Shown one piece after another: positions 1 through 64,000 of a DNA stretch of 64,000 nt. Location of the stretch: the NCBI RefSeq assembly GCF_001687305.1, contig NZ_LZRK01000004.1, positions 310,001 through 374,000 on the forward strand, written 5' to 3'. Position 1 is the first letter of the stretch. Each line of letters begins with the position of its first letter. The stretch is from Actinomyces vulturis (GTDB lineage Bacteria; Actinomycetota; Actinomycetes; Actinomycetales; Actinomycetaceae). The position numbers and the translations under genes are program-made. Under the pieces are notes generated by a model. That model was given only the letters and a program-made list of their open reading frames with translations, ran no database searches and was not told the origin of the DNA.

Positions 1-569
1 TTATACAGTTCAGCAGTCAATAGCGCAGCAGATGGAGTAGATGACGCGGGTTTGAGAATGAAGGTATTACCCGCAGCAATAGCAATGGGATGCATCCACA
101 TCGGAACCATTGCAGGGAAGTTAAAAGGACAAATGCCTGCAACAACCCCGACAGGTTGGCGAAGAGTGTGGATATCTACTCCCGACGAAATGTCGAAAGA
201 GTATTCGCCCTTCAACGCGAGGTTGATAGCTGTAGCAAAATCAAGCGTTTCACGTCCACGCTGAATTTCACCGAGCGCATCGGAATAATTCTTTCCGTGC
301 TCTTCGACAATCATACGGGCCATTTCGTCTTGATGTTCAAGAACTAATTCACGCATCTTGAACATAATTGCTGTGCGCTTAGCAAGAGAGTACTTAGCCC
401 ACTTCTTCTGTGCTTCTCGAGCAACCGCGACTACACGGTCAAGATCCTCCGATGATGCCATGAGCAGTTCTGCATCGATCTGACCCGTGCCAGGATTCTC
501 AACGGGATAACGAGAAACCGGCTTGCCTTCGTCATAGCCACCGTTGATCCAGTGGGAAATGGTTTTCAT
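1..569 (-). CDS. iolA: CoA-acylating methylmalonate/malonate-semialdehyde dehydrogenase, N-terminal part
   Basis: About 189 N-terminal residues are present and the rest lies beyond the left edge of the window. The protein opens MKTISHWINGG and reads like the MmsA/IolA branch of aldehyde dehydrogenases, with the PFNFP signature of the NAD-binding half near residue 155. The catalytic cysteine is outside the window. In inositol catabolism this enzyme oxidises malonate semialdehyde to acetyl-CoA and CO2 in the cytoplasm. The ATG at 569 follows a strong AAGGAAGG ribosome site. It lies downstream of iolD in the same direction, separated by 278 bases that contain a hairpin, so it may have its own promoter. 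Family assignment is firm; the substrate is inferred from the cluster. Confidence 0.88.
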   Translation of the reverse strand, partial: MKTISHWINGGYDEGKPVSRYPVENPGTGQIDAELLMASSEDLDRVVAVAREAQKKWAKYSLAKRTAIMFKMRELVLEHQDEMARMIVEEHGKNYSDALGEIQRGRETLDFATAINLALKGEYSFDISSGVDIHTLRQPVGVVAGICPFNFPAMVPMWMHPIAIAAGNTFILKPASSTPSAALLTAELY

Positions 570-777
570 TATTGTCGCCTTCCTTATCAGTCAATCGTGT
601 CGGCGAATCGAACGATTTTTTGCTTAATCCCTCCGTTGGGTTAAGCAGGTAGTTGAGTGATATGACATCGGATAGGCCCCGTTGCCATGAACTACTTTAG
701 TCCTATATTACATATGTCAGAACAAATGAGCAGATCGACGCGTGTTCCCTCACAACATCATCTCCTCTCTGCCCACT

Positions 778-826
778 TGCAGCGGCAAGGGCAACTATTT
801 ACAGAGTCCGTGCCCCTGCCGCTGCA
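778..826 (-). terminator. Stem-loop between iolD and iolA
   Basis: Arms of 16 bases (778-793 and 811-826) match at 15 positions around a 17-base loop. No U-run follows on the minus strand, so it may be an attenuator or mRNA-stabilising hairpin, not a clean terminator. The rest of the 570-847 gap holds the small palindrome ACATATGT at 710-717 next to TGTCA half-sites, a possible operator for iolA, and no gene. Confidence 0.45.
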
Positions 827-847
827 TGGTAAGTTTGGAGAATGTAC

Positions 848-2755
848 TCACAAATAGTGCCGTTGAGGTTTACGGTCCTCAACATACTGATCGAAAGCTT
901 TCTGCGTAGATTCCAAACGTGAAACACCAGATACTGCTACATCCCACCAACTTGATGATGGCGGATTAGGGCCATACAGATCAGTCTCAATATGAATCAT
1001 TGATGCTCGGTCCAAATCCACCGCTTTGGCATAGGCCTCACGGAACTCATCAATGCTGTGAACCTCAAAAACTTCGAGACCCCAAGAACGTGCATTGGCC
1101 GCAATATCCACACCGGGAATAGTTGACTGATCATCGAGGTGTGAACCCTTACCACGCTGACGATAACGCGTTCCAAAACGTTGCGACCCACGAGACTCAG
1201 ACAATGCGCCAATAGAACTAAAACCATAGTTCTGGAGAAGCACATAAATTACCTTAATTCCCTCTTGGACAACCGTTGCCAGTTCCATGGGAAGCATCTG
1301 GTAAGTACCATCACCAACAATCGCCACAACTTCGCTATCGGGGCGAGCTAATTTTGCCCCCATTGCAGCAGGAATCTCATAGCCCATACATGAGAAGGCG
1401 TATTCCACGTGATATTGAATAGGTGTACGTGCCTGCCACAATGCTTGAAGATCACCGGGCATGGATCCAGCAGCATTAATAACAATGTCCTCTGGCCCCA
1501 TTAACTCATTGAGAGCACCAAAGACCTCGGTCTGTGCCGGCAAAGGCCCGTGCCCCAGATGGAAGCACGTATCAACTTTCTTCAGCCACGCCTCACGTTC
1601 AGCCGTAATAAGTTCGCTGTACGACTGATCCACATGGAAACCTTCGAGCCTCTGGAGAAGAGCATCCAATGCTTCACGCGCATCTGCCACCACCATCTCC
1701 GCGCTTTCTTTTGCAGCATCGAAAGGAGTGACGTTGATGTTAACGAAACGAACATGAGGATTCTTGAACTGAGTCTTTGAAGCGGTGGTGAAATCGGAAT
1801 AACGTGTACCAATACCGATTACTACATCCGCTTCATCGGCAATGTGATTACCTGAGTCCCCACCGGTGGATCCCACACCGCCAATCGAGCAGGGATGATC
1901 ACAGTTGATTGCACCCTTACCTGCTTGTGTATCAGCAACAGGAATTCCAGTTGCCGAAGCAAATGTTCGCAATTGTTCAGATGCCTCAGAGTAGATCACG
2001 CCACCGCCAGCGATAATCATGGGCCGTTTTGCCTGACGGATAATGTCCACAGCCCGGTCTAATGCAGCGGGTTCAGGAACAGGGCGGCGTACATGCCATA
2101 CGCGCTTGCGGAAGAACTCTACCGGCCAATCAAACGCCTCGGCTTGCACATCCTGAGGCATCGCGATGACTACAGCCCCCGTTTCCGCAGGATCTGTAAG
2201 CACACGCATCGCATTGAGCAATGAGGGAATAAGTTGCTCAGGACGATTAATACGATCAAAAAAACGACTGACCGGCCGGAAACAATCATTGACTGTAACG
2301 TCAAGATCTGTGGGATCTTCCAATTGTTGAAGAACCGGATCAGGGATTCGACTAGCAAACTGATCTGAAGGGAAAATCAACACCGGCAAGCGGTTCGTTG
2401 TAGCCAGAGCGGCTCCAGTCACCATATTCAACGAACCAGGTCCAATCGATGCAGTACACATCATGGTGGACAAACGGTTATTGACTTTAGCGAATGCAGC
2501 AGCCGCATGGACCTGCCCTTGCTCATTACGCGGCATGATGTAGGGCATTTCTTCTTCGCCATCTACGGGGGCGATCTCATTTTGTAACAACGCTTGGCCG
2601 ATACCAGCGACGTTGCCATGACCGAAAATACCCAAAGCTCCAGCGATTAAACGTTGTTCACGTCCATCACGCTCGGAATACTGATTCGATAAAAACCTAA
2701 TCGTCGCTTGAGCAACAGTTAGACGAATGGTTCCTGCGTAGGCTTCATTGCTCAC
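848..2755 (-). CDS. iolD: 3D-(3,5/4)-trihydroxycyclohexane-1,2-dione hydrolase
   Basis: This 635-residue thiamine-diphosphate enzyme hydrolyses the cyclic dione to 5-deoxy-D-glucuronate, the ring-opening step of inositol catabolism. The activating glutamate of the family is visible in RNEQG (E78). The ThDP/Mg motif runs from GDG at 481-483 to NYG at 509-511. Length and three-domain layout are those of IolD. The start is GTG with a weak AGAGA ribosome site. It lies 42 bases downstream of iolB in the same operon. Acetolactate-synthase-like enzymes share the fold, but the sequence and neighbours fit IolD. Confidence 0.95.
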   Translation of the reverse strand: MSNEAYAGTIRLTVAQATIRFLSNQYSERDGREQRLIAGALGIFGHGNVAGIGQALLQNEIAPVDGEEEMPYIMPRNEQGQVHAAAAFAKVNNRLSTMMCTASIGPGSLNMVTGAALATTNRLPVLIFPSDQFASRIPDPVLQQLEDPTDLDVTVNDCFRPVSRFFDRINRPEQLIPSLLNAMRVLTDPAETGAVVIAMPQDVQAEAFDWPVEFFRKRVWHVRRPVPEPAALDRAVDIIRQAKRPMIIAGGGVIYSEASEQLRTFASATGIPVADTQAGKGAINCDHPCSIGGVGSTGGDSGNHIADEADVVIGIGTRYSDFTTASKTQFKNPHVRFVNINVTPFDAAKESAEMVVADAREALDALLQRLEGFHVDQSYSELITAEREAWLKKVDTCFHLGHGPLPAQTEVFGALNELMGPEDIVINAAGSMPGDLQALWQARTPIQYHVEYAFSCMGYEIPAAMGAKLARPDSEVVAIVGDGTYQMLPMELATVVQEGIKVIYVLLQNYGFSSIGALSESRGSQRFGTRYRQRGKGSHLDDQSTIPGVDIAANARSWGLEVFEVHSIDEFREAYAKAVDLDRASMIHIETDLYGPNPPSSSWWDVAVSGVSRLESTQKAFDQYVEDRKPQRHYL

Positions 2756-2797
2756 AGAAGTCTCTTTTCTCGAGAGGGATAGTAAAACTCAATTCGC

Positions 2798-3682
2798 TCA
2801 GTACATCGGCAATCGCGGATCTACTTCCTGATCCGCCCAAGTGGAACGAATCCAGTGATGATCCGGATCATCAGGTGCAAGCCACTGGCCATCTTCACTA
2901 GGGCCTGCCATAACATTGAGGTAGTACATGGTGTAACCGGGCGCGGCGACGCAAGGCCCGTGATATCCGTGCGGCACCAGTGCCACATCACCGTCACGGA
3001 TAGGGATACACAAATTAATCGGACGATCTGGGGTCCCGTAAGTCCCATGGAACCCGAATCCGGGAGCACCCTCTGGAGACGAGGCGATTTCAAAATAATA
3101 AATCTCCTCAAGTTCACGCTCATGCTCCGAATGCTCATCATGTTTGTGCGCCGGGTATGACGACCAGTTCCCGCCAGGAGTAAGCACCTCACAGCACAGT
3201 AAATGAGACGTTTCCACGCCATTGTTTAATGCGTAATTCACTACTTGCCTGGAACAGTCACCTGCGCCGCGTAAGTCGACACGCACATCATCAATCCCAA
3301 AATAACGGACAGGAAGGTCCCGAGTAGCCCGAGCACCGGGAAGTGCGATACGAGAGGCATTATCACTGACGATCGTGAACGTCGTTTCTCGCGGAATATA
3401 CAAATAGTCAGTAGCAGACTGAAAAACATTTGGACGGCCGTGAATAGGCCATACCTTATCGTCGATATAGACATCGACAGAGCCGCTAAGAGGTAAAACA
3501 AGTATTTCTCGCTCACCCGTTGAATAGGTGTAACGTTCGCCTGCTTGCGCATTGACTACCTGCAAAGATGAAAAGCCCCACCCCGCTGACTCTGGCGAGA
3601 TGTCAACAGCGAATTCATCATGCGCTGACGAACCGTGAGGAACATAGAGATTATCAGTATTTTGGGGTGTCATCGGTGTCAT
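2798..3682 (-). CDS. iolB: 5-deoxy-glucuronate isomerase
   Basis: A 294-residue double-cupin protein of the KduI/IolB family, expected to isomerise 5-deoxy-D-glucuronate to 2-deoxy-5-keto-D-gluconate. The C-terminal cupin shows the metal-binding cluster in PAHKHDEHSEHERELEEIYY, with His and Glu ligands in the usual spacing, and VPHGYHGP further on. The start overlaps the stop of the upstream aldolase gene by four bases (ATGA), so translation is probably coupled. A second in-frame ATG three codons later is possible. Full length for the family. Confidence 0.95.
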   Translation of the reverse strand: MTPMTPQNTDNLYVPHGSSAHDEFAVDISPESAGWGFSSLQVVNAQAGERYTYSTGEREILVLPLSGSVDVYIDDKVWPIHGRPNVFQSATDYLYIPRETTFTIVSDNASRIALPGARATRDLPVRYFGIDDVRVDLRGAGDCSRQVVNYALNNGVETSHLLCCEVLTPGGNWSSYPAHKHDEHSEHERELEEIYYFEIASSPEGAPGFGFHGTYGTPDRPINLCIPIRDGDVALVPHGYHGPCVAAPGYTMYYLNVMAGPSEDGQWLAPDDPDHHWIRSTWADQEVDPRLPMY

Positions 3683-4557
3683 TGAAATAGTCCTACTGTT
3701 GAATCGACTGCGGAGATAATGTCGTCATTGGGGGGATAAAGAAGCGAACGGCCAATCACCAATCCCTTCACTTGAGGCTGTTGGAGAGCACGAGCCCACA
3801 ACTGTCGAGAAGCAAGATCATCGTTACCTGCGCCTCCGAGAATAAGGATGGGCAACGTTGATGATTCAGCAACGTCCGCAATGTGATGAACCGCCGGTAA
3901 CTTTAACCACGAGTATCGAGAACTTGAGCCCAAACCAGACGCAATTGCCATTGATTTTTGTACTGCCTGATCAGTCAAGTCATTAATGACTCGTCCATTC
4001 TCGCGGCGCGAAATAAAAGGCTCAATCATTGCCACACGGTGAGCACGAGCCAGCGAATCAACCGCACGTGCACAGGACTCTAATGTGTCAACGGAGGCGG
4101 GATCGTCGTAATCGATACGCATGAGCATCTTTCCGCCATCAAGATGATGATCCACGATGCCTTCAACGTCATAGCCGGTGAAACGATCATCCATCTCAAA
4201 ATGAGCACCGTGGAGCCCACCGCGATTCATCGAGCCAAAAACAATTTTTCCTTCGAGGGCGCCGAGAACGGCAAGATCCTCAATCATGTCTGCGGTTCCA
4301 AGAAACCCATTCACATGTGGACGTTGCAAAGCAGTGATGCAACGGTTGAGGAGATCTTCTCGATTAATCATGGCATTATCCCGGCCGCCTGCACTCACAG
4401 CACCACGAGCAGGATGGTCACATGCGATCATCATGATTCTCTCGTCGCCGCCAGGTGAACCCAATTGTGGCCCCGGATCCCGTTCACGCAACGCACGAGA
4501 GAATGCCTCAGGGTCGTTGAGCCGCATATGCGAAAGATGCTGCGTTAACACTCCCAT
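3679..4557 (-). CDS. Class I (beta/alpha)8 aldolase, Cgl0159-type, probable IolJ role
   Basis: A 292-residue protein of the DeoC/LacD aldolase superfamily. IACDHPARG (44-52) and the Schiff-base-type lysine in SWLKLPAV (K219) are visible. Similar proteins sit in inositol clusters of Corynebacterium and relatives, where the usual iolJ is missing. No other candidate for 2-deoxy-5-keto-gluconate-6-phosphate cleavage is visible here, so this protein is inferred to make dihydroxyacetone phosphate and malonate semialdehyde. It overlaps iolC by 13 bases and iolB by 4. The fold is well supported; the exact reaction is inference. Confidence 0.75.
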   Translation of the reverse strand: MGVLTQHLSHMRLNDPEAFSRALRERDPGPQLGSPGGDERIMMIACDHPARGAVSAGGRDNAMINREDLLNRCITALQRPHVNGFLGTADMIEDLAVLGALEGKIVFGSMNRGGLHGAHFEMDDRFTGYDVEGIVDHHLDGGKMLMRIDYDDPASVDTLESCARAVDSLARAHRVAMIEPFISRRENGRVINDLTDQAVQKSMAIASGLGSSSRYSWLKLPAVHHIADVAESSTLPILILGGAGNDDLASRQLWARALQQPQVKGLVIGRSLLYPPNDDIISAVDSTVGLFQ

Positions 4558-5546
4558 GTCACACTCCTATCTGCTCCAAGTACGTCAGGAGCAACCTGCG
4601 CCATCAATTTCTGCACTTCTTGCTCATTTGGCATCGCTGTTGAGCATTCCAATCGCCCCGACACGATTGCGCCGGCAGTAGAGGCAGCGAAAATGATGCG
4701 TTCCAAGGACCATCCAGCCAGTAGACCGTGACACACGGCACCACCGAATGCATCACCTGCACCCAAACCATTGACTGTATTCACTGGCGTGATGGGAATG
4801 ATGACTCGCTCGTCACGTGTTTTTGCCAAGGTCCCCTCAAGCCCTTGTTTCACAATCGCTAAATCGACCCCTCGTTCAAGCAGGGCATCCGCAGCACGCT
4901 CCGGGTCACGCTCGCCCACAGCAATTTCACATTCGTCTCTATTTCCGATTGCCACTGTGCATTGAGAAAGAACGGAATCAACACGTTGATGAGCCAATTC
5001 TGGGTTTTCCCAAAAGACGGGGCGAAAATCTAAGTCGATAACGGTGTGGGTTCGTCTCTGACGCCGAGATAAAGCCGCGCAATGAGTGGAAAACGAGGGC
5101 TCACGACACAATCCAGTCGCAGAAATCCAGAAAATGTCAGCAGTCTCAATGGCCTCCATAGGAAGATCATCAACAGTGAGTTCGAGATCTGGAGCTGAGG
5201 GCTGACGGTAGAAATACAGAGGAAAATTATCCGGTGGAAAGATCTCGCAAAACGTTACTGGAGTATGGAAAGCCTCTTTAACGACAACATACTCATCTGA
5301 GACGCCAAGTTCTCGCATTTTGTTCCGAACAAAACGACCGAATGGATCATCTCCTACGCCGGTTACCACTCCTGACGTACGTCCATATCGAGCTGCAGCG
5401 ACAGCAACATTAGTGGGGCTCCCCCCAAGAAACTTTCCAAACCGCTCAACATCTTCTAAGGCGACGCCGATATCCAAAGGGTACATATCGACGCCTGAAC
5501 GACCGATAGTCAAAACATTGAGCATGGAATCTTTTGTGGACGCCAT
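4545..5546 (-). CDS. iolC: 5-dehydro-2-deoxygluconokinase
   Basis: A PfkB-family sugar kinase of 333 residues that phosphorylates 2-deoxy-5-keto-gluconate. The N-terminus has the IGRSGVDMYP start of IolC, and the C-terminal PfkB signature GLGAGDAFGGA contains the catalytic aspartate and anion hole. The reading frame is open to 5606, but the ATG at 5546 is chosen because AGAAGG stands eight bases before it; the longer start would lie inside the promoter. First gene of the minus-strand operon iolC-aldolase-iolB-iolD-(iolA), divergent from the regulator gene. Confidence 0.93.
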   Translation of the reverse strand: MASTKDSMLNVLTIGRSGVDMYPLDIGVALEDVERFGKFLGGSPTNVAVAAARYGRTSGVVTGVGDDPFGRFVRNKMRELGVSDEYVVVKEAFHTPVTFCEIFPPDNFPLYFYRQPSAPDLELTVDDLPMEAIETADIFWISATGLCREPSFSTHCAALSRRQRRTHTVIDLDFRPVFWENPELAHQRVDSVLSQCTVAIGNRDECEIAVGERDPERAADALLERGVDLAIVKQGLEGTLAKTRDERVIIPITPVNTVNGLGAGDAFGGAVCHGLLAGWSLERIIFAASTAGAIVSGRLECSTAMPNEQEVQKLMAQVAPDVLGADRSVTWEC

Positions 5547-5604
5547 AGTTGCCGCCTTCTCCGCATCCTTGGGGATAGGTTGTGCTGTTATATGCACCAC
5601 AAGC

Positions 5605-5634
5605 ATAATGCCTTATGTCCGTACAATATGTCAA
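5605..5634 (-). promoter_or_regulatory. Promoter of the iolC operon
   Basis: On the minus strand TTGACA (5634-5629) and CATTAT (5610-5605) are separated by 18 bases. One candidate operator (TGTCCGTACA, 5616-5625) lies inside the spacer, which is a good position for a repressor to block RNA polymerase. Confidence 0.6.
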
Positions 5635-5649
5635 GATTTGTCCGAACAA
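5616..5649. promoter_or_regulatory. Paired operator-like sites for the GntR regulator
   Basis: Two near-palindromes with the same core, TGTCCGTACA (5616-5625) and TTGTCCGAACAA (5638-5649), sit 23 bases apart centre to centre in the intergenic region between iolC and the regulator. GntR proteins bind such short inverted repeats. That this regulator binds them is inference. Confidence 0.5.
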
Positions 5650-5758
5650 TTTCACAACATGCCATTAACGAAGCGCTACAATAGGCTTATCTATTGCAAC
5701 TTATTAGTTCGCCTCTCGTATCTGATGGCAACAGTTTCTTCACCTTCAGGAGCACAAC

Positions 5759-6505
5759 ATGTCTGAGACGCCAGCAGTCATCGACATTGACCTTGACCGA
5801 TCCAGCCCAGTCCCTCTCTATTTTCAAATCTCGGAGCCTATTGCTCGAGCCATTACCAGCGGCACCCTAGCGCCGGGCACCCGCTTGGAAGATGAGCTAT
5901 CAATGTCTCGACGCTTGAACATTTCACGCCCTACAGCACGCCAGGCACTTCAACGCCTCGTCGATCGAGGCCTTCTTACCAGACGCCGTGGCGTAGGGAC
6001 AATTGTCGCCCCCGCTCATGTCCATCGTCCCATGGAATTGACCTCACTCCATTCAGATTTAGTCAAGGCCGGCCACAGCGTCACAACTGTCGTCATTAAC
6101 TACAGCGAACACCCAGCATCAGAAGAAGAAGCAGAGCACCTTGAGGTTGCGACCGACACCCCCATCGTGAGCATTACTCGCCTGCGCTTGACAGACGATG
6201 AACCTATCGCCCTGATGCACAACCTCATTCCTGCAGATATCGCACCATCACGCGAAGAACTGGAATCCAAAGGTTTGTACGACCTTCTCCGCGAACACCA
6301 CGTCTCCCCCAATAACGCACGCCAAACTATTAGCGCACGCAACGCCACCGCAAAAGAAGCAGAAATTCTTGACGACAAACGCGGCGTCGCACTACTTAGC
6401 GCTCAACGCACAAGTTACGACAATACCGGGCGAGTCATCGAATACGGCGATCACATTTATCGCGCCTCACGCTACACCTTCGAAACCATGCTCTTTTCCC
6501 AGTAA
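5759..6505 (+). CDS. iolR: GntR-family transcriptional regulator with UTRA domain
   Basis: A 248-residue HutC-type regulator. The N-terminal winged helix (about residues 14-82) includes LEDELSMSRRLNISRPTARQ and the wing RRRGVGTIV. The C-terminal UTRA ligand domain (about 95-240) ends in the usual EYGDHIYRASRY block. It lies between the two arms of the inositol cluster and is divergent from iolC, so it probably represses both in the absence of an inositol-derived inducer. Candidate operators lie at 5616-5649, 6668-6677 and 9076-9124. The symbol is by position and role; Bacillus IolR belongs to a different family (DeoR). Confidence 0.85.
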   Translation: MSETPAVIDIDLDRSSPVPLYFQISEPIARAITSGTLAPGTRLEDELSMSRRLNISRPTARQALQRLVDRGLLTRRRGVGTIVAPAHVHRPMELTSLHSDLVKAGHSVTTVVINYSEHPASEEEAEHLEVATDTPIVSITRLRLTDDEPIALMHNLIPADIAPSREELESKGLYDLLREHHVSPNNARQTISARNATAKEAEILDDKRGVALLSAQRTSYDNTGRVIEYGDHIYRASRYTFETMLFSQ

Positions 6506-6770
6506 CCCACTCGCATACATCAAAAACTTTACGACTAACATCCGCACAAGAACGTCAACTTCTCCACACTATTTTGTATGGCAACTACTTAGTTACGCCC
6601 CCATCCACATGCCGCACGATGAAGTGCCAGGCATACATGGGGAGAAATATCAAAATTCTTGAACATTTGTCATGACATTAGGTTGACATACTTTATGCAG
6701 TAGGGAACACTTGTGCCCACAGAGTTCAGCAACGACGCTGACCCTCCAAGCCTCTAGGAGACACATCACT
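6506..6770 (+). promoter_or_regulatory. Intergenic control region before the transaldolase gene
   Basis: Contains the perfect palindrome TGTCATGACA (6668-6677), followed by TTGACA at 6683-6688. No well-spaced -10 partner is obvious. The TGTCA half-site recurs before the dehydrogenase gene at 9203, suggesting shared control. The ribosome site TAGGAG precedes the ATG at 6771. Confidence 0.45.
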
Positions 6771-7847
6771 ATGAGCATCGAATACACGCCTGGTCCTCTG
6801 TTAGACGCGGCACGTAACACACCAACCGTCTTGTGGAACGATTCCGCAGACCCCGACGAGTTGCGTCAATCCATTTCATTCGGTGGCGTTGGCGCCACCT
6901 GCAATCCCACCATTGCTTACACCTGCATTAACAAGCGCAAGGACAAATGGCTCCCCCGTATTGCTGAATTAGCAAAAGAGATGCCTCACGCCACAGAATC
7001 CGAAATCGGTTGGCAGGTTGTTCGTGAATTGAGCATCGAAGCTGCTAAGCTTCTTGAACCCATCTTCGACGAGCACAATGGCCGTAACGGTCGACTTTCT
7101 GTACAGACCGACCCCCGCCTAGCTCGTAGCGCTGAGGCATTAGCAGACCAGGCTGAGGAATTCAGCCACTTAGCCAAGAACATCATCGTCAAGATTCCTG
7201 CTACGTCAGAGGGAATTAAGGCCATTGAAGAAGCCACTTACCGAGGCGTTTCAGTCAACGTCACCGTCTCATTTACCGTTGCTCAAGCAGTTGCTGCGGG
7301 CGAAGCCATTGAACGCGGCCTCAAGCGTCGCGAAGCCGAAGGCCTCGACATTTCCACAATGGGTCCCGTTGTCACCCTCATGGGAGGTCGCCTTGATGAT
7401 TGGTTGAAGATTGTCGCGAAACGTGACGAACTCTTCCTTGACCCCGGTCACCTTGAATGGGCAGGCGTTGCAGCCCTCAAGCGCGCATATAAAGAGTTCC
7501 AAGATCGCGGGCTGCGTTCACGCATCCTTTCAGCTGCTTTCCGCAACGTAATGCAGTGGTCGGAATTGGTCGGTGGAGACCTCGTCGTCTCTCCCCCATT
7601 CGCTTGGCAAGCGCTAATTAACAAGTCTGACTACCAAGTCACCGAACGAATTAATGTTCCGGTCGATCCAAAGATCATGGACACTTTGCTTAACATCCCT
7701 GAGTTCGTGCGCGCCTACGAACCTGACGGATTAACTCCCGAAGAGTTTGACACCTTCGGAGCAACCGTTCGCACCCTGCATGGATTCCTTGATGCTGACG
7801 CACAACTCGATGCTCTCGTGCGTGACGTCATTATGCCCAAGCCCTGA
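6771..7847 (+). CDS. Transaldolase-family protein
   Basis: A 358-residue transaldolase-type (beta/alpha)8 barrel. GATCNPTI (41-48), SVQTDPR (110-116) and the Schiff-base lysine K141 in NIIVKIPATSEG are all present, so the active site looks intact. In pentose metabolism such enzymes move a dihydroxyacetone unit. Placed as first gene of the plus-strand arm of an inositol cluster, it may act on a sugar phosphate linked to this pathway, but the substrate cannot be read from the sequence. The start at 6771 is set by AGGAG; a frame open from 6711 has no ribosome site. Confidence 0.85.
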   Translation: MSIEYTPGPLLDAARNTPTVLWNDSADPDELRQSISFGGVGATCNPTIAYTCINKRKDKWLPRIAELAKEMPHATESEIGWQVVRELSIEAAKLLEPIFDEHNGRNGRLSVQTDPRLARSAEALADQAEEFSHLAKNIIVKIPATSEGIKAIEEATYRGVSVNVTVSFTVAQAVAAGEAIERGLKRREAEGLDISTMGPVVTLMGGRLDDWLKIVAKRDELFLDPGHLEWAGVAALKRAYKEFQDRGLRSRILSAAFRNVMQWSELVGGDLVVSPPFAWQALINKSDYQVTERINVPVDPKIMDTLLNIPEFVRAYEPDGLTPEEFDTFGATVRTLHGFLDADAQLDALVRDVIMPKP

Positions 7848-7858
7848 CAAATATGTCG

Positions 7859-7893
7859 TGAGTGGGGCTCCACATCTTCACGAGCCCCACTCA
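7859..7893 (+). terminator. Hairpin between the transaldolase gene and iolG
   Basis: A perfect 12-bp stem (7859-7870 with 7882-7893) and an 11-base loop. A C-run follows in place of a U-run, so it is a terminator or processing hairpin. Confidence 0.5.
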
Positions 7894-7941
7894 TCTCCCC
7901 CCCCCTACGTTCACCTTCCCATACTTACTAAAGGAGCAATG

Positions 7942-8931
7942 ATGCTCAAGATAGCCGTTATCGGTGCAGGACGCATTGGCCACGTTCACGCAAAAACTAT
8001 CGCTTCTCACCCAGAAGCTGAACTCGTGGCCGTCTGCGACGCCATTGAAGAATCTGCTAATGCACTTGCCAAGACCTATGGCGCTAAGGCATACACTGAT
8101 GCTAACGATGTTTTCACTGACGACTCTGTTGACGCGGTAGTCATCGGTTCCCCTACTCCTCTCCATATCCCCCATCTGCTTGCCGCTGCCAAAGCAGGCA
8201 AAGCAGTCCTGTGTGAAAAACCTATTGCATTGGATATGGCTGATGTCGACGCTGTACAGGAAGAACTTAATGAACTCACCACTCCAGTGATGTTCGGGTT
8301 CAACCGACGCTTTGATCCTTCATTCTCAGCAATTCATGATGCTGTCAGCGAAGGAAAGATCGGTGATCTTGAGCAACTGACCATCATCAGTCGCGATCCC
8401 GCCGCCCCACCTGTGGAATACATCAAAGTTTCTGGCGGAATCTTCCGCGACATGACCATTCATGATTTTGACATGGCCCGTTTCTTCTTGGGTGACATTG
8501 TTGAGGTTTATGCCTTCGGACAAAACCTCGATCCTGAGATTGCACCAACTGGTGACTATGACGCCGCGGTGGTGACCTTGAAGGGAGCCAATGGAACCGT
8601 TGCAACAATTATTAATAATCGCCACTGTGCCTCAGGTTACGATCAGCGTCTTGAAGCTTCGGGTCCATTAGGAACACTGTTTGCGGACAATATCCGTCCC
8701 ACGACCGTACGGATGTCCACCAAGGATGCTACCGACGCCCAGGACCCCTACCTTGATTTCTTCCTCGAGCGTTACGATGCCGCCTACCGCCAAGAACTTT
8801 CCCTCTTCATCGATGCTGTCAATAACGGCACTACTCCCCCCACCTCCATTGAGGATGCTATTGAGGCACTTCGATTGGCTGAAGCCGCAACTGAATCAGC
8901 TCGTACCGGTCTGCCAGTGAAGTTGAAGTAA
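7942..8931 (+). CDS. iolG: Inositol 2-dehydrogenase, Gfo/Idh/MocA family
   Basis: A 329-residue NAD-dependent dehydrogenase that oxidises myo-inositol to 2-keto-myo-inositol, the first step of the pathway. The Rossmann motif is GAGRIGHVHA (8-17), the catalytic-lysine motif is CEKPIA (K93), and DMTIHDFDMARFF carries the family's second conserved acid/His patch. The second of two adjacent ATGs (7942) is preferred because AAGGAG is five bases upstream; the first ATG is too close. Followed by a hairpin at 8959-9004. Confidence 0.9.
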   Translation: MLKIAVIGAGRIGHVHAKTIASHPEAELVAVCDAIEESANALAKTYGAKAYTDANDVFTDDSVDAVVIGSPTPLHIPHLLAAAKAGKAVLCEKPIALDMADVDAVQEELNELTTPVMFGFNRRFDPSFSAIHDAVSEGKIGDLEQLTIISRDPAAPPVEYIKVSGGIFRDMTIHDFDMARFFLGDIVEVYAFGQNLDPEIAPTGDYDAAVVTLKGANGTVATIINNRHCASGYDQRLEASGPLGTLFADNIRPTTVRMSTKDATDAQDPYLDFFLERYDAAYRQELSLFIDAVNNGTTPPTSIEDAIEALRLAEAATESARTGLPVKLK

Positions 8932-8958
8932 AGACTATTTCTGGTATCGACCAGGAAG

Positions 8959-9004
8959 GGTGAGGGCTCGTCGTACACGAGTCCCGTCACGTCGGGCCCT
9001 CACC
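8959..9004 (+). terminator. Hairpin after iolG
   Basis: GGTGAGGGC (8959-8967) pairs with GGGCCCTCACC (8994-9004) with one mismatch region. No U-run follows. The following 200 bases hold operator-like repeats and no gene. Confidence 0.4.
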
Positions 9005-9075
9005 ACCAAGCATCGAGACACCACAGAACTTCACCACCAACCTAGCGATCAACGGCAATTAGGTAAAACAATTCG

Positions 9076-9124
9076 TGACAACTGAAAATTTGTCATCCAT
9101 TTTTATGTCATTACATTCGAATGT
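9076..9124. promoter_or_regulatory. Operator-like inverted repeats before the second dehydrogenase gene
   Basis: TGACAA and TTGTCA (9076-9081, 9090-9095) form an inverted repeat with an 8-base spacer. A perfect 12-bp palindrome, ACATTCGAATGT, follows at 9113-9124. The TGTCA half-site is shared with 6668-6677. Probably bound by the cluster's GntR regulator (inference). Confidence 0.45.
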
Positions 9125-9202
9125 TTGCTATTTTAAATGTTAGTTTGATGTAACCCCAACCGAATGCCGTCATTTCATCACTTGTCAAAGAGGACAACAC
9201 AC

Positions 9203-10399
9203 ATGAACAGCAAAAAACAGTTAGGCGTTGGCGTAATATCCTTGGGATGGATGGGGCGTTTGCACACCCGATCCTACAAGGGAATCTCCGAGCATTTTCC
9301 CGAGTTAGGCATTGAGCCGCGCCTGGTGGCTGCAGCCGATCCCGTTGAAGAGATACGCCATACCGCCGTCAATGACTTAGGTTTTGATAAGGCGTACGCC
9401 GATTACCACGATCTTCTAGCAGATCCGGATGTCGATGTCGTTTCAATTTGCTCACCCAATTTCCTCCACAAAGAAATCGCGTTAGCAGCAATCGAAGCGG
9501 GAAAACCGTTCTGGATTGAAAAACCCATGGGCGTGAATGCTGAAGAGTCCCGAGAAATTGCTCAGGCGGCTGACAAAGCCCAACTCGCCACCGCTGTTGG
9601 TTTTAACTACCGTCATACCCCCGCTATTGAGTACATGCGAGAACTCGTCCGATCAGGAAAACTAGGACGAATCACGAATGTTCGCGTGTGGTTCATCGCC
9701 GATTACAACTCTTCCCCTCAGGGCCCATTGACGTGGCGGGCTTCTCGTGAGAAGGCAGGCGCCGGCGTCGTTCCCGATCTAATGAGCCATGGCGCAGACC
9801 TTGCCCAATACATCGTTGGCCGTATCGCTTCCGTTTCTGCAATCACAGACACATTCATCAATGAACGCCCTATTCCTACAAAGATGGGCATTGGCCACTC
9901 AGGATTTGAAATTGGCGATGAAGTTGGTCCCGTAGAAAATGAGGACTATGTCGCGATGCTAGTGCGCTTCGACAATGGAGTAATCGGGACAATGGAATCC
10001 TCCCGTGTCAGCGTTGGCCCCCGCGCAGAATACATTGTCGAGGTCTACGGGACCGAGGGGTCAGCACGTTGGAACTTCGAACGCCTTAATGAATTAGAGG
10101 TATGCGAAAGCATCGACGGCGGACCTACTCACGGATACCGTCGCGCCATGGCCAACCCTGCTTGGGGAGAATGGCACCGCTTCCAGCCCGCCATCGGCAC
10201 ATCAATGGGCTTTGATGACATGAAATGCATCGAGGCCGCACAATTCCTTCAATCGGTCCTCACCGGTGAACAAATCGCTCCCTCTGCCGCCGATGCATGG
10301 TGTGCAGCAGAAGTAGACGAAGCAACTGTTGCGTCAGCCAAAGACGGACAGTGGCACGACGTTCCACGAGTCGAAGGTCGCTTAACTTTCGACAAATAG
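9203..10399 (+). CDS. Gfo/Idh/MocA-family dehydrogenase, possible second inositol dehydrogenase
   Basis: A 398-residue oxidoreductase with Rossmann segment GVISLGWMGRLHT near the N-terminus and catalytic-lysine motif IEKPMG (106-110). It is longer than IolG and only distantly similar in composition. In such clusters the second enzyme often acts on scyllo-inositol or an inosose, but that is inference from position. The ATG at 9203 is chosen for AGAGGA eight bases upstream; the frame is open from 9164 without a ribosome site. A non-coding 117-base gap separates it from the transporter gene. Confidence 0.8.
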   Translation: MNSKKQLGVGVISLGWMGRLHTRSYKGISEHFPELGIEPRLVAAADPVEEIRHTAVNDLGFDKAYADYHDLLADPDVDVVSICSPNFLHKEIALAAIEAGKPFWIEKPMGVNAEESREIAQAADKAQLATAVGFNYRHTPAIEYMRELVRSGKLGRITNVRVWFIADYNSSPQGPLTWRASREKAGAGVVPDLMSHGADLAQYIVGRIASVSAITDTFINERPIPTKMGIGHSGFEIGDEVGPVENEDYVAMLVRFDNGVIGTMESSRVSVGPRAEYIVEVYGTEGSARWNFERLNELEVCESIDGGPTHGYRRAMANPAWGEWHRFQPAIGTSMGFDDMKCIEAAQFLQSVLTGEQIAPSAADAWCAAEVDEATVASAKDGQWHDVPRVEGRLTFDK

Positions 10400-10516
10400 T
10401 CTCACCCTCTCAAGGGCGATTATCACCATCACTACTGGCAAAGTATTCACTCTATTTTCACCACCACCAACAACCTCTCATCACAATCGTGAGAGAACTG
10501 GCGAAAGGAGCCCCCT

Positions 10517-12172
10517 ATGACAGTGGGCGTTTCCCAATCCTTGAAAGGATTAACACGGGAAGAAATGCGGCAGGCGATTGACAAGACGCCGCCGTCAGGC
10601 AAGCATCGTGGAATTTTTGGCATCGCAGCAGTAGCAACACTTGGTTCGTTGCTCTTCGGCTACGACACCGGCGTCATTTCCGGTGCTCTACCGTACATGT
10701 ACATGCCTACAGGCGCTCATGGCCTTGCTCTCAATGCCGCAGAAGAAGGATGGATTGGAGGATTCCTTCTCGTAGGTGCAGCACTGGGCGCGCTTGTTGG
10801 CGGTCGCATGTCTGACAAATGGGGACGCCGTCACAACATCACCGTCCTAGCTATTATTTTCCTCTTCGGCGCTCTCGCAACAGCAATGGCTCCCAACGTC
10901 TGGATTATGTACCCAGCACGTTTGGTCCTTGGCTTCGCAGTTGGCGCTGCGTCAGCAACCGTTCCCGTCTACCTCGCTGAGACGGCCCCGAAGCGTATTC
11001 GTGGTTCGATTGTCGCAATCGACCAGCTCATGATCGTAACCGGCCAGTTGCTGGCATTCACCATGAACGCCATCATCAACGCCGCCCATGGTGGCCCACA
11101 GGTCACTATCGAATCTGATCCCTCAGGACATTTCGAAGCCGGACACTACGTATTCGATGAAATCAGCCGTATGCAGGCCAGCAAAGGTGGCACCATGTCA
11201 CCTGACGAATACCACGCATTCCTCGATCAACTCGTAATTAGCGCAGGTAACGGCGAAGCATGGCGCTGGATGCTAGTACTCTGCTCAATCCCCGCGATCG
11301 CACTATGGATCGGCATCCGTATGATGCCCGAATCATCACGGTGGTACATCGCTAAAGAACGTCTCTATGACGCCATTGGCTCACTCAAGCGTGTTCGCGA
11401 TCCTGAAAGGGACGGCTCGCTTGAGGACGAGATGATGGAGATGATCGCAGCTCGCCAGCATGAGCAGGAAGAGGAGCGTGCTGCGAAAGGTTTGGGCTAC
11501 GTTCTTGGCACTCCATGGCTGCGTAAGTTGCTCTTCGTCGGTATCTTCCTTGCTGTCGTTAACCAGACCACCGGCGTGAACACCGTGATGTATTACGCAC
11601 CGAAGGTTCTTGAGTACGCAGGTATGTCAACCACGGCGTCAATTACCGCACAAGTGGCAAATGGCATTATGTCCGTCATCGGTTCTGCTTTAGGTATCTG
11701 GCTTATCATGCGTTTCCGCCGCCGCCAGATCCTTATCGCCGATGTCACCGGCGTAGGTATCTGCCTGCTGAGCATCGCAGGAATCTTCCATTTCCTCATC
11801 GCACCGCACATGGCCGATGGCACTGTTCCCCCCGCATGGGCTGCCTACATGATCCTCGGATTGATGTCGGTATTCATGCTGATCGTTCAGTCCTCCAACG
11901 GCACCGTGGTGTGGACCATGATGGGTGAAATGTTCCCCTCCAACGTCCGCGGCATTATGAATGGCACCGCAATCTTCTGCATGTGGATTGCCAACGCCAT
12001 CATCACCGTTACCTTCCCTCCCATGATGGAAAACCTCGGTGGTGGCCTGACTTACACAATCTACGGTGTATTGAACCTCGTCATCGCAGTGGTGCTGTTC
12101 AAGGTCATGCCCGAAACGTCTGGTAAGTCTCTCGAAGAAATCGAGATCGAAATGGAGCGTCGCTACTCCTGA
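10517..12172 (+). CDS. iolT: Major facilitator inositol symporter, sugar-porter family
   Basis: A 551-residue, 12-helix inner-membrane transporter of the sugar porter family. Signatures include GRMSDKWGRR after helix 2, PVYLAETAPKRIRGS after helix 4, PESSRWY before the central loop, QTTGVNTVMYYAP in helix 7, and PETSGKSLEEIE at the end. An extra stretch of about 60 residues after the PKRIRGS helix (around residues 190-245) is longer than in most bacterial homologues. Proton-coupled inositol uptake is inferred from family and cluster. AGGAG precedes the ATG. Confidence 0.88.
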   Translation: MTVGVSQSLKGLTREEMRQAIDKTPPSGKHRGIFGIAAVATLGSLLFGYDTGVISGALPYMYMPTGAHGLALNAAEEGWIGGFLLVGAALGALVGGRMSDKWGRRHNITVLAIIFLFGALATAMAPNVWIMYPARLVLGFAVGAASATVPVYLAETAPKRIRGSIVAIDQLMIVTGQLLAFTMNAIINAAHGGPQVTIESDPSGHFEAGHYVFDEISRMQASKGGTMSPDEYHAFLDQLVISAGNGEAWRWMLVLCSIPAIALWIGIRMMPESSRWYIAKERLYDAIGSLKRVRDPERDGSLEDEMMEMIAARQHEQEEERAAKGLGYVLGTPWLRKLLFVGIFLAVVNQTTGVNTVMYYAPKVLEYAGMSTTASITAQVANGIMSVIGSALGIWLIMRFRRRQILIADVTGVGICLLSIAGIFHFLIAPHMADGTVPPAWAAYMILGLMSVFMLIVQSSNGTVVWTMMGEMFPSNVRGIMNGTAIFCMWIANAIITVTFPPMMENLGGGLTYTIYGVLNLVIAVVLFKVMPETSGKSLEEIEIEMERRYS

Positions 12173-12189
12173 GTTAGCGAATTATCTTC

Positions 12190-12245
12190 CTGCTGGTGGG
12201 GCCATAGGTTTATCTGTCGCCTCCTAACCACAGCCCCACCAGCAG
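12190..12245 (+). terminator. Hairpin after the symporter gene
   Basis: A perfect 13-bp stem (12190-12202 with 12233-12245) around a 30-base loop, without a U-run. It lies 18 bases past the iolT stop. Confidence 0.5.
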
Positions 12246-12333
12246 TGCCCCCCTCCCCCCTCATTAAGTGCTCCTTGACCATTGACGGTCCCAAAAGCAC
12301 ACCACTTGTCTTATCTTGAAAGAAGAAATACTC

Positions 12334-13260
12334 ATGAGTTTCACACTCGACCCAAAGACTGCAATTAGCGATCCCCACGGCATCACATGGGGAATGCACC
12401 CCATCTCCTGGCGCAATGATGATATTCCTGAAGTTGGGGCATGGAACACCCTTGAAGACATGCTGCTCGATCTTGCTGACACTGGCTTCCGCGGCACAGA
12501 ATGTGCAGGATTCTTCCCACCTCAAGAGGAAGTTAAGGCCAGTGCCGATGCTCGCGGCATCAAGATCGTTGCACAATGGTTTTCATCCTTCATCGTCCGT
12601 GATGGTGTTGATGCCGTCATTCCAGAGTTTCGTAAGACATGCGCCTACCTGCAGTATCTTGGCGCAACTCGCGTCGTAGTGTCAGAGCAGACTGGTTCAG
12701 TTCAGGGTGATCGTGAATTGTGCATCTTCACCAATAAACCAGTTCTACAAGAGGATGAATGGCAGGTTTTGGCTGATGGCCTGAACACTTTGGGAGACAT
12801 CGCTCATGAATATGGACTTGAGTTGGTCTACCATCATCACCTGGGCACCGTTATCCAGACCAAGGACGAAACTGTTCGCCTCATGGAAATGACTGATCCT
12901 GACAAAGTGTCCCTACTATTCGACACGGGTCATGCTTACGTAGGCGAAGGAAGCGTTATGCCGCTTCTTACTGAGTGCATCGACCGAATCAAGCATGTCC
13001 ACTTCAAGGATGTACGCCCGGAAAAAATGGAAGAATCGCGCCAAGAGGAACGCTCATTCCTCGATTCTTTCCTTCACGGGATGTTTACCGTTCCTGGTGA
13101 TGGTTGCATCGATTTCACTGAGCCCTACGCATTCCTCGTCGACCACGGATACAACGGTTGGATCCTGGTAGAAGCTGAGCAAGATCCTGCAGTGGCTAAC
13201 CCTCTTGAGTACGCTCGTAAAGCTCGCAGTTACGTTGAAGGAACCCTGCTGGCCAAGTGA
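12334..13260 (+). CDS. iolE: Myo-inosose-2 dehydratase
   Basis: A 308-residue AP-endonuclease-2-like TIM barrel that dehydrates 2-keto-myo-inositol. The N-terminus WGMHPISWRNDDIPEVG matches the family's start, and metal-ligand segments such as ELVYHHHLGT, FDTGHAYVG and KHVHFKDV are visible. The ATG at 12334 follows a GAAAGAAG stretch. It ends the inositol cluster and is followed by a very long perfect inverted repeat. Full length and intact. Confidence 0.93.
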   Translation: MSFTLDPKTAISDPHGITWGMHPISWRNDDIPEVGAWNTLEDMLLDLADTGFRGTECAGFFPPQEEVKASADARGIKIVAQWFSSFIVRDGVDAVIPEFRKTCAYLQYLGATRVVVSEQTGSVQGDRELCIFTNKPVLQEDEWQVLADGLNTLGDIAHEYGLELVYHHHLGTVIQTKDETVRLMEMTDPDKVSLLFDTGHAYVGEGSVMPLLTECIDRIKHVHFKDVRPEKMEESRQEERSFLDSFLHGMFTVPGDGCIDFTEPYAFLVDHGYNGWILVEAEQDPAVANPLEYARKARSYVEGTLLAK

Positions 13261-13294
13261 GATATCACGTCTCAACTGACAGGTTTTCACCTCG

Positions 13295-13345
13295 TTGATG
13301 GTGTGAGCCCGCAGACTTGACAAGTCTGCGGGCTCACACCATCAA
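13295..13345. terminator. Long bidirectional inverted repeat closing the inositol cluster
   Basis: Two perfect 25-base arms (13295-13319 and 13321-13345) around a single base. Transcription from either side would give a very stable hairpin. There is no U-run. It starts 35 bases after the iolE stop. Confidence 0.65.
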
Positions 13346-13415
13346 TATAAATAATTATCTCCTACCAGAGGACTTGTTTCTTCTTTTTCCCTTCTCCCAT
13401 CATCTGGAACCCGCT

Positions 13416-14270
13416 ATGGTTCACACAACAATCCCCCACATCTTTGGCACTCTTCTTCATCTACCGTGGCCTAGCGTTCTTCTTCTGTTCTGCGCAGCCT
13501 GCCTTATCGGTTTAGCAAAAACATTTCTTCCTGGCGCCGCCACGCTAGCAGTAGCTCTATTTGCCACCGTTTTACCCGCCAAGGAATCAACTGGTGTTGT
13601 TCTCATTCTTCTATTAAGCGGTGATGCGGTAGCCATTTGGAGTTACCGCCACGATGCAGACTTCCTCATGCTACGTCGTTTAATTCCAGGAGTTCTCTTA
13701 GGGGTGGTATTGGGGGCAGTGTTTCTCCACTGGGCCTCAGATGCCCTCACTCGTCGTTCAATTGGTTATGTTCTCCTCATCTTGATGATATGGACGGTAA
13801 TCAATCGCTTCCGTGAGAGTCATCGCGTTAGGCCTCATCATCGACGCACGCACGCTCAGTCTTCTCTCCCCTCGTCTTCCTCCATGGGAATCGGATTAGG
13901 ATCTTCAGTTGGCCGAAGTCCATTTCTTCGTGGTTTTTACGGAACTCTTGCAGGTTTCACCACCATGACAGCGAACGCCGGAGGCCCTGTCACATCACTT
14001 TATTTTTTTGCTGCTCGATACAAGGTCCAAGAGTTTCTTGGAACCACGGCTTGGTTTTTCTTCCTCGTCAATGTTGTCAAGTTTCCTTTTTCACTCGGAC
14101 TAGGGATCATTCATTCCACAGATTTTGCACTTGAACTTCTCCTCATCCCGGTAGTCCTAGCCAACGCAATCCTTGGACGTTTCCTCGCCAGGCGAATCAA
14201 GCAATCTGTTTTCGAGCCACTTGTCATTGTTCTCACCGCTATATCGATCATTCCACTACTGACGCGGTGA
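13416..14270 (+). CDS. TSUP (TauE/SafE) family membrane transporter
   Basis: A 284-residue integral membrane protein with about eight hydrophobic helices. The family features are CLIGLAKTFLPGAATLAVAL in the first repeat and GFYGTLAGFTTMTANAGGP in the second. TSUP proteins export or import sulfite, sulfoacetate and other organic anions. Nothing nearby identifies the substrate, so an inositol link is not supported. The ATG at 13416 is chosen; an open frame starts earlier but would lie in the hairpin. The ribosome site is weak. Confidence 0.8.
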   Translation: MVHTTIPHIFGTLLHLPWPSVLLLFCAACLIGLAKTFLPGAATLAVALFATVLPAKESTGVVLILLLSGDAVAIWSYRHDADFLMLRRLIPGVLLGVVLGAVFLHWASDALTRRSIGYVLLILMIWTVINRFRESHRVRPHHRRTHAQSSLPSSSSMGIGLGSSVGRSPFLRGFYGTLAGFTTMTANAGGPVTSLYFFAARYKVQEFLGTTAWFFFLVNVVKFPFSLGLGIIHSTDFALELLLIPVVLANAILGRFLARRIKQSVFEPLVIVLTAISIIPLLTR

Positions 14271-14462
14271 TGACTAACAAAATGGCCCCCAACAGTAGAC
14301 CGTTATTCACCGTTATACATCTGTGTACTTTCCTTACGTGGTGAAAAAAGCTGACAGAATCACTCCACGATGTGATGATTCATATTCTCGCCTCATCGCT
14401 AATCTTCCGATGAATACCTGCTTTTCCATCACACGAACAGCACCACAAACGAGCAATAGCAA
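14271..14462. other. Intergenic region without a gene
   Basis: Between the convergent TSUP and metallothionein genes. No coding frame with a plausible start or composition was seen. Confidence 0.5.
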
Positions 14463-14499
14463 AGTCCCTCCTGACATCGTCAAAGATCCAGGAGGGACT
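14463..14499 (-). terminator. Terminator of the metal-resistance operon
   Basis: A perfect 11-bp stem, AGTCCCTCCTG (14463-14473) with its complement (14489-14499), just after the metallothionein stop. On the minus strand a short TTT follows. Confidence 0.6.
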
Positions 14500-14514
14500 A
14501 ACCGCTAATAACGC

Positions 14515-14838
14515 TCAGGCTGCGTGTGCGCAAGTGACACAAGTGCAATCATCACAGACGCAGTTGTTGCAAGAATCGCTGCAGTGATCGCACTCGCACA
14601 CGTTGTGGTTGCAAGTGGGGCAGGTGCAGTTTTCGCATTCACATACTGCACACACGTCGGAGCAGTCATCACAGGTGCATGCGGTGCATTCATCGTAATG
14701 GCCACCATCTTCACGGTGTGCGTGACCATCATGCAGATAGTCAACATGGTCACCATGGATACGGGCTTCATGACCACAGCCAGGACCGTGGGTGTGAGCG
14801 TGCTTTTCAGCAGGGCGATGTTCAGTGATGACAGTCAT
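14515..14838 (-). CDS. Cysteine-rich metallothionein-like protein with HGDHVDYL domain
   Basis: A 107-residue protein with two parts. Residues about 16-48 form a His/Asp-rich segment with HGDHVDYLHDGHAHRED, a metal-binding signature found in small actinobacterial and proteobacterial zinc-linked proteins. Residues 51-103 hold 19 cysteines in CxC and CxxC pairs, and one more lies at residue 21. It should bind Zn, Cd or Cu in the cytoplasm. The ATG at 14838 follows AGGAG and lies inside the end of the arsR-type gene (17-base overlap), so the pair is coupled. Individual cysteine motifs repeat as D-C-x-x-C-x-C. Confidence 0.8.
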   Translation of the reverse strand: MTVITEHRPAEKHAHTHGPGCGHEARIHGDHVDYLHDGHAHREDGGHYDECTACTCDDCSDVCAVCECENCTCPTCNHNVCECDHCSDSCNNCVCDDCTCVTCAHAA

Positions 14839-15154
14839 GGTTGTGCTCCTTTGAGTGGTTGAGTGCATCAAGGAAGATGTGGGCGACGTGTTCGTCAATC
14901 AGTTCGTAGTTCGAATTGCGACCTACTCGCTTAATACGCACCAAGTGAGCTTCCCGAAGGACTTTTAAGTGGTGCGAAACCAAAGGCTGCGACTCATCCA
15001 GCAGTTCAACTAACTGACTGACATCAGCCGGACCCTCAGTGAGTCGATGAACAATGGCTGCCCGCATAGGGTTAGCCAATGCCTTGAACATCGGAACCAC
15101 CCGGGCACACTCACGTTGAGGTGTGGGGGTGTTCTCTGAAGCATCGCGACTCAT
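14822..15154 (-). CDS. ArsR/SmtB-family metal-sensing repressor
   Basis: A 110-residue winged-helix repressor. The recognition helix is in ESQPLVSHHLKVLREAHLV (54-72). The last helix carries D87, H89, H100 and E103, the D-x-H-x10-H-x2-E pattern of the alpha-5 zinc site in SmtB/CzrA-type sensors. The tail HNHDCHH adds further ligands. An extra cysteine (C16) sits near the N-terminus. It should release DNA when Zn or Cd binds and so derepress itself and the metallothionein gene. A palindromic operator lies 13 bases upstream of its start. Confidence 0.9.
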   Translation of the reverse strand: MSRDASENTPTPQRECARVVPMFKALANPMRAAIVHRLTEGPADVSQLVELLDESQPLVSHHLKVLREAHLVRIKRVGRNSNYELIDEHVAHIFLDALNHSKEHNHDCHH

Positions 15155-15166
15155 AAAAGATATTTT

Positions 15167-15186
15167 ATATTAAAAATCTTTAATAT
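15167..15186. promoter_or_regulatory. ArsR/SmtB-type operator
   Basis: A perfect inverted repeat of ATATTAAA and TTTAATAT separated by four bases, directly before the repressor start codon. The size and AT-rich form match operators of this repressor class. Confidence 0.65.
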
Positions 15187-15606
15187 CAAGCGTTTTAGCG
15201 AAAGACTTCACCATCCATGATGTAACGCACTGTCATCACTACTGAGAACATAAGCCATCTAGTACATGACTAGTACGAGACGGTATATCTATCGTCTCTG
15301 CACTAAACGTCTGCGTGAACGCGAGACCAAATTGTCTGTTGGCCCTGTGGAACATTCCTTTGACAACGCCGTTCCTGAAAGGATCAAGGGCAGGTAACAT
15401 AACCAAACTGATCTGCTCGCACTCTTCAAACACAGTATTGAAGGTGGAATACGAAACAACGGACTCGCTTCACTGATAGACCACCAAACAACTCCACCGC
15501 GCACACAGTTTCCAGACACCACCGGAAATCAAAAACAAGTACGATGACGACGATACTGCCCAGATGTTATCAGCCGACTAACAAAACAAATCCCCCAGGC
15601 GAATCG
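15187..15606. other. Gene-free stretch before the glycosyltransferase remnant
   Basis: About 420 bases with only short overlapping frames on the minus strand (for example around 15239-15522). None has a ribosome site or a recognisable motif. It may be decayed coding sequence. Confidence 0.35.
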
Positions 15607-16703
15607 TCACTTCGAAGCAGCAGACTCAAGAACCTCGACCACAGAAGAAGCCCAAACATCCCAATTGTAAGACGTTTCATATTTTTCAAATGCCTTTTTT
15701 CGAAAGTGTTCCGCGACAGAAATGTCTTTTAAGCATTCAACTCTGGAAACAACATCATTCACAGACTCATTAACTCCGATGAGCATGCCATTAACACCAT
15801 TCTCAATAAGCGAAGGAACTGCACCGGTATAGGTCGCAATGACAGGAGTAGAAGCACTAAATGAATCTGCAATCACAACGCCACCAGTATTTGCCTTTGT
15901 AAACTCAAAAACTACGTCATGTTCACGATATAACTCAGCTAAGTCGTCACGATCAACACGCGAAAAACTTCGGAGCCAATTTTCTTGAGGTAATTGCTTA
16001 CCGATAACTGTTAAACGGACAGATTTATCCCGTTCATGCATTGCACGAGCAACGGCGACTGCCCTATCTCCATCTTTACGATCCCATTCCCTAGCGACTA
16101 AAAGGATCGAAAAATGGCCAGTTTTCTTCATCGGAGACGAAGTGAAACCTTGAATACCACAGTCGATCCCAGGACCTATAGGAGCGACGTCTACAGGCTT
16201 GCTGCTCTCGGCATGAATTTTAGACTTGACCCATTCTGAAGATGCAACAAATCTATCCGTCACACGGTATGAATAATTCGAAATGATGCTCCCTTGCGCA
16301 CGAGCAGACAATGAAAGATTGGTATATAGAGGATAGTAGTCAACTAAAGCACTAAATATTGCCTCAGAAAACTGCACCACAGGAAAACGGAATTTTCCAC
16401 CAACTAACATATGCCCAGCCCCAAATGCAAAAATTACATCAGGCGCAATCCCATTAACTTTCGATCGAATCTCTTTATTGGCCTTATGGGCGGTCGATAG
16501 ACCTAAAGAGGGAAAATATTTTTCCCGAAAATCTGAGCATTGAACCGAGTTAACGCACGATCAAGAATCGCATCACTAATATCTGGTACGACAGGCACGA
16601 GTTCAACCCTATCTTGTAAACAGCGATAAGCAGGGTTCAAGACACCCGACCACGCACCTCTATCAGCAGGATCCCACGGTGTAACAAACGCAACCTTTAA
16701 CAC
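15607..16703 (-). pseudogene. Glycosyltransferase group 1, frameshifted
   Basis: A GT-B glycosyltransferase of roughly 365 residues split in two frames. The first part starts at a GTG (16703) after AGAGGT and reads LKVAFVTPWDPADRGAWSG, a typical GT4 N-terminus. It hits a stop at 16503-16505. The second frame continues with LGLSTAHKANKEIRSK and later contains the GT4 sugar-nucleotide region TKANTGGVVIADSFSASTPV. One base appears missing near 16515-16525 (the stretch reading GGGAAAAATATTTTCCC). It stands alone with no partner genes. Real decay or a sequencing error at the homopolymers cannot be told apart here. Confidence 0.75.
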
Positions 16704-17354
16704 AATACCTCTCAAAACATCGTCAACCACGGCTTTACGTAACTCAATTCTACGCCCCCCTATTTTCCCGTCTCAGCGTTTTGTTCAAAGCCATGAAATA
16801 ACTCGGAAGAAATCTGCGTGTCTGATGCAGACCTTAACATAGGCCTTTTCAGCAATGGGTTGAGCAACCTTGATTGGTTCAGACTAGAGAAAAGCAAGTT
16901 TGAGCACCTTAAACGGTCATGTAAGCGGGCTTCCACTCCATGATGCGCGCTCCTTGACAAGGGTATCAACAAATACTCACAGTAGGTTATGTAAATATTT
17001 TACTATGACGGCGTAAAAAGCGAAAAATGATCATATATATGCACAGGCGAAATTATATGAAACCTCACCGAAAATACGCAACCGAAATTTTTACTACTCT
17101 CCCAATAAACAAGAATTCAACAAATAGACATTACGAAAATACACCTCTATACACTTGGCCACCGCTGCCTACGCTAGGAATCTGCTCCTTAATTTATACA
17201 GTTTGCATGCCCCCTCTGAAAGGACTTGTTACTTCAGCCCCCCCCACGACACATCTGTCTACAAACACTATTTATTACACACCTACAAAAACAACTATTA
17301 CTTCCAGATAATATTTCATCCTCTAACTATACCCAGAACTAATAACATCAAATT
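16704..17354. other. AT-rich gene-free stretch
   Basis: Between the glycosyltransferase remnant and the membrane protein gene. Only short frames without ribosome sites are present, and base composition is much more AT-rich than the flanking backbone. Nothing recognisable was seen. Confidence 0.4.
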
Positions 17355-18182
17355 TCAGAAAAACAAACGATCAATGATCCATGGATTAAACGCCAGAAAA
17401 GAAAAAAATGAGGCAAATAAAGCACAAACCCGCCATCTTTTCTCGTAATTCCCTGAATGAACACAAATTCCATACTTGTCCTCAAAAATATAAATACTAT
17501 GATATTTCGCCAAAAGATCCAGATAGACAAAAATAGAAAACAAATAAAGCACTGCGGCAATGACAGTAAGAATAAAGAGAACTTTAACGCCCAACGAAGA
17601 AATAAAAAAACAACCCCATACACCCTCGACACATGACTCACGTAACGCATCTATAGCCCTAGCCAATGATGGTAGCCTCACACCGGAAGTTCCGGAAGTA
17701 AAAACAAGTGAAACCGGCACCATCGCAACAAGGAATATTTCCGGAACAAGCCTTTCAATATTCCTATTCGAACGATTGAAATAGTAAAATAGCCCACCCG
17801 TAACAAGCAGCCCGGCAGCGAATCCTAAAATCACAAAGAAAATCAACCTATACCACGAAGCCAGGACGAAGGCTGCACCGGAAATTAAGAAGAAGGAAAG
17901 AAATAAGATCATAAACATATCATCTGTTTGTTGATTTTCTTTTGAAAAACGGATACTAGTATTATAATTATTGGTCACATTGGTTTGATTTCCAATATTG
18001 CTAAAATGGTTATAGTTCCCCTTAATACTAAGGAAGGGAGAATTTACCAATGATCCAGGTAGAATCTGTTTTAAGTAGTCTTCTTCCAAAGACTTTGACT
18101 CTTTTTTTGAGAGCCAATAAGTCAAAAGTGGAGATACTATGGCAGGCAAAAGCCCGCCAAATATTACTTGCATCACGTTCAT
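17355..18182 (-). CDS. Membrane protein with an N/G-rich motif, function unknown
   Basis: A 275-residue protein that I do not recognise. An N-terminal hydrophobic helix (FGGLLPAIVSPLLTYWL) precedes a polar Asn-rich segment with GNYNHFSNIGNQTNVTNN near residues 55-72, then about five more membrane helices and a short charged tail. Codon use is AT-rich and unlike the backbone. The ATG at 18182 is preferred to an upstream TTG. It is not in an obvious operon. The Asn/Gly segment loosely recalls the amyloid-like motifs of the genes at 47711-49308, but this is only a resemblance. Confidence 0.5.
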   Translation of the reverse strand: MNVMQVIFGGLLPAIVSPLLTYWLSKKESKSLEEDYLKQILPGSLVNSPFLSIKGNYNHFSNIGNQTNVTNNYNTSIRFSKENQQTDDMFMILFLSFFLISGAAFVLASWYRLIFFVILGFAAGLLVTGGLFYYFNRSNRNIERLVPEIFLVAMVPVSLVFTSGTSGVRLPSLARAIDALRESCVEGVWGCFFISSLGVKVLFILTVIAAVLYLFSIFVYLDLLAKYHSIYIFEDKYGICVHSGNYEKRWRVCALFASFFSFLAFNPWIIDRLFF

Positions 18183-19736
18183 GAAATTTTCCAATCTTAG
18201 ACAATGAGCACAGGCGCTCGAAAACTTTTATAAATACGGTCAATATCATCATTAAATATATAAAACACACAAAAGTTCCACCTATACATAGACGGTCACG
18301 AAACTCATCTACGCCTTTCCATTCGCCACACTCCCTTTTGAATATTTCTCTATACAAAATACCTAGAGTCACGTAATGAGCAATACAGAAAATACCGTTT
18401 GAAGCATATTAAGCACCACATAAGATAACTGATTTTCAATCAGACTACTGACATAAAATTACTTAATACAATTACTCATTTGCTTGAAGCAGAATGGGAC
18501 AGAAGTCTTGCGGGTATCGAAATAACAAGGCATCGTATGCATCTACATCTTTCCTTTGCTATAAAATCGCATACATCTGCATCTTTCCTTTGCTATAAAG
18601 ATGCTTACTTTCAGTTTCTTAAATAGATGAAACTTAAGTCAGGCAATCAATATAGTTTAGAAGAATGTCTCGTGTGTTTGGTTACGAACATACCTCCACC
18701 ATTGCCATTGGTAACACCTTTTTTTAATAGACGACTAACCAAAATCAACGTTTCCCTAATAAGTCACCTTTAAACTTCATCTGTTTACATGAAGGTTCTT
18801 TCAAATGCCGAAGAAGCAACCACTCCACATCAGTATCGAAGTGACTGTCACCTACATCCACTACCTGATAATCTGAACACAAGAAGAGCTTGTTACTTAC
18901 ATTGGTCACCTCTGAGATAGAGCGATATAGCACAAGAGCACTCAAACCTACGACCCTGCTGATACAGGCAACGAGAATAACTGTGCTTCTCGGTTCCTTG
19001 TCAGACTTGCACGGTCACGGGGTTCACTTTATATCATACTTCCCCAGTAATGCAGCGTAACACTCGAGGCTACTTTTACTGACAGGCCAAGACGTCAACA
19101 CTTCCCCAGTCACATTCACACAAAATCCGCCCCCCCCCCAAAAAAATGCCGCCCGCCTCACCTAGAGACATGCAAAGACAGGAAAGGCATAAAAGGCATC
19201 TGGACAAGGGCCCCAGATTTCATGAACTCACCTTCGGTAAGTCTGCCGATAGACACATTGATCACCTAGTTCCAACATAGCTAGGACTATGCCAATACCA
19301 ACACCTGACTCGGTTACCCCATCCAAGAGTTCTAGAAACAAACATGGAACGAGAATAAACATCCGCAATCGATAACGGCACATATATACACATCCATCAT
19401 GTAGACGTTGTATTCAATTCCCGCAGAGTGCGACGAAAAGACAGCCGTAAACAATTCCCCAGTCGCCGTACTAATCATTTATTCTCAGTTAGACTCATTC
19501 CCAGTAACAAAAGCCCCCCCATTCAGAAGCAAAACCGAGATATGTTTCCCTACCGAGGCAAGTTTCATCTCTCTCAGCATTACTGTATTGACCAAGAACA
19601 CAGCAAGTTCCCGCGTTCCTCACAGACGGCTAGCACCATAAAAAGGAGATCTCCGACAGATCCACATAGCGATAAATGAGAATGAATAGTTGTTCATAAT
19701 AACAGTCGACATTATCTATTCGGAAATAGAGATAAA
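18183..19736. other. AT-rich degenerate region
   Basis: More than 1.5 kb without a convincing gene. Frames on the minus strand at 18195-18372 and 18745-18945 are short and unsupported. A 34-bp tandem duplication lies at 18533-18600, and a run of ten C followed by seven A lies at 19130-19146. It looks like decayed accessory DNA. Confidence 0.4.
18533..18600. repeat. Two-copy 34-bp tandem repeat
   Basis: Units 18533-18566 and 18567-18600 differ at a few positions and share ATCTTTCCTTTGCTATAAA. No function is apparent. Confidence 0.7.
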
Positions 19737-20219
19737 ATGATAAAGCTACAGAAAATTACAAGCAAAAATGTTTGGGATATTTTAAAACTTCAGGTCTCCG
19801 TTAACCAGAATAATTTCGTTGCAAACAATATTGTCAGCATCATTGAAGCCTACACAACTATTACCTGTAATGGCCATGCCTTCGCGTTTGGTATCTATAA
19901 AGATGAAATGCCTGTCGGATTTCTATTGATCGGATTTGACTGCGATGATTACTGGGAAGATGCACCACAAATCGCTAAGGGAAATTACAACCTATGGCGC
20001 CTTATGATCGATAAACATCATCAAGGCCAAGGATACGGAAGAAAAGCAGTCGAACTTGCTTTAGCCTTCATTAACACCCACCCTTGCGGGCCAGCGAACT
20101 ATTGCTGGCTATCTTATGAAGAAGAAAATAATGCTGCACGCCACCTTTACCAATCGTTCGGCTTTATAGAGACAGATGAGAAGGATGGTAACGAGATTAT
20201 TGCAATACTGCAATTATAA
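19737..20219 (+). CDS. GNAT-family N-acetyltransferase
   Basis: A 160-residue acetyltransferase. The acetyl-CoA-binding motif A is LWRLMIDKHHQGQGYGRKAV (about 97-116), followed by the motif-B region NNAARHLYQSFGFIE. Length and the GFDCDDYW segment resemble BltD-like spermine/spermidine acetyltransferases, but the substrate cannot be fixed from sequence. GAGAT stands just before the ATG. The gene is isolated in AT-rich accessory DNA. Confidence 0.8.
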   Translation: MIKLQKITSKNVWDILKLQVSVNQNNFVANNIVSIIEAYTTITCNGHAFAFGIYKDEMPVGFLLIGFDCDDYWEDAPQIAKGNYNLWRLMIDKHHQGQGYGRKAVELALAFINTHPCGPANYCWLSYEEENNAARHLYQSFGFIETDEKDGNEIIAILQL

Positions 20220-20693
20220 CAATAACAACGATATTATTTGAGTGGCAGAAATATCGTTTTCCATATCCAAGTATTCAGTTCATCAATAGTTCTTACAGTA
20301 CCACCCCAAAACAATCACCAAACTAGTCTCTTCAAAATCACATACCAAGAATCCCCTCTTCTCTCGATCGCAACGATAAAAGAAAATCAAACATAAAGAG
20401 TCTGCTGATTTAAAACTGCCCCCTCATCAAAAGATCAACAATTAAATTCCCGACATAATATAGACTAAAGGCGGGAGCACTCGTTCTCTATTTCCTTAAG
20501 ACACAAGTCGTCAAGGTAATGAACCGCTGTCAAGCATTAAGAAAACAACTATTTCCAGCCTCATCTCACCGATGACCTTAACCAATAGAAGAAAATAAAT
20601 AATCATCCTCAGAAAACATAGTCGACCTCAACATTATGTAATGTCTTGGGCTACGTTAATAGCCTGTCAATATGTGGGTTGCTTGGTAACGGT
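20220..20693. other. Gene-free stretch
   Basis: AT-rich sequence between the acetyltransferase gene and the MFS remnant. No supported gene or strong repeat was seen. Confidence 0.4.
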
Positions 20694-21596
20694 TCACACG
20701 TCCCGGACGAGAAGTGGCGCAAAGCGCAGGACGATGATGGCAACGGGGCAGACAATAAATAACTCATGTTCGCCTACATATCCGGACACGGGGCCAATCA
20801 GTACCTGTGACAGTGGCACAGGGGCAAAGGAGAGCAGGTCATCAATAGAGGCAACCCGTGACAGTTCACTGCGTGGAACCCTTCTTTGAAGAGTCGAATC
20901 GTATGTCACGCCAGCAGCGGTGATCCCGAATGCAGAAACAAAGACAACAACACAAACGAGAGTGATCGGGGTAGAGACGCCAAGTGACAGAAGCGGCGAA
21001 GCACTCATCGACCCCAAAATGAGTCCGGAAACCAATGGATTTCTGAACCGTAGTTTGAGAAGAACAATACTCGCACACAACAATTCGGTTGCTCGGACAG
21101 AGAGGATGACGCCCCATAAGGCCACGCGTATTCTTCCCGAACTAACGCGGAGCCAAGTACCTGCCAAGGACCGATAGCGAACAGATTAATCATCGTGTAG
21201 GTCAGGCTCAGCGTCCATACCCAACGCAGACATATGAAAATGGACAAGCCTTCTTTGAGTTCCGTGATCATATTGCTCGTGCGGGTATTAGTCGACATTC
21301 TGCCTGGCAGTTAACTAAAGAAAAATGCTGCAAGCAGGAACGTCATCGCATCGATGATCAGTACACGCCGCCACCGACGAATGCAACGAGCACGCCCGCT
21401 ATCGTGGGGCCAAGAATTTTGCTGGCGTTCTTTGACGTGGCCAGCGCAGCATTAACTCATTGAATGTAGATCTCATCCACCAGATCAGGGACGATTCCGC
21501 GCAGTGCGGGAGAAGAAAACACGCTGACCATTCCGCTTCCCACAAGTTCGATCGTGCGAGCGATGAAAAAGAGTAAAAACTGCTTATTGGCACCAA
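20694..21596 (-). pseudogene. MFS efflux transporter remnant
   Basis: Three minus-strand pieces in different frames (21399-21596, 21005-21298, 20694-21167) together read as the middle and C-terminal half of an EntS/MefA-like major facilitator protein. Pieces include FGANKQFLLFF, TRTSNMITELKEGLSIF and a final VLIGPVSGYVGEHELFIVC. In-frame stops and at least two frameshifts rule out a product. The N-terminal third is missing. Sequence to about 21840 may be further decayed coding DNA. The intact MFS gene at 28930 belongs to the same broad family. Confidence 0.65.
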
Positions 21597-21997
21597 ACAC
21601 GCGTGTTCCCCAATCCGTTAAAAATTAAACTATATCCACGGAAGTTCAATCATTCTTGAACCGTAGATACCGAACCATCTCCAGCAAGGTAGGTCAGATC
21701 GCAAAGCGTTGCACAAATCATCAGGGGGATTACCACCCGCCATCTCCCGAACCAGGAAAGATCGGTGGAAATCGATGCGCCGAACAGACACAACACACCG
21801 ATAACAAATAACTTCTCATCAGGTTTCTTAAGGATGTGGCCTCCTCACCCTAGGCGGCAAAATCGTTCACCGCACCCATGCTAGCGCGCCACCATTTTCA
21901 ACGTGTCAAAGCGACCACATCGCCTCAACAATCAGGTTGTTCTTCTGAAATCATTACAGCGGTATTTACATACTCAATAACGTCCGCCGAATCTATA

Positions 21998-22045
21998 GCA
22001 AAGAAAAACAGCCATATCTTAGAGAAAACTAAGAGTGGTGGAATT
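21998..22045 (-). repeat. Diverged copy of the tmRNA downstream region, probable old left end of the prophage
   Basis: Matches 59227-59274 at 40 of 48 positions without gaps, in the same orientation. The shared part covers the terminator just downstream of the tmRNA gene. The tmRNA 3' core itself is not recognisable here. It lies just outside the first phage remnant (portal). Confidence 0.6.
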
Positions 22046-22192
22046 GCCTAAAGTTTTTAGCGTCAGCGAATAATACAAAGAGGCTGTTCGGTGTATTTTC
22101 CCCACGGTGGATGCACTCCTACGTGAGATGAGTACAAAACCTGGTCAGTTGGGTGCAGTATTGCAGAATAGATCACCTCACCATTAGCAGGG

Positions 22193-22616
22193 TTAGTTTG
22201 AAACAGACACTAACAGCCATGGACCGTGGAGGCCGTCGACCATGTGAAGTGGGATGCGAAAGGCACGGACAACCTCGTTAATCTGAAATATCTGTATCTC
22301 AGAGATACCTCCCCCTCTGTGAGATGCCAATCGCCGTGTACTTCCTATCATCCTTAACCACCGCGGTCTTACCCACATTCTCTGATACGCCCTTCGAACG
22401 TTCGCGCTGCTGATACAAGTACAACAGCAGCGAGGCGACACCTTCAGCCAAAATGCGGACGCAGACGTAGACGGCGGTCATCTGCATCGCGCTGCGTTCC
22501 GTCACCGACTTGCCGCTGCTGGTGGGAGATGCGAAGAACTCAGTGTTAGTCAACGACCAGTTGTTTTGCGGTGATGGTGGGTCGGGTTTGAGGCCGAGCC
22601 AGGATAGGAAGCCCAT
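22193..22616 (-). pseudogene. Phage portal protein, internally deleted
   Basis: The N-terminus (from 22616) reads MGFLSWLGLKPDPPS, then the portal block MTAVYVCVRILAEGVASLLL. Soon after, the frame changes, and a second frame ending at 22193 contains FQINEVVRAFRIPLHMV, which is the C-terminal portal motif before the stem. About 250 central residues of an HK97-type portal are missing, so the product cannot be functional. Genes that normally follow (protease, capsid, tail) are absent. Confidence 0.75.
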
Positions 22617-22643
22617 TAGATTGCTCTCCTTGTTGAATATGCG

Positions 22644-22679
22644 CAGGGGTCCCCCAGTAGATTTACTGGAGGACCCCTG
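22644..22679 (-). terminator. Hairpin between the 108-residue phage gene and the portal remnant
   Basis: CAGGGGTCC and GGACCCCTG arms plus an inner CCAGT/ACTGG pairing, with a six-base loop. No U-run. Confidence 0.5.
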
Positions 22680-22693
22680 TGATGGTGTTGTCG

Positions 22694-23020
22694 TCAGTCA
22701 AGAACTTCAATCTCTGTCATGTAGACGACAGGGTTTCGGGACTCGTATCGGCGGATGACCTTACCGATCAACTCGTCGTCTTTCAGTGGCCGTACCAGAA
22801 TGGAAACTCGACCTGATCCTTCGTCAAGGTCTTTTTCCACCCCCGCGATACGGGCAACGGCCATGACTCGGTTTTCAGAGTCCAAGACAATTAGCTTGGT
22901 GCAGTCGACAATGCGTGCGGCACTGGCTTTCCACCACTGCCGTCCCCGCTCCAGCCATTCGTCGAACCCCCAGTCGGTCTGAGCGTCGTTCACTCGAGTG
23001 ATTACAATTTCCGAAGCCAT
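22694..23020 (-). CDS. Small phage protein between TerL and portal, function unknown
   Basis: A 108-residue protein starting MASEIVITRVNDAQ; AGGAG lies seven bases before the ATG. It has a conserved-looking core, RQWWKASAARIVDCTKLIVL then RVMAVARIAGVEKD. This resembles small beta-barrel proteins of PUA/ASCH type, but I cannot assign a family. It lies in the packaging module after the large terminase. The frame is open upstream to 23104 without a better start. Confidence 0.6.
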   Translation of the reverse strand: MASEIVITRVNDAQTDWGFDEWLERGRQWWKASAARIVDCTKLIVLDSENRVMAVARIAGVEKDLDEGSGRVSILVRPLKDDELIGKVIRRYESRNPVVYMTEIEVLD

Positions 23021-23141
23021 TAAAGAACTCCTGTCTTCCGGGTCGGAACCCCATGTCCCGCGCTTCCCATGCTTCAAGTAAAGCATATGACGCATGGGAA
23101 GCAAACCTGAATAAGGTTATTGTGTTGAAAGTCACGTTTCA

Positions 23142-24752
23142 TTATAGAAGCAGTAGCCCACGCCGATCGTAAACGCTCTCGCTGGCTGGCCCTGCCCCGC
23201 ATCTAATCGCCCGGTCTAGGCCCATGATGGTGGCGACGACCCCGTCGATTTTCTCGGTGGATTTTTCTTTGTCGGGTTTGATGTTCCCGGCGGGGTCTTG
23301 GCGGATGAAAATGTTGTCCATCATCCACCGCAAAACCGGATGCCCATCATGGGCCAGCTTGCCCTCCAGCACCAGCTTCATTAGTTCTTTGGTTGGTGGG
23401 GACATGTCTTTAAAGCCTTGCCCGAAGGGAACAACGGTTAAGCCCATGTGGTCGAGGTTTTGGGTCATTTGGACTGCGCCCCACCTATCGAACGACACCT
23501 CCCGCAAATCGTAGGTTTCAGAGATTTGTTCGATGGCTTGTTCAATCGCCGTGTAGTGGACCACGTTCCCCTCGGTGAGCTTCAAGTGTCCTTGCCTGAC
23601 CCAGAGGTCGTATGGGACTCGGTCGCGAAGGACGCGGCGGTCAATGTTGTCTTCTGGGATCCAAAAGTGCGGGACTACAAAGTACGGCTCGCCTGCTTCT
23701 TCGGGTGGGAAGACTTGGACGAACGCCGTGATGTCCGTGGTGGATGACAAATCCAGCCCGCCGTAGCAGACTCGGCCCCGCAGTTGCTCTGGCCGGAAGT
23801 CGCGCTTGCATGCATCCCACGCTGCCATGGGCATCCACCGCACGGACTGTTTCACCCACTGGTTCAATCTGAGTTGGCGGAAGGAGTTTTCTTCGGCAGG
23901 GTTCTGCTTCGCTGACTCGCAGGCCGCCCGCACTTTGTCGATCCCAACCGTGATGCCAAGGGATGGGTTGGCCTTGGCCCAAACGGTTTCGTCGGTCCAG
24001 TCATCGTCCTGATCGGCCCCATAAATTACGGGATAGAAGGTCGGGTCAATCTTCCTGCCCTCTAAGATGTCTTGGGCTTTTTGGTGAGTCTCGTAGCAAA
24101 TCGAGTTGGTGTCCGACCCTGCCGTCGTAATCAAGAAGTAGAGGGGTTGGGTGCGGGCATCCCCACTGCCTTTGGTCATGACGTCGAATAGGCGGCGGTC
24201 GGGCTGGGTGTGCAGCTCGTCAAAGACCACGCCGTGAATGTTGAACCCATGCTTGCTGTAGGCTTCAGCGCTGAGCACCTGGTAGAAGCTGTTGGTGGGC
24301 TGGAAGACGATCCGCTTTTGGCTGGCCAGAATCTTCACCCGGCGGGATAGTGCGGGTGAGTTGCGGACCATGTCGGCTGCGACCTCGAACACGATGGAGG
24401 CTTGCTGGCGGTCTGCTGCGCACTCGTAGACCTCGGCACGCTCCTCACCATCCCCACACGTGAGCAGTAGTGCCACTGCGGCAGCGAGCTCGCTCTTGCC
24501 CATCTTTTTGGGGATCTCAACGTAGGCGGTGTTGAACTGGCGGAACCCGTCCGCCTTGAGGGTGCCGAACAGGTCACGAATGATCTGCTCTTGCCAATCA
24601 ATCAGTTCGAAGGGTTTGCCGGCCCAGCGGCCCTTGGTGTGGGTCAGGGCCTGGATGAACGCAACCGCATAGTCGGCAGAGCGTTTGTCGTAGTGGGAGC
24701 CGTCTGCCATAAAGCGGGTCGGCTCATAGTTCTCAAGACGACGCATGGCCAT
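23142..24752 (-). CDS. terL: Phage terminase large subunit
   Basis: A 536-residue HK97/lambda-like terminase. The N-terminal ATPase has the deviant P-loop IPKKMGKSE (about 81-89) and Walker B GVVFDELH. The C-terminal RNase-H-like nuclease starts at YGGLDLSSTTD, whose first aspartate is a catalytic metal ligand, and ends with EKSTEKIDGVVATIMGLDRA. It should cut and pump phage DNA. Start at 24752 after GGGAG. It appears intact, unlike the neighbouring portal gene. Confidence 0.93.
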   Translation of the reverse strand: MAMRRLENYEPTRFMADGSHYDKRSADYAVAFIQALTHTKGRWAGKPFELIDWQEQIIRDLFGTLKADGFRQFNTAYVEIPKKMGKSELAAAVALLLTCGDGEERAEVYECAADRQQASIVFEVAADMVRNSPALSRRVKILASQKRIVFQPTNSFYQVLSAEAYSKHGFNIHGVVFDELHTQPDRRLFDVMTKGSGDARTQPLYFLITTAGSDTNSICYETHQKAQDILEGRKIDPTFYPVIYGADQDDDWTDETVWAKANPSLGITVGIDKVRAACESAKQNPAEENSFRQLRLNQWVKQSVRWMPMAAWDACKRDFRPEQLRGRVCYGGLDLSSTTDITAFVQVFPPEEAGEPYFVVPHFWIPEDNIDRRVLRDRVPYDLWVRQGHLKLTEGNVVHYTAIEQAIEQISETYDLREVSFDRWGAVQMTQNLDHMGLTVVPFGQGFKDMSPPTKELMKLVLEGKLAHDGHPVLRWMMDNIFIRQDPAGNIKPDKEKSTEKIDGVVATIMGLDRAIRCGAGPASESVYDRRGLLLL

Positions 24753-24936
24753 GGCGTTGCTCCCTTCATGGTTTGGTGGCTTGCGGCAGTTCTCTGTGCG
24801 GGAATCGGCTGGATTTCCTGCCGTGTTTAAGTGATTGCGGGGTATAGAAAAGGCCCCACCAACTTGGTGGAGCGTCAGTGTTGTGAAAAGAGGGCCAGCC
24901 CGCCCGTCCTCGGGGTGGGTCTGGCTAGTGGGCCGC
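24753..24936 (-). other. Spacer with hairpin before terL
   Basis: Contains a short stem CTCCACCAA/TTGGTGGAG near 24852-24875, of the kind seen after several genes in this cluster. No gene. Confidence 0.4.
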
Positions 24937-25515
24937 TTAGGCGTTCTTGATTGCCCAGGTCAGGGCTTCTGGGTAGCCTTCGGCGCGCATCCGGTTGAAG
25001 TCGAAGCCTTCTTCGTTCCAGGTGGCTAGTTGGTAGGTGCCACCAGGTTGTTTGGTGTAGATGGCGGGGACTTTGCGCCAACCGGTCGCGTTGGCCCAGG
25101 TGGTGTAGATCAGCGCGTACTTGTCGCCTCCGATTGGGATCCAGACGTTGTCGATGCCGTGGGTTCCCACCCGGCCTGCCTCGTCCTCATCGTTGAGGGT
25201 TTCTGGGGCGGGGTGGATGACCTTGTTGTCGGCCTCGGTGTAGACCTCGCCCTCGCTCTTGACTACCTGTGTGATGCCTTCTGTGTGTGCGGCGTCTAGG
25301 CCGGCTTGGAAGGCCTGCTCCATCAGGCGGCGAAGCGACCCGATGGTCATTTCGGCCCAGTCGAAGCCGTCCGAGCCCCTCGATAGGAGCGTGTCGATGC
25401 CGGCGTATTCATCAGCGATAGCGATGTCTTCGAGCAGGCGGCGCAGCTCCCCGGTGCTGATGACCTCACTCTTAGCGGCCTTACCGGTGGTCTTGGTGGT
25501 GTTCTTGGTGTTCAT
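24937..25515 (-). CDS. Phage protein of unknown function
   Basis: A 192-residue acidic protein beginning MNTKNTTKTTGKAAKSE. The middle has predicted helices (GELRRLLEDIAIADEYAG) and the C-terminal half a beta-rich segment, WIPIGGDKYALIYTTW. I do not recognise the family. It is the first of four neighbouring genes each preceded by the same promoter-like repeat, so it is probably expressed on its own. Confidence 0.65.
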   Translation of the reverse strand: MNTKNTTKTTGKAAKSEVISTGELRRLLEDIAIADEYAGIDTLLSRGSDGFDWAEMTIGSLRRLMEQAFQAGLDAAHTEGITQVVKSEGEVYTEADNKVIHPAPETLNDEDEAGRVGTHGIDNVWIPIGGDKYALIYTTWANATGWRKVPAIYTKQPGGTYQLATWNEEGFDFNRMRAEGYPEALTWAIKNA

Positions 25516-25593
25516 CGTGGTTACCCTTTCACTCTCTTAGGGCTGTTGCCCTATGGTTTCCTTGTGTAACCATTTACGCTTAGAAACACACTC

Positions 25594-25623
25594 TTATCCA
25601 GCCGGTTTGGCCTTTATTAGCAA
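25594..25623 (-). promoter_or_regulatory. Repeated phage promoter, copy 1
   Basis: On the minus strand TTGCTA (25623-25618) is followed after 18 bases by GGATAA (25599-25594) and then TGTG. It sits about 80 bases before the gene at 25515. An upstream conserved AGAGATG block lies near 25640-25650. Confidence 0.5.
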
Positions 25624-25735
25624 CGAAAAGCAGCGGTGTACATCTCTAAACCGCCTCCCCAAACAGACCCTGGTCTTGGGTGTAAAAAGACCGCAACCAC
25701 CAAGCATTGGGTGGTGCGGTTGCGGGGCGCGGTTT

Positions 25736-26013
25736 TTAGTTGTTCATGGCCCAGGCGATCGCGCTGCCGTTGTCCGCGAAGTACTCATCCGAGGCCGCTA
25801 CCTGTTCGAGGGCGCATTCGCTGGCGCTGCGGGCGTCCTTACCCCAGCCGGGGACCGGGGCTTCGACCATGCGGTAGGTTTCGGCCTGCCAGCCGTTGTC
25901 CTTGCCGCTCATGTAGCGATAGGTGGCGACCAGGACCCTCTCCCATGCTGGAGGATGATGCGCTGGGCGGTGGTCTCGGCCAGGGTCTCCATCGTGGTCT
26001 TCGTGGTGTTCAT
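25736..26013 (-). pseudogene. Small phage gene with a one-base frameshift
   Basis: It starts at an ATG (26013) reading MNTTKTTMETLAETTAQ. After about 22 codons the meaningful frame changes to one reading VLVATYRYMSGKDNGWQ and ending SAIAWAMNN at 25736. The total of 278 bases is not a multiple of three. A single missing base near 25945-25955 would restore a protein of about 92 residues. The product is unknown; the MNTTKTT start resembles that of the gene at 25515. Confidence 0.6.
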
Positions 26014-26079
26014 TGTGCTTGCCTTTCCTTGCTCCCTAGCGTGTTCCAGCTGTAACCATTAAGGCTTGAACTTCCACAC

Positions 26080-26108
26080 TTATCCAGTTGTTTCCCGCCT
26101 ATTTGCAA
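26080..26108 (-). promoter_or_regulatory. Repeated phage promoter, copy 2
   Basis: TTGCAA (26108-26103), 17-base spacer, GGATAA (26085-26080), then TGTG, about 67 bases before the start at 26013. AGAGATGCATACCGCTAG lies further upstream. Confidence 0.5.
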
Positions 26109-26131
26109 GGTTTTTCTAGCGGTATGCATCT

Positions 26132-26461
26132 CTAGTTCACGGCCCGGGCTTGGGCGTGGGCGAAGCCGATGCGATAAGCGTCAATGAGCATGGCACGAAG
26201 TTGAACCGTGTCGATTTCGAAGGGCCCGAGATCCTCACACCTAGTTGGGGTCAGGGTGATGAAGTCGGGTTCGTAGTCCTCACAAACCACTTCGAGGGCG
26301 CGGATTACTTCAGCGGGTGCTTGGCCCTGCTCGGCGGCGTACCAGGCGGTTGCCCACTCGGGCAGTCCCAGGCAGGCCAGACCCTCAGGCAGCCCCCTGT
26401 CGGCCGAAGGTGAGGCGTAGTTGGCGCTCAAGGTGGGTGCGGGGATGGTTGCGGTGGTCAT
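26132..26461 (-). CDS. Small phage protein of unknown function
   Basis: A 109-residue protein, MTTATIPAPTLSANYAS, with helical segments LPEWATAWYAAEQGQAP and TVQLRAMLIDAYRIGFAHAQ. No family is recognised. GGAG precedes the ATG. It is preceded by copy 3 of the repeated promoter, and the TATLTP-like composition fits the GC-rich phage genes around it. Confidence 0.6.
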   Translation of the reverse strand: MTTATIPAPTLSANYASPSADRGLPEGLACLGLPEWATAWYAAEQGQAPAEVIRALEVVCEDYEPDFITLTPTRCEDLGPFEIDTVQLRAMLIDAYRIGFAHAQARAVN

Positions 26462-26541
26462 TATTGTCTCCAGATCTCTCGGTGGTCAGCGGGTGCTGGC
26501 CGGTGGTTGTGTCAACAACAATCAACGCTTACTTCCACAGT

Positions 26542-26570
26542 TATATCCAGTCCAAAAGCCGCTTATTCAA
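26542..26570 (-). promoter_or_regulatory. Repeated phage promoter, copy 3
   Basis: TTGAAT (26570-26565), 17-base spacer, GATATA (26547-26542), then CTGTG, about 85 bases before the start at 26461. The upstream AGAGATGCAAACCGCTA block is conserved with copies 1 and 2. Confidence 0.5.
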
Positions 26571-26659
26571 AGGGAAAAGTAGCGGTTTGCATCTCTAGTG
26601 AAACGCCTGGCCGACACCCTGGTTTTGGTGGGTGCCGGCAGGGTTGAGTGGGGCGGGTT

Positions 26660-27594
26660 TTAGAGGAGGATGTAGGAGTCCTCCCCAGGCACCAGCCCCA
26701 AGGTCGAGCCGTTATCCCACGCCACATGCAGCGTCCCTAGGTCATCGACATGGTTAATGGTGCCCTCAGTGCCCGGGGTGAGGGTGGTGTAAGGGTCGCT
26801 CGTGTCATCGAGGCGAACCCTGCGCCCCACCAGCGACGGCTTCACCGCAGGCTGGACATCCTCGACTGGTGGGGTGCGCCAAGCCGCCGAACCCGCCAGG
26901 TCACCCATCAGCGTCTTGCGTAGCGCCTTGTGTTCGGGGCCGATGAAGCCCAGGCGCAGCAGGAAGCAGCGCATCACATACCTTGGATTCGCCTCCGCCT
27001 TCGCCTTAGCAGTCACCCGCTTGGCATCCCGAGCCATGGTGAGCATCGCACCAAACAACTCGGTGAGGGCATGAGCCTGAGCTGGGGTGCAGGGGCGAGC
27101 GATCCAAGGCATCGAAACCGTCTCGTCGGTGACCTTGATGGGCAGGTCCTCAAGGTTCAGAGCAGCCTGAATCAGCGGACCCTTCGCACTCACCAGCGCC
27201 TGGAACCGCTCTAGGGCAGCATCGGTGAGGGTAGTGCGCGGGATGGTGACAGTCACGCCGTCAGCCACCAACTCTTCTGGCTCTACCTCGACGGGTTTGG
27301 TGGTGCGGGGTTGTTTGGTTTCAAGCCAGTGACGTAGGTCGAAGAGGTTGTCTGGGTAGAAGTCATCCTCCCCAAGCAACCCCAGCAGGTCGCGCACATC
27401 CTTCTTAGAAGGCCCCTTCCCCTCCCACCTGATCGTGCCGTTACGGGCGACGATTGCGGGGCCGACCTGGTACTCATAACTGAGCGCACCAAGGTGCGGG
27501 GCTTGGTGTCGTAGAGGGCTTGGAGGTTGGTGACGATGTTGGAGCGTTTACCAGCCGGCAGGTCATAGTCGAAGGTGACTGTCTGAGTGTTCAT
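26660..27594 (-). pseudogene. Phage gene with a frameshift, about 310 residues
   Basis: It starts at 27594 with MNTQTVTFDYDLPAGKRSN. Near 27485 the frame breaks after LYDTKPRTL, and the next frame continues with GALSYEYQVGPAIVARNG and then DVRDLLGLLGEDDFYPD to the stop at 26660. The C-terminal part includes a KOW/SH3-like strand pattern, GTEGTINHVDDLGTLHVAWD, of the kind seen in small nucleic-acid-associated proteins. Whether the shift is decay, an error or recoding is open; the point of change has no classical slippery heptamer. Function unknown. Confidence 0.65.
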
Positions 27595-27663
27595 GGTTGT
27601 GTGTTCTCCCTTGTGAGTTATCGGGGTTTTTCTGTCAACAACATGAACCCTTAGAAACACAGG

Positions 27664-27692
27664 TTTATCCAGTCCAAAATCGGCTCAAACGC
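27664..27692 (-). promoter_or_regulatory. Repeated phage promoter, copy 4
   Basis: GGATAAACCTGTG block with the -10-like GATAAA at 27669-27664, about 71 bases before the start at 27594. The -35-like partner (GCGTTT or TTTGAG) is less clear than in the other copies. Confidence 0.4.
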
Positions 27693-27740
27693 CAAGGAAT
27701 GTAGCGTTCTAGAGCACACCTCAAAGTAAGGCTTTGGCTG

Positions 27741-27773
27741 CCCCGGATAAGTGGTGGCATCACTTATCCGGGG
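27741..27773 (-). terminator. Hairpin after the methyltransferase remnant
   Basis: Perfect 13-bp stem CCCCGGATAAGTG (27741-27753) with its complement (27761-27773) and a 7-base loop. Similar hairpins follow the other genes of this cluster. Confidence 0.55.
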
Positions 27774-27804
27774 CCAGAAAGCCAGTCAGTTCCCACACAG
27801 AGAA

Positions 27805-28243
27805 CTAGGTGGTTGCGTGCTTGGCGATTTGGTTCATGACGAACTGAGCGCACGACAATGCGATCCCGTTGCACCACATCCTGTATAGCGTTCCGTCAAG
27901 CAGAGACCTTATCAGCCACCTGAGGAGCTAAGCATCCGTCTCGGATTGCATCAACCCGCGTATGCGTGCGTCGGTGAGAAACCTGCCGCCAAAACACCAA
28001 GTCCTCATCACTAACATTGGCATGGGTGAGGTTGTCCGTCCAACGGTCGTGAAAGCCCTGCAAACGCGAGTACTGGGTTGGAGTCAAGTACCCCGGGCGG
28101 CAAGTAGTAATAGTGATGGGTAGTCTTTTCGTATCCCCTGCGGTCAATCCAGGAACAATCCCATTCCCAATTCTGGGATATAAGATCTTCGTACAAAAGG
28201 AGGCTGTGATAATACCCCAGCTTCCATGTGAACATCTAGGCAA
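27805..28243 (-). pseudogene. C-terminal remnant of a DNA cytosine methyltransferase
   Basis: One frame reads LTPTQYSRLQGFHDRWTD, the motif IX region that follows the target-recognition domain in C5-methyltransferases. A second frame, ending at 27805, reads YRMWCNGIALSCAQFVM, which matches motif X (GNGIAL). At least one frameshift separates them, and motifs I-VIII are missing. The remnant ends where the efflux cassette begins, suggesting that insertion of the cassette broke the gene. Confidence 0.6.
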
Positions 28244-28267
28244 TGTGCAATAGAAGCCATCAGTTGG

Positions 28268-28295
28268 TTGACACCCTATGCTTCATCTGTATAGT
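28268..28295 (+). promoter_or_regulatory. Strong promoter of the efflux cassette
   Basis: A consensus TTGACA (28268-28273), a 16-base spacer and TATAGT (28290-28295). The transcript would begin near 28302 and starts with a foldable 5' leader (CCGAG/CTCGG inside GTGCG/CGCAC pairing). Confidence 0.75.
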
Positions 28296-28352
28296 GCGCT
28301 CGTCCGAGCAATTCCCAGGCTCGGAACGCACAAACGAGAAGGAGGTGCCATC

Positions 28353-28400
28353 ATGAAGAAGGGTGGAATTAGCACTCGTCCCCGTCCGGGTATCATCTGA
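28353..28400 (+). CDS. 15-residue leader peptide MKKGGISTRPRPGII
   Basis: A short frame with an ideal ribosome site (AAGGAGGTG, five bases from the ATG), placed between a strong promoter and a perfect 22-bp hairpin. The peptide contains R-P-R, an instance of the +X+ motif known to stall ribosomes in the presence of macrolides. It is likely a regulatory leader controlling the MFS gene downstream by attenuation. A short secreted or modified peptide is the alternative, but no maturation gene is present. The function is inference. Confidence 0.6.
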   Translation: MKKGGISTRPRPGII

Positions 28401-28409
28401 TCGTCGGAT

Positions 28410-28460
28410 ATACAGACATGGCGCATCCTTTTCTCTAGAAAGGATGCGCCATGTCTGTAT
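28410..28460 (+). terminator. Perfect 22-bp hairpin after the leader peptide
   Basis: Arms 28410-28431 and 28439-28460 are fully complementary around a 7-base loop, starting ten bases after the leader stop codon. Classical U-run absent. The position fits an attenuator for the genes at 28616 and 28930. Confidence 0.65.
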
Positions 28461-28615
28461 GAAGAAGAGTACTTGATTCTTTCTGCTCGCTACTGCTGTC
28501 AACTATTTGCGTTTCTCAAATCTTCTTTAAGGCTAACGTTGATGTAGAATAAAAAACTGCAATTCGCACGCTCGACACGCAAGTAGAATTCCTGTTTAAG
28601 CAATATTTTAAGTTA

Positions 28616-28933
28616 ATGAGCCAATCGACCAAGAGTCTACTTTCCAGTTTTTCTCGTTACATGAACTCACACCTTCAGGAAAACTCGCAAGATTTAACTC
28701 TATTTACTGGACAACTTACAAGATTGCGAGAACTTCGCGTAGTCGCAGAATCTCTAGCGGAGAAGAGCCAATACCTTAGCGAGAGTTCACTGCTACAAGA
28801 ACAGTTTTGGGATGACGATGAGTACACGGATCTTTTTACCCGATGCTGCCTTCTAATCTGTCACGCAAATGAATGGCAATGTAATTTTGCTAGAGCAACA
28901 AACTTAGAATCTTCAGATGAGGACCTTCGATGA
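28616..28933 (+). CDS. 105-residue protein coupled to an MFS exporter, function unknown
   Basis: A mostly helical, soluble protein (MSQSTKSLLSSFSRYMN at the start) with acidic stretches and two adjacent cysteines (FTRCCLLICHANEW). No family is recognised. Its stop overlaps the MFS start (ATGA), so the two are coupled. The ribosome site is poor, and the second ATG at residue 16 is an alternative start. Codon use is more AT-rich than the surrounding phage genes. It could be an accessory or regulatory partner of the exporter. Confidence 0.55.
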   Translation: MSQSTKSLLSSFSRYMNSHLQENSQDLTLFTGQLTRLRELRVVAESLAEKSQYLSESSLLQEQFWDDDEYTDLFTRCCLLICHANEWQCNFARATNLESSDEDLR

Positions 28934-30192
28934 GTCAGGTAATTTCTTCTCCCTTTAGGAATCGAGATTTCCGGCTATGGTTTTCTGCCGAGACTCTTCT
29001 TACGGTCAGTATGAGTTCTCAGCTCGCAGTGTCTTTACTTCTCATTGATGTCTCAGGATCAGTCTCTAGCGCTGGCCTGCTTTCCAGTGTAGTGGCGGCT
29101 ATGGAGTTATTAGGCGGAATCTTGGGCGGAGCCTTAGCTGACGGGTATTCTCGCAAAACCGTAATCCGACGTTGCGTGATGACGAGTGTCGCCTCAATCG
29201 CCACACTCATCCTGGTTCTTTCAGCCTATTTCAATGGATTGGTTTCTGCTCAGTGGCTCATCATGGCGGCTGTTTCACTCATCACGATGATTGTGGCCGC
29301 CAGTGAGACTCTGGCCGATCCGTCGATGGATGCCGCTCTGAAGGAACTCATTACTCCTGAACAATTTCCTCGCGCTCTCAGCGCCGCACAGGCTCGAACG
29401 TCTCTGGTCTCATTGGCGAGTCGTCCCGTAACAGGACTGCTCTATGGGGTTACTCCGGTGTTACCGTTTCTGGTACGTCTGGCTTGCGACAGCAGTTTTT
29501 TGGTACTCCTGCACAAGGTGACGGCGTCTTTTGACCCTCCTGGTGCTTACCCGGGCCATTCCCGTCCAGGGTTGATCTCGTTGTTGTCCTCCTACCGAGA
29601 GGGATTGCGTCATGTGTTCGGGGATCCTGTTATCCGGATTGTGATGCTCTGTGCGCCATTGGTTAATCTCCTGGTCTTTACGGGGACGAGTTGGGCTGTC
29701 TTTTCTCTGCGTTCGGCAGGGACCTCAGCACTGTCTGTGGGGCTTGTGACATCCGGTTTCACCATCGGGAGTTTGGTGGGTGCCGCTGCTGCACCATTGC
29801 TGACTGATCGGGTAGGGTCTGGCAGGCTCGCCATTGCTGGGCTGCTGTGGATGGGCGCCTCCTTCTTCACAATGTTTTCCCTGCATGAAAGCCACTACGC
29901 ACTTTTTGCAGTGGCCATTCTCGGGATGATCCCCTCAGTCTCGATCGGGAGTGGGCTTTTCGCTCACGTTTTTGCACGCACACCCTCAGAGATTCAAGGA
30001 CGCACCTTTGGCGTCTTTACCCTCGTCAATGGACTCGCCACAATCGCGGCTCCTACCCTGGCCGCCTTCGCTGTGGATCATCAGCAATCCCAAGCTTTGA
30101 GGCTAGGTCTCACAGTCTTGGCCTCAGCAGGAATAGCGATCCTCGCCCTCACCCGTGATATCCGTCAATTGCCAGCATTACGGGAACTCTAA
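28930..30192 (+). CDS. MFS efflux transporter, EntS/Mef-like
   Basis: A 420-residue, 12-helix major facilitator protein. The N-terminus FRNRDFRLWFSAETLLTV and the loop GGALADGYSRKTVIRR are typical of the group that contains EntS and macrolide efflux proteins. It is intact, unlike the related remnant at 20694-21596. The leader peptide and hairpin upstream suggest inducible drug export; the substrate is not shown. The gene lies in a 2-kb cassette, in the opposite direction to its phage neighbours. Confidence 0.8.
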   Translation: MSQVISSPFRNRDFRLWFSAETLLTVSMSSQLAVSLLLIDVSGSVSSAGLLSSVVAAMELLGGILGGALADGYSRKTVIRRCVMTSVASIATLILVLSAYFNGLVSAQWLIMAAVSLITMIVAASETLADPSMDAALKELITPEQFPRALSAAQARTSLVSLASRPVTGLLYGVTPVLPFLVRLACDSSFLVLLHKVTASFDPPGAYPGHSRPGLISLLSSYREGLRHVFGDPVIRIVMLCAPLVNLLVFTGTSWAVFSLRSAGTSALSVGLVTSGFTIGSLVGAAAAPLLTDRVGSGRLAIAGLLWMGASFFTMFSLHESHYALFAVAILGMIPSVSIGSGLFAHVFARTPSEIQGRTFGVFTLVNGLATIAAPTLAAFAVDHQQSQALRLGLTVLASAGIAILALTRDIRQLPALREL

Positions 30193-30209
30193 AGACTCAG
30201 ACACACACT

Positions 30210-31454
30210 TCACGCCATGGCGCCGGCGTCGGGTTGGGCTTGCTCGAATGAGAGTTCGACGCCATCACGGATGACTTTGATGCCGCTGGTGGCTCCTGCG
30301 AGTTCGCGGTAGCGGTTGATGATCACATCGGCGTACTTCGGATCGAGTTCAACCAGTCGTGCGACCCTGCCTGTTTGCTCTGCAGCAATAAGTGTGGAGC
30401 CGGATCCGCCGAAGGCATCAAGCACCACCTGATTGCTCAGGGAGGAGTTAAGGATTGAGTAGGCGATGAGCTCCACCGGCTTCATCGTCGGATGATCCGT
30501 GTTTTTGCGGGGCTTGTCGAAACGCCAGATGGTCGATTCCTTGCGTCCGGTGTACCACTGGTGGCGTCCCGTTTTCTTCCATCCGAACAGGACTGGTTCA
30601 TGCTGCCACTGATACGGGGACCGGCCTAGCACGATGGATTGCTTGACCCAAATACAGCAGCCTGAGAGGTAGAACCCGGCGTCGTCGAAGGCCTTGCGGA
30701 ACGCATAACCCCCAGTATCGGAGTGGAAGACGTAAATACTGGCGTCGTCAGCCATCACACTCGAGACAGCGGTGAAGGCTTTGGTCAGGAAAGCGACAAA
30801 GGAGTCGTTGTCCATGTGATCGTTCTGGATAGACCCAGCCGTGCCTTGGTAGTTGACGTTGTATGGCGGGTCAGTGACCACCAGGTTCGCCTTCTCATCA
30901 CCCATTAGGACAGCGAAGGTGTCTGAGTCGGTGGAGTCCCCGACAATGAGGCGATGCCGGCCGAGCTGCCAGATGTCCCCAGTGCGGGACATGGCGGGTT
31001 TAGCCAGCTCTGCCTCAACATCGAAATCATCTTCCTCAATGCCACCGGCCAACTGGTCACGAAAGAGGGCATCGACTTCGGCTGGGTCGAAACCCGTCAA
31101 GGTCACATCGAAGTCCTCAGCCGTAAGGTCCGCAATCAACAAGGCCAGTTTGGACTCATCCCACTCACCCTTGACCTTGTTCAAGGCAACGTTGAGCGCC
31201 TTCTCCTTGGCTTCGGGAAGGTCGACTACGACGCATTCAATTTCGGTGTGTCCGAGTGCGGTGAGGACTTTGAGGCGCTGATGGCCTCCCACCACACGGC
31301 CGGTCGCCTCGTTGAAAATGACCGGTTCTACGTAACCGAACTCCTCTACGGAGCGTTTGAGTTTTTCGAACTCGGGGTCACCGGGCTGGAGGTCTTTGCG
31401 TGGGTTGTAGTCCGCCGCTTGAAGCTCAGAGACCGCAATCTTCTTGATATTCAC
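30210..31454 (-). CDS. ParB-domain DNA methyltransferase
   Basis: A 414-residue fusion. Residues about 1-90 form a ParB/Srx-like domain with the nucleotide-binding GRVVGGHQRLKVLTALG. The rest is a beta-class methyltransferase with motif IV TDPPYNVNY before the target-recognition region and motif I LDAFGGSGST near the C-terminus. DPPY predicts N6-adenine methylation. The GTG start at 31454 is chosen because AAGGAGG lies upstream and it overlaps the metK stop by four bases. Such enzymes in phages modify their own DNA against host restriction. Its SAM would be supplied by the coupled metK. Confidence 0.88.
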   Translation of the reverse strand: MNIKKIAVSELQAADYNPRKDLQPGDPEFEKLKRSVEEFGYVEPVIFNEATGRVVGGHQRLKVLTALGHTEIECVVVDLPEAKEKALNVALNKVKGEWDESKLALLIADLTAEDFDVTLTGFDPAEVDALFRDQLAGGIEEDDFDVEAELAKPAMSRTGDIWQLGRHRLIVGDSTDSDTFAVLMGDEKANLVVTDPPYNVNYQGTAGSIQNDHMDNDSFVAFLTKAFTAVSSVMADDASIYVFHSDTGGYAFRKAFDDAGFYLSGCCIWVKQSIVLGRSPYQWQHEPVLFGWKKTGRHQWYTGRKESTIWRFDKPRKNTDHPTMKPVELIAYSILNSSLSNQVVLDAFGGSGSTLIAAEQTGRVARLVELDPKYADVIINRYRELAGATSGIKVIRDGVELSFEQAQPDAGAMA

Positions 31455-32719
31455 TGCCCAGCCTCCTTGTTGGTTTCGCCGTGGCGGGCCTTGGCATGGT
31501 TGATGACGTCTTCTTTGAGGTGCCAACGGTCGAACTTTTCTTCCCAACCCGGGTACACACCGTTCACGTGTCCGAAGTGTCCGTAAGCGCTGTAACGGGC
31601 AAAGCCATGGCGGCGCAGGTGGAAGCGGTCAATGATCGCTCCCGGCCGCAGCGAATAGAACTCCGACAGGGCGAGGCGAATGTCCTCATCCGTGACCTCT
31701 GGGATATGGGTGCCGTGGGTGTCGACGTCGAAGGCGACCGGGTCGGCCTTGCCAATCGCGTAGGAGATGCTGACCGTGCACCGCTTAGCCAAATGTCCCG
31801 CCACCACCTGCTTAGCCAGAAACCTGGCCATGTAAGCACCCGTGCGGTCGACCTTCGTCGCGTCCTTACCACTGAACGCGCCACCACCATGGGGCGCGTG
31901 ACCGCCATAGGTGTCGACCATGAGCTTGCGGCCCGTCAGGCCGGTGTCTGCTCCAGGTCCGCCTTTGACGAACCGGCCCGAGGGGTTCACCAGGACGGTG
32001 GTGTATTTGAGGGTGTCGATGCCGATGGCCTCAAGGGATGGGGCAACAATCTTGGAAATGACTTCCCGGCGTAACTCCTCCAGGTCCTTGGCCGCATTAT
32101 GCTGGATAGATACCACGACGGTGGGTGCAGTAATCGGAGTGCCATCCTCATCAACGGTGAGGGTGACTTGGGCTTTGCCATCCGGGCCGATACCAGCAAT
32201 GGTTCCTTGCTCACGCGCCTGGTCCAAGCGCGCGCTAATCTCATGGGCAGCCACAAGAGAGTCTGGCAGGAAATCCTTGGTGGCATCAGTGGCGTAACCA
32301 TAGACGGTGCCTTGGTCGCCCGCGCCGAGGTCGCTAAACGCCCCAGCGTGTTCCGCGCCACCTTCGCGGGTCTCCAACGCCGTGTCCACGCCACCGGCAA
32401 TGTCGCTGGACTGGCGGGTGACGTTGACACTGACGAGGTATTTCCACGGCTGATAACCGAGCCGGGCTAGGGTCGAGCGCACAATGGAACGGATCCGCAC
32501 CCGCCCATTGCAGGTGATCTGCCCGGCCACGGTGATGAGGTGGTTGGAGGCCATAACCTCCACCGCACAACGCGAGGCTGGGTCTTCCCACAGGCAGGCA
32601 TCGAGAATCTCATCGCTAATCCGATCACACACCTTGTCCGGGTGACCAGCACAAACAGACTCACTAGTCTCTAAACGGATAGCACGCGGGGTCTTTGAAG
32701 CTAGAGCAGTAGAAGTCAT
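31451..32719 (-). CDS. metK: Phage-borne S-adenosylmethionine synthetase
   Basis: A 422-residue MetK. Signatures: GHPDKVCDRISDEILDA (ATP-binding), GAGDQGTVYGYATD (P-loop-like hexapeptide region) and GGGAFSGKDATKVDRTGAY. It makes SAM from methionine and ATP. It lies inside the packaging region and is coupled to a methyltransferase gene, so it probably raises SAM for phage DNA methylation. A C-terminal extension after the usual end (HVNGVYPGWEEKFDRWHLKE onward) makes it slightly longer than chromosomal MetK. A chromosomal copy should exist elsewhere. Confidence 0.92.
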   Translation of the reverse strand: MTSTALASKTPRAIRLETSESVCAGHPDKVCDRISDEILDACLWEDPASRCAVEVMASNHLITVAGQITCNGRVRIRSIVRSTLARLGYQPWKYLVSVNVTRQSSDIAGGVDTALETREGGAEHAGAFSDLGAGDQGTVYGYATDATKDFLPDSLVAAHEISARLDQAREQGTIAGIGPDGKAQVTLTVDEDGTPITAPTVVVSIQHNAAKDLEELRREVISKIVAPSLEAIGIDTLKYTTVLVNPSGRFVKGGPGADTGLTGRKLMVDTYGGHAPHGGGAFSGKDATKVDRTGAYMARFLAKQVVAGHLAKRCTVSISYAIGKADPVAFDVDTHGTHIPEVTDEDIRLALSEFYSLRPGAIIDRFHLRRHGFARYSAYGHFGHVNGVYPGWEEKFDRWHLKEDVINHAKARHGETNKEAGQ

Positions 32720-32805
32720 GGTTAGTCCTTTGAGTTTGGTGGGCGGAAAACAAGAAGACCCCCACCAAAACGGTGGAGGCCAAAAAGAAAGAAGACAGAC
32801 CCTAG
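32720..32805 (-). other. Spacer with hairpin before metK
   Basis: Includes a short CCTCCACC/GGTGGAGG-type stem near 32758-32783 in the gap between terS and metK. Confidence 0.4.
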
Positions 32806-33372
32806 TTAGCGGCTTTGCAGGAGCCTCTCCATCGGGTCCGAAGGCAGCGGGGTGTAGTCGGTGGTGCAGTTGGCTTTGACGATGTCGAAAATCTCGTACC
32901 AGAGCACATTCGCCTGCTTCTGAAACGACTGCGACATGGCCACAAACGGCGAAGCAATCGCCGCACCAGTTGTCGGGTGCTTGCTGAGCAGGCCGAAATC
33001 ACCGATGGCTTTTTCGCATTGGATGAAGCGGGCGAACGACTGCGCATACGCCTCAAGCAGGCGTTTGGAGACGAACTGGGTGCAGCCCTTATCGGCCAGC
33101 CACTCCCACGTCTCCCGATAAATCTCATCAGCCCCAAGCGGACTACCATCCCTCTGCTGCGCCGCCAAATACGCGGACGGCTCGGGCATATCCACGCCGG
33201 CCAGCAGTGCGCCCTCGTCTGTGTCGCTGCCGGTGAAGTCATACGGCTCGGGCGGACCATCAACGCTCAGGATGCGTCCGGTGCGGCCATCGGCCAGGCG
33301 GTCTGCAAGCGGTTCGGGTTTGGTGCCTGCGCGGACGCGGCGTCCGCCCCTGTTCGTGCCATCACGAGCCAT
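32806..33372 (-). CDS. terS: Phage terminase small subunit
   Basis: A 188-residue P27-type small terminase. After a basic N-terminus (MARDGTNRGGRRVRAG), a helical region reads YRETWEWLADKGCTQF, followed by LLEAYAQSFARFIQCEKA and FVAMSQSFQKQANVLWYEIF. TerS recognises the packaging site and recruits TerL. The ATG at 33372 follows GGAGGTGA. The IS3 element is inserted about 105 bases upstream, between this gene and the HNH gene, which would normally be its neighbour. Confidence 0.8.
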   Translation of the reverse strand: MARDGTNRGGRRVRAGTKPEPLADRLADGRTGRILSVDGPPEPYDFTGSDTDEGALLAGVDMPEPSAYLAAQQRDGSPLGADEIYRETWEWLADKGCTQFVSKRLLEAYAQSFARFIQCEKAIGDFGLLSKHPTTGAAIASPFVAMSQSFQKQANVLWYEIFDIVKANCTTDYTPLPSDPMERLLQSR

Positions 33373-33535
33373 ATGATCATTCACCTCCAACCATGGGATA
33401 AAACGCGAAATAACGGGCAAAAACCCGCGCACAGGCGGGCCAGAAATGTGCGGGTGGGAGAGTCGATGGGGGGTGCATAGAACCCCAAAAGTTGGACTGA
33501 TATTTATCTGTGTTTCCAACCAGGAGGGTTAGTCC

Positions 33536-33991
33536 ATGAGAGATGACAGCAAGTTGACTCAAAAGCAGCGTGAAGCGGCGGTTGATCTATTTGAACAGGG
33601 GTATGGCGAGTATTCTGTTGCAAAAGAGTTAGGGGTTTCTCGTTTTCCTATCCATAGTTTGTTTGACCGCTGGCTCACTCACGGGAGGGCCTGTTTGACA
33701 CCTAAGAAAACAAAAACGATGTACTCAATGGAGTTCAAAAAAGAAATCGTTCGCAGGTATCTCAGCGGCGAAACAGCCCGGATGCTCACGAACGAGTTTG
33801 AATTTTCTTCAGAAGAAATCGTACGAGGATGGGTGCGACTTTGGCGTAAGGGTGGTGACAAAGCATTACGCTCAAAAAAGCGTGGACCCAGAAGAAAAAG
33901 CTCTGAACCCCCAACTACCAATTCCGATCTTAGAGCGGAAAATGAACGCCTTCGAGCAGAAGTTGCCTATCTAAAAAACTTCAAGACTTGA
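33536..33991 (+). CDS. IS3 transposase OrfA
   Basis: A 151-residue protein with two helix-turn-helix units (TQKQREAAVDLFEQGYGEYS and FKKEIVRRYLSGETARML) and a C-terminal leucine-zipper-like helix, RAENERLRAEVAYLK. It binds the element's ends. AGGAGGG lies before the ATG. A run of six A (33973-33978) near the end is a possible frameshift site. Confidence 0.88.
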   Translation: MRDDSKLTQKQREAAVDLFEQGYGEYSVAKELGVSRFPIHSLFDRWLTHGRACLTPKKTKTMYSMEFKKEIVRRYLSGETARMLTNEFEFSSEEIVRGWVRLWRKGGDKALRSKKRGPRRKSSEPPTTNSDLRAENERLRAEVAYLKNFKT

Positions 33992-34049
33992 GGGAGTAGC
34001 GGCAAGATCAAAAACTAAAATCATTGCAACCCTCAAGTCCGAGCACCCT

Positions 34050-34868
34050 TTGCCTCTTCTGTTGAAGATTGCAGGTATTGCACGTTCAACCTATTACTAC
34101 CATCTATCTAAACTAGAACGTGCAGACCGCCACCAAGACCTCAAGGCGGAGATCGTCTCGATATTTAGAGCTAGTAAGTCACGGTATGGGTACCGAAGAG
34201 TCCGCCGTACCTTGGTTCGGCAAGGATGGACAGTCTCTTGGAAGTTGGTCGCAAAGTTAATGCGTCAGATGGGCCTAAGAAGTAAGACGAGGCGCAAAAA
34301 GAACTACTCTTCTTTTCGCGGGAATACTAGTAATACTGCTCCAAATGTTCTGGAACGGAAATTTGCAACTGATGCACCAAATCAAAAATGGGTCAGTGAT
34401 ATCACCATGTTCCAACTTAACGGGAACAAACTCTATCTCTCTCCAGTGATTGATTTGTTTGACCATTCTGTGGTGTCGTTTACTATCGGTACAGCACCCA
34501 CTACTCGCCTAAGTTCAGAGAGCCTAAGAAAGGCTTTCAAGAATGCCGGGCATCCAGAAAATGTGCTGGTACATACTGATCAAGGTTTTCACTACCACCA
34601 TATTTCTTGGATTTCTCAATTGAAGTCTCACCGCTGCGTCCAGTCGATGTCAAGGAAAGGAAACTGTTACGACAACTCTGTTGCGGAAAACTTTTTCACG
34701 CACCTTAAACAAGAGATGTTTGTCGGTGAAAAGTTTGCAAAGATCGCCGATTTAACCCGAGCGATTAAAACTTACATTCTCTGGTACAACGACGAACGCA
34801 CCCAAGAACGACTTGGCGGAATCACTCCCCACGAACTGCGTCAAGATGCCCTCGACAGAGCGGCTTAG
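34050..34868 (+). CDS. IS3 transposase OrfB (DDE integrase)
   Basis: A 272-residue rve-fold transposase. The catalytic acids are visible: D in WVSDITMF, D in VHTDQGF and E in NSVAENFFTHLK. The frame is open upstream to 33975 and would read on as KTKIIATLKSEHPLPLLLKI, so translation probably comes from frameshifting or a non-ATG start (TTG at 34050 given here). OrfB lies in the +1 frame relative to OrfA, whereas a usual -1 shift would run into a stop at 33997. A one-base loss in the element is therefore possible. Confidence 0.85.
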   Translation: MPLLLKIAGIARSTYYYHLSKLERADRHQDLKAEIVSIFRASKSRYGYRRVRRTLVRQGWTVSWKLVAKLMRQMGLRSKTRRKKNYSSFRGNTSNTAPNVLERKFATDAPNQKWVSDITMFQLNGNKLYLSPVIDLFDHSVVSFTIGTAPTTRLSSESLRKAFKNAGHPENVLVHTDQGFHYHHISWISQLKSHRCVQSMSRKGNCYDNSVAENFFTHLKQEMFVGEKFAKIADLTRAIKTYILWYNDERTQERLGGITPHELRQDALDRAA

Positions 34869-34903
34869 GATAGAATCAAAGTGTCTAACTTTTGGGGTTC
34901 TAT

Positions 34904-35044
34904 ACAGGGTAATACCCTGTTTGATTCGGGGAGTTTGTGCGCGAGGGGCCACGCCCGCTGAAACCCCGTACAGGCCCAGAGATTGAGACCGCCCCTCCCC
35001 AGGCTGGGGCCAGGGTCCAAAGCCCGAGGTAGCCCTCAGAAAAG
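34904..35044. other. Short non-coding stretch between IS and HNH gene
   Basis: Phage spacer DNA; includes a GGGTAATACCC hairpin at 34907-34917. No gene. Confidence 0.4.
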
Positions 35045-35434
35045 TCAGTAGGTGTAGACCTGCGACCCGGCAGAAACGGTATTTCGCCACCGGTCCCCGT
35101 CCATGGCGGTCTGGCGTGAGTGGCAGGGCTTGCACAGCGACATGAGGTTGAACTCGTCGTGGGTGCCGCCGTGTGCGAGGGGGCGGATGTGGTGGACTTC
35201 AGCCACCGGCGTCAGCCGTCCTTCCTTCTCGCACTGTTCACACAGCGGGTGCTTGGCGACATATGCGGCGCGGATCTTTCGCCAGTCACTGCCGTAGCGT
35301 CTGTTGATCTGGGGGTCACGCTCGTAGTGACGGTAGTTGGTGTCGGCTTCCTTGGCGTGGGTCTCGCAGTAGCGAGCGTTGGTGAGGGCTGGGCAGGCAG
35401 GCCAGCGGCACGGAGTCTTTGGTCGATGAGGCAC
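35045..35434 (-). CDS. Phage HNH endonuclease
   Basis: A 129-residue HNH nuclease. CEQCEKEG and CKPCHSRQT form the zinc site, and EVHHIRPLAHGG with HDEFNLMSL the beta-beta-alpha metal active site. In HK97-like phages this protein acts next to the terminases in DNA packaging. An N-terminal Cys/His set (CRWPACPALTNARYCETH) is typical of the phage family. The IS3 copy now separates it from terS. Confidence 0.9.
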   Translation of the reverse strand: MPHRPKTPCRWPACPALTNARYCETHAKEADTNYRHYERDPQINRRYGSDWRKIRAAYVAKHPLCEQCEKEGRLTPVAEVHHIRPLAHGGTHDEFNLMSLCKPCHSRQTAMDGDRWRNTVSAGSQVYTY

Positions 35435-35467
35435 TGGCGCTCACCATCCTCCACGCTGCCGGGTACA

Positions 35468-35506
35468 CCGGAGCCCCAGCAACCAAGCTGGCTGCTGGGG
35501 CTCCGG
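35468..35506 (+). terminator. Rho-independent-like terminator
   Basis: Perfect 14-bp stem (35468-35481 with 35493-35506) followed on the plus strand by ATATTTTT. It would stop plus-strand transcription entering the late genes. As a minus-strand hairpin it lies in the leader of the HNH gene. Confidence 0.6.
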
Positions 35507-35572
35507 ATATTTTTCAACTGCTTACAGTATAGCGGGTGAAATCAGGGGTGTCTTTCCACTGTTTTTCCACTC

Positions 35573-36106
35573 CTAGATCACGGGTTCTCTTCTGTCGTAG
35601 CGTTGAAATAAGATTACGTCATCAAAACTCGTCGCCCACATATCGCGTTGTTTCCGGGATAAGGCCAAAGACAACGTATGGGAATAATTTACAGCCCCGG
35701 GGTCATCTTCTTCACCGATCCACCAAAGTCTGCCATAGCGTTTAAGAAATATCCCAACATGAACCACTAATACGTCCATGCAATCATCATCCATAACTAC
35801 TAGCCCAATAGCGGGTTCCAAAACTCTTGCTTTAGCTTCCTTACAGCATGACTGCATGTCATTTGGTTCAAGTTTCAGACCTGGATTTTTTTTGGTCTTC
35901 TTATCCCAAAGAATCCTGTTGCGAGTTTTTACTGAAATACCTAAGTTCACCTCAGGATGATATAGAGCGACGTCAATCCCTATTGCATCGAGACGGTCTA
36001 CTCTAATTTGATCTTCAGGGTAGGCTTGAAGGAGCGCCATCATTACAAGCCATTCACCGAAAGTACCTACCTGTCGGCTATCTCTTTTGTAGTCATCACT
36101 AGTCAC
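35573..36106 (-). CDS. Possible PD-(D/E)XK-like nuclease, cargo gene
   Basis: A 177-residue protein, more AT-rich than its neighbours. Its N-terminal half has TFGEWLVMMALLQAYPEDQ, then GIDVALYHPEVNLGISVKTR, which follows the G-x-D ... x-V-K layout of restriction-endonuclease-fold proteins, with Ser in place of the usual Glu/Gln before V-K. The C-terminal half is a beta-rich region with DDDCMDVLVVHVGIFLKR. It is bracketed by two long inverted repeats, so it looks like an inserted cargo gene. Possible roles are defence or superinfection exclusion; not established. Confidence 0.5.
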   Translation of the reverse strand: MTSDDYKRDSRQVGTFGEWLVMMALLQAYPEDQIRVDRLDAIGIDVALYHPEVNLGISVKTRNRILWDKKTKKNPGLKLEPNDMQSCCKEAKARVLEPAIGLVVMDDDCMDVLVVHVGIFLKRYGRLWWIGEEDDPGAVNYSHTLSLALSRKQRDMWATSFDDVILFQRYDRREPVI

Positions 36107-36120
36107 TATGGCCGCCTTCG

Positions 36121-36181
36121 CGCTCCCATGGGTCCTCTACTAAATGCAAAACTATTTTATAGTAGAGGACCCATGGGAGCG
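36121..36181. repeat. Long inverted repeat upstream of the cargo gene
   Basis: Perfect 22-base arms (36121-36142 and 36160-36181) around a 17-base AT-rich loop. It lies at the end of the phage regulator gene (36188) and before the cargo gene. No U-run on either strand. Confidence 0.7.
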
Positions 36182-36187
36182 ATTCGT

Positions 36188-36670
36188 TTATCGGCCGTAG
36201 AGCAAGACAGACAGGTGGTTTAGCGCCTTGTTCTTGCGGTTGTACGCGGCGGATTTCTCCACGCTGTATTGGGCGCAGATCTGGTCAATCGCCAAACCGG
36301 CAGGAACGTCTTCACCTTGGAGGAAGCAGGTCTCTAACACCCAGCGTTCATCATCGGTGAGGGCTGCCCAGGCTGGGAGGAACCAGTCCATGTAATCCTT
36401 GGCTTGGAGGTAGCGGCGTTGGCGGTTATCGATCCGCTCCAGGTGCGCCATGATCCGATCCTCGCTGCCGTGGGGGTTGAACCCACCACCGGGCATCCCA
36501 TCCAGCTTCGGTGAGCTGACGGTGGGGATGTCTTCGGCGATGGCTTTGAGGTCGTCGTCGGTGGTGTCGATGATGGTTTGCATGGTCGAGAAGTCGCGCA
36601 TTGCGTTGATGGCTGCCGCGCTGCGGTCGACGTATTTCCAGGTGATGTCAGTACCGAGAACAGCAGTCAT
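36188..36670 (-). CDS. Phage late-gene regulator, RinA/ArpU-like
   Basis: A 160-residue protein. The C-terminal half (about 100-160) is a sigma-region-4-like helix-turn-helix, ALTDDERWVLETCFLQGE and AIDQICAQYSVEKSAAYNRK. This architecture and its position just before the HNH/terminase module fit RinA/ArpU-type activators of late transcription. Its start overlaps the helicase stop by four bases. Family inference is moderate. Confidence 0.65.
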   Translation of the reverse strand: MTAVLGTDITWKYVDRSAAAINAMRDFSTMQTIIDTTDDDLKAIAEDIPTVSSPKLDGMPGGGFNPHGSEDRIMAHLERIDNRQRRYLQAKDYMDWFLPAWAALTDDERWVLETCFLQGEDVPAGLAIDQICAQYSVEKSAAYNRKNKALNHLSVLLYGR

Positions 36671-38031
36671 CGGTCCTCTCCTTCCATAGTGATGGTTGCT
36701 TTGACCGCGTCAATCAACGCGGCCTGGGTGGTGTCCTTGACCGCGAGGGCGGCAAGGATTTTCTGGTCGATAGAGTCCTTGGCTGCGAAGTGGTGGATGA
36801 CCACCGGCTCCGTTTGGCCTTGGCGGTGTAATCTCGCGTTGCTTTGCTGGTAGAGCTCCAAACTCCAGGTCAGCGTGAACCAGATGAGCGTCGACCCACC
36901 AGCCTGCAGGTTCAGGCCATGACCTGCGGAGGCGGGGTGGATCAGCGCCAACGGCACTTCACCGTTGTTCCAGGCGTCCATGTCCGCCCCTGTTTTGAGC
37001 AGCCTCGCTTCAGGGAACCTGTTCTGGATTCGTTCGAGGTCGTGGGTGAACCAGTACGCCACCAGCACCGGCTTCCCATTCGCCGCCTCAACCAAATCCT
37101 CCAACGCATCCAGCTTGGCCTCATGGACGAGGTGCCAGTTACCGTCCTCGTCATAGAGCGCCCCGGAGGCCATCTGGGTGAGCTTGCCCGACAACGCTGC
37201 CGCGTTAGCAGCCGTGACTTCAGTGCCTTCGAGCTCTAGGACCAGGTCGCCTAGCATCCGCTCGTATGCCCGCCGGCCCTTATCACCCATGGTCACGTCG
37301 ATGGTGTTGTAGGTGACTTCTGGCAGGGTGAGGTGGTCGCAGGTCTGCATCGAAATGGTGACATCGGAGATGCGCTTGTAGATTTCTTCTTCCGCACCTG
37401 GTTTGGGCTTGTAGGAGAAGACCTGCATGCCGTTTCGCTTGTCGGGGTCGAAGAACTCCCTGCGGTAATGCGTGATGTAACGCCCCAAACGCTCACCCAT
37501 GTCCAACAGGCGGAACTGCGCCCAGAGGTCTTCGAGTCCGTTGGCGGCCGGTGTCCCCGTCAGACCCACGATGCGTTTGACGTGCGGGCGGGCTTTGAGC
37601 AGGGAGCGAAAGCGCTTGGCCTGATGATTCTTAAACGAACTCAGCTCGTCAATCACGACCATGTCCCACTGCCACTGGACACCGGAGCGCTCAACAAGCC
37701 AAGTGACGTTTTCACGGTTAATCACCGTCACGTCCGCACGCGCGTTCAAAGCGGCGAGGCGTTTGGCTTCTGGTCCGACGGCTACTGCCATGGTGAGGCC
37801 AGCCAGGTGATCCCACTTCTGTTGTTCTGCTGGCCAGGTATCCCTTGCCACTCGAAGAGGAGCCACTACCAGCACGCGCTGGACTTCGAAGCGGTCGTAC
37901 ATGAGGTTCCAGATTGCCGTTAGCGCGATCGAGCTCTTGCCAAGTCCCATTTCAAGCAGGAGGGCTGCGATGGGGTGTGTTTCGACGAACTCGATGGCGG
38001 TGGTCTGGTAGTTATGCGGCTTGTAGAGCAT
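36667..38031 (-). CDS. Phage SNF2/DEAD-type helicase
   Basis: A 454-residue superfamily 2 helicase. Motif I is LLEMGLGKSSIAL, motif II VIDELSSFKN, motif III VGLTGTPAANG, and the C-terminal domain has SAGHGLNLQAGG and QQSNARLHRQGQTEPV (motif VI). It is the compact SNF2-like helicase common in phage replication modules. The ATG at 38031 follows AGGAGGTG. The gene overlaps the VRR-NUC gene by 20 bases; the pair probably acts together in replication or recombination. Confidence 0.92.
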   Translation of the reverse strand: MLYKPHNYQTTAIEFVETHPIAALLLEMGLGKSSIALTAIWNLMYDRFEVQRVLVVAPLRVARDTWPAEQQKWDHLAGLTMAVAVGPEAKRLAALNARADVTVINRENVTWLVERSGVQWQWDMVVIDELSSFKNHQAKRFRSLLKARPHVKRIVGLTGTPAANGLEDLWAQFRLLDMGERLGRYITHYRREFFDPDKRNGMQVFSYKPKPGAEEEIYKRISDVTISMQTCDHLTLPEVTYNTIDVTMGDKGRRAYERMLGDLVLELEGTEVTAANAAALSGKLTQMASGALYDEDGNWHLVHEAKLDALEDLVEAANGKPVLVAYWFTHDLERIQNRFPEARLLKTGADMDAWNNGEVPLALIHPASAGHGLNLQAGGSTLIWFTLTWSLELYQQSNARLHRQGQTEPVVIHHFAAKDSIDQKILAALAVKDTTQAALIDAVKATITMEGEDR

Positions 38032-38290
38032 CGCACACCTCCTGGATCCCATCTGGGTGGTCGAGGACGATGCAGGTGAAGCCTTGCCGCTCAAGTTCTC
38101 GCATGCGGGCGACTTGTAGGGGGCGGGGGTGTTTGCCGGTGGTTTTGACTTCGACAAACACTGCCCGTCCGTCTAGGAGGCAGATGCGGTCTGGGACGCC
38201 CGTCAGGCCGGGGGATGTGAATTTCCAGCAGATACCGCCGATGCGGCGAATAGCCCGACATAGCCGGGTTTCGAGTTGTTGTTCTTTCAT
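38012..38290 (-). CDS. VRR-NUC nuclease
   Basis: A 92-residue stand-alone VRR-NUC domain with PD-(D/E)XK residues GVPDR...VFVEVKTTG. Phage versions act as Holliday-junction-type or structure-specific nucleases. It lies between the primase and the helicase, a standard order in many siphophages. GGAGA precedes the ATG. A CTCCAAGA/TCTTGGAG hairpin sits just before it (38297-38320). Confidence 0.9.
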   Translation of the reverse strand: MKEQQLETRLCRAIRRIGGICWKFTSPGLTGVPDRICLLDGRAVFVEVKTTGKHPRPLQVARMRELERQGFTCIVLDHPDGIQEVCDALQAA

Positions 38291-38327
38291 TGTGTCTCCA
38301 AGATTCTTTGTGGTCTTGGAGCCTGGT

Positions 38328-38427
38328 GTGCCGGTCTATGCCGTGCCGTTCTAGAACTTTTATATAGGGTTTTGTATTTTTTATCCCTATATGGAAAGTC
38401 CTAGAAGAAAGTGGCATAGACCGGCAC
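38328..38427. repeat. Large structured inverted repeat between primase-helicase and VRR-NUC genes
   Basis: Outer arms GTGCCGGTCTATGCC (38328-38342) and complement (38413-38427) are perfect. Inner arms (38351-38369 and 38385-38404) pair with few mismatches around an AT-rich loop. The whole 100 bases can fold into one long stem. It could be an RNA element, a terminator or a replication origin. Confidence 0.65.
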
Positions 38428-38434
38428 TCGGCTC

Positions 38435-40702
38435 TCAAAAACTAGTGCTTACGGGGTCAAAGTCGCTGCGTAGGACAAGGCCTTTGATGAACTTGCCGCG
38501 ACTGCTGCGGTAGCGACTTATCCCTCGTTGTTCGAGGGCTTCGTAGAAGTCGGTGGTTGAGCGGGCATACTCTCCTCGCTCTGCTGCGAAAGCCCGGTAG
38601 GTCGAATAGACCCGTCCAGAGGCTTCGCTCAGGTTTTCGCCGACCTCGCAGCGCTCATCAAGGAACGGGGTGAGCCAGTCGTTGTTATCCCGATACGCCC
38701 CGATCGCTTCAGCCACCACACGCGGGTGGGTCAGGTGGAAACCCTCACCGTGGATGAGCCTGGCGCCTTCCATGATCCAGGCCAGGATCGCCCCACCAGC
38801 ATGGTTGTAGAGGTAGTCGGCGTAGTTCTTAATGTCCTGGCTGCCTTCGATGCGGGCCTGGAACGGGATCACAATGAGCCTGCGCCAGATGCCTGGGTCC
38901 ATGCCACCGACCCTGGGTAGGTGGTTGGTGTAGAGCACGAGCGTGTGAGTTGGGGTGTATGCGAAGGGAGCCTTGTATTTCTTCTCCGCATAAATCTCGT
39001 CAGTCGAACACAACTGTTTGACGTTCGAGGTGTTCAGCCGCATGCCTTCTTCGAGCTCGGCCGCGATCAGGAGGCGTTTGCCTTTGGCTTCGGCCAGCTC
39101 GGGTTTGACGTTGCGTTTGGCTCCGATGGTGAGCACGTCCGCTGAAAGGTTCCCGGCATAGGATCCGAGCACCCTCGCGACGGTGTTCCAGAACGTGGAT
39201 TTCCCGTTGCGTCCGTCTCCGTAGGCGATGATGAGGGCCTCGACCATGACTTTGCCGAAAGCCGCCAGGCCCACGATGCGCTGCACATAGCCGATCAGCT
39301 CCTTGTCGCCTTGGAAAAAGGTGCCTAGAGCCTGCTCCCAGATATCCTGCCCGTCCTGGTTGGGGTCAACGGTGGTTTGTTTGGTGATCAGGTCTGCTGG
39401 GTCATGGCCCCGCGCCGAACCCATACCTTCGATGAGGTTGTAGGTTGCTGAGGGCGTGTTGATGAGGAACGCGTCGGCGTCGAGGTCGGTGGGCAGGATT
39501 TGCAGCATCGGCCGGGCTTCTCGTAGCGCGTTCGCCACTCCACGCGATTCGCGTCGTTTGAGCGCAAACTTGTAATACTCCATCGCGTCCTCGTGAGCCT
39601 GCCAGGCTTGACGCTGGGTGGGGTTCATCGCGGAAATCGCTTTGGTTTTACTCATCGCCACCAGCAGGCCGGTTGCACCGGTTTGGTTCATGGCTTCTTT
39701 TGCATCGGCGACCGCGATGAGGGCTTCGTCGAGTTGGCGGCCGGTGAGGTTTTGGCTCATGCCTTGGGCTCGTGGTTCGGATTCTTCCCAATAGGAGCCG
39801 TTGTAGGTGACAAAGTCCGTGGCCGGGGAATGCTTGAGTAGATGCCCGTACTCACGGCACAACACCTCAGCCTGCCCCACATCCGAATAATCACCAGGCT
39901 TGAGCGAACATGCCCCTTCGGCGTACTGCTCAGGCGGCACATACCCATCCTGAGAAGACACATGGTGGGCAAAACGGGTCGCTGATGCCCAGATCTGCTC
40001 CACCTCAAAACCTGGCAGGGGCGGGTCGCACAGCGCGGCTTTCTGGTCGAAGAGTTCTCGGGCGCGCTCGGTGTTGCCGTAACGGATCAGTACCCGCCCA
40101 GCGAACCTGGACAGCGTCGCGTTCCTACTGCCTTCACCGATCAGGCTGGAGGCTTGGTCGAACTCGGCGAACAGGTCGCGGGCCAGCCACGCATCCACCA
40201 GGATCTCACCCTCGATAGCGGTGGTTTTCGCATCAGGGTTGCCGTAGATAAATCGCCCAGCGTCCAGCGCGTTCGAGTCGAACACCGGTACCTGCGCAGC
40301 GAGCTGACGCTTCAATGCAGCGTAGGCTTCCGCATCCATAACCGTGTTGATGGGTAGGTAGACGTGGAAGCGCGGCCGGGCACTGCTCGTGCCTTTGGGT
40401 TTCATGTGGTTGCGGGACGTGGCCGCCATGAAAGGTACATCGGGCATGAGTTCGGCTAGGCGGCTTAGGGTCACCCACTCAGTGGGGGTCTCAGTGTGGT
40501 CGTTGTCGACGTCCATCACCAGACAGTTGGAGGACAGGAAGCGGGAGTTGCCGCGTTGTCCACCGTCATACTCAGCGACCACATGATCGAAGACCACAAC
40601 ACGCTTGAGGTCATCGAGGCTGGCGACGGTGTGCTGGTGTGGGTAGTGGGTGTTGGATGCTTGCCCGCAAACCTGGGAGGCGTACATGGTCATGGGTTTC
40701 AT
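38435..40702 (-). CDS. Phage primase/D5-family helicase
   Basis: A 755-residue protein. The N-terminal third has a primase-like region with VMDVDNDH and ARPRFHVYLPIN. The C-terminal half is a D5_N/SF3 helicase with Walker A AYGDGRNGKSTFWNTVARVL, the AELEEGMRLN segment and TLVLYTNHLPRVGG sensor. It opens and primes the phage origin. ATG at 40702 after GGAGG, overlapping the stop of the upstream gene by four bases. Confidence 0.9.
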   Translation of the reverse strand: MKPMTMYASQVCGQASNTHYPHQHTVASLDDLKRVVVFDHVVAEYDGGQRGNSRFLSSNCLVMDVDNDHTETPTEWVTLSRLAELMPDVPFMAATSRNHMKPKGTSSARPRFHVYLPINTVMDAEAYAALKRQLAAQVPVFDSNALDAGRFIYGNPDAKTTAIEGEILVDAWLARDLFAEFDQASSLIGEGSRNATLSRFAGRVLIRYGNTERARELFDQKAALCDPPLPGFEVEQIWASATRFAHHVSSQDGYVPPEQYAEGACSLKPGDYSDVGQAEVLCREYGHLLKHSPATDFVTYNGSYWEESEPRAQGMSQNLTGRQLDEALIAVADAKEAMNQTGATGLLVAMSKTKAISAMNPTQRQAWQAHEDAMEYYKFALKRRESRGVANALREARPMLQILPTDLDADAFLINTPSATYNLIEGMGSARGHDPADLITKQTTVDPNQDGQDIWEQALGTFFQGDKELIGYVQRIVGLAAFGKVMVEALIIAYGDGRNGKSTFWNTVARVLGSYAGNLSADVLTIGAKRNVKPELAEAKGKRLLIAAELEEGMRLNTSNVKQLCSTDEIYAEKKYKAPFAYTPTHTLVLYTNHLPRVGGMDPGIWRRLIVIPFQARIEGSQDIKNYADYLYNHAGGAILAWIMEGARLIHGEGFHLTHPRVVAEAIGAYRDNNDWLTPFLDERCEVGENLSEASGRVYSTYRAFAAERGEYARSTTDFYEALEQRGISRYRSSRGKFIKGLVLRSDFDPVSTSF

Positions 40703-41181
40703 AGCGTTACCTCCATTAGGTCGCTGTGGTTGATGTAAGTGACCGGCAACGGCTTCTTGTAGAGGGATGCCCATTCGATTTCCAGGCGCATCCCGGCAGT
40801 GATTTCTTCTTGCCAGACCCACAGGGATTCGCATTTGCCTAACAGGATGCGGTTCATGAACATCGCCAACTCCCGCTCCGCTTCATCGCTGTCGTTCATG
40901 AACTGTGGGAACAACAGGTGCGGAGCCAAAGGAATCTTCTTCCTGGCCACCGCCAATTTGCATAGCCGCCGGGCCAGCTCCGTGTTGGCCTCCACGTCAC
41001 CTCGGTAGGGTGAGCAAATGTAGGTCAGTGGCCGGTACCCAAACTCAGCTCGCTGCACCCGACGCAGCGCCTGGAAGGTGGTCGAGTCCGGGTAACCCTC
41101 AGCATTCTTGGTTTCGATGCCGATACCGGCAGCAACCATCAGCTCACCAAGCGAGGTGCCTTGGATACGGGAGACACTCAT
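40699..41181 (-). CDS. Phage protein with nucleoside-deoxyribosyltransferase-like fold
   Basis: A 160-residue protein whose central part, TYICSPYRGDVEANTELARR, then PLAPHLLFPQF, and finally the GMRLEIEWA segment, follows the pattern of DUF4406/nucleoside 2-deoxyribosyltransferase-like proteins common beside phage replication genes. A role in nucleotide metabolism is possible but not shown. Translationally coupled at both ends (41178-41181 and 40699-40702). Confidence 0.6.
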   Translation of the reverse strand: MSVSRIQGTSLGELMVAAGIGIETKNAEGYPDSTTFQALRRVQRAEFGYRPLTYICSPYRGDVEANTELARRLCKLAVARKKIPLAPHLLFPQFMNDSDEAERELAMFMNRILLGKCESLWVWQEEITAGMRLEIEWASLYKKPLPVTYINHSDLMEVTL

Positions 41182-41966
41182 TTGTCATCCCCACTCTCGA
41201 TGGCAGCCTGGGCCTGTTCGACAACGGGCAGGATGCCGAAAAGGTTTTTCAGCAGGTCATAGATGAACAACCGTCCGGCTTGGGTCCACTGGGTATGCAT
41301 CCGCACCTGCCCATCAGGCAGGGTGAAAGTTTTGGACTGGGTGTAGCCCTTGTTGGCGTGGTGGGCGTAGAGGAACCACTGGCCCGATTGCTTGAACTGC
41401 ACCTTCGCCTGGGCCAGCAGCGCATTGAGTTTCTTGGCTGAGAGCCCATAGTCCTTAGCGATCGCGGTCATTGTCACTAGCGAAGGCGAGGCCAAAACGA
41501 CGTCGTAGTAGGAGGCTTTAGGTGCGGCCTCGGCTAGGGCCTGTTCGGCTGCCAGGCGGGCCATTCTCTCGGCGCGCAAATGCTCGATCGCGGCCTGCAA
41601 GAAATCATCGTTATCCAAAAGCGAGTCAACGGCGTAGATGCCGTGGCGGCGGATGCTGGGTAGGACTTCTTCCATCACCCAGGTCTCAAAACGCTGCGCA
41701 GCCGGCAAATGAGAAGACAGAATCAGACGGTAAAGGTCAGGCTCAGTAATGAAGCGGATTTGCTGTGTGCCGCCCGGGGTTTCAAGGGGGTAGCGTTTCA
41801 CGACCCCCTTGCAGTGACGCCCTAGCGCATCCTTGGTGTTGCTGTATCCGAGTGCGGTGGCAACATCTTTCCCGCAAAACAGGATCTGGCCGCTCTCTTC
41901 GATGGTGGTGCGGATGGTTCCGAATGCCTCATGGGTAAAGACCTGCAGAGCGTTCGTGGTAGCCAT
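41178..41966 (-). CDS. Phage antirepressor (BRO-N and KilAC domains)
   Basis: A 262-residue protein. Residues about 5-110 form a BRO-N/Ant domain (LFCGKDVATALGYSNTKDAL, then RFETWVMEEVLPSIRRHG). The C-terminal part is a KilAC domain with AIAKDYGLSAKKLNALLAQA. Such proteins interfere with the phage repressor and promote lytic growth. A repeated phage element (42031-42064) lies just upstream. Confidence 0.9.
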   Translation of the reverse strand: MATTNALQVFTHEAFGTIRTTIEESGQILFCGKDVATALGYSNTKDALGRHCKGVVKRYPLETPGGTQQIRFITEPDLYRLILSSHLPAAQRFETWVMEEVLPSIRRHGIYAVDSLLDNDDFLQAAIEHLRAERMARLAAEQALAEAAPKASYYDVVLASPSLVTMTAIAKDYGLSAKKLNALLAQAKVQFKQSGQWFLYAHHANKGYTQSKTFTLPDGQVRMHTQWTQAGRLFIYDLLKNLFGILPVVEQAQAAIESGDDK

Positions 41967-42030
41967 GCTGGCTCCTTTCTAGAGCCAGCACCTAGACAAC
42001 AGAAAAAGGATTGGGCGTACCGGCTCTACC

Positions 42031-42064
42031 AGGAGGGCTTCCAGCAGGGCCGGTTTATAACCCC
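42031..42064 (-). repeat. Repeated phage control element, copy 1
   Basis: AGGAGGGCTTCCAG, seven variable bases, then GGTTTATAACCCC. An almost identical element lies at 46658-46691 (27 of 34 identical). Both stand in short gaps upstream of minus-strand genes, so a promoter or operator is likely. Confidence 0.6.
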
Positions 42065-42085
42065 GAAAGTGAAATCAGTTTTTTG

Positions 42086-44041
42086 TCAGTCCTTCATGTA
42101 GTAATCACACCGGTAACCATCCGCATCCAACGGCAAACCAGCAGCCCAAGAAGGTGCCTCACACATCGCAGCCGATACTTCCTCGACCCTAACGGTGTCT
42201 TTGGGAATCTCGATGATGAGTTCGTCATGGACATGCATGACCACCGCCCACCCCTTGGCCTTCACAGTGTGAATCGCATAGGCCAATAAATCCCGCGCGG
42301 TGGCTTGGACAATGTTTTCCACGAGCTTGGGTCCGTAGGTTTCGATCCAGTCCCAGCGTTTAGCAATGTTTTGACCTTGGTAGGTGATGACGTCACGCCC
42401 GAACCTGCCGGTGGTGATCGTGGCTCCTGGGTATGCCAGGCGACGCCCTGAAGGTAAGCAGCAGAAGAGGATTCCAGCCTGCCGGGTGAAAGTGATGCCA
42501 TGAGTCGTAGCGGGGCGACTGGTGGTAAGGGCTTGCATAGCTGCTTGGTCGATTGCCCACCAGAACTCCACGATCGAGGGGTTGGCTTCCCGCCACGCCG
42601 ACACCAGTATCGGTAGTTCCTCAGCATTCAGGCCCATGCGCACGGCTCCCATGTTCTCTAGTGCGCCTACGGAGCCGCCGTATCCACAGGCTAGTTCTGC
42701 GATCTTCCCCTTCTGGCGCAGAGGCGCATTCACCCCATGCTTCTCAACCGGAACACCAAACATTTGGGATGCGGACTGGCAGTAAATATCCCCACCGCGC
42801 TCAAACAAATCCAGCCGCCAGTCTTCACCGGCGAGCCAGGCGATGACGCGGGCTTCAATAGCCGAGTAATCGGCAACAATAAACTCACACCCCTCCCGTG
42901 GGATAAACGCGGTGCGGATTAGCTGGGAGAGGACATCGGGTACGGAGTCGTACAGCATTTCCAGTGCGGTCAGGTTGCGGTCCTTGACCAGGGCTCTGGC
43001 GGCGTCGAGGTCGGGTAGGTAGTTGCGGGGCAGGTTTTGCACCTGGATCAACCTGCCTGCCCAGCGTCCGGTGCGGGCGGCACCGTGAAACTGCATCAAC
43101 CCCCGCGCGCGGTGGTCGGTCGGGTTGGCGCTGGTGGTCATCGCCTCGTACTTACGCACCGAGGACTTCGAGAGCTCAAGCCGCAAGGCGAGTACTTCTT
43201 TGACTACGGGGTCGGTGGTGGAGGTGAGGGTGTCTTGGACTTCTTGCTTGCCCATCGATCCCATGGTGATGCCGCGTTGGTTGGCCCAGTCTTTGAGCTG
43301 CAACGGGCTATTGGGGTTATCCAAGCCGGTGAGTTGGCTGGAGCGGGCGAGGTTTTTCTCCCGCACCTGCTTATCTAACTCAATTGCGGCACTGGCTAGG
43401 TCGAGGTCGAGGTGGATGCCTCGGTCGTTGATGGTTTGGTCGTCCCAGTACTCGCGCCACACCTGCTCAGGCAACGGGAAAGGTGAGAGCTTGGCGTGCA
43501 GTTCTAGTTCTGCTTCCACGTCCCTGGCGTTGTAGGTCTTGAACTGCTCCCACTTGTCTGGCGCATGACCGGGCAGGTTTCGGGTTAGGCCATTGTTCAG
43601 TAGCAAGGGTTTGGCGGGAACGGAGAAGAACCGAATGAGGTCCTTACCGGTAGCGAGTTTCCCCGAGTTCAACTTCAACGCCTTGGATACGCCGTCCAAT
43701 GACAACGGTAGTCCGAGGGCTGCGGCCCACACCATGTGACATCGCCACCCATGAGGCTTCAATTGCCGGCCCAAATATGCTGAGAGGCAGGTGCGCTCAA
43801 AGGCAGCGTTGAACGCCCACTTCGTAATATCAGGGTCATCCAATGCGGCCAGGACGTCAGCGGGTATCGACTCACCACTAGCAATGTCGATGGTGTCTAC
43901 TGGTCCGGCATCCCAAGAGTAGGACAGCAGTAACAGCTCAAACGATGGATCGTGGGCGTAGCGGTACATGCCCGCCTTACCCAGGTTGATTTCGCTGAAG
44001 GTTTCGATGTCGAGGGTGAGGGATGTGTGGTTTGTTGTCAT
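42086..44041 (-). CDS. Phage DNA polymerase I-type
   Basis: A 651-residue family A polymerase. The N-terminal 3'-5' exonuclease domain shows LDIETFSE with catalytic D/E. The polymerase domain has motif A VADYSAIEARVIAWLAG, motif B QKGKIAELACGYGG and motif C VMHVHDELIIEIP. All catalytic acids are present. The ATG at 44041 follows TTGGAG. It is the replicative enzyme of the phage early module. Confidence 0.93.
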   Translation of the reverse strand: MTTNHTSLTLDIETFSEINLGKAGMYRYAHDPSFELLLLSYSWDAGPVDTIDIASGESIPADVLAALDDPDITKWAFNAAFERTCLSAYLGRQLKPHGWRCHMVWAAALGLPLSLDGVSKALKLNSGKLATGKDLIRFFSVPAKPLLLNNGLTRNLPGHAPDKWEQFKTYNARDVEAELELHAKLSPFPLPEQVWREYWDDQTINDRGIHLDLDLASAAIELDKQVREKNLARSSQLTGLDNPNSPLQLKDWANQRGITMGSMGKQEVQDTLTSTTDPVVKEVLALRLELSKSSVRKYEAMTTSANPTDHRARGLMQFHGAARTGRWAGRLIQVQNLPRNYLPDLDAARALVKDRNLTALEMLYDSVPDVLSQLIRTAFIPREGCEFIVADYSAIEARVIAWLAGEDWRLDLFERGGDIYCQSASQMFGVPVEKHGVNAPLRQKGKIAELACGYGGSVGALENMGAVRMGLNAEELPILVSAWREANPSIVEFWWAIDQAAMQALTTSRPATTHGITFTRQAGILFCCLPSGRRLAYPGATITTGRFGRDVITYQGQNIAKRWDWIETYGPKLVENIVQATARDLLAYAIHTVKAKGWAVVMHVHDELIIEIPKDTVRVEEVSAAMCEAPSWAAGLPLDADGYRCDYYMKD

Positions 44042-44070
44042 TGGTTGGCTCCAAGGGGGCTGTGCACAGG

Positions 44071-44113
44071 TGAGGGGCACCAGAGGCTTGGCTGTCTCTT
44101 CTGGTGCCCCTCA
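44071..44113 (-). terminator. Hairpin between the SSB and polymerase genes
   Basis: Perfect 14-bp stem TGAGGGGCACCAGA (44071-44084) with its complement (44100-44113). No U-run. It could tune polymerase expression. Confidence 0.55.
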
Positions 44114-44133
44114 CGCTTGGGTTGGATTACCGG

Positions 44134-44703
44134 TTAGGACAGGAAGTCATCCCCACCAGCAGGTGTGGCGAATGGGTCGGTGAACGGGGTGAACTCCGCC
44201 TCCGCCGACACGCGGCCGCCCAGGGGTTCGCCATCGCGAATCTTTTGGATGTTGCGCAACCCGCAGGCCACGCCCTTGTTCCCGTTGGTGTTGAATGCGT
44301 AGAAGCTCAGGGTGACGCGTGCGTAGACACCGGAGTACATCTCCGAGCGTTCAATAATTGGCTGCACGTTCGCGTCCACGATGCCGGGCTGGGTGGTGGA
44401 GTTGGCGTTGACGAACATGGCACCTTGGTAGGCTTCGTCGTCGCGTTCAATATCCCCGTCACGCAATGGGAGTTTGAGGGCTCCCTTGGGTGGGATTTTG
44501 CCGCCGAACTTCCCTACGCCCTCCTTGATTGCGGCATCGATAGCCGCCTGGATTTTGTTCAGTGTGTCAGTGTCGGTTTTGGGGATGATGATCGAAGCCG
44601 AATACTTCGGCTTACTGCCTTGAATGCTCTTGGGTTCCCAGCAGTTGAGGTAGCTGAGGCGGACGATACCGGTCATCACGATCTTCGGATCATTGGTTGT
44701 CAT
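44134..44703 (-). CDS. Phage single-strand-binding-like protein, DUF2815 family
   Basis: A 189-residue protein with the family's opening VRLSYLNCWEPKSI and the block YSASIIIPKTDTDTLNKI, ending in an acidic tail (GGDDFLS) like many SSBs. DUF2815 proteins resemble T7 gp2.5 and sit next to DUF2800 nucleases and PolA in phage genomes. It should bind ssDNA during replication. Overlaps the DUF2800 gene by four bases. Confidence 0.85.
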   Translation of the reverse strand: MTTNDPKIVMTGIVRLSYLNCWEPKSIQGSKPKYSASIIIPKTDTDTLNKIQAAIDAAIKEGVGKFGGKIPPKGALKLPLRDGDIERDDEAYQGAMFVNANSTTQPGIVDANVQPIIERSEMYSGVYARVTLSFYAFNTNGNKGVACGLRNIQKIRDGEPLGGRVSAEAEFTPFTDPFATPAGGDDFLS

Positions 44704-45887
44704 TTGTTGTCTCCTTGTTTAGAAATGGATCCTGTGGCAGCGGTGTTGCTGTCATCAGGTTGGATTGGTGTGAACTCCTCAGCCGCATTAGCAACAGTGA
44801 GTTCGGGTCGTGGGTCACTAACCGGGACCAGGGATGGTTTCCCGGCTGGTTTGGTAACGAGGTCAGCGAAGAGTGTCTGGAAGGTTTTCTTCCCCACCTG
44901 CTTTTCCAAGGCAGCCGGTGATTTGAGCTTCTTCTCGAAAACCTCCAGGCCTTGGCTTTCACCGATGGCTGCCACTGCCGTCTCGTCTGTGTATTTGCGT
45001 AAAGCGCGGCCGGCGACCACCTTGAAACCCTCAAACCTGATGCCCTGGTTGAGCACCGCGCTTAGGGCGTAGGACTGGATGTCACCAGCCCATTTGGTCA
45101 GTGCCGGGATTCGACTGAGGATGCCCGCGATTTCCTCGCTGGTGAGGGTGTCTGGTTTAGCGAACTCGAACTTGGCAAGCTCGAGTTGGGCCTCGGCGCG
45201 GGCGCGGCAGACGTTTTTCGCCTTGCAGTACCCACACCACTCCCCCGCCCGATACTCACCCTCACCAGCCAGTGCTTTTACAGCCGCAGGCTGGATCACC
45301 TCCACTGCCCACTGCTCGAGTGCTTGGGTGGTGATGGTTTCTGAGAGCACTGCGCCGCGCCGGGGCTGGAAGATGGTGGCCCGCACGTGGGTGAAGTCGT
45401 AGAGCATCCCGTAAGCCCGGAAAGCGCCTAGGGCGTAGAGTCGTAGTTGTGGGTTTTCTTCGGCCTGGACTGGGTTGAACCCGTACTTGAAATCAATGAC
45501 CTCAAGGAGCGGCTGGCTCAGGATGATGCAGTCGGCAGTCCCAAAAGACCCCGCCACATCACTAGAGAGATCCAGTTCCTGCTCCACCATCACCCGCGCA
45601 CAAGGGAACTCCTGCCGTGCTAGGGCTAGACGTTCGAGCACGTAGGCGACGTAATCATCCGTATGCTCTTCCATCTGCCCGTCAACCAGCGTGGAGTCTG
45701 GCCGGTGGTTTGGGTGCTGGTGGAGGGCGCGGCGCAGTTTATGCTCGGCCAACGCGTGGGCCACTGTTCCTTCCCTAGTGGCGTCCGTATCCTCATTAGG
45801 AAACTGGGACTCCAAAGCCAAGGACTTAGTGCAGTTAGTCCACTTGTGTGCACCCGAGGGTGAGGCTTTCGCGTGACGATCAGGCAT
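44700..45887 (-). CDS. Phage PD-(D/E)XK exonuclease-like protein, DUF2800 family
   Basis: A 395-residue Cas4/RecB-like nuclease. Its N-terminus SPSGAHKWTNCTKSLAL and ATREGTVAHALAEH, then GTADCIIL and LEVIDFKYGFN, give the D...D-x-K active site. A Cys cluster, EWCGYCKAKNVC, suggests metal or Fe-S binding. It probably processes DNA ends with the SSB-like partner. Part of the tightly overlapped early operon. Confidence 0.87.
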   Translation of the reverse strand: MPDRHAKASPSGAHKWTNCTKSLALESQFPNEDTDATREGTVAHALAEHKLRRALHQHPNHRPDSTLVDGQMEEHTDDYVAYVLERLALARQEFPCARVMVEQELDLSSDVAGSFGTADCIILSQPLLEVIDFKYGFNPVQAEENPQLRLYALGAFRAYGMLYDFTHVRATIFQPRRGAVLSETITTQALEQWAVEVIQPAAVKALAGEGEYRAGEWCGYCKAKNVCRARAEAQLELAKFEFAKPDTLTSEEIAGILSRIPALTKWAGDIQSYALSAVLNQGIRFEGFKVVAGRALRKYTDETAVAAIGESQGLEVFEKKLKSPAALEKQVGKKTFQTLFADLVTKPAGKPSLVPVSDPRPELTVANAAEEFTPIQPDDSNTAATGSISKQGDNK

Positions 45888-46336
45888 CAGACCAGCTCCC
45901 GGGCCTTAGCCAGCAGCCACCCATAATGCTCAGGAACCACCTCGCTAAGTTTCTCCACACCAGTTTGGCGAATCAAATCCCGGACCTGATCGGTATGACC
46001 CGCATGGGAAATATCAGCTAACTGCCCGCGCAAATCATCCAAAGACAAAACCGGAGCAGCAGACTCAACCACGGGGGCTTCGGTCGGGGTGTCTTGTACT
46101 GCTTGGGACTTGGGTTCCTCGGCTGGCGGGTCTTCCATCGGAAGTTCCTCAGCAGCCTCAGTGACAGATGCTGGGGTTTCCAACCTCGCGGCCGCGATAG
46201 GGCGGACACCGCTCATGCCGGCGTGGTCTTCGATACCATCCCAGGCAATCTCCTCCAAAGCAGCACCAATGGTGGTGGCGGCCTCGGCCATCAGGTTCAG
46301 GCCGTGAATCAACTTATTCGCACTACGCACGTTCAT
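45887..46336 (-). CDS. Phage early protein, function unknown
   Basis: A 149-residue protein. A helical N-terminal part (RSANKLIHGLNLMAEAATT) and a helical C-terminal part (LDDLRGQLADISHAGHTDQV, ending AWLLAKARELV-like) flank a Pro/Glu-rich linker of about 40 residues. No family recognised. It touches the DUF2800 gene by one base and overlaps the next upstream gene by four. Confidence 0.65.
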   Translation of the reverse strand: MNVRSANKLIHGLNLMAEAATTIGAALEEIAWDGIEDHAGMSGVRPIAAARLETPASVTEAAEELPMEDPPAEEPKSQAVQDTPTEAPVVESAAPVLSLDDLRGQLADISHAGHTDQVRDLIRQTGVEKLSEVVPEHYGWLLAKARELV

Positions 46337-46578
46337 GCCGTCTCACCGCCATCAGTCATGACACCAATCGCTTTGGCGAGAGCGGTCAGGTCCTCGTCCA
46401 CAGTGGTGACGGTGATGTCCTTGACCGCATCCCCAGGGGTGAGCAGCATCAACTGCTGCACATCCCCGAACAAGAACCGCAGGATGCGCTCACGGATACC
46501 CAGGCGTTTAGCGCGTAATACCTTGCCTCGCACGCTCGGATGATTCGAACTCACCCGAACTTTCAACTTCTGTGCCAT
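46333..46578 (-). CDS. Small phage early protein, function unknown
   Basis: An 81-residue basic protein starting MAQKLKVRVSSNHPSVRGK; the ATG is preceded by GGGAG. The frame is open further upstream to 46707 but has no better start. A hydrophobic stretch RERILRFLFGDVQQLML suggests a helix. No family recognised. First gene of the coupled early operon after the repeated element at 46658-46691. Confidence 0.6.
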   Translation of the reverse strand: MAQKLKVRVSSNHPSVRGKVLRAKRLGIRERILRFLFGDVQQLMLLTPGDAVKDITVTTVDEDLTALAKAIGVMTDGGETA

Positions 46579-46657
46579 CTGGCAACTCCCATATCTCCTA
46601 GAGCAAGGGAGCCTCAAGCCTTCCCCACCACGCTGGCGGGTGGTTGTCCCTTGCATA

Positions 46658-46691
46658 AGGAGGGCTTCCAGACGCACGGGTTTATAACCCC
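46658..46691 (-). repeat. Repeated phage control element, copy 2
   Basis: Same layout as the copy at 42031-42064, with a different seven-base middle. It lies between the sigma-like gene and the early operon. Confidence 0.6.
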
Positions 46692-46703
46692 CACAATTGG
46701 GCT

Positions 46704-47291
46704 TCATGACAGCTGGGCCTCCAGGCGTGCAATGGCACGCTTCAAAATGCGGTTAACCATCGGCTGGGAAACACCAAGGAACGAAGCAGCCTCGGATTGG
46801 GTGTAACCCTGAATCTTTACCGCCACCAGCACCATGCGTTCACGCTCCGGCAGCGCATCAATCGCATCCCAGATACGTGACCCGAATAGACTTTCAATGA
46901 CGGGGTCGGGGTTGCCATGACCGACGAGGTAACCGTGAGAATCCACCCCGGTCTCGAGCAGGCTTTCTTCTTCATGAGTAGGGTTGCCGGTGGTGTTACG
47001 TACCCACTGTTTTGCGTGGTTGTACTCAGGCCCTGAAACCTCGCTCCACATAATGTCGCTCAAATCGCGACGCCGCACAGGTTCAAAGCCCTCACCGGCG
47101 CAACGGCGCTGGGTGTAGTCATTTCCAATGATGATCTCAGCCTCATCAGCGCTGATCTCAAAAGTCTGCTCTCGATACGGCCGTGCAGGGTGAAAAGAGT
47201 CCTTCTCAAAACGAATCGTGATGGACTGGCGATCACTCTGAGCGCGAGAGGAATAGTCGAACTTTTCTTTGTTGTTGGCAGCATTTGCCAT
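46704..47291 (-). CDS. Sigma-70-like phage early regulator
   Basis: A 195-residue protein. The C-terminal 60 residues form a sigma region 4-type helix-turn-helix: ALPERERMVLVAVKIQGYTQ then SEAASFLGVSQPMVNRILKR. The N-terminal half (TIRFEKDSFHPARPYREQTF) is not recognised. It is the first minus-strand phage gene, divergent from the defence island, and probably switches on early genes. Its ribosome site lies in a small hairpin. Confidence 0.75.
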   Translation of the reverse strand: MANAANNKEKFDYSSRAQSDRQSITIRFEKDSFHPARPYREQTFEISADEAEIIIGNDYTQRRCAGEGFEPVRRRDLSDIMWSEVSGPEYNHAKQWVRNTTGNPTHEEESLLETGVDSHGYLVGHGNPDPVIESLFGSRIWDAIDALPERERMVLVAVKIQGYTQSEAASFLGVSQPMVNRILKRAIARLEAQLS

Positions 47292-47300
47292 GGGGATGTT

Positions 47301-47317
47301 CCCTCCTTTGAGGAGGG
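47301..47317 (-). promoter_or_regulatory. Ribosome site folded in a hairpin
   Basis: CCCTCC and GGAGGG pair around five bases; the GGAGGG arm is the ribosome site of the regulator gene, nine bases before its ATG. Folding would hide it, so translation may be conditional. Confidence 0.45.
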
Positions 47318-47710
47318 AGACCCGTTCGAGAAATATTCAGTTATGACGCCACACCAACCAGGCGGGAGAACAAGGCGTTCGGGTACAAGAAAGGGCAAAC
47401 ACCCACGTGGGGTGTCTGCCCTAACTGCCTCGAACGTGTCTCCCAAAATGGTTGACGGACACAGGCTTGATCAGGGCCTGATCGAAGACATGTTCGAGGT
47501 GTCGCACCAGTGAATCGAGCCTTGTGGCCTAGACTGGTTTCATAGGAATTGATAGGAACCAGTCAGGCCATAGAGTTGAGATCGCTGGCGACAACATCTC
47601 TTGTGCCTTCACTTACAACCGTGAAGTTCGCAGAGTGCGGTGTCCAGCAAAGTGGCCTGTTTACAAGGTTTAGATGGTTTATAAGGTTTGTAGTTTCATG
47701 AGGAGGCGGG
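47318..47710. promoter_or_regulatory. Divergent control region between phage early genes and the defence island
   Basis: About 390 bases with no gene. An inverted repeat GATCAGGGCCTGATC lies at 47469-47483 and could be the operator of a phage repressor or of the island's HTH protein. A hairpin near 47400-47420 (CACCC/GGGTG) and the ribosome site GAGGAGG before 47711 are also visible. Confidence 0.45.
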
Positions 47711-48682
47711 ATGAGCGGCGTTGAGCAACACGATCGCTTAACTGGCGGTACGTTTTTCGTGCTTGTTCAAGAGGCACTTAAATCGCGTCACAGCAAGCGC
47801 GATACCCGAAGCGGTAAGTCTGATGGCCTGAATGATCCTGACGTATTTGTCGGACTGCACCGAATCGTTCTTCCCACGTTTGCAGATGACATGAAGGGCA
47901 GTACCTTCAAGCAGAACACGAGCGCCTTCAGGCGTTGTGAAACCGATGGATCGACAGCCAGCTATATCGAGTTTGGTACCGAGGAGTTCGCGCAGGACTG
48001 CCGGGTGCTTGCAGCAAACAATCGTGACCTCGGTTTGAGGCGTACAAGTAAATTTATTAACAAGTTCCTCGACCCTGCCAGATCTGGGGATAAACTCGTC
48101 CGTTCGTTGATGACACTTGTTTCCCGCGATAAGTCAATTCCCGATTCGGCAATTGTCTGTTACAACCAACACGCTGACCCAATGACTAAAGTCGAGCTTC
48201 TTGCCTCAGAAGAGGTCTGTCTCGAAGGGGTGCTGTTTGGACTGTTGTGCTACGCGGCTACGGAGACAAAAAACGTTGATGGCATCGGAACTTTTGACCG
48301 TTGGCATAAGCCAGCCGCACCTTACGTGAAACGAAAATTTGATGCAGTTGCTTTCGCAATGGAATTCCCCAAGGCTTCATACCTTCGCTACGAGGGCCAA
48401 CTAATTTCCTCAGATCACGATGAGATTCCCGAGTGTGATGAGTCGGAAGGCCTTGAGGCAGAGTTGCAGTGTCCGGTAGAAGACGATACGCCAGATGCCT
48501 ATCAGGACGATGATGTGGTTGAAGCGGAATTCGTTGATGAGAATGAGCAGGGCGAAGTAGCTGATGAGGATGTACAGGACGCTCAAACTCGACCATCACC
48601 AACCATGTTCTTTCAGCAAAACGGCAATAATAATCTGCAATTCGGCTCTGTCGGCACCATCAACATTGGACAGGGCTTCTAA
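47711..48682 (+). CDS. Candidate defence gene A, with C-terminal RHIM/amyloid-like motif
   Basis: A 323-residue protein that I do not recognise. Residues about 1-235 look globular, with blocks such as YIEFGTEEFAQDCRVLAANN and GTFDRWHKPAAPYVKRKFD. A very acidic, probably unstructured linker (about 236-290) follows. The last 21 residues contain QNGNNNLQFG (303-312) and then TINIG, fitting the Q-x-G-x-x-N pattern of RHIM-like and fungal/bacterial amyloid signalling motifs. The next gene carries the matching motif at its N-terminus. The stop and the next start share one base (TAATG). Probably a sensor or effector that recruits protein B; inferred. Confidence 0.65.
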   Translation: MSGVEQHDRLTGGTFFVLVQEALKSRHSKRDTRSGKSDGLNDPDVFVGLHRIVLPTFADDMKGSTFKQNTSAFRRCETDGSTASYIEFGTEEFAQDCRVLAANNRDLGLRRTSKFINKFLDPARSGDKLVRSLMTLVSRDKSIPDSAIVCYNQHADPMTKVELLASEEVCLEGVLFGLLCYAATETKNVDGIGTFDRWHKPAAPYVKRKFDAVAFAMEFPKASYLRYEGQLISSDHDEIPECDESEGLEAELQCPVEDDTPDAYQDDDVVEAEFVDENEQGEVADEDVQDAQTRPSPTMFFQQNGNNNLQFGSVGTINIGQGF

Positions 48683-49308
48683 TGAGTAATACTGAACTTT
48701 TGCCAGCGGCTCGTGCGTCTGCGCCGGTCTTGACATCTTCTGGAACACAGAACGGTGATCACAATGTGATGATTGGGCACGCTGAGGTCGTCAATGTTGT
48801 TGGGCCACAGGGCCTTTCGCGTCTTACCCGTAATATCGCAACAAGTCGAAAGTACTACCAACTACTAGTCAGCGAGCATTTCAGCCCGCATCATCGTTCT
48901 CTATGCATCCCAGCCAATGAAGCGCTAACTGACGGCACGTCTGCAGAGGATAAACAACGGCTTTCCCGTCTTGACGAGCCTGCGGTCCGGGAATTACTTA
49001 CTTTCCCGGCACTGCTCATGAATCCGAATCAAAACCATGGCAAAGCTAATGTCAACCAGCTGGCCTTCTACGGTTATCTCACGAGCATCGAGGTCTGTGA
49101 AGGGTATGTGCGTGTCGCCTACTGCACGCAAGCTGAATTGCCTCAACAAGCATTGAACGATTTAAAGGATTCGTTGTGCTTGCAATCAGCAGAACGATTT
49201 AATGAGCTCAACTTACCCCATTGGGCCGTCAAGAGCGTGAATCTTGTTTCTGTGCTCCATAAAGCAGGTTTTGATATGTCGTCAGTGACTTCAGGGAGCG
49301 CAGCGTGA
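48682..49308 (+). CDS. Candidate defence gene B, with N-terminal RHIM/amyloid-like motif
   Basis: A 208-residue protein of unknown family. A disordered Ala/Ser-rich start leads to QNGDHNVMIG (23-32) followed by VVNVV (36-40), which lines up without gaps with residues 303-319 of protein A. The rest is globular, with SRKYYQLLVSEHFSPHHRSL and a C-terminal LPHWAVKSVNLVSVLHKAG. Translation is coupled on both sides (TAATG before it, GTGA after it). It probably pairs with protein A through the motif and links it to the ATPase; inferred. Confidence 0.65.
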   Translation: MSNTELLPAARASAPVLTSSGTQNGDHNVMIGHAEVVNVVGPQGLSRLTRNIATSRKYYQLLVSEHFSPHHRSLCIPANEALTDGTSAEDKQRLSRLDEPAVRELLTFPALLMNPNQNHGKANVNQLAFYGYLTSIEVCEGYVRVAYCTQAELPQQALNDLKDSLCLQSAERFNELNLPHWAVKSVNLVSVLHKAGFDMSSVTSGSAA

Positions 49309-49514
49309 GTAACACGAATCTTCCTGCTGAAGGATGGGTCAACCTCGAGGACGTTGCTGAGTATTTGAGTCTGAGCAAGGACACAGTGCGTAACTGGATC
49401 AAGGACGGCAAACTTCCTGCCTACCGAGCAGGCAAGATGTACAAGTTCAAGATTTCCGAGATCGATCAGTGGATGCGTGAAGGGCGTCTGGGACAGGAGC
49501 CAGGCAATGAGTGA
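49305..49514 (+). CDS. Small excisionase-type helix-turn-helix protein (gene C)
   Basis: A 69-residue MerR/excisionase-like DNA-binding protein: NLEDVAEYLSLSKDTVRNWI is the helix-turn-helix and GKLPAYRAGKMYKFKISEID the wing. It starts with GTG overlapping the stop of gene B by four bases. Inside a four-gene operon it is more likely a regulator or DNA-binding subunit than an excisionase; no integrase is near. Such small HTH proteins also occur beside RloC-type ATPases in defence loci. Confidence 0.75.
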   Translation: MSNTNLPAEGWVNLEDVAEYLSLSKDTVRNWIKDGKLPAYRAGKMYKFKISEIDQWMREGRLGQEPGNE

Positions 49515-51825
49515 ACCGAAGATGCCAGGTGTTATTGAGAGCATCACTATTGCCCAGGCAACCTTTCAAACTGAAACCATCACTCCCACTGCGTTGAATT
49601 TCTTTTTCGGCAAGAACGGTGCGGGCAAGTCCACCATCGGGCGTGTCATCCGTAGTGGGAACACCCTGCGCTGGGGGTCAGGTATCGATCCGGCAGCCTA
49701 TAGCGTGCTGGTGTTCAACCAGGAGTTCATCACTGACAACTTCAGCACCTGCGAAGGCGTAAACGGAGTCTTCACCCTGGGCAAAGAGAACATCGAGGCG
49801 CAGGAGAACATCAAGCGTCTCGAGGAGGGACTCAAGCAGGCTGAGGAAACCGTTACTCAACACCAGCAGGTAGCCGAGGGGAAAGAAACTCAACTCTCCG
49901 CTCTTGCCGAAGGCTTCCGTGAAATATGCTGGTCGTGCACAGCCCAGGTACGTACACAGTTACCATTGGCTGTGAAGGGCAAGAAGACGAAGGCTCTTTT
50001 CGCCTCGCATGTTCTTGAGCAGAGCGAGGCCATTGAGCATGACTACAGTGAGCTCAGCAAGCTTTATGCGGCAGCTTTCAACGACCAGGCAAAAACCTAT
50101 ACAGCCTTGATCCCCATCAGCCATACCCTACCTAGCAGCGATCTGGTTAGTGAGCCGATCGTGAGCAGCGCGCAGACACCTTTTGCTCAGTTCGTACAAA
50201 ATCTCAATGCCACAGACTGGGTCCGTCAAGGTCACATTGCCTTCACTCACCACGACGGTGATCCTTGCCCGTACTGTCAGCAGACCCTGCCCGCAGACTT
50301 CGAAGATCTGCTCGCCTCATGCTTTGATGATGCCTACGAAACAAACCTGGCCACCCTCAAAACTTTTATCGAGGACTACACGAGTGTGGCGCGTCAGATT
50401 TGGTCGGCGGCAGTGCCTCCCTCTTCACTTCCGGACGTTCACCCCGATGTGGACCTGAAAGAGTATGGCACTGCCGCTGAACTTCTACGCAGCCAAATCG
50501 AGGGAAACATCCAGTTACTCAACAAAAAACTGCAAACCCCGAGCACCCAAGTCGAGCTTGTTGATCTTGCCCCAACAATCAGGAAGATCAATGACCTGAT
50601 CAGGCAAGCAAACGTCATCACTGATGCCCACAATGCCATCGTTGCCGACCAAGCACACCAGCGTAAAGCATGCACACGCATGGTCTGGGAACACTTGGCA
50701 CACATACTCTCGGAAGAAGTTGAGACCTACCGCAAGCAAAAACAGGCCTTGACCACTGAAAAAGAGGAAGCACACAGGCTTGCCGCCCAGGCCCGCAAAA
50801 CCCGTGACAACATTGAACGCACTCTGCGCGAAGCACGTAAGACCGTAGTCAACACACAAAGCGTCATCACAGAGATCAACCGCCTCTTAAAGGACAGCGG
50901 ATTCCAAGGGTTCCACCTTGCTTCAAACCCCGGCCATGAAGACACCTACCGGGTGGTGAGAGCTGACGGAACCACAGCAGTGCACCTGTCTGAGGGAGAA
51001 CGCAACTTCATTGCCTTCCTTTACTTCTACTACCTCGTTCACGGGAGCCACAGCCTCGACGAGGGGCACAAACACAAGATTGTGGTCATTGATGACCCGG
51101 TCTCCAGCATGGACTCAGCCACTATGCACGTGGTGGCGTTCTTGGTGCGCGAGTTGGCCAGTATCTGTGAGAACACCTGTGAATACCGCCACCACATCCA
51201 CCTGGGTGACTTCATCAAACAGCTCTTTGTGCTAACCCACAACGCATACTTCTTCCGCGAGGTCAGCTATAACCACCTCAGCGACTACCGCTATGCCTCC
51301 TACTACCTGATCCGTAAAGACAACAACGTCTCTACCATTAAGCAGTGCACCCGCAATCAAGCTGCAGCGCCCTCCCAGTTGGAAAACTACAGTCCAGTTG
51401 TTCACGGCTATGCGGCACTGTGGCAGGAATACCAAGAAGCCACATCAGCAGTCGTACTCATGAACGTCATGCGCCGTATCCTCGAACATTACTTCCTGCA
51501 ACTATGTGGCTACGAAGGCAGCAACATCGCCAACCGCATCCTCAAAGAAAACCGTGAGCGCTTCATTAAATACCACGCCGACGGCCACGAAGACCAAAGC
51601 GAATACAATCTCGTCGCTGCTGTTCTTGCCTATATCACCCACGGCATCAGCGGCATAGACGAGGACGCCTACTACATCGCCGATGCCCAAGACCCCGATC
51701 AACTACGCGCAGTCTTTGAACGCATCTTCACGCTTATGGATCAACACCAGCACTACGACATGATGACAAACACTCATCTCCCGTCACACCGTGCAGATCG
51801 CTTGGAGAAAGATAGCCGTGAGTGA
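49507..51825 (+). CDS. RloC/PrrC-like ABC ATPase with zinc hook (gene D)
   Basis: A 772-residue AAA_13-type protein. The P-loop is GKNGAGKS (35-42). Two coiled-coil arms meet at a zinc hook, CPYC (254-257). The ABC signature LSEGERNFIAF starts near 494, Walker B VVIDDPVSSMDS holds D529/D530, and FVLTHN follows. Near the C-terminus NVMRRILEHYF gives Arg656 and Glu660 four residues apart, with His690/694 about 30 residues on, like the Arg-Glu-His set of PrrC/RloC anticodon nucleases. Starts at 49507 after AGGAG, overlapping gene C by eight bases. ATP-gated tRNA cleavage is the likely effector activity, but many AAA_13 members are untested. Confidence 0.8.
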   Translation: MSEPKMPGVIESITIAQATFQTETITPTALNFFFGKNGAGKSTIGRVIRSGNTLRWGSGIDPAAYSVLVFNQEFITDNFSTCEGVNGVFTLGKENIEAQENIKRLEEGLKQAEETVTQHQQVAEGKETQLSALAEGFREICWSCTAQVRTQLPLAVKGKKTKALFASHVLEQSEAIEHDYSELSKLYAAAFNDQAKTYTALIPISHTLPSSDLVSEPIVSSAQTPFAQFVQNLNATDWVRQGHIAFTHHDGDPCPYCQQTLPADFEDLLASCFDDAYETNLATLKTFIEDYTSVARQIWSAAVPPSSLPDVHPDVDLKEYGTAAELLRSQIEGNIQLLNKKLQTPSTQVELVDLAPTIRKINDLIRQANVITDAHNAIVADQAHQRKACTRMVWEHLAHILSEEVETYRKQKQALTTEKEEAHRLAAQARKTRDNIERTLREARKTVVNTQSVITEINRLLKDSGFQGFHLASNPGHEDTYRVVRADGTTAVHLSEGERNFIAFLYFYYLVHGSHSLDEGHKHKIVVIDDPVSSMDSATMHVVAFLVRELASICENTCEYRHHIHLGDFIKQLFVLTHNAYFFREVSYNHLSDYRYASYYLIRKDNNVSTIKQCTRNQAAAPSQLENYSPVVHGYAALWQEYQEATSAVVLMNVMRRILEHYFLQLCGYEGSNIANRILKENRERFIKYHADGHEDQSEYNLVAAVLAYITHGISGIDEDAYYIADAQDPDQLRAVFERIFTLMDQHQHYDMMTNTHLPSHRADRLEKDSRE

Positions 51826-52033
51826 CCAGACTCTGATTTTCCAGAATGATACGAGACGAAATTCTTACTACATCTCCATTGTTAACACTTGTAGCAAAAC
51901 AGGCCCGATTCTAAAACGCGCAAAAAACATTCATGCCATAAAAAAAGGCGTCACCCCAGAGCTGTCTTTTACGCTTGAACTTGCTTATTACGCAAATCCG
52001 GGCCTTACTTATAGAACTGCGATAGGGCACTGA
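51818..52033 (+). CDS. Short coupled frame after the ATPase, possible truncated gene E
   Basis: A GTG at 51818 overlaps the ATPase stop by eight bases (GTGAGTGA), in the same style as the C-D junction. It encodes 71 residues starting MSDQTLIFQND. Base composition turns AT-rich about ten codons in, so the original gene was probably cut there by arrival of the restriction-modification module. No family recognised. Confidence 0.35.
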   Translation: MSDQTLIFQNDTRRNSYYISIVNTCSKTGPILKRAKNIHAIKKGVTPELSFTLELAYYANPGLTYRTAIGH

Positions 52034-52067
52034 GTTATCGCTGGAGATGATGATAAGGATGGAAATC

Positions 52068-53198
52068 ATGCAGAATATAAAAGACGACGCTCGCGATGGC
52101 AACTCACCACTTAAAGCTGTTTCCCTTTTCACCGGAGCTGGCGGCATGGACATCGGATTTGCTGATGCAGGAATCGAAGCTGTCGTTGCTAATGAGATTA
52201 TGCCCCAAGCAGCCGCTACCTATCGTAAAAATCACCCAAATGTTCGTTTGTTTGAGGGTAGCATCGATGACCTTAAAGACGAGATTATTGCAGCAGGACT
52301 CGGCGCGGATGTAGTTTTTGGGGGACCTCCTTGTCAGGGATTTTCTGTTGCGGGAAAAATGGATCCAGATGATTTGCGGAGCAAACTTGTTTGGTCCTAT
52401 CTAGATGTTGTAAAAGGTATTCAGCCGATGCTATTCGTAATGGAGAATGTGAAAGCATTGGCTTCGCTGGAGAAGTGGCGTCCTATTCGTGAACGGTTCG
52501 TTCGAGAAGCCGAGGCCATCGGATATCACTGTGAATACTTAGTACTGAAGGCTTCCGACTTTGGTGTTCCCCAAAATCGCAAGCGTGTCTTCTTCGTCGG
52601 TAGCAAGACTAGATTCTCTTTAGATGACCTTAAATTAGCACTATTGGAGTTGACGCAGCAGCCTCCGACTCTTCGAGAGTTACTTGGTGGGTTACCTAAG
52701 TTTGGAAGCGAAGGAAACCCAGCTACTTGTTCAGCTAAAATTACACTCGCTTCAAATCCTGTCATGAGAAAATCTCCATACGCTGGCATGCTCTTCAATG
52801 GAATGGGACGCCCATTAAATCTCGATGGATACTCATATACTTTGCCGGCGTCAATGGGTGGGAACAAGACACCCATCGTAGATCAAGTTTTTCTGGATGA
52901 CGTTCACGAAACATCATGGGTAGAGGAATATCACGAAGCACTCATGACTGATTCAGCAGCACCGGCTTTCTCCGATGCTCCTTCACGTCTGCGCCGATTG
53001 ACATCACTTGAGGCCGCAGCAATTCAGACATTTCCAGAGGGGTACGTCTTTACTGGTCCCAAAACTTCTGTGTACACCCAAATTGGAAATGCTGTCCCCT
53101 GTAAACTAGCCGCAGCAATTGCGAAAGCTGCGCGGCTAGTTGCCATAGAAGGCAAACAATACGAAAGTTCAAGCCAGCACTTTGGGAGGCTACTGTGA
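52068..53198 (+). CDS. DNA (cytosine-5)-methyltransferase of a type II system
   Basis: A 376-residue C5-methyltransferase with motif I SLFTGAGGMDIGF, motif IV GGPPCQGFS (catalytic Cys), motif VI MENVKA, motif VIII QNRKRVFFVG, motif IX RRLTSLEAAAIQTFPEGY and motif X QIGNAVP, all in the normal order. It protects DNA from the nuclease encoded next. The ATG at 52068 is preferred (AAGG eight bases upstream); earlier in-frame ATGs at 52047-52061 are alternatives. GC content is clearly lower than in the phage genes. Confidence 0.93.
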   Translation: MQNIKDDARDGNSPLKAVSLFTGAGGMDIGFADAGIEAVVANEIMPQAAATYRKNHPNVRLFEGSIDDLKDEIIAAGLGADVVFGGPPCQGFSVAGKMDPDDLRSKLVWSYLDVVKGIQPMLFVMENVKALASLEKWRPIRERFVREAEAIGYHCEYLVLKASDFGVPQNRKRVFFVGSKTRFSLDDLKLALLELTQQPPTLRELLGGLPKFGSEGNPATCSAKITLASNPVMRKSPYAGMLFNGMGRPLNLDGYSYTLPASMGGNKTPIVDQVFLDDVHETSWVEEYHEALMTDSAAPAFSDAPSRLRRLTSLEAAAIQTFPEGYVFTGPKTSVYTQIGNAVPCKLAAAIAKAARLVAIEGKQYESSSQHFGRLL

Positions 53199-54304
53199 AA
53201 AACAATGAACTCCATAAATCTGCTAGAAATATTTTAGCTTCCGCATTACAAGATTGCGATAGTGCCCCACTCCCGGAAGAAGAAATCTGCGAACTCATCG
53301 ACACAATCATCGAGGGGAGTCACAAAACTTACAGATACATACTTTTTACCGCGATTACTGCCAAGGCTGCCGATTCCAATCTAAATCCTTTAGTTCTCCA
53401 AAAAAAGGCAAACACTTGGGGCACCTACGATGCTCGATCCCTCTGCCATAAGGTGTTAGTTCCTTTTGAGCGCGAGCATTTGAATAATTCCCTAGGTGGT
53501 TCAAATGAACCTTTTTTGAACAAGCCAGCACGCTTCGAGATGTTAAGTTTAGATAATGCAGTTCGGAACGGCAACGATAAGAAACTTCTAAACCTCCTTT
53601 GTGTGAGACTTCCGAAGATTAAATCAGATGCAGAGGCTTGGGCTGCTCTTTGTTACCTCATGCGCCTACTTCGCAAGAAAGCAGAAGCTATTCCTGAACG
53701 CTTCATTGAAGTTCAGATGGAACGCGGGGGCGCCGCTATTGAAATTCGTAGTTTCCTAGACTGCTTTCTGGAACACAATAATGGTGGTGAAGTTCTCACC
53801 TTAGCATTGGCAGGTATCCTTAACGAATTCTTGACTGATGACCCGACTTATCGTATTGAAGTTCATAACTTGAATCAGAGCGGAGCATCATCGCGAGAGA
53901 TTTCTGACTTGGATCTTTACCGCAACGAAAAAATTTTTGCATTATTCGAACTCAAGGACAAGGATTTTGACATTCCTGATATACAGCATGCTGTAAGAAA
54001 AGCTATCGAAGGTGGGTGCGACAGTCTAAATTTTATTTACGGCAGGTTTGCTAGTTTCGATAGTCAGACCGTGCAGTCATATCGTACAGCATTAATAGAA
54101 GACTCTTTTTGCTTGAATGTTTTTCCCATCGACGCCTTTATTGATTCGTTGCTCATAGTCGCACCGTCATTGAACTTGGGGCGAATGATTAACTACATGT
54201 TGAACACCGCTGAGTCTTGTCACTTTAGTACAGATACTAGCTCTTTGTTACTAGACATCGGAAAGGACTTCGAGGAAACAAAGATGACGTCGCAACACTT
54301 CTGA
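53195..54304 (+). CDS. Type II restriction endonuclease, SacI-like
   Basis: A 369-residue protein whose start codon (GTG) overlaps the methyltransferase stop by four bases. The central blocks GTYDARSLCHKVLVPFEREH and GGSNEPFLNKPARFEMLS resemble what I recall of the SacI endonuclease family. A PD-(D/E)XK-type centre may lie in EIRSFLDCF and IFALFELKDKDFDIPDIQHA (E-L-K). SacI cuts GAGCTC, and this enzyme may share that target. Coupled translation with the methyltransferase supports the pairing. Specificity is unproven. Confidence 0.7.
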   Translation: MKNNELHKSARNILASALQDCDSAPLPEEEICELIDTIIEGSHKTYRYILFTAITAKAADSNLNPLVLQKKANTWGTYDARSLCHKVLVPFEREHLNNSLGGSNEPFLNKPARFEMLSLDNAVRNGNDKKLLNLLCVRLPKIKSDAEAWAALCYLMRLLRKKAEAIPERFIEVQMERGGAAIEIRSFLDCFLEHNNGGEVLTLALAGILNEFLTDDPTYRIEVHNLNQSGASSREISDLDLYRNEKIFALFELKDKDFDIPDIQHAVRKAIEGGCDSLNFIYGRFASFDSQTVQSYRTALIEDSFCLNVFPIDAFIDSLLIVAPSLNLGRMINYMLNTAESCHFSTDTSSLLLDIGKDFEETKMTSQHF

Positions 54305-54672
54305 AATATGACAGCCGTCTAATCGTAGCCAACTCAACCTCTTCAGTAGCTATAACTTAAAGGGAGGCGTGCCCATATTTTGAGACAGCATGTGTATTAA
54401 AACAGCATCTAAGGCCTGTACTTGCTTACGTAATGTCTAACGCAGCCCGCGTTCCGTTAGACAGTTGGGTGCATCTCACCCCGTGGGTCTTTCCCCGCAA
54501 CCCTGCGGCAACCTGCCAGCAGGCATGAAAAAAGCGGCCCCAGAAAGCCGCCACAACGAGAACACCGCAATATCAAGCCGCAAGTACACATGCACCTAAA
54601 TCGTAGGTCGGTATCCATATCCACGCCCTTGGCTTCCTCAGGAATATCAAGATGACACGCCCCGACTGAACC
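54305..54672. other. Gene-free stretch between the R-M pair and the iteron array
   Basis: GC-rich sequence, unlike the R-M genes, with a hairpin-prone GCGGCCCC...GCCGCC patch near 54532-54552. No plausible gene. It resembles plasmid or phage origin-proximal DNA. Confidence 0.4.
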
Positions 54673-54761
54673 TTTTGACGCTACATCCAAACCTTTTGAC
54701 GCAAGCCCATACTTTTTGACGTTACCCTAAACCTTTTGACGCAAGCCCATACTTTTTGACG
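54673..54761. repeat. Iteron-like array of TTTTGACG
   Basis: Five copies start at 54673, 54694, 54714, 54734 and 54754, so the spacing is 21, 20, 20 and 20 bases, about two helix turns. The blocks 54689-54721 and 54729-54761 are identical over 33 bases. Regular phasing of this kind is typical of replication iterons or of arm-type binding sites for integrase/excisionase. Confidence 0.75.
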
Positions 54762-54910
54762 CCCCGCCCACGAGCAGGTTAAATCCGGCCTCCGGACCCT
54801 CGCCACGGCACTCGAATGGCCCTCCAAGTCACCACCACAGCGCTCTCAAGCACCACCCCACTCCCCCACTAAACCCAGCATTTGCAAGGAAAAACCCAAC
54901 TTAGGACATG

Positions 54911-54946
54911 AAAAAAGATGCTGGCTTGGATTGTATCCAAACCAGC
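54911..54946 (-). terminator. Terminator next to the left att core
   Basis: On the minus strand an 11-bp stem (54946-54936 with 54930-54920, one mismatch) is followed by six U. It lies ten bases from the tmRNA-core copy at 54956. It is probably the terminator that served ssrA before the 4.3-kb element entered, or one carried by an element end. Confidence 0.65.
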
Positions 54947-54955
54947 CTCTAGTTG

Positions 54956-54973
54956 GTGGAGATGCGGGGAATC
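54956..54973. repeat. att core copy (left), 18 bp identical to the tmRNA 3' end
   Basis: GTGGAGATGCGGGGAATC, identical to 59282-59299. Marks the left end of the integrative element. Confidence 0.85.
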
Positions 54974-55059
54974 AGGACTACTCACTGCAATTGCAATGAA
55001 AAGTACATGTCCTTATTTTTCATGTCCTCCCAGTGTCCTAGATTCCTCAAAAATGCCCT

Positions 55060-55251
55060 CTAGAGATCATGTTCGACACCCTCCGCGAGCGCATCAATAA
55101 CACTCTGGGGAATGGACATAGCGCAGTCCATAATCTCTGTTAGTTCGGCATCGCATCGTTCACATGGGAGCGAACTCAATATGCCGTGCTTGCATTCAAG
55201 TAGGCATTCGATGCACTCCCCCAATCTCCCGTGCTCGCATGGCTCATTCAT
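55060..55251 (-). CDS. Small zinc-ribbon-like protein
   Basis: A 63-residue protein with eight cysteines in CxxxxxxxxCxxC-like groups (CEHGRLGECIECLLECKHG, then CERCD), suggesting a compact zinc-binding fold. The ATG at 55251 follows GAGGTG, and the gene overlaps the end of the ATPase gene by eight bases. Last gene of the element's operon. Function unknown. Confidence 0.6.
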   Translation of the reverse strand: MNEPCEHGRLGECIECLLECKHGILSSLPCERCDAELTEIMDCAMSIPQSVIDALAEGVEHDL

Positions 55252-56338
55252 AGTGACACCTCTCTGCATTCACGGGTTCCGGGGTTCCCGGAACATGTTG
55301 GAACTGCGGAACGCTTGCCACTGTTTGAGAGGTTCCGGGTTCCGTACATATATGTAGGGAACTGGGAACTGCTTCCCGCCGCTTTTTTGCTTCTCTGTAT
55401 GCTTCGGCTACATCACTCCTGCGTTTTCCGGTTACTTTCTGCGCCTCTGAGATGCTTTTAGGAAATGGATCTGCAGAAAGTAGTTCTTTCACTAGGCCCT
55501 CACGATGCGCTTCAACTGATCCACTCAGTTCATTGCCCAATGCCGGACGAATAACTACGCTTGCTGGCCCTAATTCTTGTTCGTGCATTTCATACACAGC
55601 CGCCAGAGATTCGCCTCCGTTTTTTGTTCTTGCACAGTAGCGCCGTAAATTTCCACGCCGGTCTTTATGTACATACAGTTTGCATGCTCCGCCCCGCCCG
55701 GGAGCGAATGTTTGTTCGCCCGTAACGCGAATGGAAATTCCGTTGATAACGCCCTTTTTAGCGGTAGTTCCGCGAGCGCCGTAATCCCTAGATGTACTGT
55801 TCTTTGCGACATGGTCGATCATGACAACGCAGGCCCCAGAATTGGCCATGGGTTTCATGTAGAGGTTCACCATGCGCGTGAAATCGTCCGCATTATTGCT
55901 ATCACGGTTTTCTAGGGCCATGATGCGGTCCACGGTATCGATAACTACTATTTCCGGTTTCCACTGCTGGGAATCGTTTTGTAGCCATGCAGAGAGATCT
56001 CTAAGTTCTTCTGTACTCATTGGATCGATGTGCTGAAAGTTATCGCTCATGATCTGTTCAGTGGACACGCCCAGTAATGAGAGCCGTTTATGGACCTCCA
56101 CGAAACCATTCATGTCTGCATCAATAATCAGGGCTTTGCCACCACTTTGTAGCACCTGCGCAATGGCAGTGAGTGCTACCCATGTTTTCCCTGATTCTGA
56201 ATCACCGAATAGGTAGTTAATGGCGGCGCGGTTAAGTAGCCCAACTCCGTCACTGCGTTTGAGAAACTCTGGCGGCTGTCCGTAATCGTCGCCCATTTCC
56301 AATGCCCTGATCTTGTTCGTGAACTTTGGACGTTTCAT
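55244..56338 (-). CDS. RepA-like hexameric ATPase/helicase (AAA_25)
   Basis: A 364-residue RecA-fold ATPase. Walker A is FGDSESGKTWVAL, Walker B IVVIDTVDRIM, and the later block MIDHVAKNSTSRDYGARGTT is typical of RSF1010-RepA-like proteins. A C-terminal HTH-like tail (SISEAQKVTGKRRSDVAEAY) follows. It probably drives replication of the excised element. The ATG at 56338 overlaps the upstream stop by four bases; a frame open to 56410 lacks a ribosome site. Confidence 0.85.
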   Translation of the reverse strand: MKRPKFTNKIRALEMGDDYGQPPEFLKRSDGVGLLNRAAINYLFGDSESGKTWVALTAIAQVLQSGGKALIIDADMNGFVEVHKRLSLLGVSTEQIMSDNFQHIDPMSTEELRDLSAWLQNDSQQWKPEIVVIDTVDRIMALENRDSNNADDFTRMVNLYMKPMANSGACVVMIDHVAKNSTSRDYGARGTTAKKGVINGISIRVTGEQTFAPGRGGACKLYVHKDRRGNLRRYCARTKNGGESLAAVYEMHEQELGPASVVIRPALGNELSGSVEAHREGLVKELLSADPFPKSISEAQKVTGKRRSDVAEAYREAKKRREAVPSSLHICTEPGTSQTVASVPQFQHVPGTPEPVNAERCHYE

Positions 56339-56979
56339 AGAGCGATCCCCCGTTCCTGAAGAATTCGCTCCTGACTGAGTGCACGAGTTTCCTCCCCGCG
56401 AGCGCGGCATAAGTCTGCATAGTTCATTGAATGACTAGTTACATGCGCTGTTGCTTTGCATAACTGCTCGCGTTCGTAGTTCTGCCATAAGGCAGTGCGT
56501 TCGGCTTCTTGTTGCATGCCTTTGAGGATCCATTCGGGCGCGCAGTATTCAATAGCCCATTTCAGTCCCTCTTGAAAGCCTTGCTCACGTTGCATGTCAC
56601 TGAATGCATTCATGGCTTCATCGATCTTTGCCAATGCCTCTGGGGAATATGCGCTCAGATCATGCAACCACTCTGGGAGGGTTTTATCGCTATGTTTCGC
56701 AAGGTGAGCCATATACGCCCGGGTTTGGATATGGGTAACCTGCTCGCGACGGGTTGCGTAGAGTTGCGCGGCGTATTCCGGGCTAGCGTTGAAATCTGCG
56801 CTCGCGGTTAGACTTTCATTAGGCTCTCCGCTGTGTGCTGCTTGTTGTTCATTACGTTGGGAGCGCTTTTTAGCCTTGTTTTCCTCCTCTAAAGTCGGGA
56901 AACCATGGGGGAGGGAAAAATGGGCTGTTCCACCCCTCCCCTGCGTTTGTACGGGAGGGGTTTGGTATTCGCTGTTCAT
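56335..56979 (-). CDS. Element protein of unknown function, possible replication accessory
   Basis: A 214-residue hydrophilic, mostly helical protein. Segments ASPEYAAQLYATRREQVTHI and FQEGLKWAIEYCAPEWILKG are the most ordered parts. No family recognised. It lies between the HTH gene and the RepA-like ATPase with four-base overlaps on both sides, so a role in element replication is likely but unproven. Confidence 0.6.
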   Translation of the reverse strand: MNSEYQTPPVQTQGRGGTAHFSLPHGFPTLEEENKAKKRSQRNEQQAAHSGEPNESLTASADFNASPEYAAQLYATRREQVTHIQTRAYMAHLAKHSDKTLPEWLHDLSAYSPEALAKIDEAMNAFSDMQREQGFQEGLKWAIEYCAPEWILKGMQQEAERTALWQNYEREQLCKATAHVTSHSMNYADLCRARGEETRALSQERILQERGIAL

Positions 56980-57200
56980 CGTGCGACAACCTCCACAGCG
57001 GCGATGTATTGGGCTACCGCTTCACGGGGGTTGCTGATTCCAACTACTGCAAGTTGTTCAACAGGGATACGGACAGAGCGCTCTATCCGTGTGGCTTTAA
57101 TAGTTCCCCGGCTAATCATGTTGCGCACGGTTTGTTCCGTGACGTGCACGATGCCTGCGAATTCTTTGATGCTGATAAGAGCGGGTACGTTCACGCTCAT
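56976..57200 (-). CDS. Excisionase-like helix-turn-helix protein
   Basis: A 74-residue protein: ISIKEFAGIVHVTEQTVRNM forms the helix-turn-helix, followed by a wing (RGTIKATRIERSVRIPVEQL). Typical of Xis proteins and small regulators. The ATG at 57200 is chosen because GGAGG lies five bases upstream, inside the longer frame. In an integrase-bearing element it is the best candidate for directional excision. Confidence 0.75.
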   Translation of the reverse strand: MSVNVPALISIKEFAGIVHVTEQTVRNMISRGTIKATRIERSVRIPVEQLAVVGISNPREAVAQYIAAVEVVAR

Positions 57201-57318
57201 GTGTTCCTCCAAAATGGAAATGTACGGCTAGGGCCATGCATTTCCCGCGCTGGCAGGAACAAAACATCTACAGAGATGTACTGCGTGAAACAGAGTATTA
57301 CGCAGTTCTGATATTTGT

Positions 57319-57855
57319 CTACCTATTTCGTTCTCTCTCAGATATGACGCGGTGGAGTACATCGAGAGGAATCTGGGAGATTCCCAGATCTTGCAATTTG
57401 TCGCCCAACCATTGAACGGTGTCCTGACGTAGTTCAAGTCTGGTGCCTGTACAAAACGGACATTGCACAGCAAACCTCGTTCGCTCAATATCGGTGTAAG
57501 TCACGTTATCTTCTGCATCAAGATCGGCGTATTCGCCCTGATTGCTCAAAAACCACGAATGTGCACGAAAATCTTCAGGGATATACCTTTCGCCACTTTC
57601 ATGCTTCTGCAAAAACTCAGATAACGGGTGAACCACATGGCAAAGTTTCTCCGGACACTTAATTGCGGCAAGCACACGTGGCTTCTTGTTCGGGTGATTC
57701 TCTGAGTGCATACACGCAATAGGCATGGAGGGACATACCGCTGATTCCCACCAATGAGAGACCGTTTTGGGGTTTCTAGACATGTCCGCCCAGTTAGATT
57801 CGAGCGCCTCAAAAAGTTCGATGTAGCCCTCTGGAAATGCTTCTTTCTGGCCCAT
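57319..57855 (-). CDS. Element protein with a zinc-ribbon motif
   Basis: A 178-residue protein containing CPFCTGTRLELRQDTVQWLG and several other Cys/His residues (AIKCPEKLCHVVHP), suggesting zinc binding. No family recognised. Its start shares one base with the integrase stop, so it is coupled to the integrase. The 117 bases that follow, before the HTH gene, hold no gene but a promoter for the replication genes is possible. Confidence 0.6.
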   Translation of the reverse strand: MGQKEAFPEGYIELFEALESNWADMSRNPKTVSHWWESAVCPSMPIACMHSENHPNKKPRVLAAIKCPEKLCHVVHPLSEFLQKHESGERYIPEDFRAHSWFLSNQGEYADLDAEDNVTYTDIERTRFAVQCPFCTGTRLELRQDTVQWLGDKLQDLGISQIPLDVLHRVISERERNR

Positions 57856-59096
57856 TAGTTCACTTTTCTCTTGGAATCGATGCTGACAACATTCGCCAGT
57901 TCCGTGTCATTGCGCTGTGTTTGCATTCTGGATACAAACAGTTCTTGCATGTCCATATCGGCATGCTGATAGCGCATAGCGCTCTTTACATCGCTCCACC
58001 CGTATCTGGCCATGAGTGCCGCTAATGGCGCTCCAGCTAGCCCATATTTCGTTGCTGAGTAGTGGCGTAGTGCGTGATAGGTGAACTCTTTGCCTTTCGG
58101 CACCTGAATGCCTGCGCTCGCGGCTATCGCCTTGAATTCGATGCTGGCCCTATCGTCACGCCAGTACCGATTCGGATCGCTCTTTGAGGGAAACAGGATT
58201 GCTTCAGGATCATTGGCAACAAAGTTATCGAGATGATCTGTCATCACTGGCCACGATGAGGGCATCAGAATGACTGTCCGTTTTCCCGCTTCACTCTTTG
58301 TTGTGCCCTCAATAGAGCCAGTGTTCTCAGAACCAGTAGCGGCACGAGTTAATGTGCGTTCTACTCTGATACGAACATCTGTTACTTTCCCATGATTATC
58401 TCTAGTAATTGCAACATCTTTACGTCGTAATGCGAGTGCTTCATTAACGCGTAGTCCGCCGTCGTACCCTAGACAGATAAACGCCTGCATCGATTCTGGG
58501 GTGAACTCCATAAGGCGCTGTATCTCATCATCGCTGGCAAGATAACGGCATTCTCTTTGCTCGCTTTTTCCAGCGCCTTTAATCTTCACTGGGGAGGTCA
58601 CTAGGGCTGTTCGATCTGATTCCACAGCGGCCAGAAACATGGCACGAACTGTTTGATACGGTGCTTCCCTTTTTACGGTTAGCCCGTCGTACCACTGTTC
58701 GATATCTGCGCGGGTTACATCGATTAAGCGCTTATTCCCCAGTACAGGGACGATGTGGTTATGAACGCGTGCACTGATCGTTCGATGTGTAGATGTTTTA
58801 CTCTCTCGCTCTTTCATGCGCAGATAAATCTCCGCCCATTGAGCAACGGTGATTGCCTCTTTCGCATCTTGTTCACGGCGTTGCTCAGTTTGTAGAGCGG
58901 CTTTACTTGGATCTACCCATACCCCGCGGGCGATATCTGATTCGATTCTGGCTAACGCCACGTTCGCATCGCTTTTTGTCCTGAATGTTTGACTGACACG
59001 ACGGCCACTATCAGGAGCAACATAACGCAACCTCCAGCGGCCACTATCGAGTTTGTTAATACTCCCGAATGACCTATCACGTCGCCTAGTTGCCAC
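57855..59096 (-). CDS. int: Tyrosine recombinase integrase of the ssrA element
   Basis: A 413-residue phage-type integrase. Arm-binding domain at residues about 1-60 (GRWRLRYVAPDSGRRVSQTF), core-binding (SAM-like) domain about 75-175, and the catalytic domain with R in GYDGGLRVNEALAL, H-x-x-R in YHALRHYSATKYG and the tyrosine in AMRYQHADM. GTG start (59096) after AGGAG. Downstream of ssrA; the 130 bases before it carry a tandem decamer ATTCCATTAC (59167-59186), possibly an arm site. Integration into ssrA is shown by the 18-bp repeat. Confidence 0.93.
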   Translation of the reverse strand: MATRRRDRSFGSINKLDSGRWRLRYVAPDSGRRVSQTFRTKSDANVALARIESDIARGVWVDPSKAALQTEQRREQDAKEAITVAQWAEIYLRMKERESKTSTHRTISARVHNHIVPVLGNKRLIDVTRADIEQWYDGLTVKREAPYQTVRAMFLAAVESDRTALVTSPVKIKGAGKSEQRECRYLASDDEIQRLMEFTPESMQAFICLGYDGGLRVNEALALRRKDVAITRDNHGKVTDVRIRVERTLTRAATGSENTGSIEGTTKSEAGKRTVILMPSSWPVMTDHLDNFVANDPEAILFPSKSDPNRYWRDDRASIEFKAIAASAGIQVPKGKEFTYHALRHYSATKYGLAGAPLAALMARYGWSDVKSAMRYQHADMDMQELFVSRMQTQRNDTELANVVSIDSKRKVN

Positions 59097-59232
59097 TGCT
59101 CTGTTCTCCTAGTTTGAGAATGGACCGGCGTAGATTCGTGTCCTCCCCGTGTCCTAAGAGAATGATATTCCATTACATTCCATTACATTTGATTGTTGAT
59201 TAAGTTCTCCAGTTTTCCCAGTCATTGCAATG

Positions 59233-59270
59233 AAAAACCGCCACATCTCAGTGATTACTAAGAGTGGCGG
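59233..59270 (-). terminator. ssrA: Terminator downstream of tmRNA
   Basis: CCGCCAC (59238-59244 on plus) pairs with GTGGCGG (59264-59270); on the minus strand a run of U follows (59237-59233). A diverged copy is present at 21998-22045. Confidence 0.75.
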
Positions 59271-59281
59271 AATTTCAATCT

Positions 59282-59299
59282 GTGGAGATGCGGGGAATC
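59282..59299. repeat. att core copy (right), 3' end of ssrA
   Basis: GTGGAGATGCGGGGAATC, covering the acceptor stem and T-arm end of the tmRNA gene; identical to 54956-54973. Integration restores the tmRNA 3' end. Confidence 0.85.
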
Positions 59300-59651
59300 G
59301 AACCCCGGTCCGACGGTGATGCAACAGGACTTCTCCGGGTGCAGTTCGCTAGCGATTTTCTCAGCCTCGTGATCTCACGCGAACAAGGATCACGACAGGC
59401 TCAGTTAGTGAAGAGTTCTGTTTATGCGACTAACACACATAAACAGCAGTGGCTCCCTAGATGACGCCAGGAACCGAGGCGGAAGCAATCCTCGGGCTGA
59501 CGGACTTGGCAGCTCGCTCAGGCGGCGAGGGCGAAGTCGGTGCGATTGTGTTCGGCACCTATTGGTTTGACACAGAGCGTTAACGAGATGACTGCGCATC
59601 CTCGACCCGCTTCTCCTGAACCCATGACCGTCGTCGAAACCGATCATCCCC
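59283..59651 (-). ncRNA. ssrA: Transfer-messenger RNA
   Basis: About 369 bases. The 5' end GGGGATGATCGGTTTCGACG and the 3' end GGTTCGATTCCCCGCATCTCC form the tRNA-like part (GGGGATG pairs with CATCTCC). The tag frame (59556-59518) reads AEHNRTDFALAA then stop. CCA appears to be added after transcription. It rescues stalled ribosomes together with SmpB, which is encoded just upstream. Its 3' end is the attachment site of the neighbouring element. Confidence 0.95.
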
Positions 59652-59759
59652 TATGTAATTAGGACGCTAACTATACGCTGTCAGCACCATGTTCTTCAAC
59701 GTAGCCCCAGCCCCTCCCCAGTCATGTGAGTACCACAGAGGCTAGACAACATTGGAAGC

Positions 59760-60293
59760 CTAGCCACGGCGTCGGTTAGCGGCAGCCACCTCACGGGCAG
59801 CCTCACGCTTATCCTGCGCCTCACGCAGAGCCTGGCGCTTATCCCACTCCTGCTTACCGCGAGCCAAAGCAATCTCCACCTTGGCGCGACCACCAATGAA
59901 GTACAGTTCCAAGGGCACGATCGTGTAGCCCTTCGCATTAACGCGGTGGGACAGTTTCAGAATCTGGTCACGGTGCAGCAGCAACTTGCGCTTACGACGC
60001 GGTGAATGGTTGTTCCACGTGCCCTGAAGGTACTCAGGGATGTGCGCGCCCTGAAGCCACGCTTCACCGTCACGGTCGATTTCCACCCAACCGTCAACGA
60101 GAGACGCACGGCCCATGCGCAAGGCCTTGACCTCAGTGCCGGTGAGTACCAGACCCGCTTCGATCTTGTCTTCGATGTGGTAATCGTGCAGTGCCTTCTT
60201 GTTCCGGGCTACCACCTGGTGGGCGTCAGCGGCTTTCTTCGCTTTTTGAGCAGGGGTGAGTTTGCCGCTGGCTGTGGATCCTGAACGTGCCAT
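59760..60293 (-). CDS. smpB: SsrA-binding protein
   Basis: A 177-residue SmpB with a basic N-terminal extension ([20 protein letters not shown]) before the conserved [20 protein letters not shown] and [20 protein letters not shown] blocks, then [14 protein letters not shown] and a basic helical C-tail [19 protein letters not shown]. It delivers tmRNA to stalled ribosomes. ATG at 60293 is chosen; an upstream ATG would use an overlapping ribosome site. Confidence 0.95.
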
Positions 60294-60390
60294 CTTTCCT
60301 CTTTTCCTCACATCTGCCGACGCCGCACAAGCGCCTCTCCCCCGCAGTCACCACGGGGCTGTTGGCTAGTTTCGCTGAGTCTTTCCTAGC

Positions 60391-61746
60391 TTAGAAGCCC
60401 GGGAGCGTCATGCCATCAATGTAGGCGCCGTCACGGGCCACCTGGAAGTGAACGTGGCATCCAGTGGCGTAGCCAGTTGACCCAGTGTAGCCCACCACGT
60501 CTCCGCGATTCACATACTGCCCGTTAGCAATAGAGCGGGACTGCAAGTGGCACAAAGTAATGACGTAGGAGTGACCGTCAATGATGCCGCCGTCAATATC
60601 GATACCGTTACCGCACGATGGTGAATTCCAGTACGTGGCTACACCAGAAACAGAAGCCACCTGCGGAGTACCGCAACTAGCCGCAAAGTCCACGCCCTGG
60701 TGACCTTGGGCTATGCCGGTGACGGGGTGGATACGGTAACCAAAGGGGCTGGTGACATACAGGGGGCCAGCGATGGGGTGACCGATGTAGCCGGATCCTA
60801 ATTCGTCGGCAGGAATTGACGAGGAGGAGACGGAGGAGATCTGGCCGGCAGCAAGCAAAGCTTGGTTGGCCGCATAAATCTCTTGAGCACGTGCCAGAGC
60901 GTCAGCCTCATCCTTGGCACGTTGATCTATCTGAGATTGAAGTGAACTCTTTTGTGATTCCAGAGCAGCCGTTGCATCGGCCTGGGCCTGTTCCTTGGCA
61001 GCCACATCGTCACGCTTAGCCTGCGCAGTATCAGCAGCATCAGCGGCTGCTTGTGCAGCAACGTCTGCTTCTTGCTTGGCCTCGTCGATACGCTTGGTCA
61101 CCGCATCCTGTTGAGACTTACGGTTTTCCGTCACTGCCCTATCTGCTTCGGCCTGAGTCAGAACCGATTCTTGAACACCAGAGGCGATTTCCATGGCTGC
61201 AGCGCGTTGACTGAGATCCTCCACATCCTCGGATTCAAGAACATAGGAGAACGTGGTGAGGTTTGAATCTCCTTGGTAGGCGCTGACAACCAAACCGGCA
61301 ACGGCTTTAGTATTGTCCTCAACGCGTTCTTTGTTTTCTTCTGCCTGGGTGTTGAGTGCTTCTTGATCGGCCTGGGCCACAGCGAGTTTATCCGTGGCCA
61401 GTTGCTTCTCCCGCTCGGCGGCAGCCTGGTTATCCAGGGCAATATTTAGTTCGCTTTGCGCAGTGGACAGGGCTGTTTTTGCTGCTTCGAGGTCAAGGTA
61501 GGCCTGACCGAGTTGAGTGTCCACACCTTCAAGACTGGAGCGCAGTGCTGCCTGATCAGCAGCAGCTTGGGCTGCTTCTTGTTCAGCGTCACTGGCATCA
61601 TCAGCGCGAGCGCCCGTGGCTATCACGCTGGTCATCAAACAAGCCCAAACACATACGATAGCGAGCAGGAAAGCCATCTTGCGTGAGCGCATAGGTGCGC
61701 CCGAATGGAGCGGCAAAGTCAGTTCTCGCGTTCGTTTCCTCTGCAT
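60391..61746 (-). CDS. M23/LytM peptidase with coiled coil, divisome hydrolase or activator
   Basis: A 451-residue secreted protein. The signal peptide (MAFLLAIVCVWACLMTSVIA, cleaved near ATGARA) is followed by about 230 residues of coiled coil. The C-terminal M23 domain has HQGVDFAASCGTP, HSYVITLCHL and HVHF, providing the zinc ligands H-x3-D and H-x-H. Downstream of ftsEX it fits the EnvC/RipC-like partners that FtsEX activates to cut septal peptidoglycan. The ATG at 61746 follows AAAGGAG; an internal start at 61692 is also possible. Confidence 0.9.
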   Translation of the reverse strand: MQRKRTRELTLPLHSGAPMRSRKMAFLLAIVCVWACLMTSVIATGARADDASDAEQEAAQAAADQAALRSSLEGVDTQLGQAYLDLEAAKTALSTAQSELNIALDNQAAAEREKQLATDKLAVAQADQEALNTQAEENKERVEDNTKAVAGLVVSAYQGDSNLTTFSYVLESEDVEDLSQRAAAMEIASGVQESVLTQAEADRAVTENRKSQQDAVTKRIDEAKQEADVAAQAAADAADTAQAKRDDVAAKEQAQADATAALESQKSSLQSQIDQRAKDEADALARAQEIYAANQALLAAGQISSVSSSSIPADELGSGYIGHPIAGPLYVTSPFGYRIHPVTGIAQGHQGVDFAASCGTPQVASVSGVATYWNSPSCGNGIDIDGGIIDGHSYVITLCHLQSRSIANGQYVNRGDVVGYTGSTGYATGCHVHFQVARDGAYIDGMTLPGF

Positions 61747-61842
61747 GAGTGCTCCTTTCTTGCTGATGTGTTGCGCTGAATAGTCAATGACGTTGCGGTA
61801 TGGAATCTCGTTAGTGGAAGGCAGTGATTCGCCGGTGAAATC

Positions 61843-62760
61843 TTAGACCTTGGTGTACTTGGCCAGGGAGAACGCACTGGCGGCAGCGGCCAAAGCGATT
61901 GCGGCGATAAGTAGGAAGGGAGCCACAATCAACACGTCCGAGGTGGAGATAAATGCGGTAGTTAAGAAGACCGCTTTGGACAGCCAGCCCTCTACTACAT
62001 AGTGCACGCCAACCCACAATGCTGCCACCGCTAGTACGGCACCAGCCAGTGCAGCGATTGCGCCTTCAATCATGAAAGGCAACTGGATAAACAGGTTGGA
62101 AGCACCCACCAGACGCATGATCGAGGTTTCCTTACTGCGGGACATGGCTGACAGGCGAATTGTCGTGGTAATCAATAGAACTGCCGCAATACCCATGACA
62201 CCTGCCAAGCCACCAGCAATCCATGAGGCCTTATTCATCACTTGGAAGAGTGGATCCAACACAGCTTTCTGGTCAACGACACGGTCCACGCCATCACGTC
62301 CGGTGAACTGTTCACTCACCACCTGGTACTGCTCAGGGTTAACAAGTTTGACGCGAAATGACACGGGCATCATATCTTCAGTGGCATTACGGCCGATGTG
62401 TGTATCCCCGTAGGCCTTCATGAAGTTTTCATATGCCTGAGCCTTGTCCTCAATGGTGTAGTTCTTCACGTAAGGCTTCAACGAATCAGAGTTGAGGAGC
62501 TGTTCAACAGAGTCAATCTGCTCCTGGGTCGCTTCGCCGCCAGGACAACTCGTGGTTGCTGCAGACTGTGGGCACATGAAAATTGAGACCTCAACCTTGT
62601 CATACCAAGCACCCTTCATCGTGTCGATCTGCATGTGAAGCAGCGCCGATGAGCCCACGAACAGCAGGGAAACAAAGGAGACGAGCATGACGGAAATCGT
62701 CATCGCCACGTTACGGGTCAGACCTTTACCGACTTCGGAGAGAATAAAACGTAAACGCAT
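61843..62760 (-). CDS. ftsX: Cell division protein FtsX
   Basis: A 305-residue membrane protein with one N-terminal helix (NVAMTISVMLVSFVSLLFVG), a large extracytoplasmic domain containing two cysteines (IFMCPQSAATTSCPGG), and three C-terminal helices (MEGIAAVL-type; the last reads FLLIAAIALAAAASAFSLAK). With FtsE it forms an ABC-like complex that controls septal hydrolases. Start at 62760, 12 bases after ftsE. Confidence 0.94.
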   Translation of the reverse strand: MRLRFILSEVGKGLTRNVAMTISVMLVSFVSLLFVGSSALLHMQIDTMKGAWYDKVEVSIFMCPQSAATTSCPGGEATQEQIDSVEQLLNSDSLKPYVKNYTIEDKAQAYENFMKAYGDTHIGRNATEDMMPVSFRVKLVNPEQYQVVSEQFTGRDGVDRVVDQKAVLDPLFQVMNKASWIAGGLAGVMGIAAVLLITTTIRLSAMSRSKETSIMRLVGASNLFIQLPFMIEGAIAALAGAVLAVAALWVGVHYVVEGWLSKAVFLTTAFISTSDVLIVAPFLLIAAIALAAAASAFSLAKYTKV

Positions 62761-62772
62761 AGGTGAGTCCTC

Positions 62773-63462
62773 TCAGCGGTCTGCGCCGTAGACGCCGCGG
62801 GCCTGGTCACGAATAACCTTGCCTTGTTCTAGTTCCACCACACGCTTACGCATCTGGTCCACGATTTCATCATCGTGTGTGGCCATGACGATGGTGGTGC
62901 CGCGACGGTTAATACGGTCAAGAAGACGCATAATGCCCACGGACGTGGAAGGGTCAAGGTTCCCAGTGGGCTCGTCAGCAAGAAGGAGTTTGGGTCGGTT
63001 TACCATGGCACGTGCAATAGCCACACGCTGCTGCTCACCACCGGAGAGTTCGTGTGGTAGTCGCTTTTCTTTTCCGCTCAACCCCACGAGATTAAGGGCC
63101 TCGGGAACAGCGGAAAGAATGTAGTGGCGGGGTTTGCCAATAACTTGCGGAGCAATCGCCACGTTTTCTAGGACAGTCTTGTTATCCAGAAGACGGAAGT
63201 CTTGGAACACTGTTCCAATTTCGCGACGCAGGTGAGGAACTTTCCAGGAAGACACCTGAGACAAGTCGCGTCCAAGCACGTGGATGGAGCCGGAAGTGGG
63301 GCGTTCTTCACGCAAAGCAAGACGAAGGAAGGTGGACTTGCCGGAGCCTGATGCTCCCACGAGGAACACGAACTCACCGGGTTCCACGGTGAGGTCAACA
63401 TCGTCAAGGGCTGGGCGCGCACCGCGCTTGTAGACCTTGGATACGTGCTTGAAACGAATCAT
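62773..63462 (-). CDS. ftsE: Cell division ATP-binding protein FtsE
   Basis: A 229-residue ABC ATPase. Walker A is [15 protein letters not shown], the Q-loop [10 protein letters not shown], the signature [14 protein letters not shown], Walker [13 protein letters not shown] and the H-loop VMATHDDE. It begins [14 protein letters not shown] at 63462; the frame is open to 63504 without a ribosome site. It energises FtsX. Confidence 0.95.
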
Positions 63463-63627
63463 GGTTGGCTCTCTAGTGGACGTGCAGCCTAGGCGTACAC
63501 GCACCTCGGCTTAATGCCACGCTACGGTGTGAAGAAGAGCAATTGGTTTGTGACACGCCCATAACAGAGAACTGTGAGGAACTGATAGGGCCACCACTGT
63601 CTGCAGGCAAGCACGTAGCATGTGTTC
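63463..63627. other. Divergent intergenic region
   Basis: Between ftsE and the plus-strand gene at 63628. It must hold the ftsE promoter; no clear -10/-35 pair was picked by eye. Confidence 0.35.
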
Positions 63628-64000
63628 ATGAGCATTGATGAGCAGCCTGAACACTCTGAGTCTCCCGATCACTCAGCCCCTGGTCATGTCCCGCTGGACT
63701 GTGGGTCATGGGCACGCCTGAGCGCATCCATTTCTAAGCAGTGTTCCAACGGCCGCTTCGAGGCCCCTATCCTCCTATGCCTTGAAAACAGCATCGTGGA
63801 GGAGAAAGAAACACTTCCAGGACTGCTCAACACCATTCTGCGCCGCACAATGAATCCCTCGAATCAGCCTCCTGGTGTGGTGCTGAGTACCAGCTCCTCA
63901 CTGGACGACTCTTCTGACAGCACCATCCTGGCTCGCTTGGATGTTCCATGGCTCGATGAGCGCAACGAGTTACTCATCGATCGGGCACGGCGCGATCAAC
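63628..64000 (+). CDS. Unknown protein, cut by the window edge
   Basis: An open frame from ATG 63628 to the right edge (124 codons seen). It starts MSIDEQPEHSESPDHSAPG and continues LDCGSWARLSASISKQCSNG, then LLCLENSIVEEKETLPGLLN. An acidic, low-complexity start is followed by a more ordered part. No family recognised from the visible segment. It is divergent from ftsE. Confidence 0.6.
   Translation, partial: MSIDEQPEHSESPDHSAPGHVPLDCGSWARLSASISKQCSNGRFEAPILLCLENSIVEEKETLPGLLNTILRRTMNPSNQPPGVVLSTSSSLDDSSDSTILARLDVPWLDERNELLIDRARRDQ

Follow-up and report, generated by a model that had tools for sequence, protein, structure and literature searches.

Four overlapping genes among the prophage genes of Actinomyces vulturis, here called A to D, form a real and conserved operon in which the C-terminal tail of protein A matches the N-terminal head of protein B. 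They lie in a 64,000-nucleotide stretch of DNA, referred to below as the window. On balance, the cassette is probably an abortive-infection-type sensor-effector system linked to restriction-modification (R-M), in which amyloid-type templating would fire the effector A. To our knowledge, the joining of effectors to receptors by matching sticky tails has so far been described mainly for NLR-type immune receptors.

The locus

The earlier note had described four coupled genes read opposite to the prophage genes, and the open reading frames confirm this layout. The consecutive overlaps are 1 (A/B), 4 (B/C) and 8 (C/D) bases, and all four frames are on the + strand, while the replication-type phage genes upstream of A are on the - strand. 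An alternative, longer D would start at the GTG at 49477; the ATG at 49507 gives the N-terminus that is usual in the D family. The genes and their neighbours are as follows.

47392..47422, - strand, terminator-like hairpin of 13 pairs between A and the opposite-strand upstream gene (consensus match)
47711-48682, + strand, gene A, 323 aa (ORF list)
48682-49308, + strand, gene B, 208 aa, N-terminal motif and conserved core (ORF list)
49305-49514, + strand, gene C, 69 aa, HTH_17/excisionase-like/MAD1-like (profile matches)
49507-51825, + strand, gene D, 772 aa, RloC-type ABC/Rad50-like ATPase (profile matches)
52047..53198, + strand, C5 cytosine DNA methyltransferase, first gene 3' of D
53195..54304, + strand, SacI-type restriction endonuclease (PF09566, profile match)

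Terminator-like hairpins in the region numbered 6 against 4.6 expected from shuffles, and a promoter scan of the region gave a chance-level result. Protein C is the small HTH protein that had been seen from the sequence, and it is proposed to be a regulator. B is proposed to be an adaptor. Neither A nor B of the window matched Pfam or NCBIfam at E<=1 or PHROG at E<=0.1; thus a check against known non-defence phage families, named beforehand in the earlier note, returned none from PHROG, and the description of A and B as uncharacterised proteins with a common terminal motif stands.

Matched termini of A and B

The motifs concerned are the following.

48617..48667, + strand, A tail motif QNGNNNLQFGSVGTINI, residues 303-319
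48748..48798, + strand, B head motif QNGDHNVMIGHAEVVNV, residues 23-39, counterpart to the A tail motif
49219..49233, + strand, B core signature HWAVK (H180 98%, W181 98%, K184 100% in 41 rows)

The strength of the matching lies at the level of the family and not in the window pair alone. A 303-319 against B 23-39 scores 41, and when the B head was shuffled 2000 times this value was reached in 3 cases; taken alone the pair is moderate, as 5 of 35 foreign B heads match the A tail equally well. Among 36 representatives at <60% identity, the likeness of tail and head within own pairs stands far above that of foreign pairs (z 15.4, 0 of 20000 permutations), and at <45% identity (19 representatives) z is 9.8. 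The own partner was matched better than the partner of the nearest relative in 28 of 36 cases, worse in 7 and equally in 1 (p 5e-4). Two results count against the matching: the controls ranged from z -1.1 to 2.3, the slightly positive 2.3 coming from a body-versus-body control, and 12 of the 36 own pairs do not rise above the 95th percentile of foreign pairs. Identical tail residues have identical codons in 170 of 367 cases, against 166.5 expected from codon usage; since codon identity is no higher than usage predicts, the likeness is kept at the protein level, and a recent DNA duplication as its source was rejected.

The tails are short and rich in N, Q and G, and they are variable between systems yet matched within them. 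A simple RHIM-like pattern of our own fits only 31 of the 85 A tails and 26 of the 85 B heads, a diversity that counts against the preferred reading. AF2 places two short strands of low confidence (302-305 and 308-311) in the A tail. With a tail model, 145 of the 148 separate A loci scored 5 bits or more, and 0 of 9 distinct linkers of A-NACHT fusions did so; an A-B fusion that keeps a motif (L091) counts against this pattern. In at least one system (L180), which has two B proteins in tandem, A and both of these carry matching tails, three in all.

Protein A in effector positions

The model of A consists of a helical body (residues ~1-235), a low-confidence linker and the C-terminal motif (AF2 mean pLDDT 77.5). 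It has no match in PDB or BFVD at E<=0.001, and the helical body resembles no solved fold. Sequence searches of PDB likewise gave no useful relative, the two matches of D falling in its coiled-coil part, and the 27 A rows yielded only five sporadic Pfam matches, of one row each (best 0.0072). Membership of A in the Hachiman HamA family is doubtful: window A has a marginal HamA1 match in PADLOC (0.0032) and 8 of the 27 rows have such matches (best 2.5e-4), but the alignments are partial, Pfam HamA (DUF1837) is matched by none of the 27 rows, and the fold search in PDB is negative.

The arrangement of genes and domains points to A as the effector and to B and D as the receiver. A looks like the output because in NACHT proteins it stands at the N-terminus, where the effector sits, because its body is swapped at two loci, and because the core of B is elsewhere fused to known effector domains (CAP12-TIR, SEFIR/TIR_2 and FRG). 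For example, A is paired with a NACHT protein in L034 (NACHT 8e-12, SNaCT14 9e-74) and fused to one in L065 (NACHT 2e-10). A C-like HTH gene follows the A/NACHT gene pair in L012, L034 and L056, at which no B or D was found. At the two swapped loci (L092 and L122), an unrelated body, A2, with the same kind of tail stands in place of A; A2 is not a diverged A, as only the linker and tail align. The lack of a recognised catalytic site or fold in A counts against reading it as an effector. Hydropathy makes a membrane-pore effector of the Bell type less likely, a strongly hydrophobic 19-residue stretch being absent in 51 of 55 A rows.

Proposed mechanism and known systems

In the mechanism that we propose, D, a Rad50/RloC-type zinc-hook ATPase, would sense a state of the DNA, with free ends or a failure of restriction as the probable signal, and would then alter the state of B. 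The putative amyloid-type motif at the N-terminus of B would template or bind the matching motif at the C-terminus of A, A would be clustered via its tails, and its helical body would then carry out the damaging step, with C controlling transcription of the cassette. A more far-reaching version can be put forward only tentatively. It holds that an RloC ancestor lost its tRNase, that its ATPase became a DNA-state sensor firing a swappable A or A2 via the system-specific prion-like tail of B, and that effector and tail code are common to NACHT NLRs, which would make the cassette an NLR-independent amyloid pathway.

Adjacent genes with paired motifs, at the effector C-terminus and the receptor N-terminus, are described in the accessible parts of three papers (PMC12261475, PMC8086366, PMC7889193). 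The cassette resembles such NLR pairs (BASS; Bell-domain effector with NLR) in its adjacent or overlapping genes and in the match of a C-terminal effector motif to an N-terminal receiver motif, which is strong at family level and moderate for the window pair; the A family is itself found with NACHT proteins, paired and fused. It differs in that the receiver in the window would be B with an RloC-type AAA_13 ABC ATPase and no NACHT or NB-ARC, an NLR being present only in the A-NACHT relatives. Likewise, body A is common to the cassette and to bacterial NACHT proteins (N-terminal fusion or adjacent gene; SNaCT14 C-terminus in L034), whereas B and D belong to the cassette. The earlier note knew of no named system made up of these genes, in agreement with the scans of Pfam, NCBIfam, PADLOC and PHROG and with the literature matches listed. 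No RloC-type ATPase with paired tails was found in print among those matches (titles and abstract starts, with most subscription papers and preprints outside the scope).

The matched tails could also be a non-amyloid docking pair. In a Lamassu/ABC-3C-like arrangement, which we hold to be unlikely, A, B and D would form a stable complex with the tails as ordinary docking elements, and binding of D to DNA would release or activate A, still the effector. The general plan is shared, namely a variable effector, a small middle protein and an SMC/Rad50-like ATPase in one operon, and the available text of PMC10586767 describes this plan with the LmuA C-terminus as a possible docking part; the A-NACHT fusions without a detected tail also fit. 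The families, however, differ by profile, D matching PDC-S06 far better (1.6e-203) than LmuB (2.7e-18) while neither A nor B matches LmuA or LmuC, so that Lamassu membership was rejected. The extra HTH gene C is another difference. The tails that join effector and middle protein, being short, N/Q/G-rich and variable yet matched, and the pairing of the same A with NACHT proteins, as in published amyloid signalling pairs, stand further against it.

A review (PMC7889193) poses, in its accessible part, the open question of NLR-independent signalling amyloids in fungi and bacteria. For this question, the cassette offers a concrete and repeated test case with natural controls, since one A body is met beside NACHT proteins, beside an ATPase that is no NLR, and in fusions to a partner in which no tail is detectable. 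A path by which the self-contained toxin RloC could become a modular receptor for interchangeable killers is suggested as well. A and the B core are, in addition, two protein families that are unnamed in the profile libraries used.

Protein D, a relative of RloC

D was taken in the earlier note for an RloC/PrrC-type ATPase with a zinc hook, and this identification is borne out by AAA_13 (PF13166, 2e-125), by the best PADLOC model, PDC-S06 (a table entry in PMC11514479), and by the CPYC hook; the PrrC match is weak (7e-8). D is derived from RloC. Its sites are as follows.

49609..49635, + strand, P-loop GKNGAGKST (35-43)
50266..50277, + strand, zinc hook CPYC (254-257); among 45 distinct D, conservation of C254, P255 and C257 is 95% or higher
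51472..51486, + strand, R656-x3-E660, corresponding to the Arg and Glu of the RloC triad
51628..51660, + strand, AYITHGISGID (708-718), RloC-type His site (e.g. NDGSHS), His unaligned, H712 nearby

D shares with RloC and PrrC the AAA_13 ATPase, the CPxC zinc hook and the R-x3-E of the C-terminal domain, and differs in its His column and in its two extra coupled proteins. The RloC triad is given as R-X3-E-X36-52-H in the part of PMC2610378 available, and DNA breaks are reported to elicit the RloC response in that of PMC3874168. The catalytic column holds His in only 2 of 67 A/B-linked D, against 12 of 12 homologues without A/B. R is kept in 62 of 66 D with B and E in 55. Of the Arg-Glu-His set proposed earlier, R656 and E660 are present, whereas H712 (E660+52, just inside the published spacing) is a candidate third residue not conserved in the family; His at this type of position is also found in L015 and L019-L021. 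Because the catalytic His is lost in 65 of the 67, tRNA cleavage by D is doubtful, though less so in the window, which has H712, and D, with R and mostly E kept, looks like a sensor. The 67 form one clade in the tree, with a support of only 0.53.

The earlier order of events, in which A senses, the motif recruits B and D is set free to act as an ATP-gated anticodon nuclease, is accordingly not supported, with A in effector places and D without the aligned His, and we regard it as distinctly unlikely; the replacement of R in 4 and of E in 11 of the D with B adds to this. It draws on the homology of D to RloC, on the conserved R656 and mostly conserved E660, and on H712 of the window at a spacing permitted in PMC2610378, as far as its text is available. 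The earlier interpretation is thus supported in part. The retention of R656 and mostly of E660 would be odd if the HEPN domain were idle.

Distribution of the cassette

Among 107 distinct A sequences, which include some fragments, the order A-B-C-D occurs in 51 and A-B-D in 14. Where the flank is long enough, A and B adjoin D in the majority of loci, which was also a check named beforehand, and the cassette is conserved beyond the window, in a cargo-like setting. The carriers are phage contigs and Bacillota-type genomes; in viral contigs single-sequence queries with A or B gave no match, and alignment queries did find relatives. R-M genes often adjoin the cassette, following D. Such a neighbourhood is published for PrrC and shared by D, and its frequency here differs from the rare linkage stated for RloC in the accessible parts of PMC2610378 and PMC3874168.

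Control of prophage superinfection or induction without cell killing, with C as an excisionase-like switch and R-M as incidental cargo, would suit the many phage contigs and the resemblance of C to excisionases, but is highly improbable given the A-B pair on a Lactococcus plasmid, A with NACHT proteins, the R-M genes after D, and a cassette GC of 0.51-0.53 against 0.56-0.59 in adjoining phage genes. D is missing from some A-B-C or A-B loci, so that B must sometimes have another input.

Matched termini of A and its partners

The cassette consists of four (+) strand ORFs (window 47711..51825) whose strand and overlaps of 1, 4 and 8 bases are exactly those recorded in the earlier note. C is an excisionase/MAD1-like HTH protein and D belongs to AAA_13, with PDC-S06 as its top PADLOC model. 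Window A and B had no match in Pfam/NCBIfam searches at E<=1 or in the PHROG search at E<=0.1. The AF2 model of A has a confident helical body (residues 11-200, 16 of 19 ten-residue blocks above 85), a low-confidence linker and a tail with two short strands; Foldseek found no match for it in PDB or BFVD at E<=0.001. A has a partial HamA1 match (0.0032 in the window), as do 8 of 27 A relatives (best 2.5e-4), which we do not count as HamA membership.

The terminal motif that the earlier note saw in both A and B holds up strongly at the family level and moderately in the window pair alone. The last 50 residues of A (the tail) were scored against the first 90 of the partner (the head), system by system, 148 loci giving 86 distinct pairs (83 B, 3 NACHT) and 36 representatives below 60% identity. 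Own pairs averaged 52.7, and shuffling the partners among systems lowered the average to 29.1 (sd 1.5); z was 15.4, and none of 20,000 permutations came as high. Three control stretches elsewhere in the proteins gave z of -1.1, 1.7 and 2.3. The own partner ranked first in 15 of the 36 and within the top three in 28, and it outscored the nearest relative's partner in 28 cases, with 7 losses and 1 tie; 24 own pairs exceeded the 95th percentile of foreign pairs. Below 45% identity (19 systems) z was 9.8 (controls -1.1, 2.2 and 1.1), and an earlier run (71 loci, 22 representatives) gave 12.3. The window pair scored 41, equalled or beaten by 5 of 35 foreign heads. Examples of tail and head are NVVMPNYGTITI/NVMVPNYGTVNI in L006 and GTGDIYSDIETLTIN/GSGDIYSNIGSVTVN in L080.

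At 5 bits or more, a profile of A tails matched 145/148 A C-termini (the very sequences it was trained on, with redundant loci kept), 110/148 partner heads and 2/148 control stretches of A bodies. It matched none of 9 distinct A-NACHT linkers at 5 bits and one of four A-B fusions within residues 190-300 of the frame, the range scanned; longer fusions (566-580 aa) may hold the tail elsewhere. The matching fusion, L091, is also the one that adjoins D.

Identical tail residues share codons in 170 of 367 cases against 166.5 expected from codon usage. Hence, the likeness reflects selection on the protein rather than fresh copying.

Two systems carry tandem B genes (L180:3860-8398 and L185:3677-7182), with GIA[IV]G in both B heads. 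The motif also occurs in the A tail of L180; the A frame of L185, as read, stops without a tail.

A as the probable output

The earlier note had cast A as the sensor. Several layouts speak against this and put A in the output place, with a predicted role as effector. N-terminal domains of NACHT proteins are usually effectors, and A is either fused at this position or encoded as a paired gene, for example in L034 (NACHT 8e-12, SNaCT14 9e-74). Likewise, an unrelated and effector-like body, A2, replaces the A body in L092 and L122. The two A2 proteins are alike at 2e-34, their likeness to A is confined to linker and tail, and a Pfam search found no match for A2 at E<=1. The A2 tail of L122 is a good match for its own B head (58), that of L092 a weak one (29). 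The B core is itself fused to other domains.

Fusions and replacements
L024, L033, L035, L040, L065, L075, L083, L084, L086, L090: A body at the N-terminus of a NACHT fusion (9 distinct linkers)
L092:3254-3814 and L122:5323-5973: A2 genes, in front of B and D
L002:5935-6846: B core with CAP12-TIR
L152:5896-6810: B core with SEFIR/TIR_2
L153:6013-7326: B core with FRG

D and the comparison with known systems

RloC requires R-X3-E-X36-52-H, and alanine at any of the three abolished activity (PMC2610378). Of the Arg-Glu-His nuclease set proposed for D, the first two residues stand (R in 62 and E in 55 of 66 homologues with B) and the aligned His mostly does not. Among 79 distinct homologues of at least 650 aa, the canonical His column is kept in all 12 that lack A/B within the flanks covered (10 as SH), several of them distant, versus 2 of the 67 linked to A/B. 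It aligns with S715 in window D; H712, three residues earlier, is spaced inside the range allowed for RloC, and window D could still be catalytic through it. DNA breaks activate RloC (PMC3874168), which would make a sensor role natural for D.

The cassette resembles NLR amyloid pairs in working (PMC12261475, PMC8086366, PMC7889193) and Lamassu in layout (PMC10586767); unlike both, its D is of RloC stock. From this we infer an amyloid-type coupling with a non-NLR sensor; a role in defence, an amyloid state and the direction in which the signal runs are all putative.

Genomic context and distribution

Phage replication genes on the (-) strand, for an exonuclease, a DNA polymerase and a helicase/primase, surround the cassette; the next genes downstream encode a C5 methyltransferase and, after it, a SacI-type endonuclease. 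In 2-kb windows GC is 0.51-0.53 in the cassette and 0.46 in this restriction-modification (R-M) part against 0.56-0.59 in adjoining phage genes, a pattern as for imported cargo. The integrase adjoins the tmRNA gene (window 57855-59651), which suggests prophage integration at ssrA.

Features downstream of the R-M pair
55244-56979 (-): two ORFs before the integrase, one with weak RecA/UvsX-like PHROG matches
56335-56979 (-): ORF without any PHROG match
57855-59096: integrase
59282-59651: tmRNA gene

A tblastn search of 50,697 phage records gave 7 with A and 7 with B; A-B-C-D is present in three of four A-bearing records examined, and the fourth has A at the record end. Alignment-based scans placed A at 43 viral and 41 bacterial-genome loci, and later B at 51 and D at 34, several loci being common to one contig. 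The A-bearing bacterial records are labelled mainly Clostridia, Lachnospiraceae and kin, and three contigs Prevotella. Among the relatives' genomes A occurs in 1 of 59, the window's own; hence, the cassette looks mobile and rare within its host group. The order A-B-C-D holds for 51 of 107 distinct A sequences (some being fragments of split or cut ORFs), and for 4 more near a contig end.

Other gene orders among the 107 distinct A sequences
A B D: 14
A B C: 7, and 2 near a contig end
A B: 2, and 2 near a contig end
A NACHT C: 3
A-NACHT fused: 9
A-B fused: 4
A alone, near a contig end or cut: 9

Some copies look broken, D being split into several open frames in L018 and L068. L039:7488-8786 holds a 433-aa ORF without Pfam match between B and C. 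In L045, L046 and L069, A-B-C is followed by an ORF of ~1076 aa, without D; in L069 this is an SNF2-type helicase with a DUF4391 protein next.

What follows D was compared across 62 distinct loci by taking the longest (+) ORF, 150 aa or more, that begins no further than 1.2 kb past it. Among the 25 of 56 families listed (overlapping, with counts not additive and no background rate), this ORF matched N6_Mtase in 22, HsdM_N in 17, ResIII in 8, SNF2 in 7, C5 methylase and Eco57I in 4 each, FokI in 2, and MspI, SinI, NgoBV and SacI in one each.
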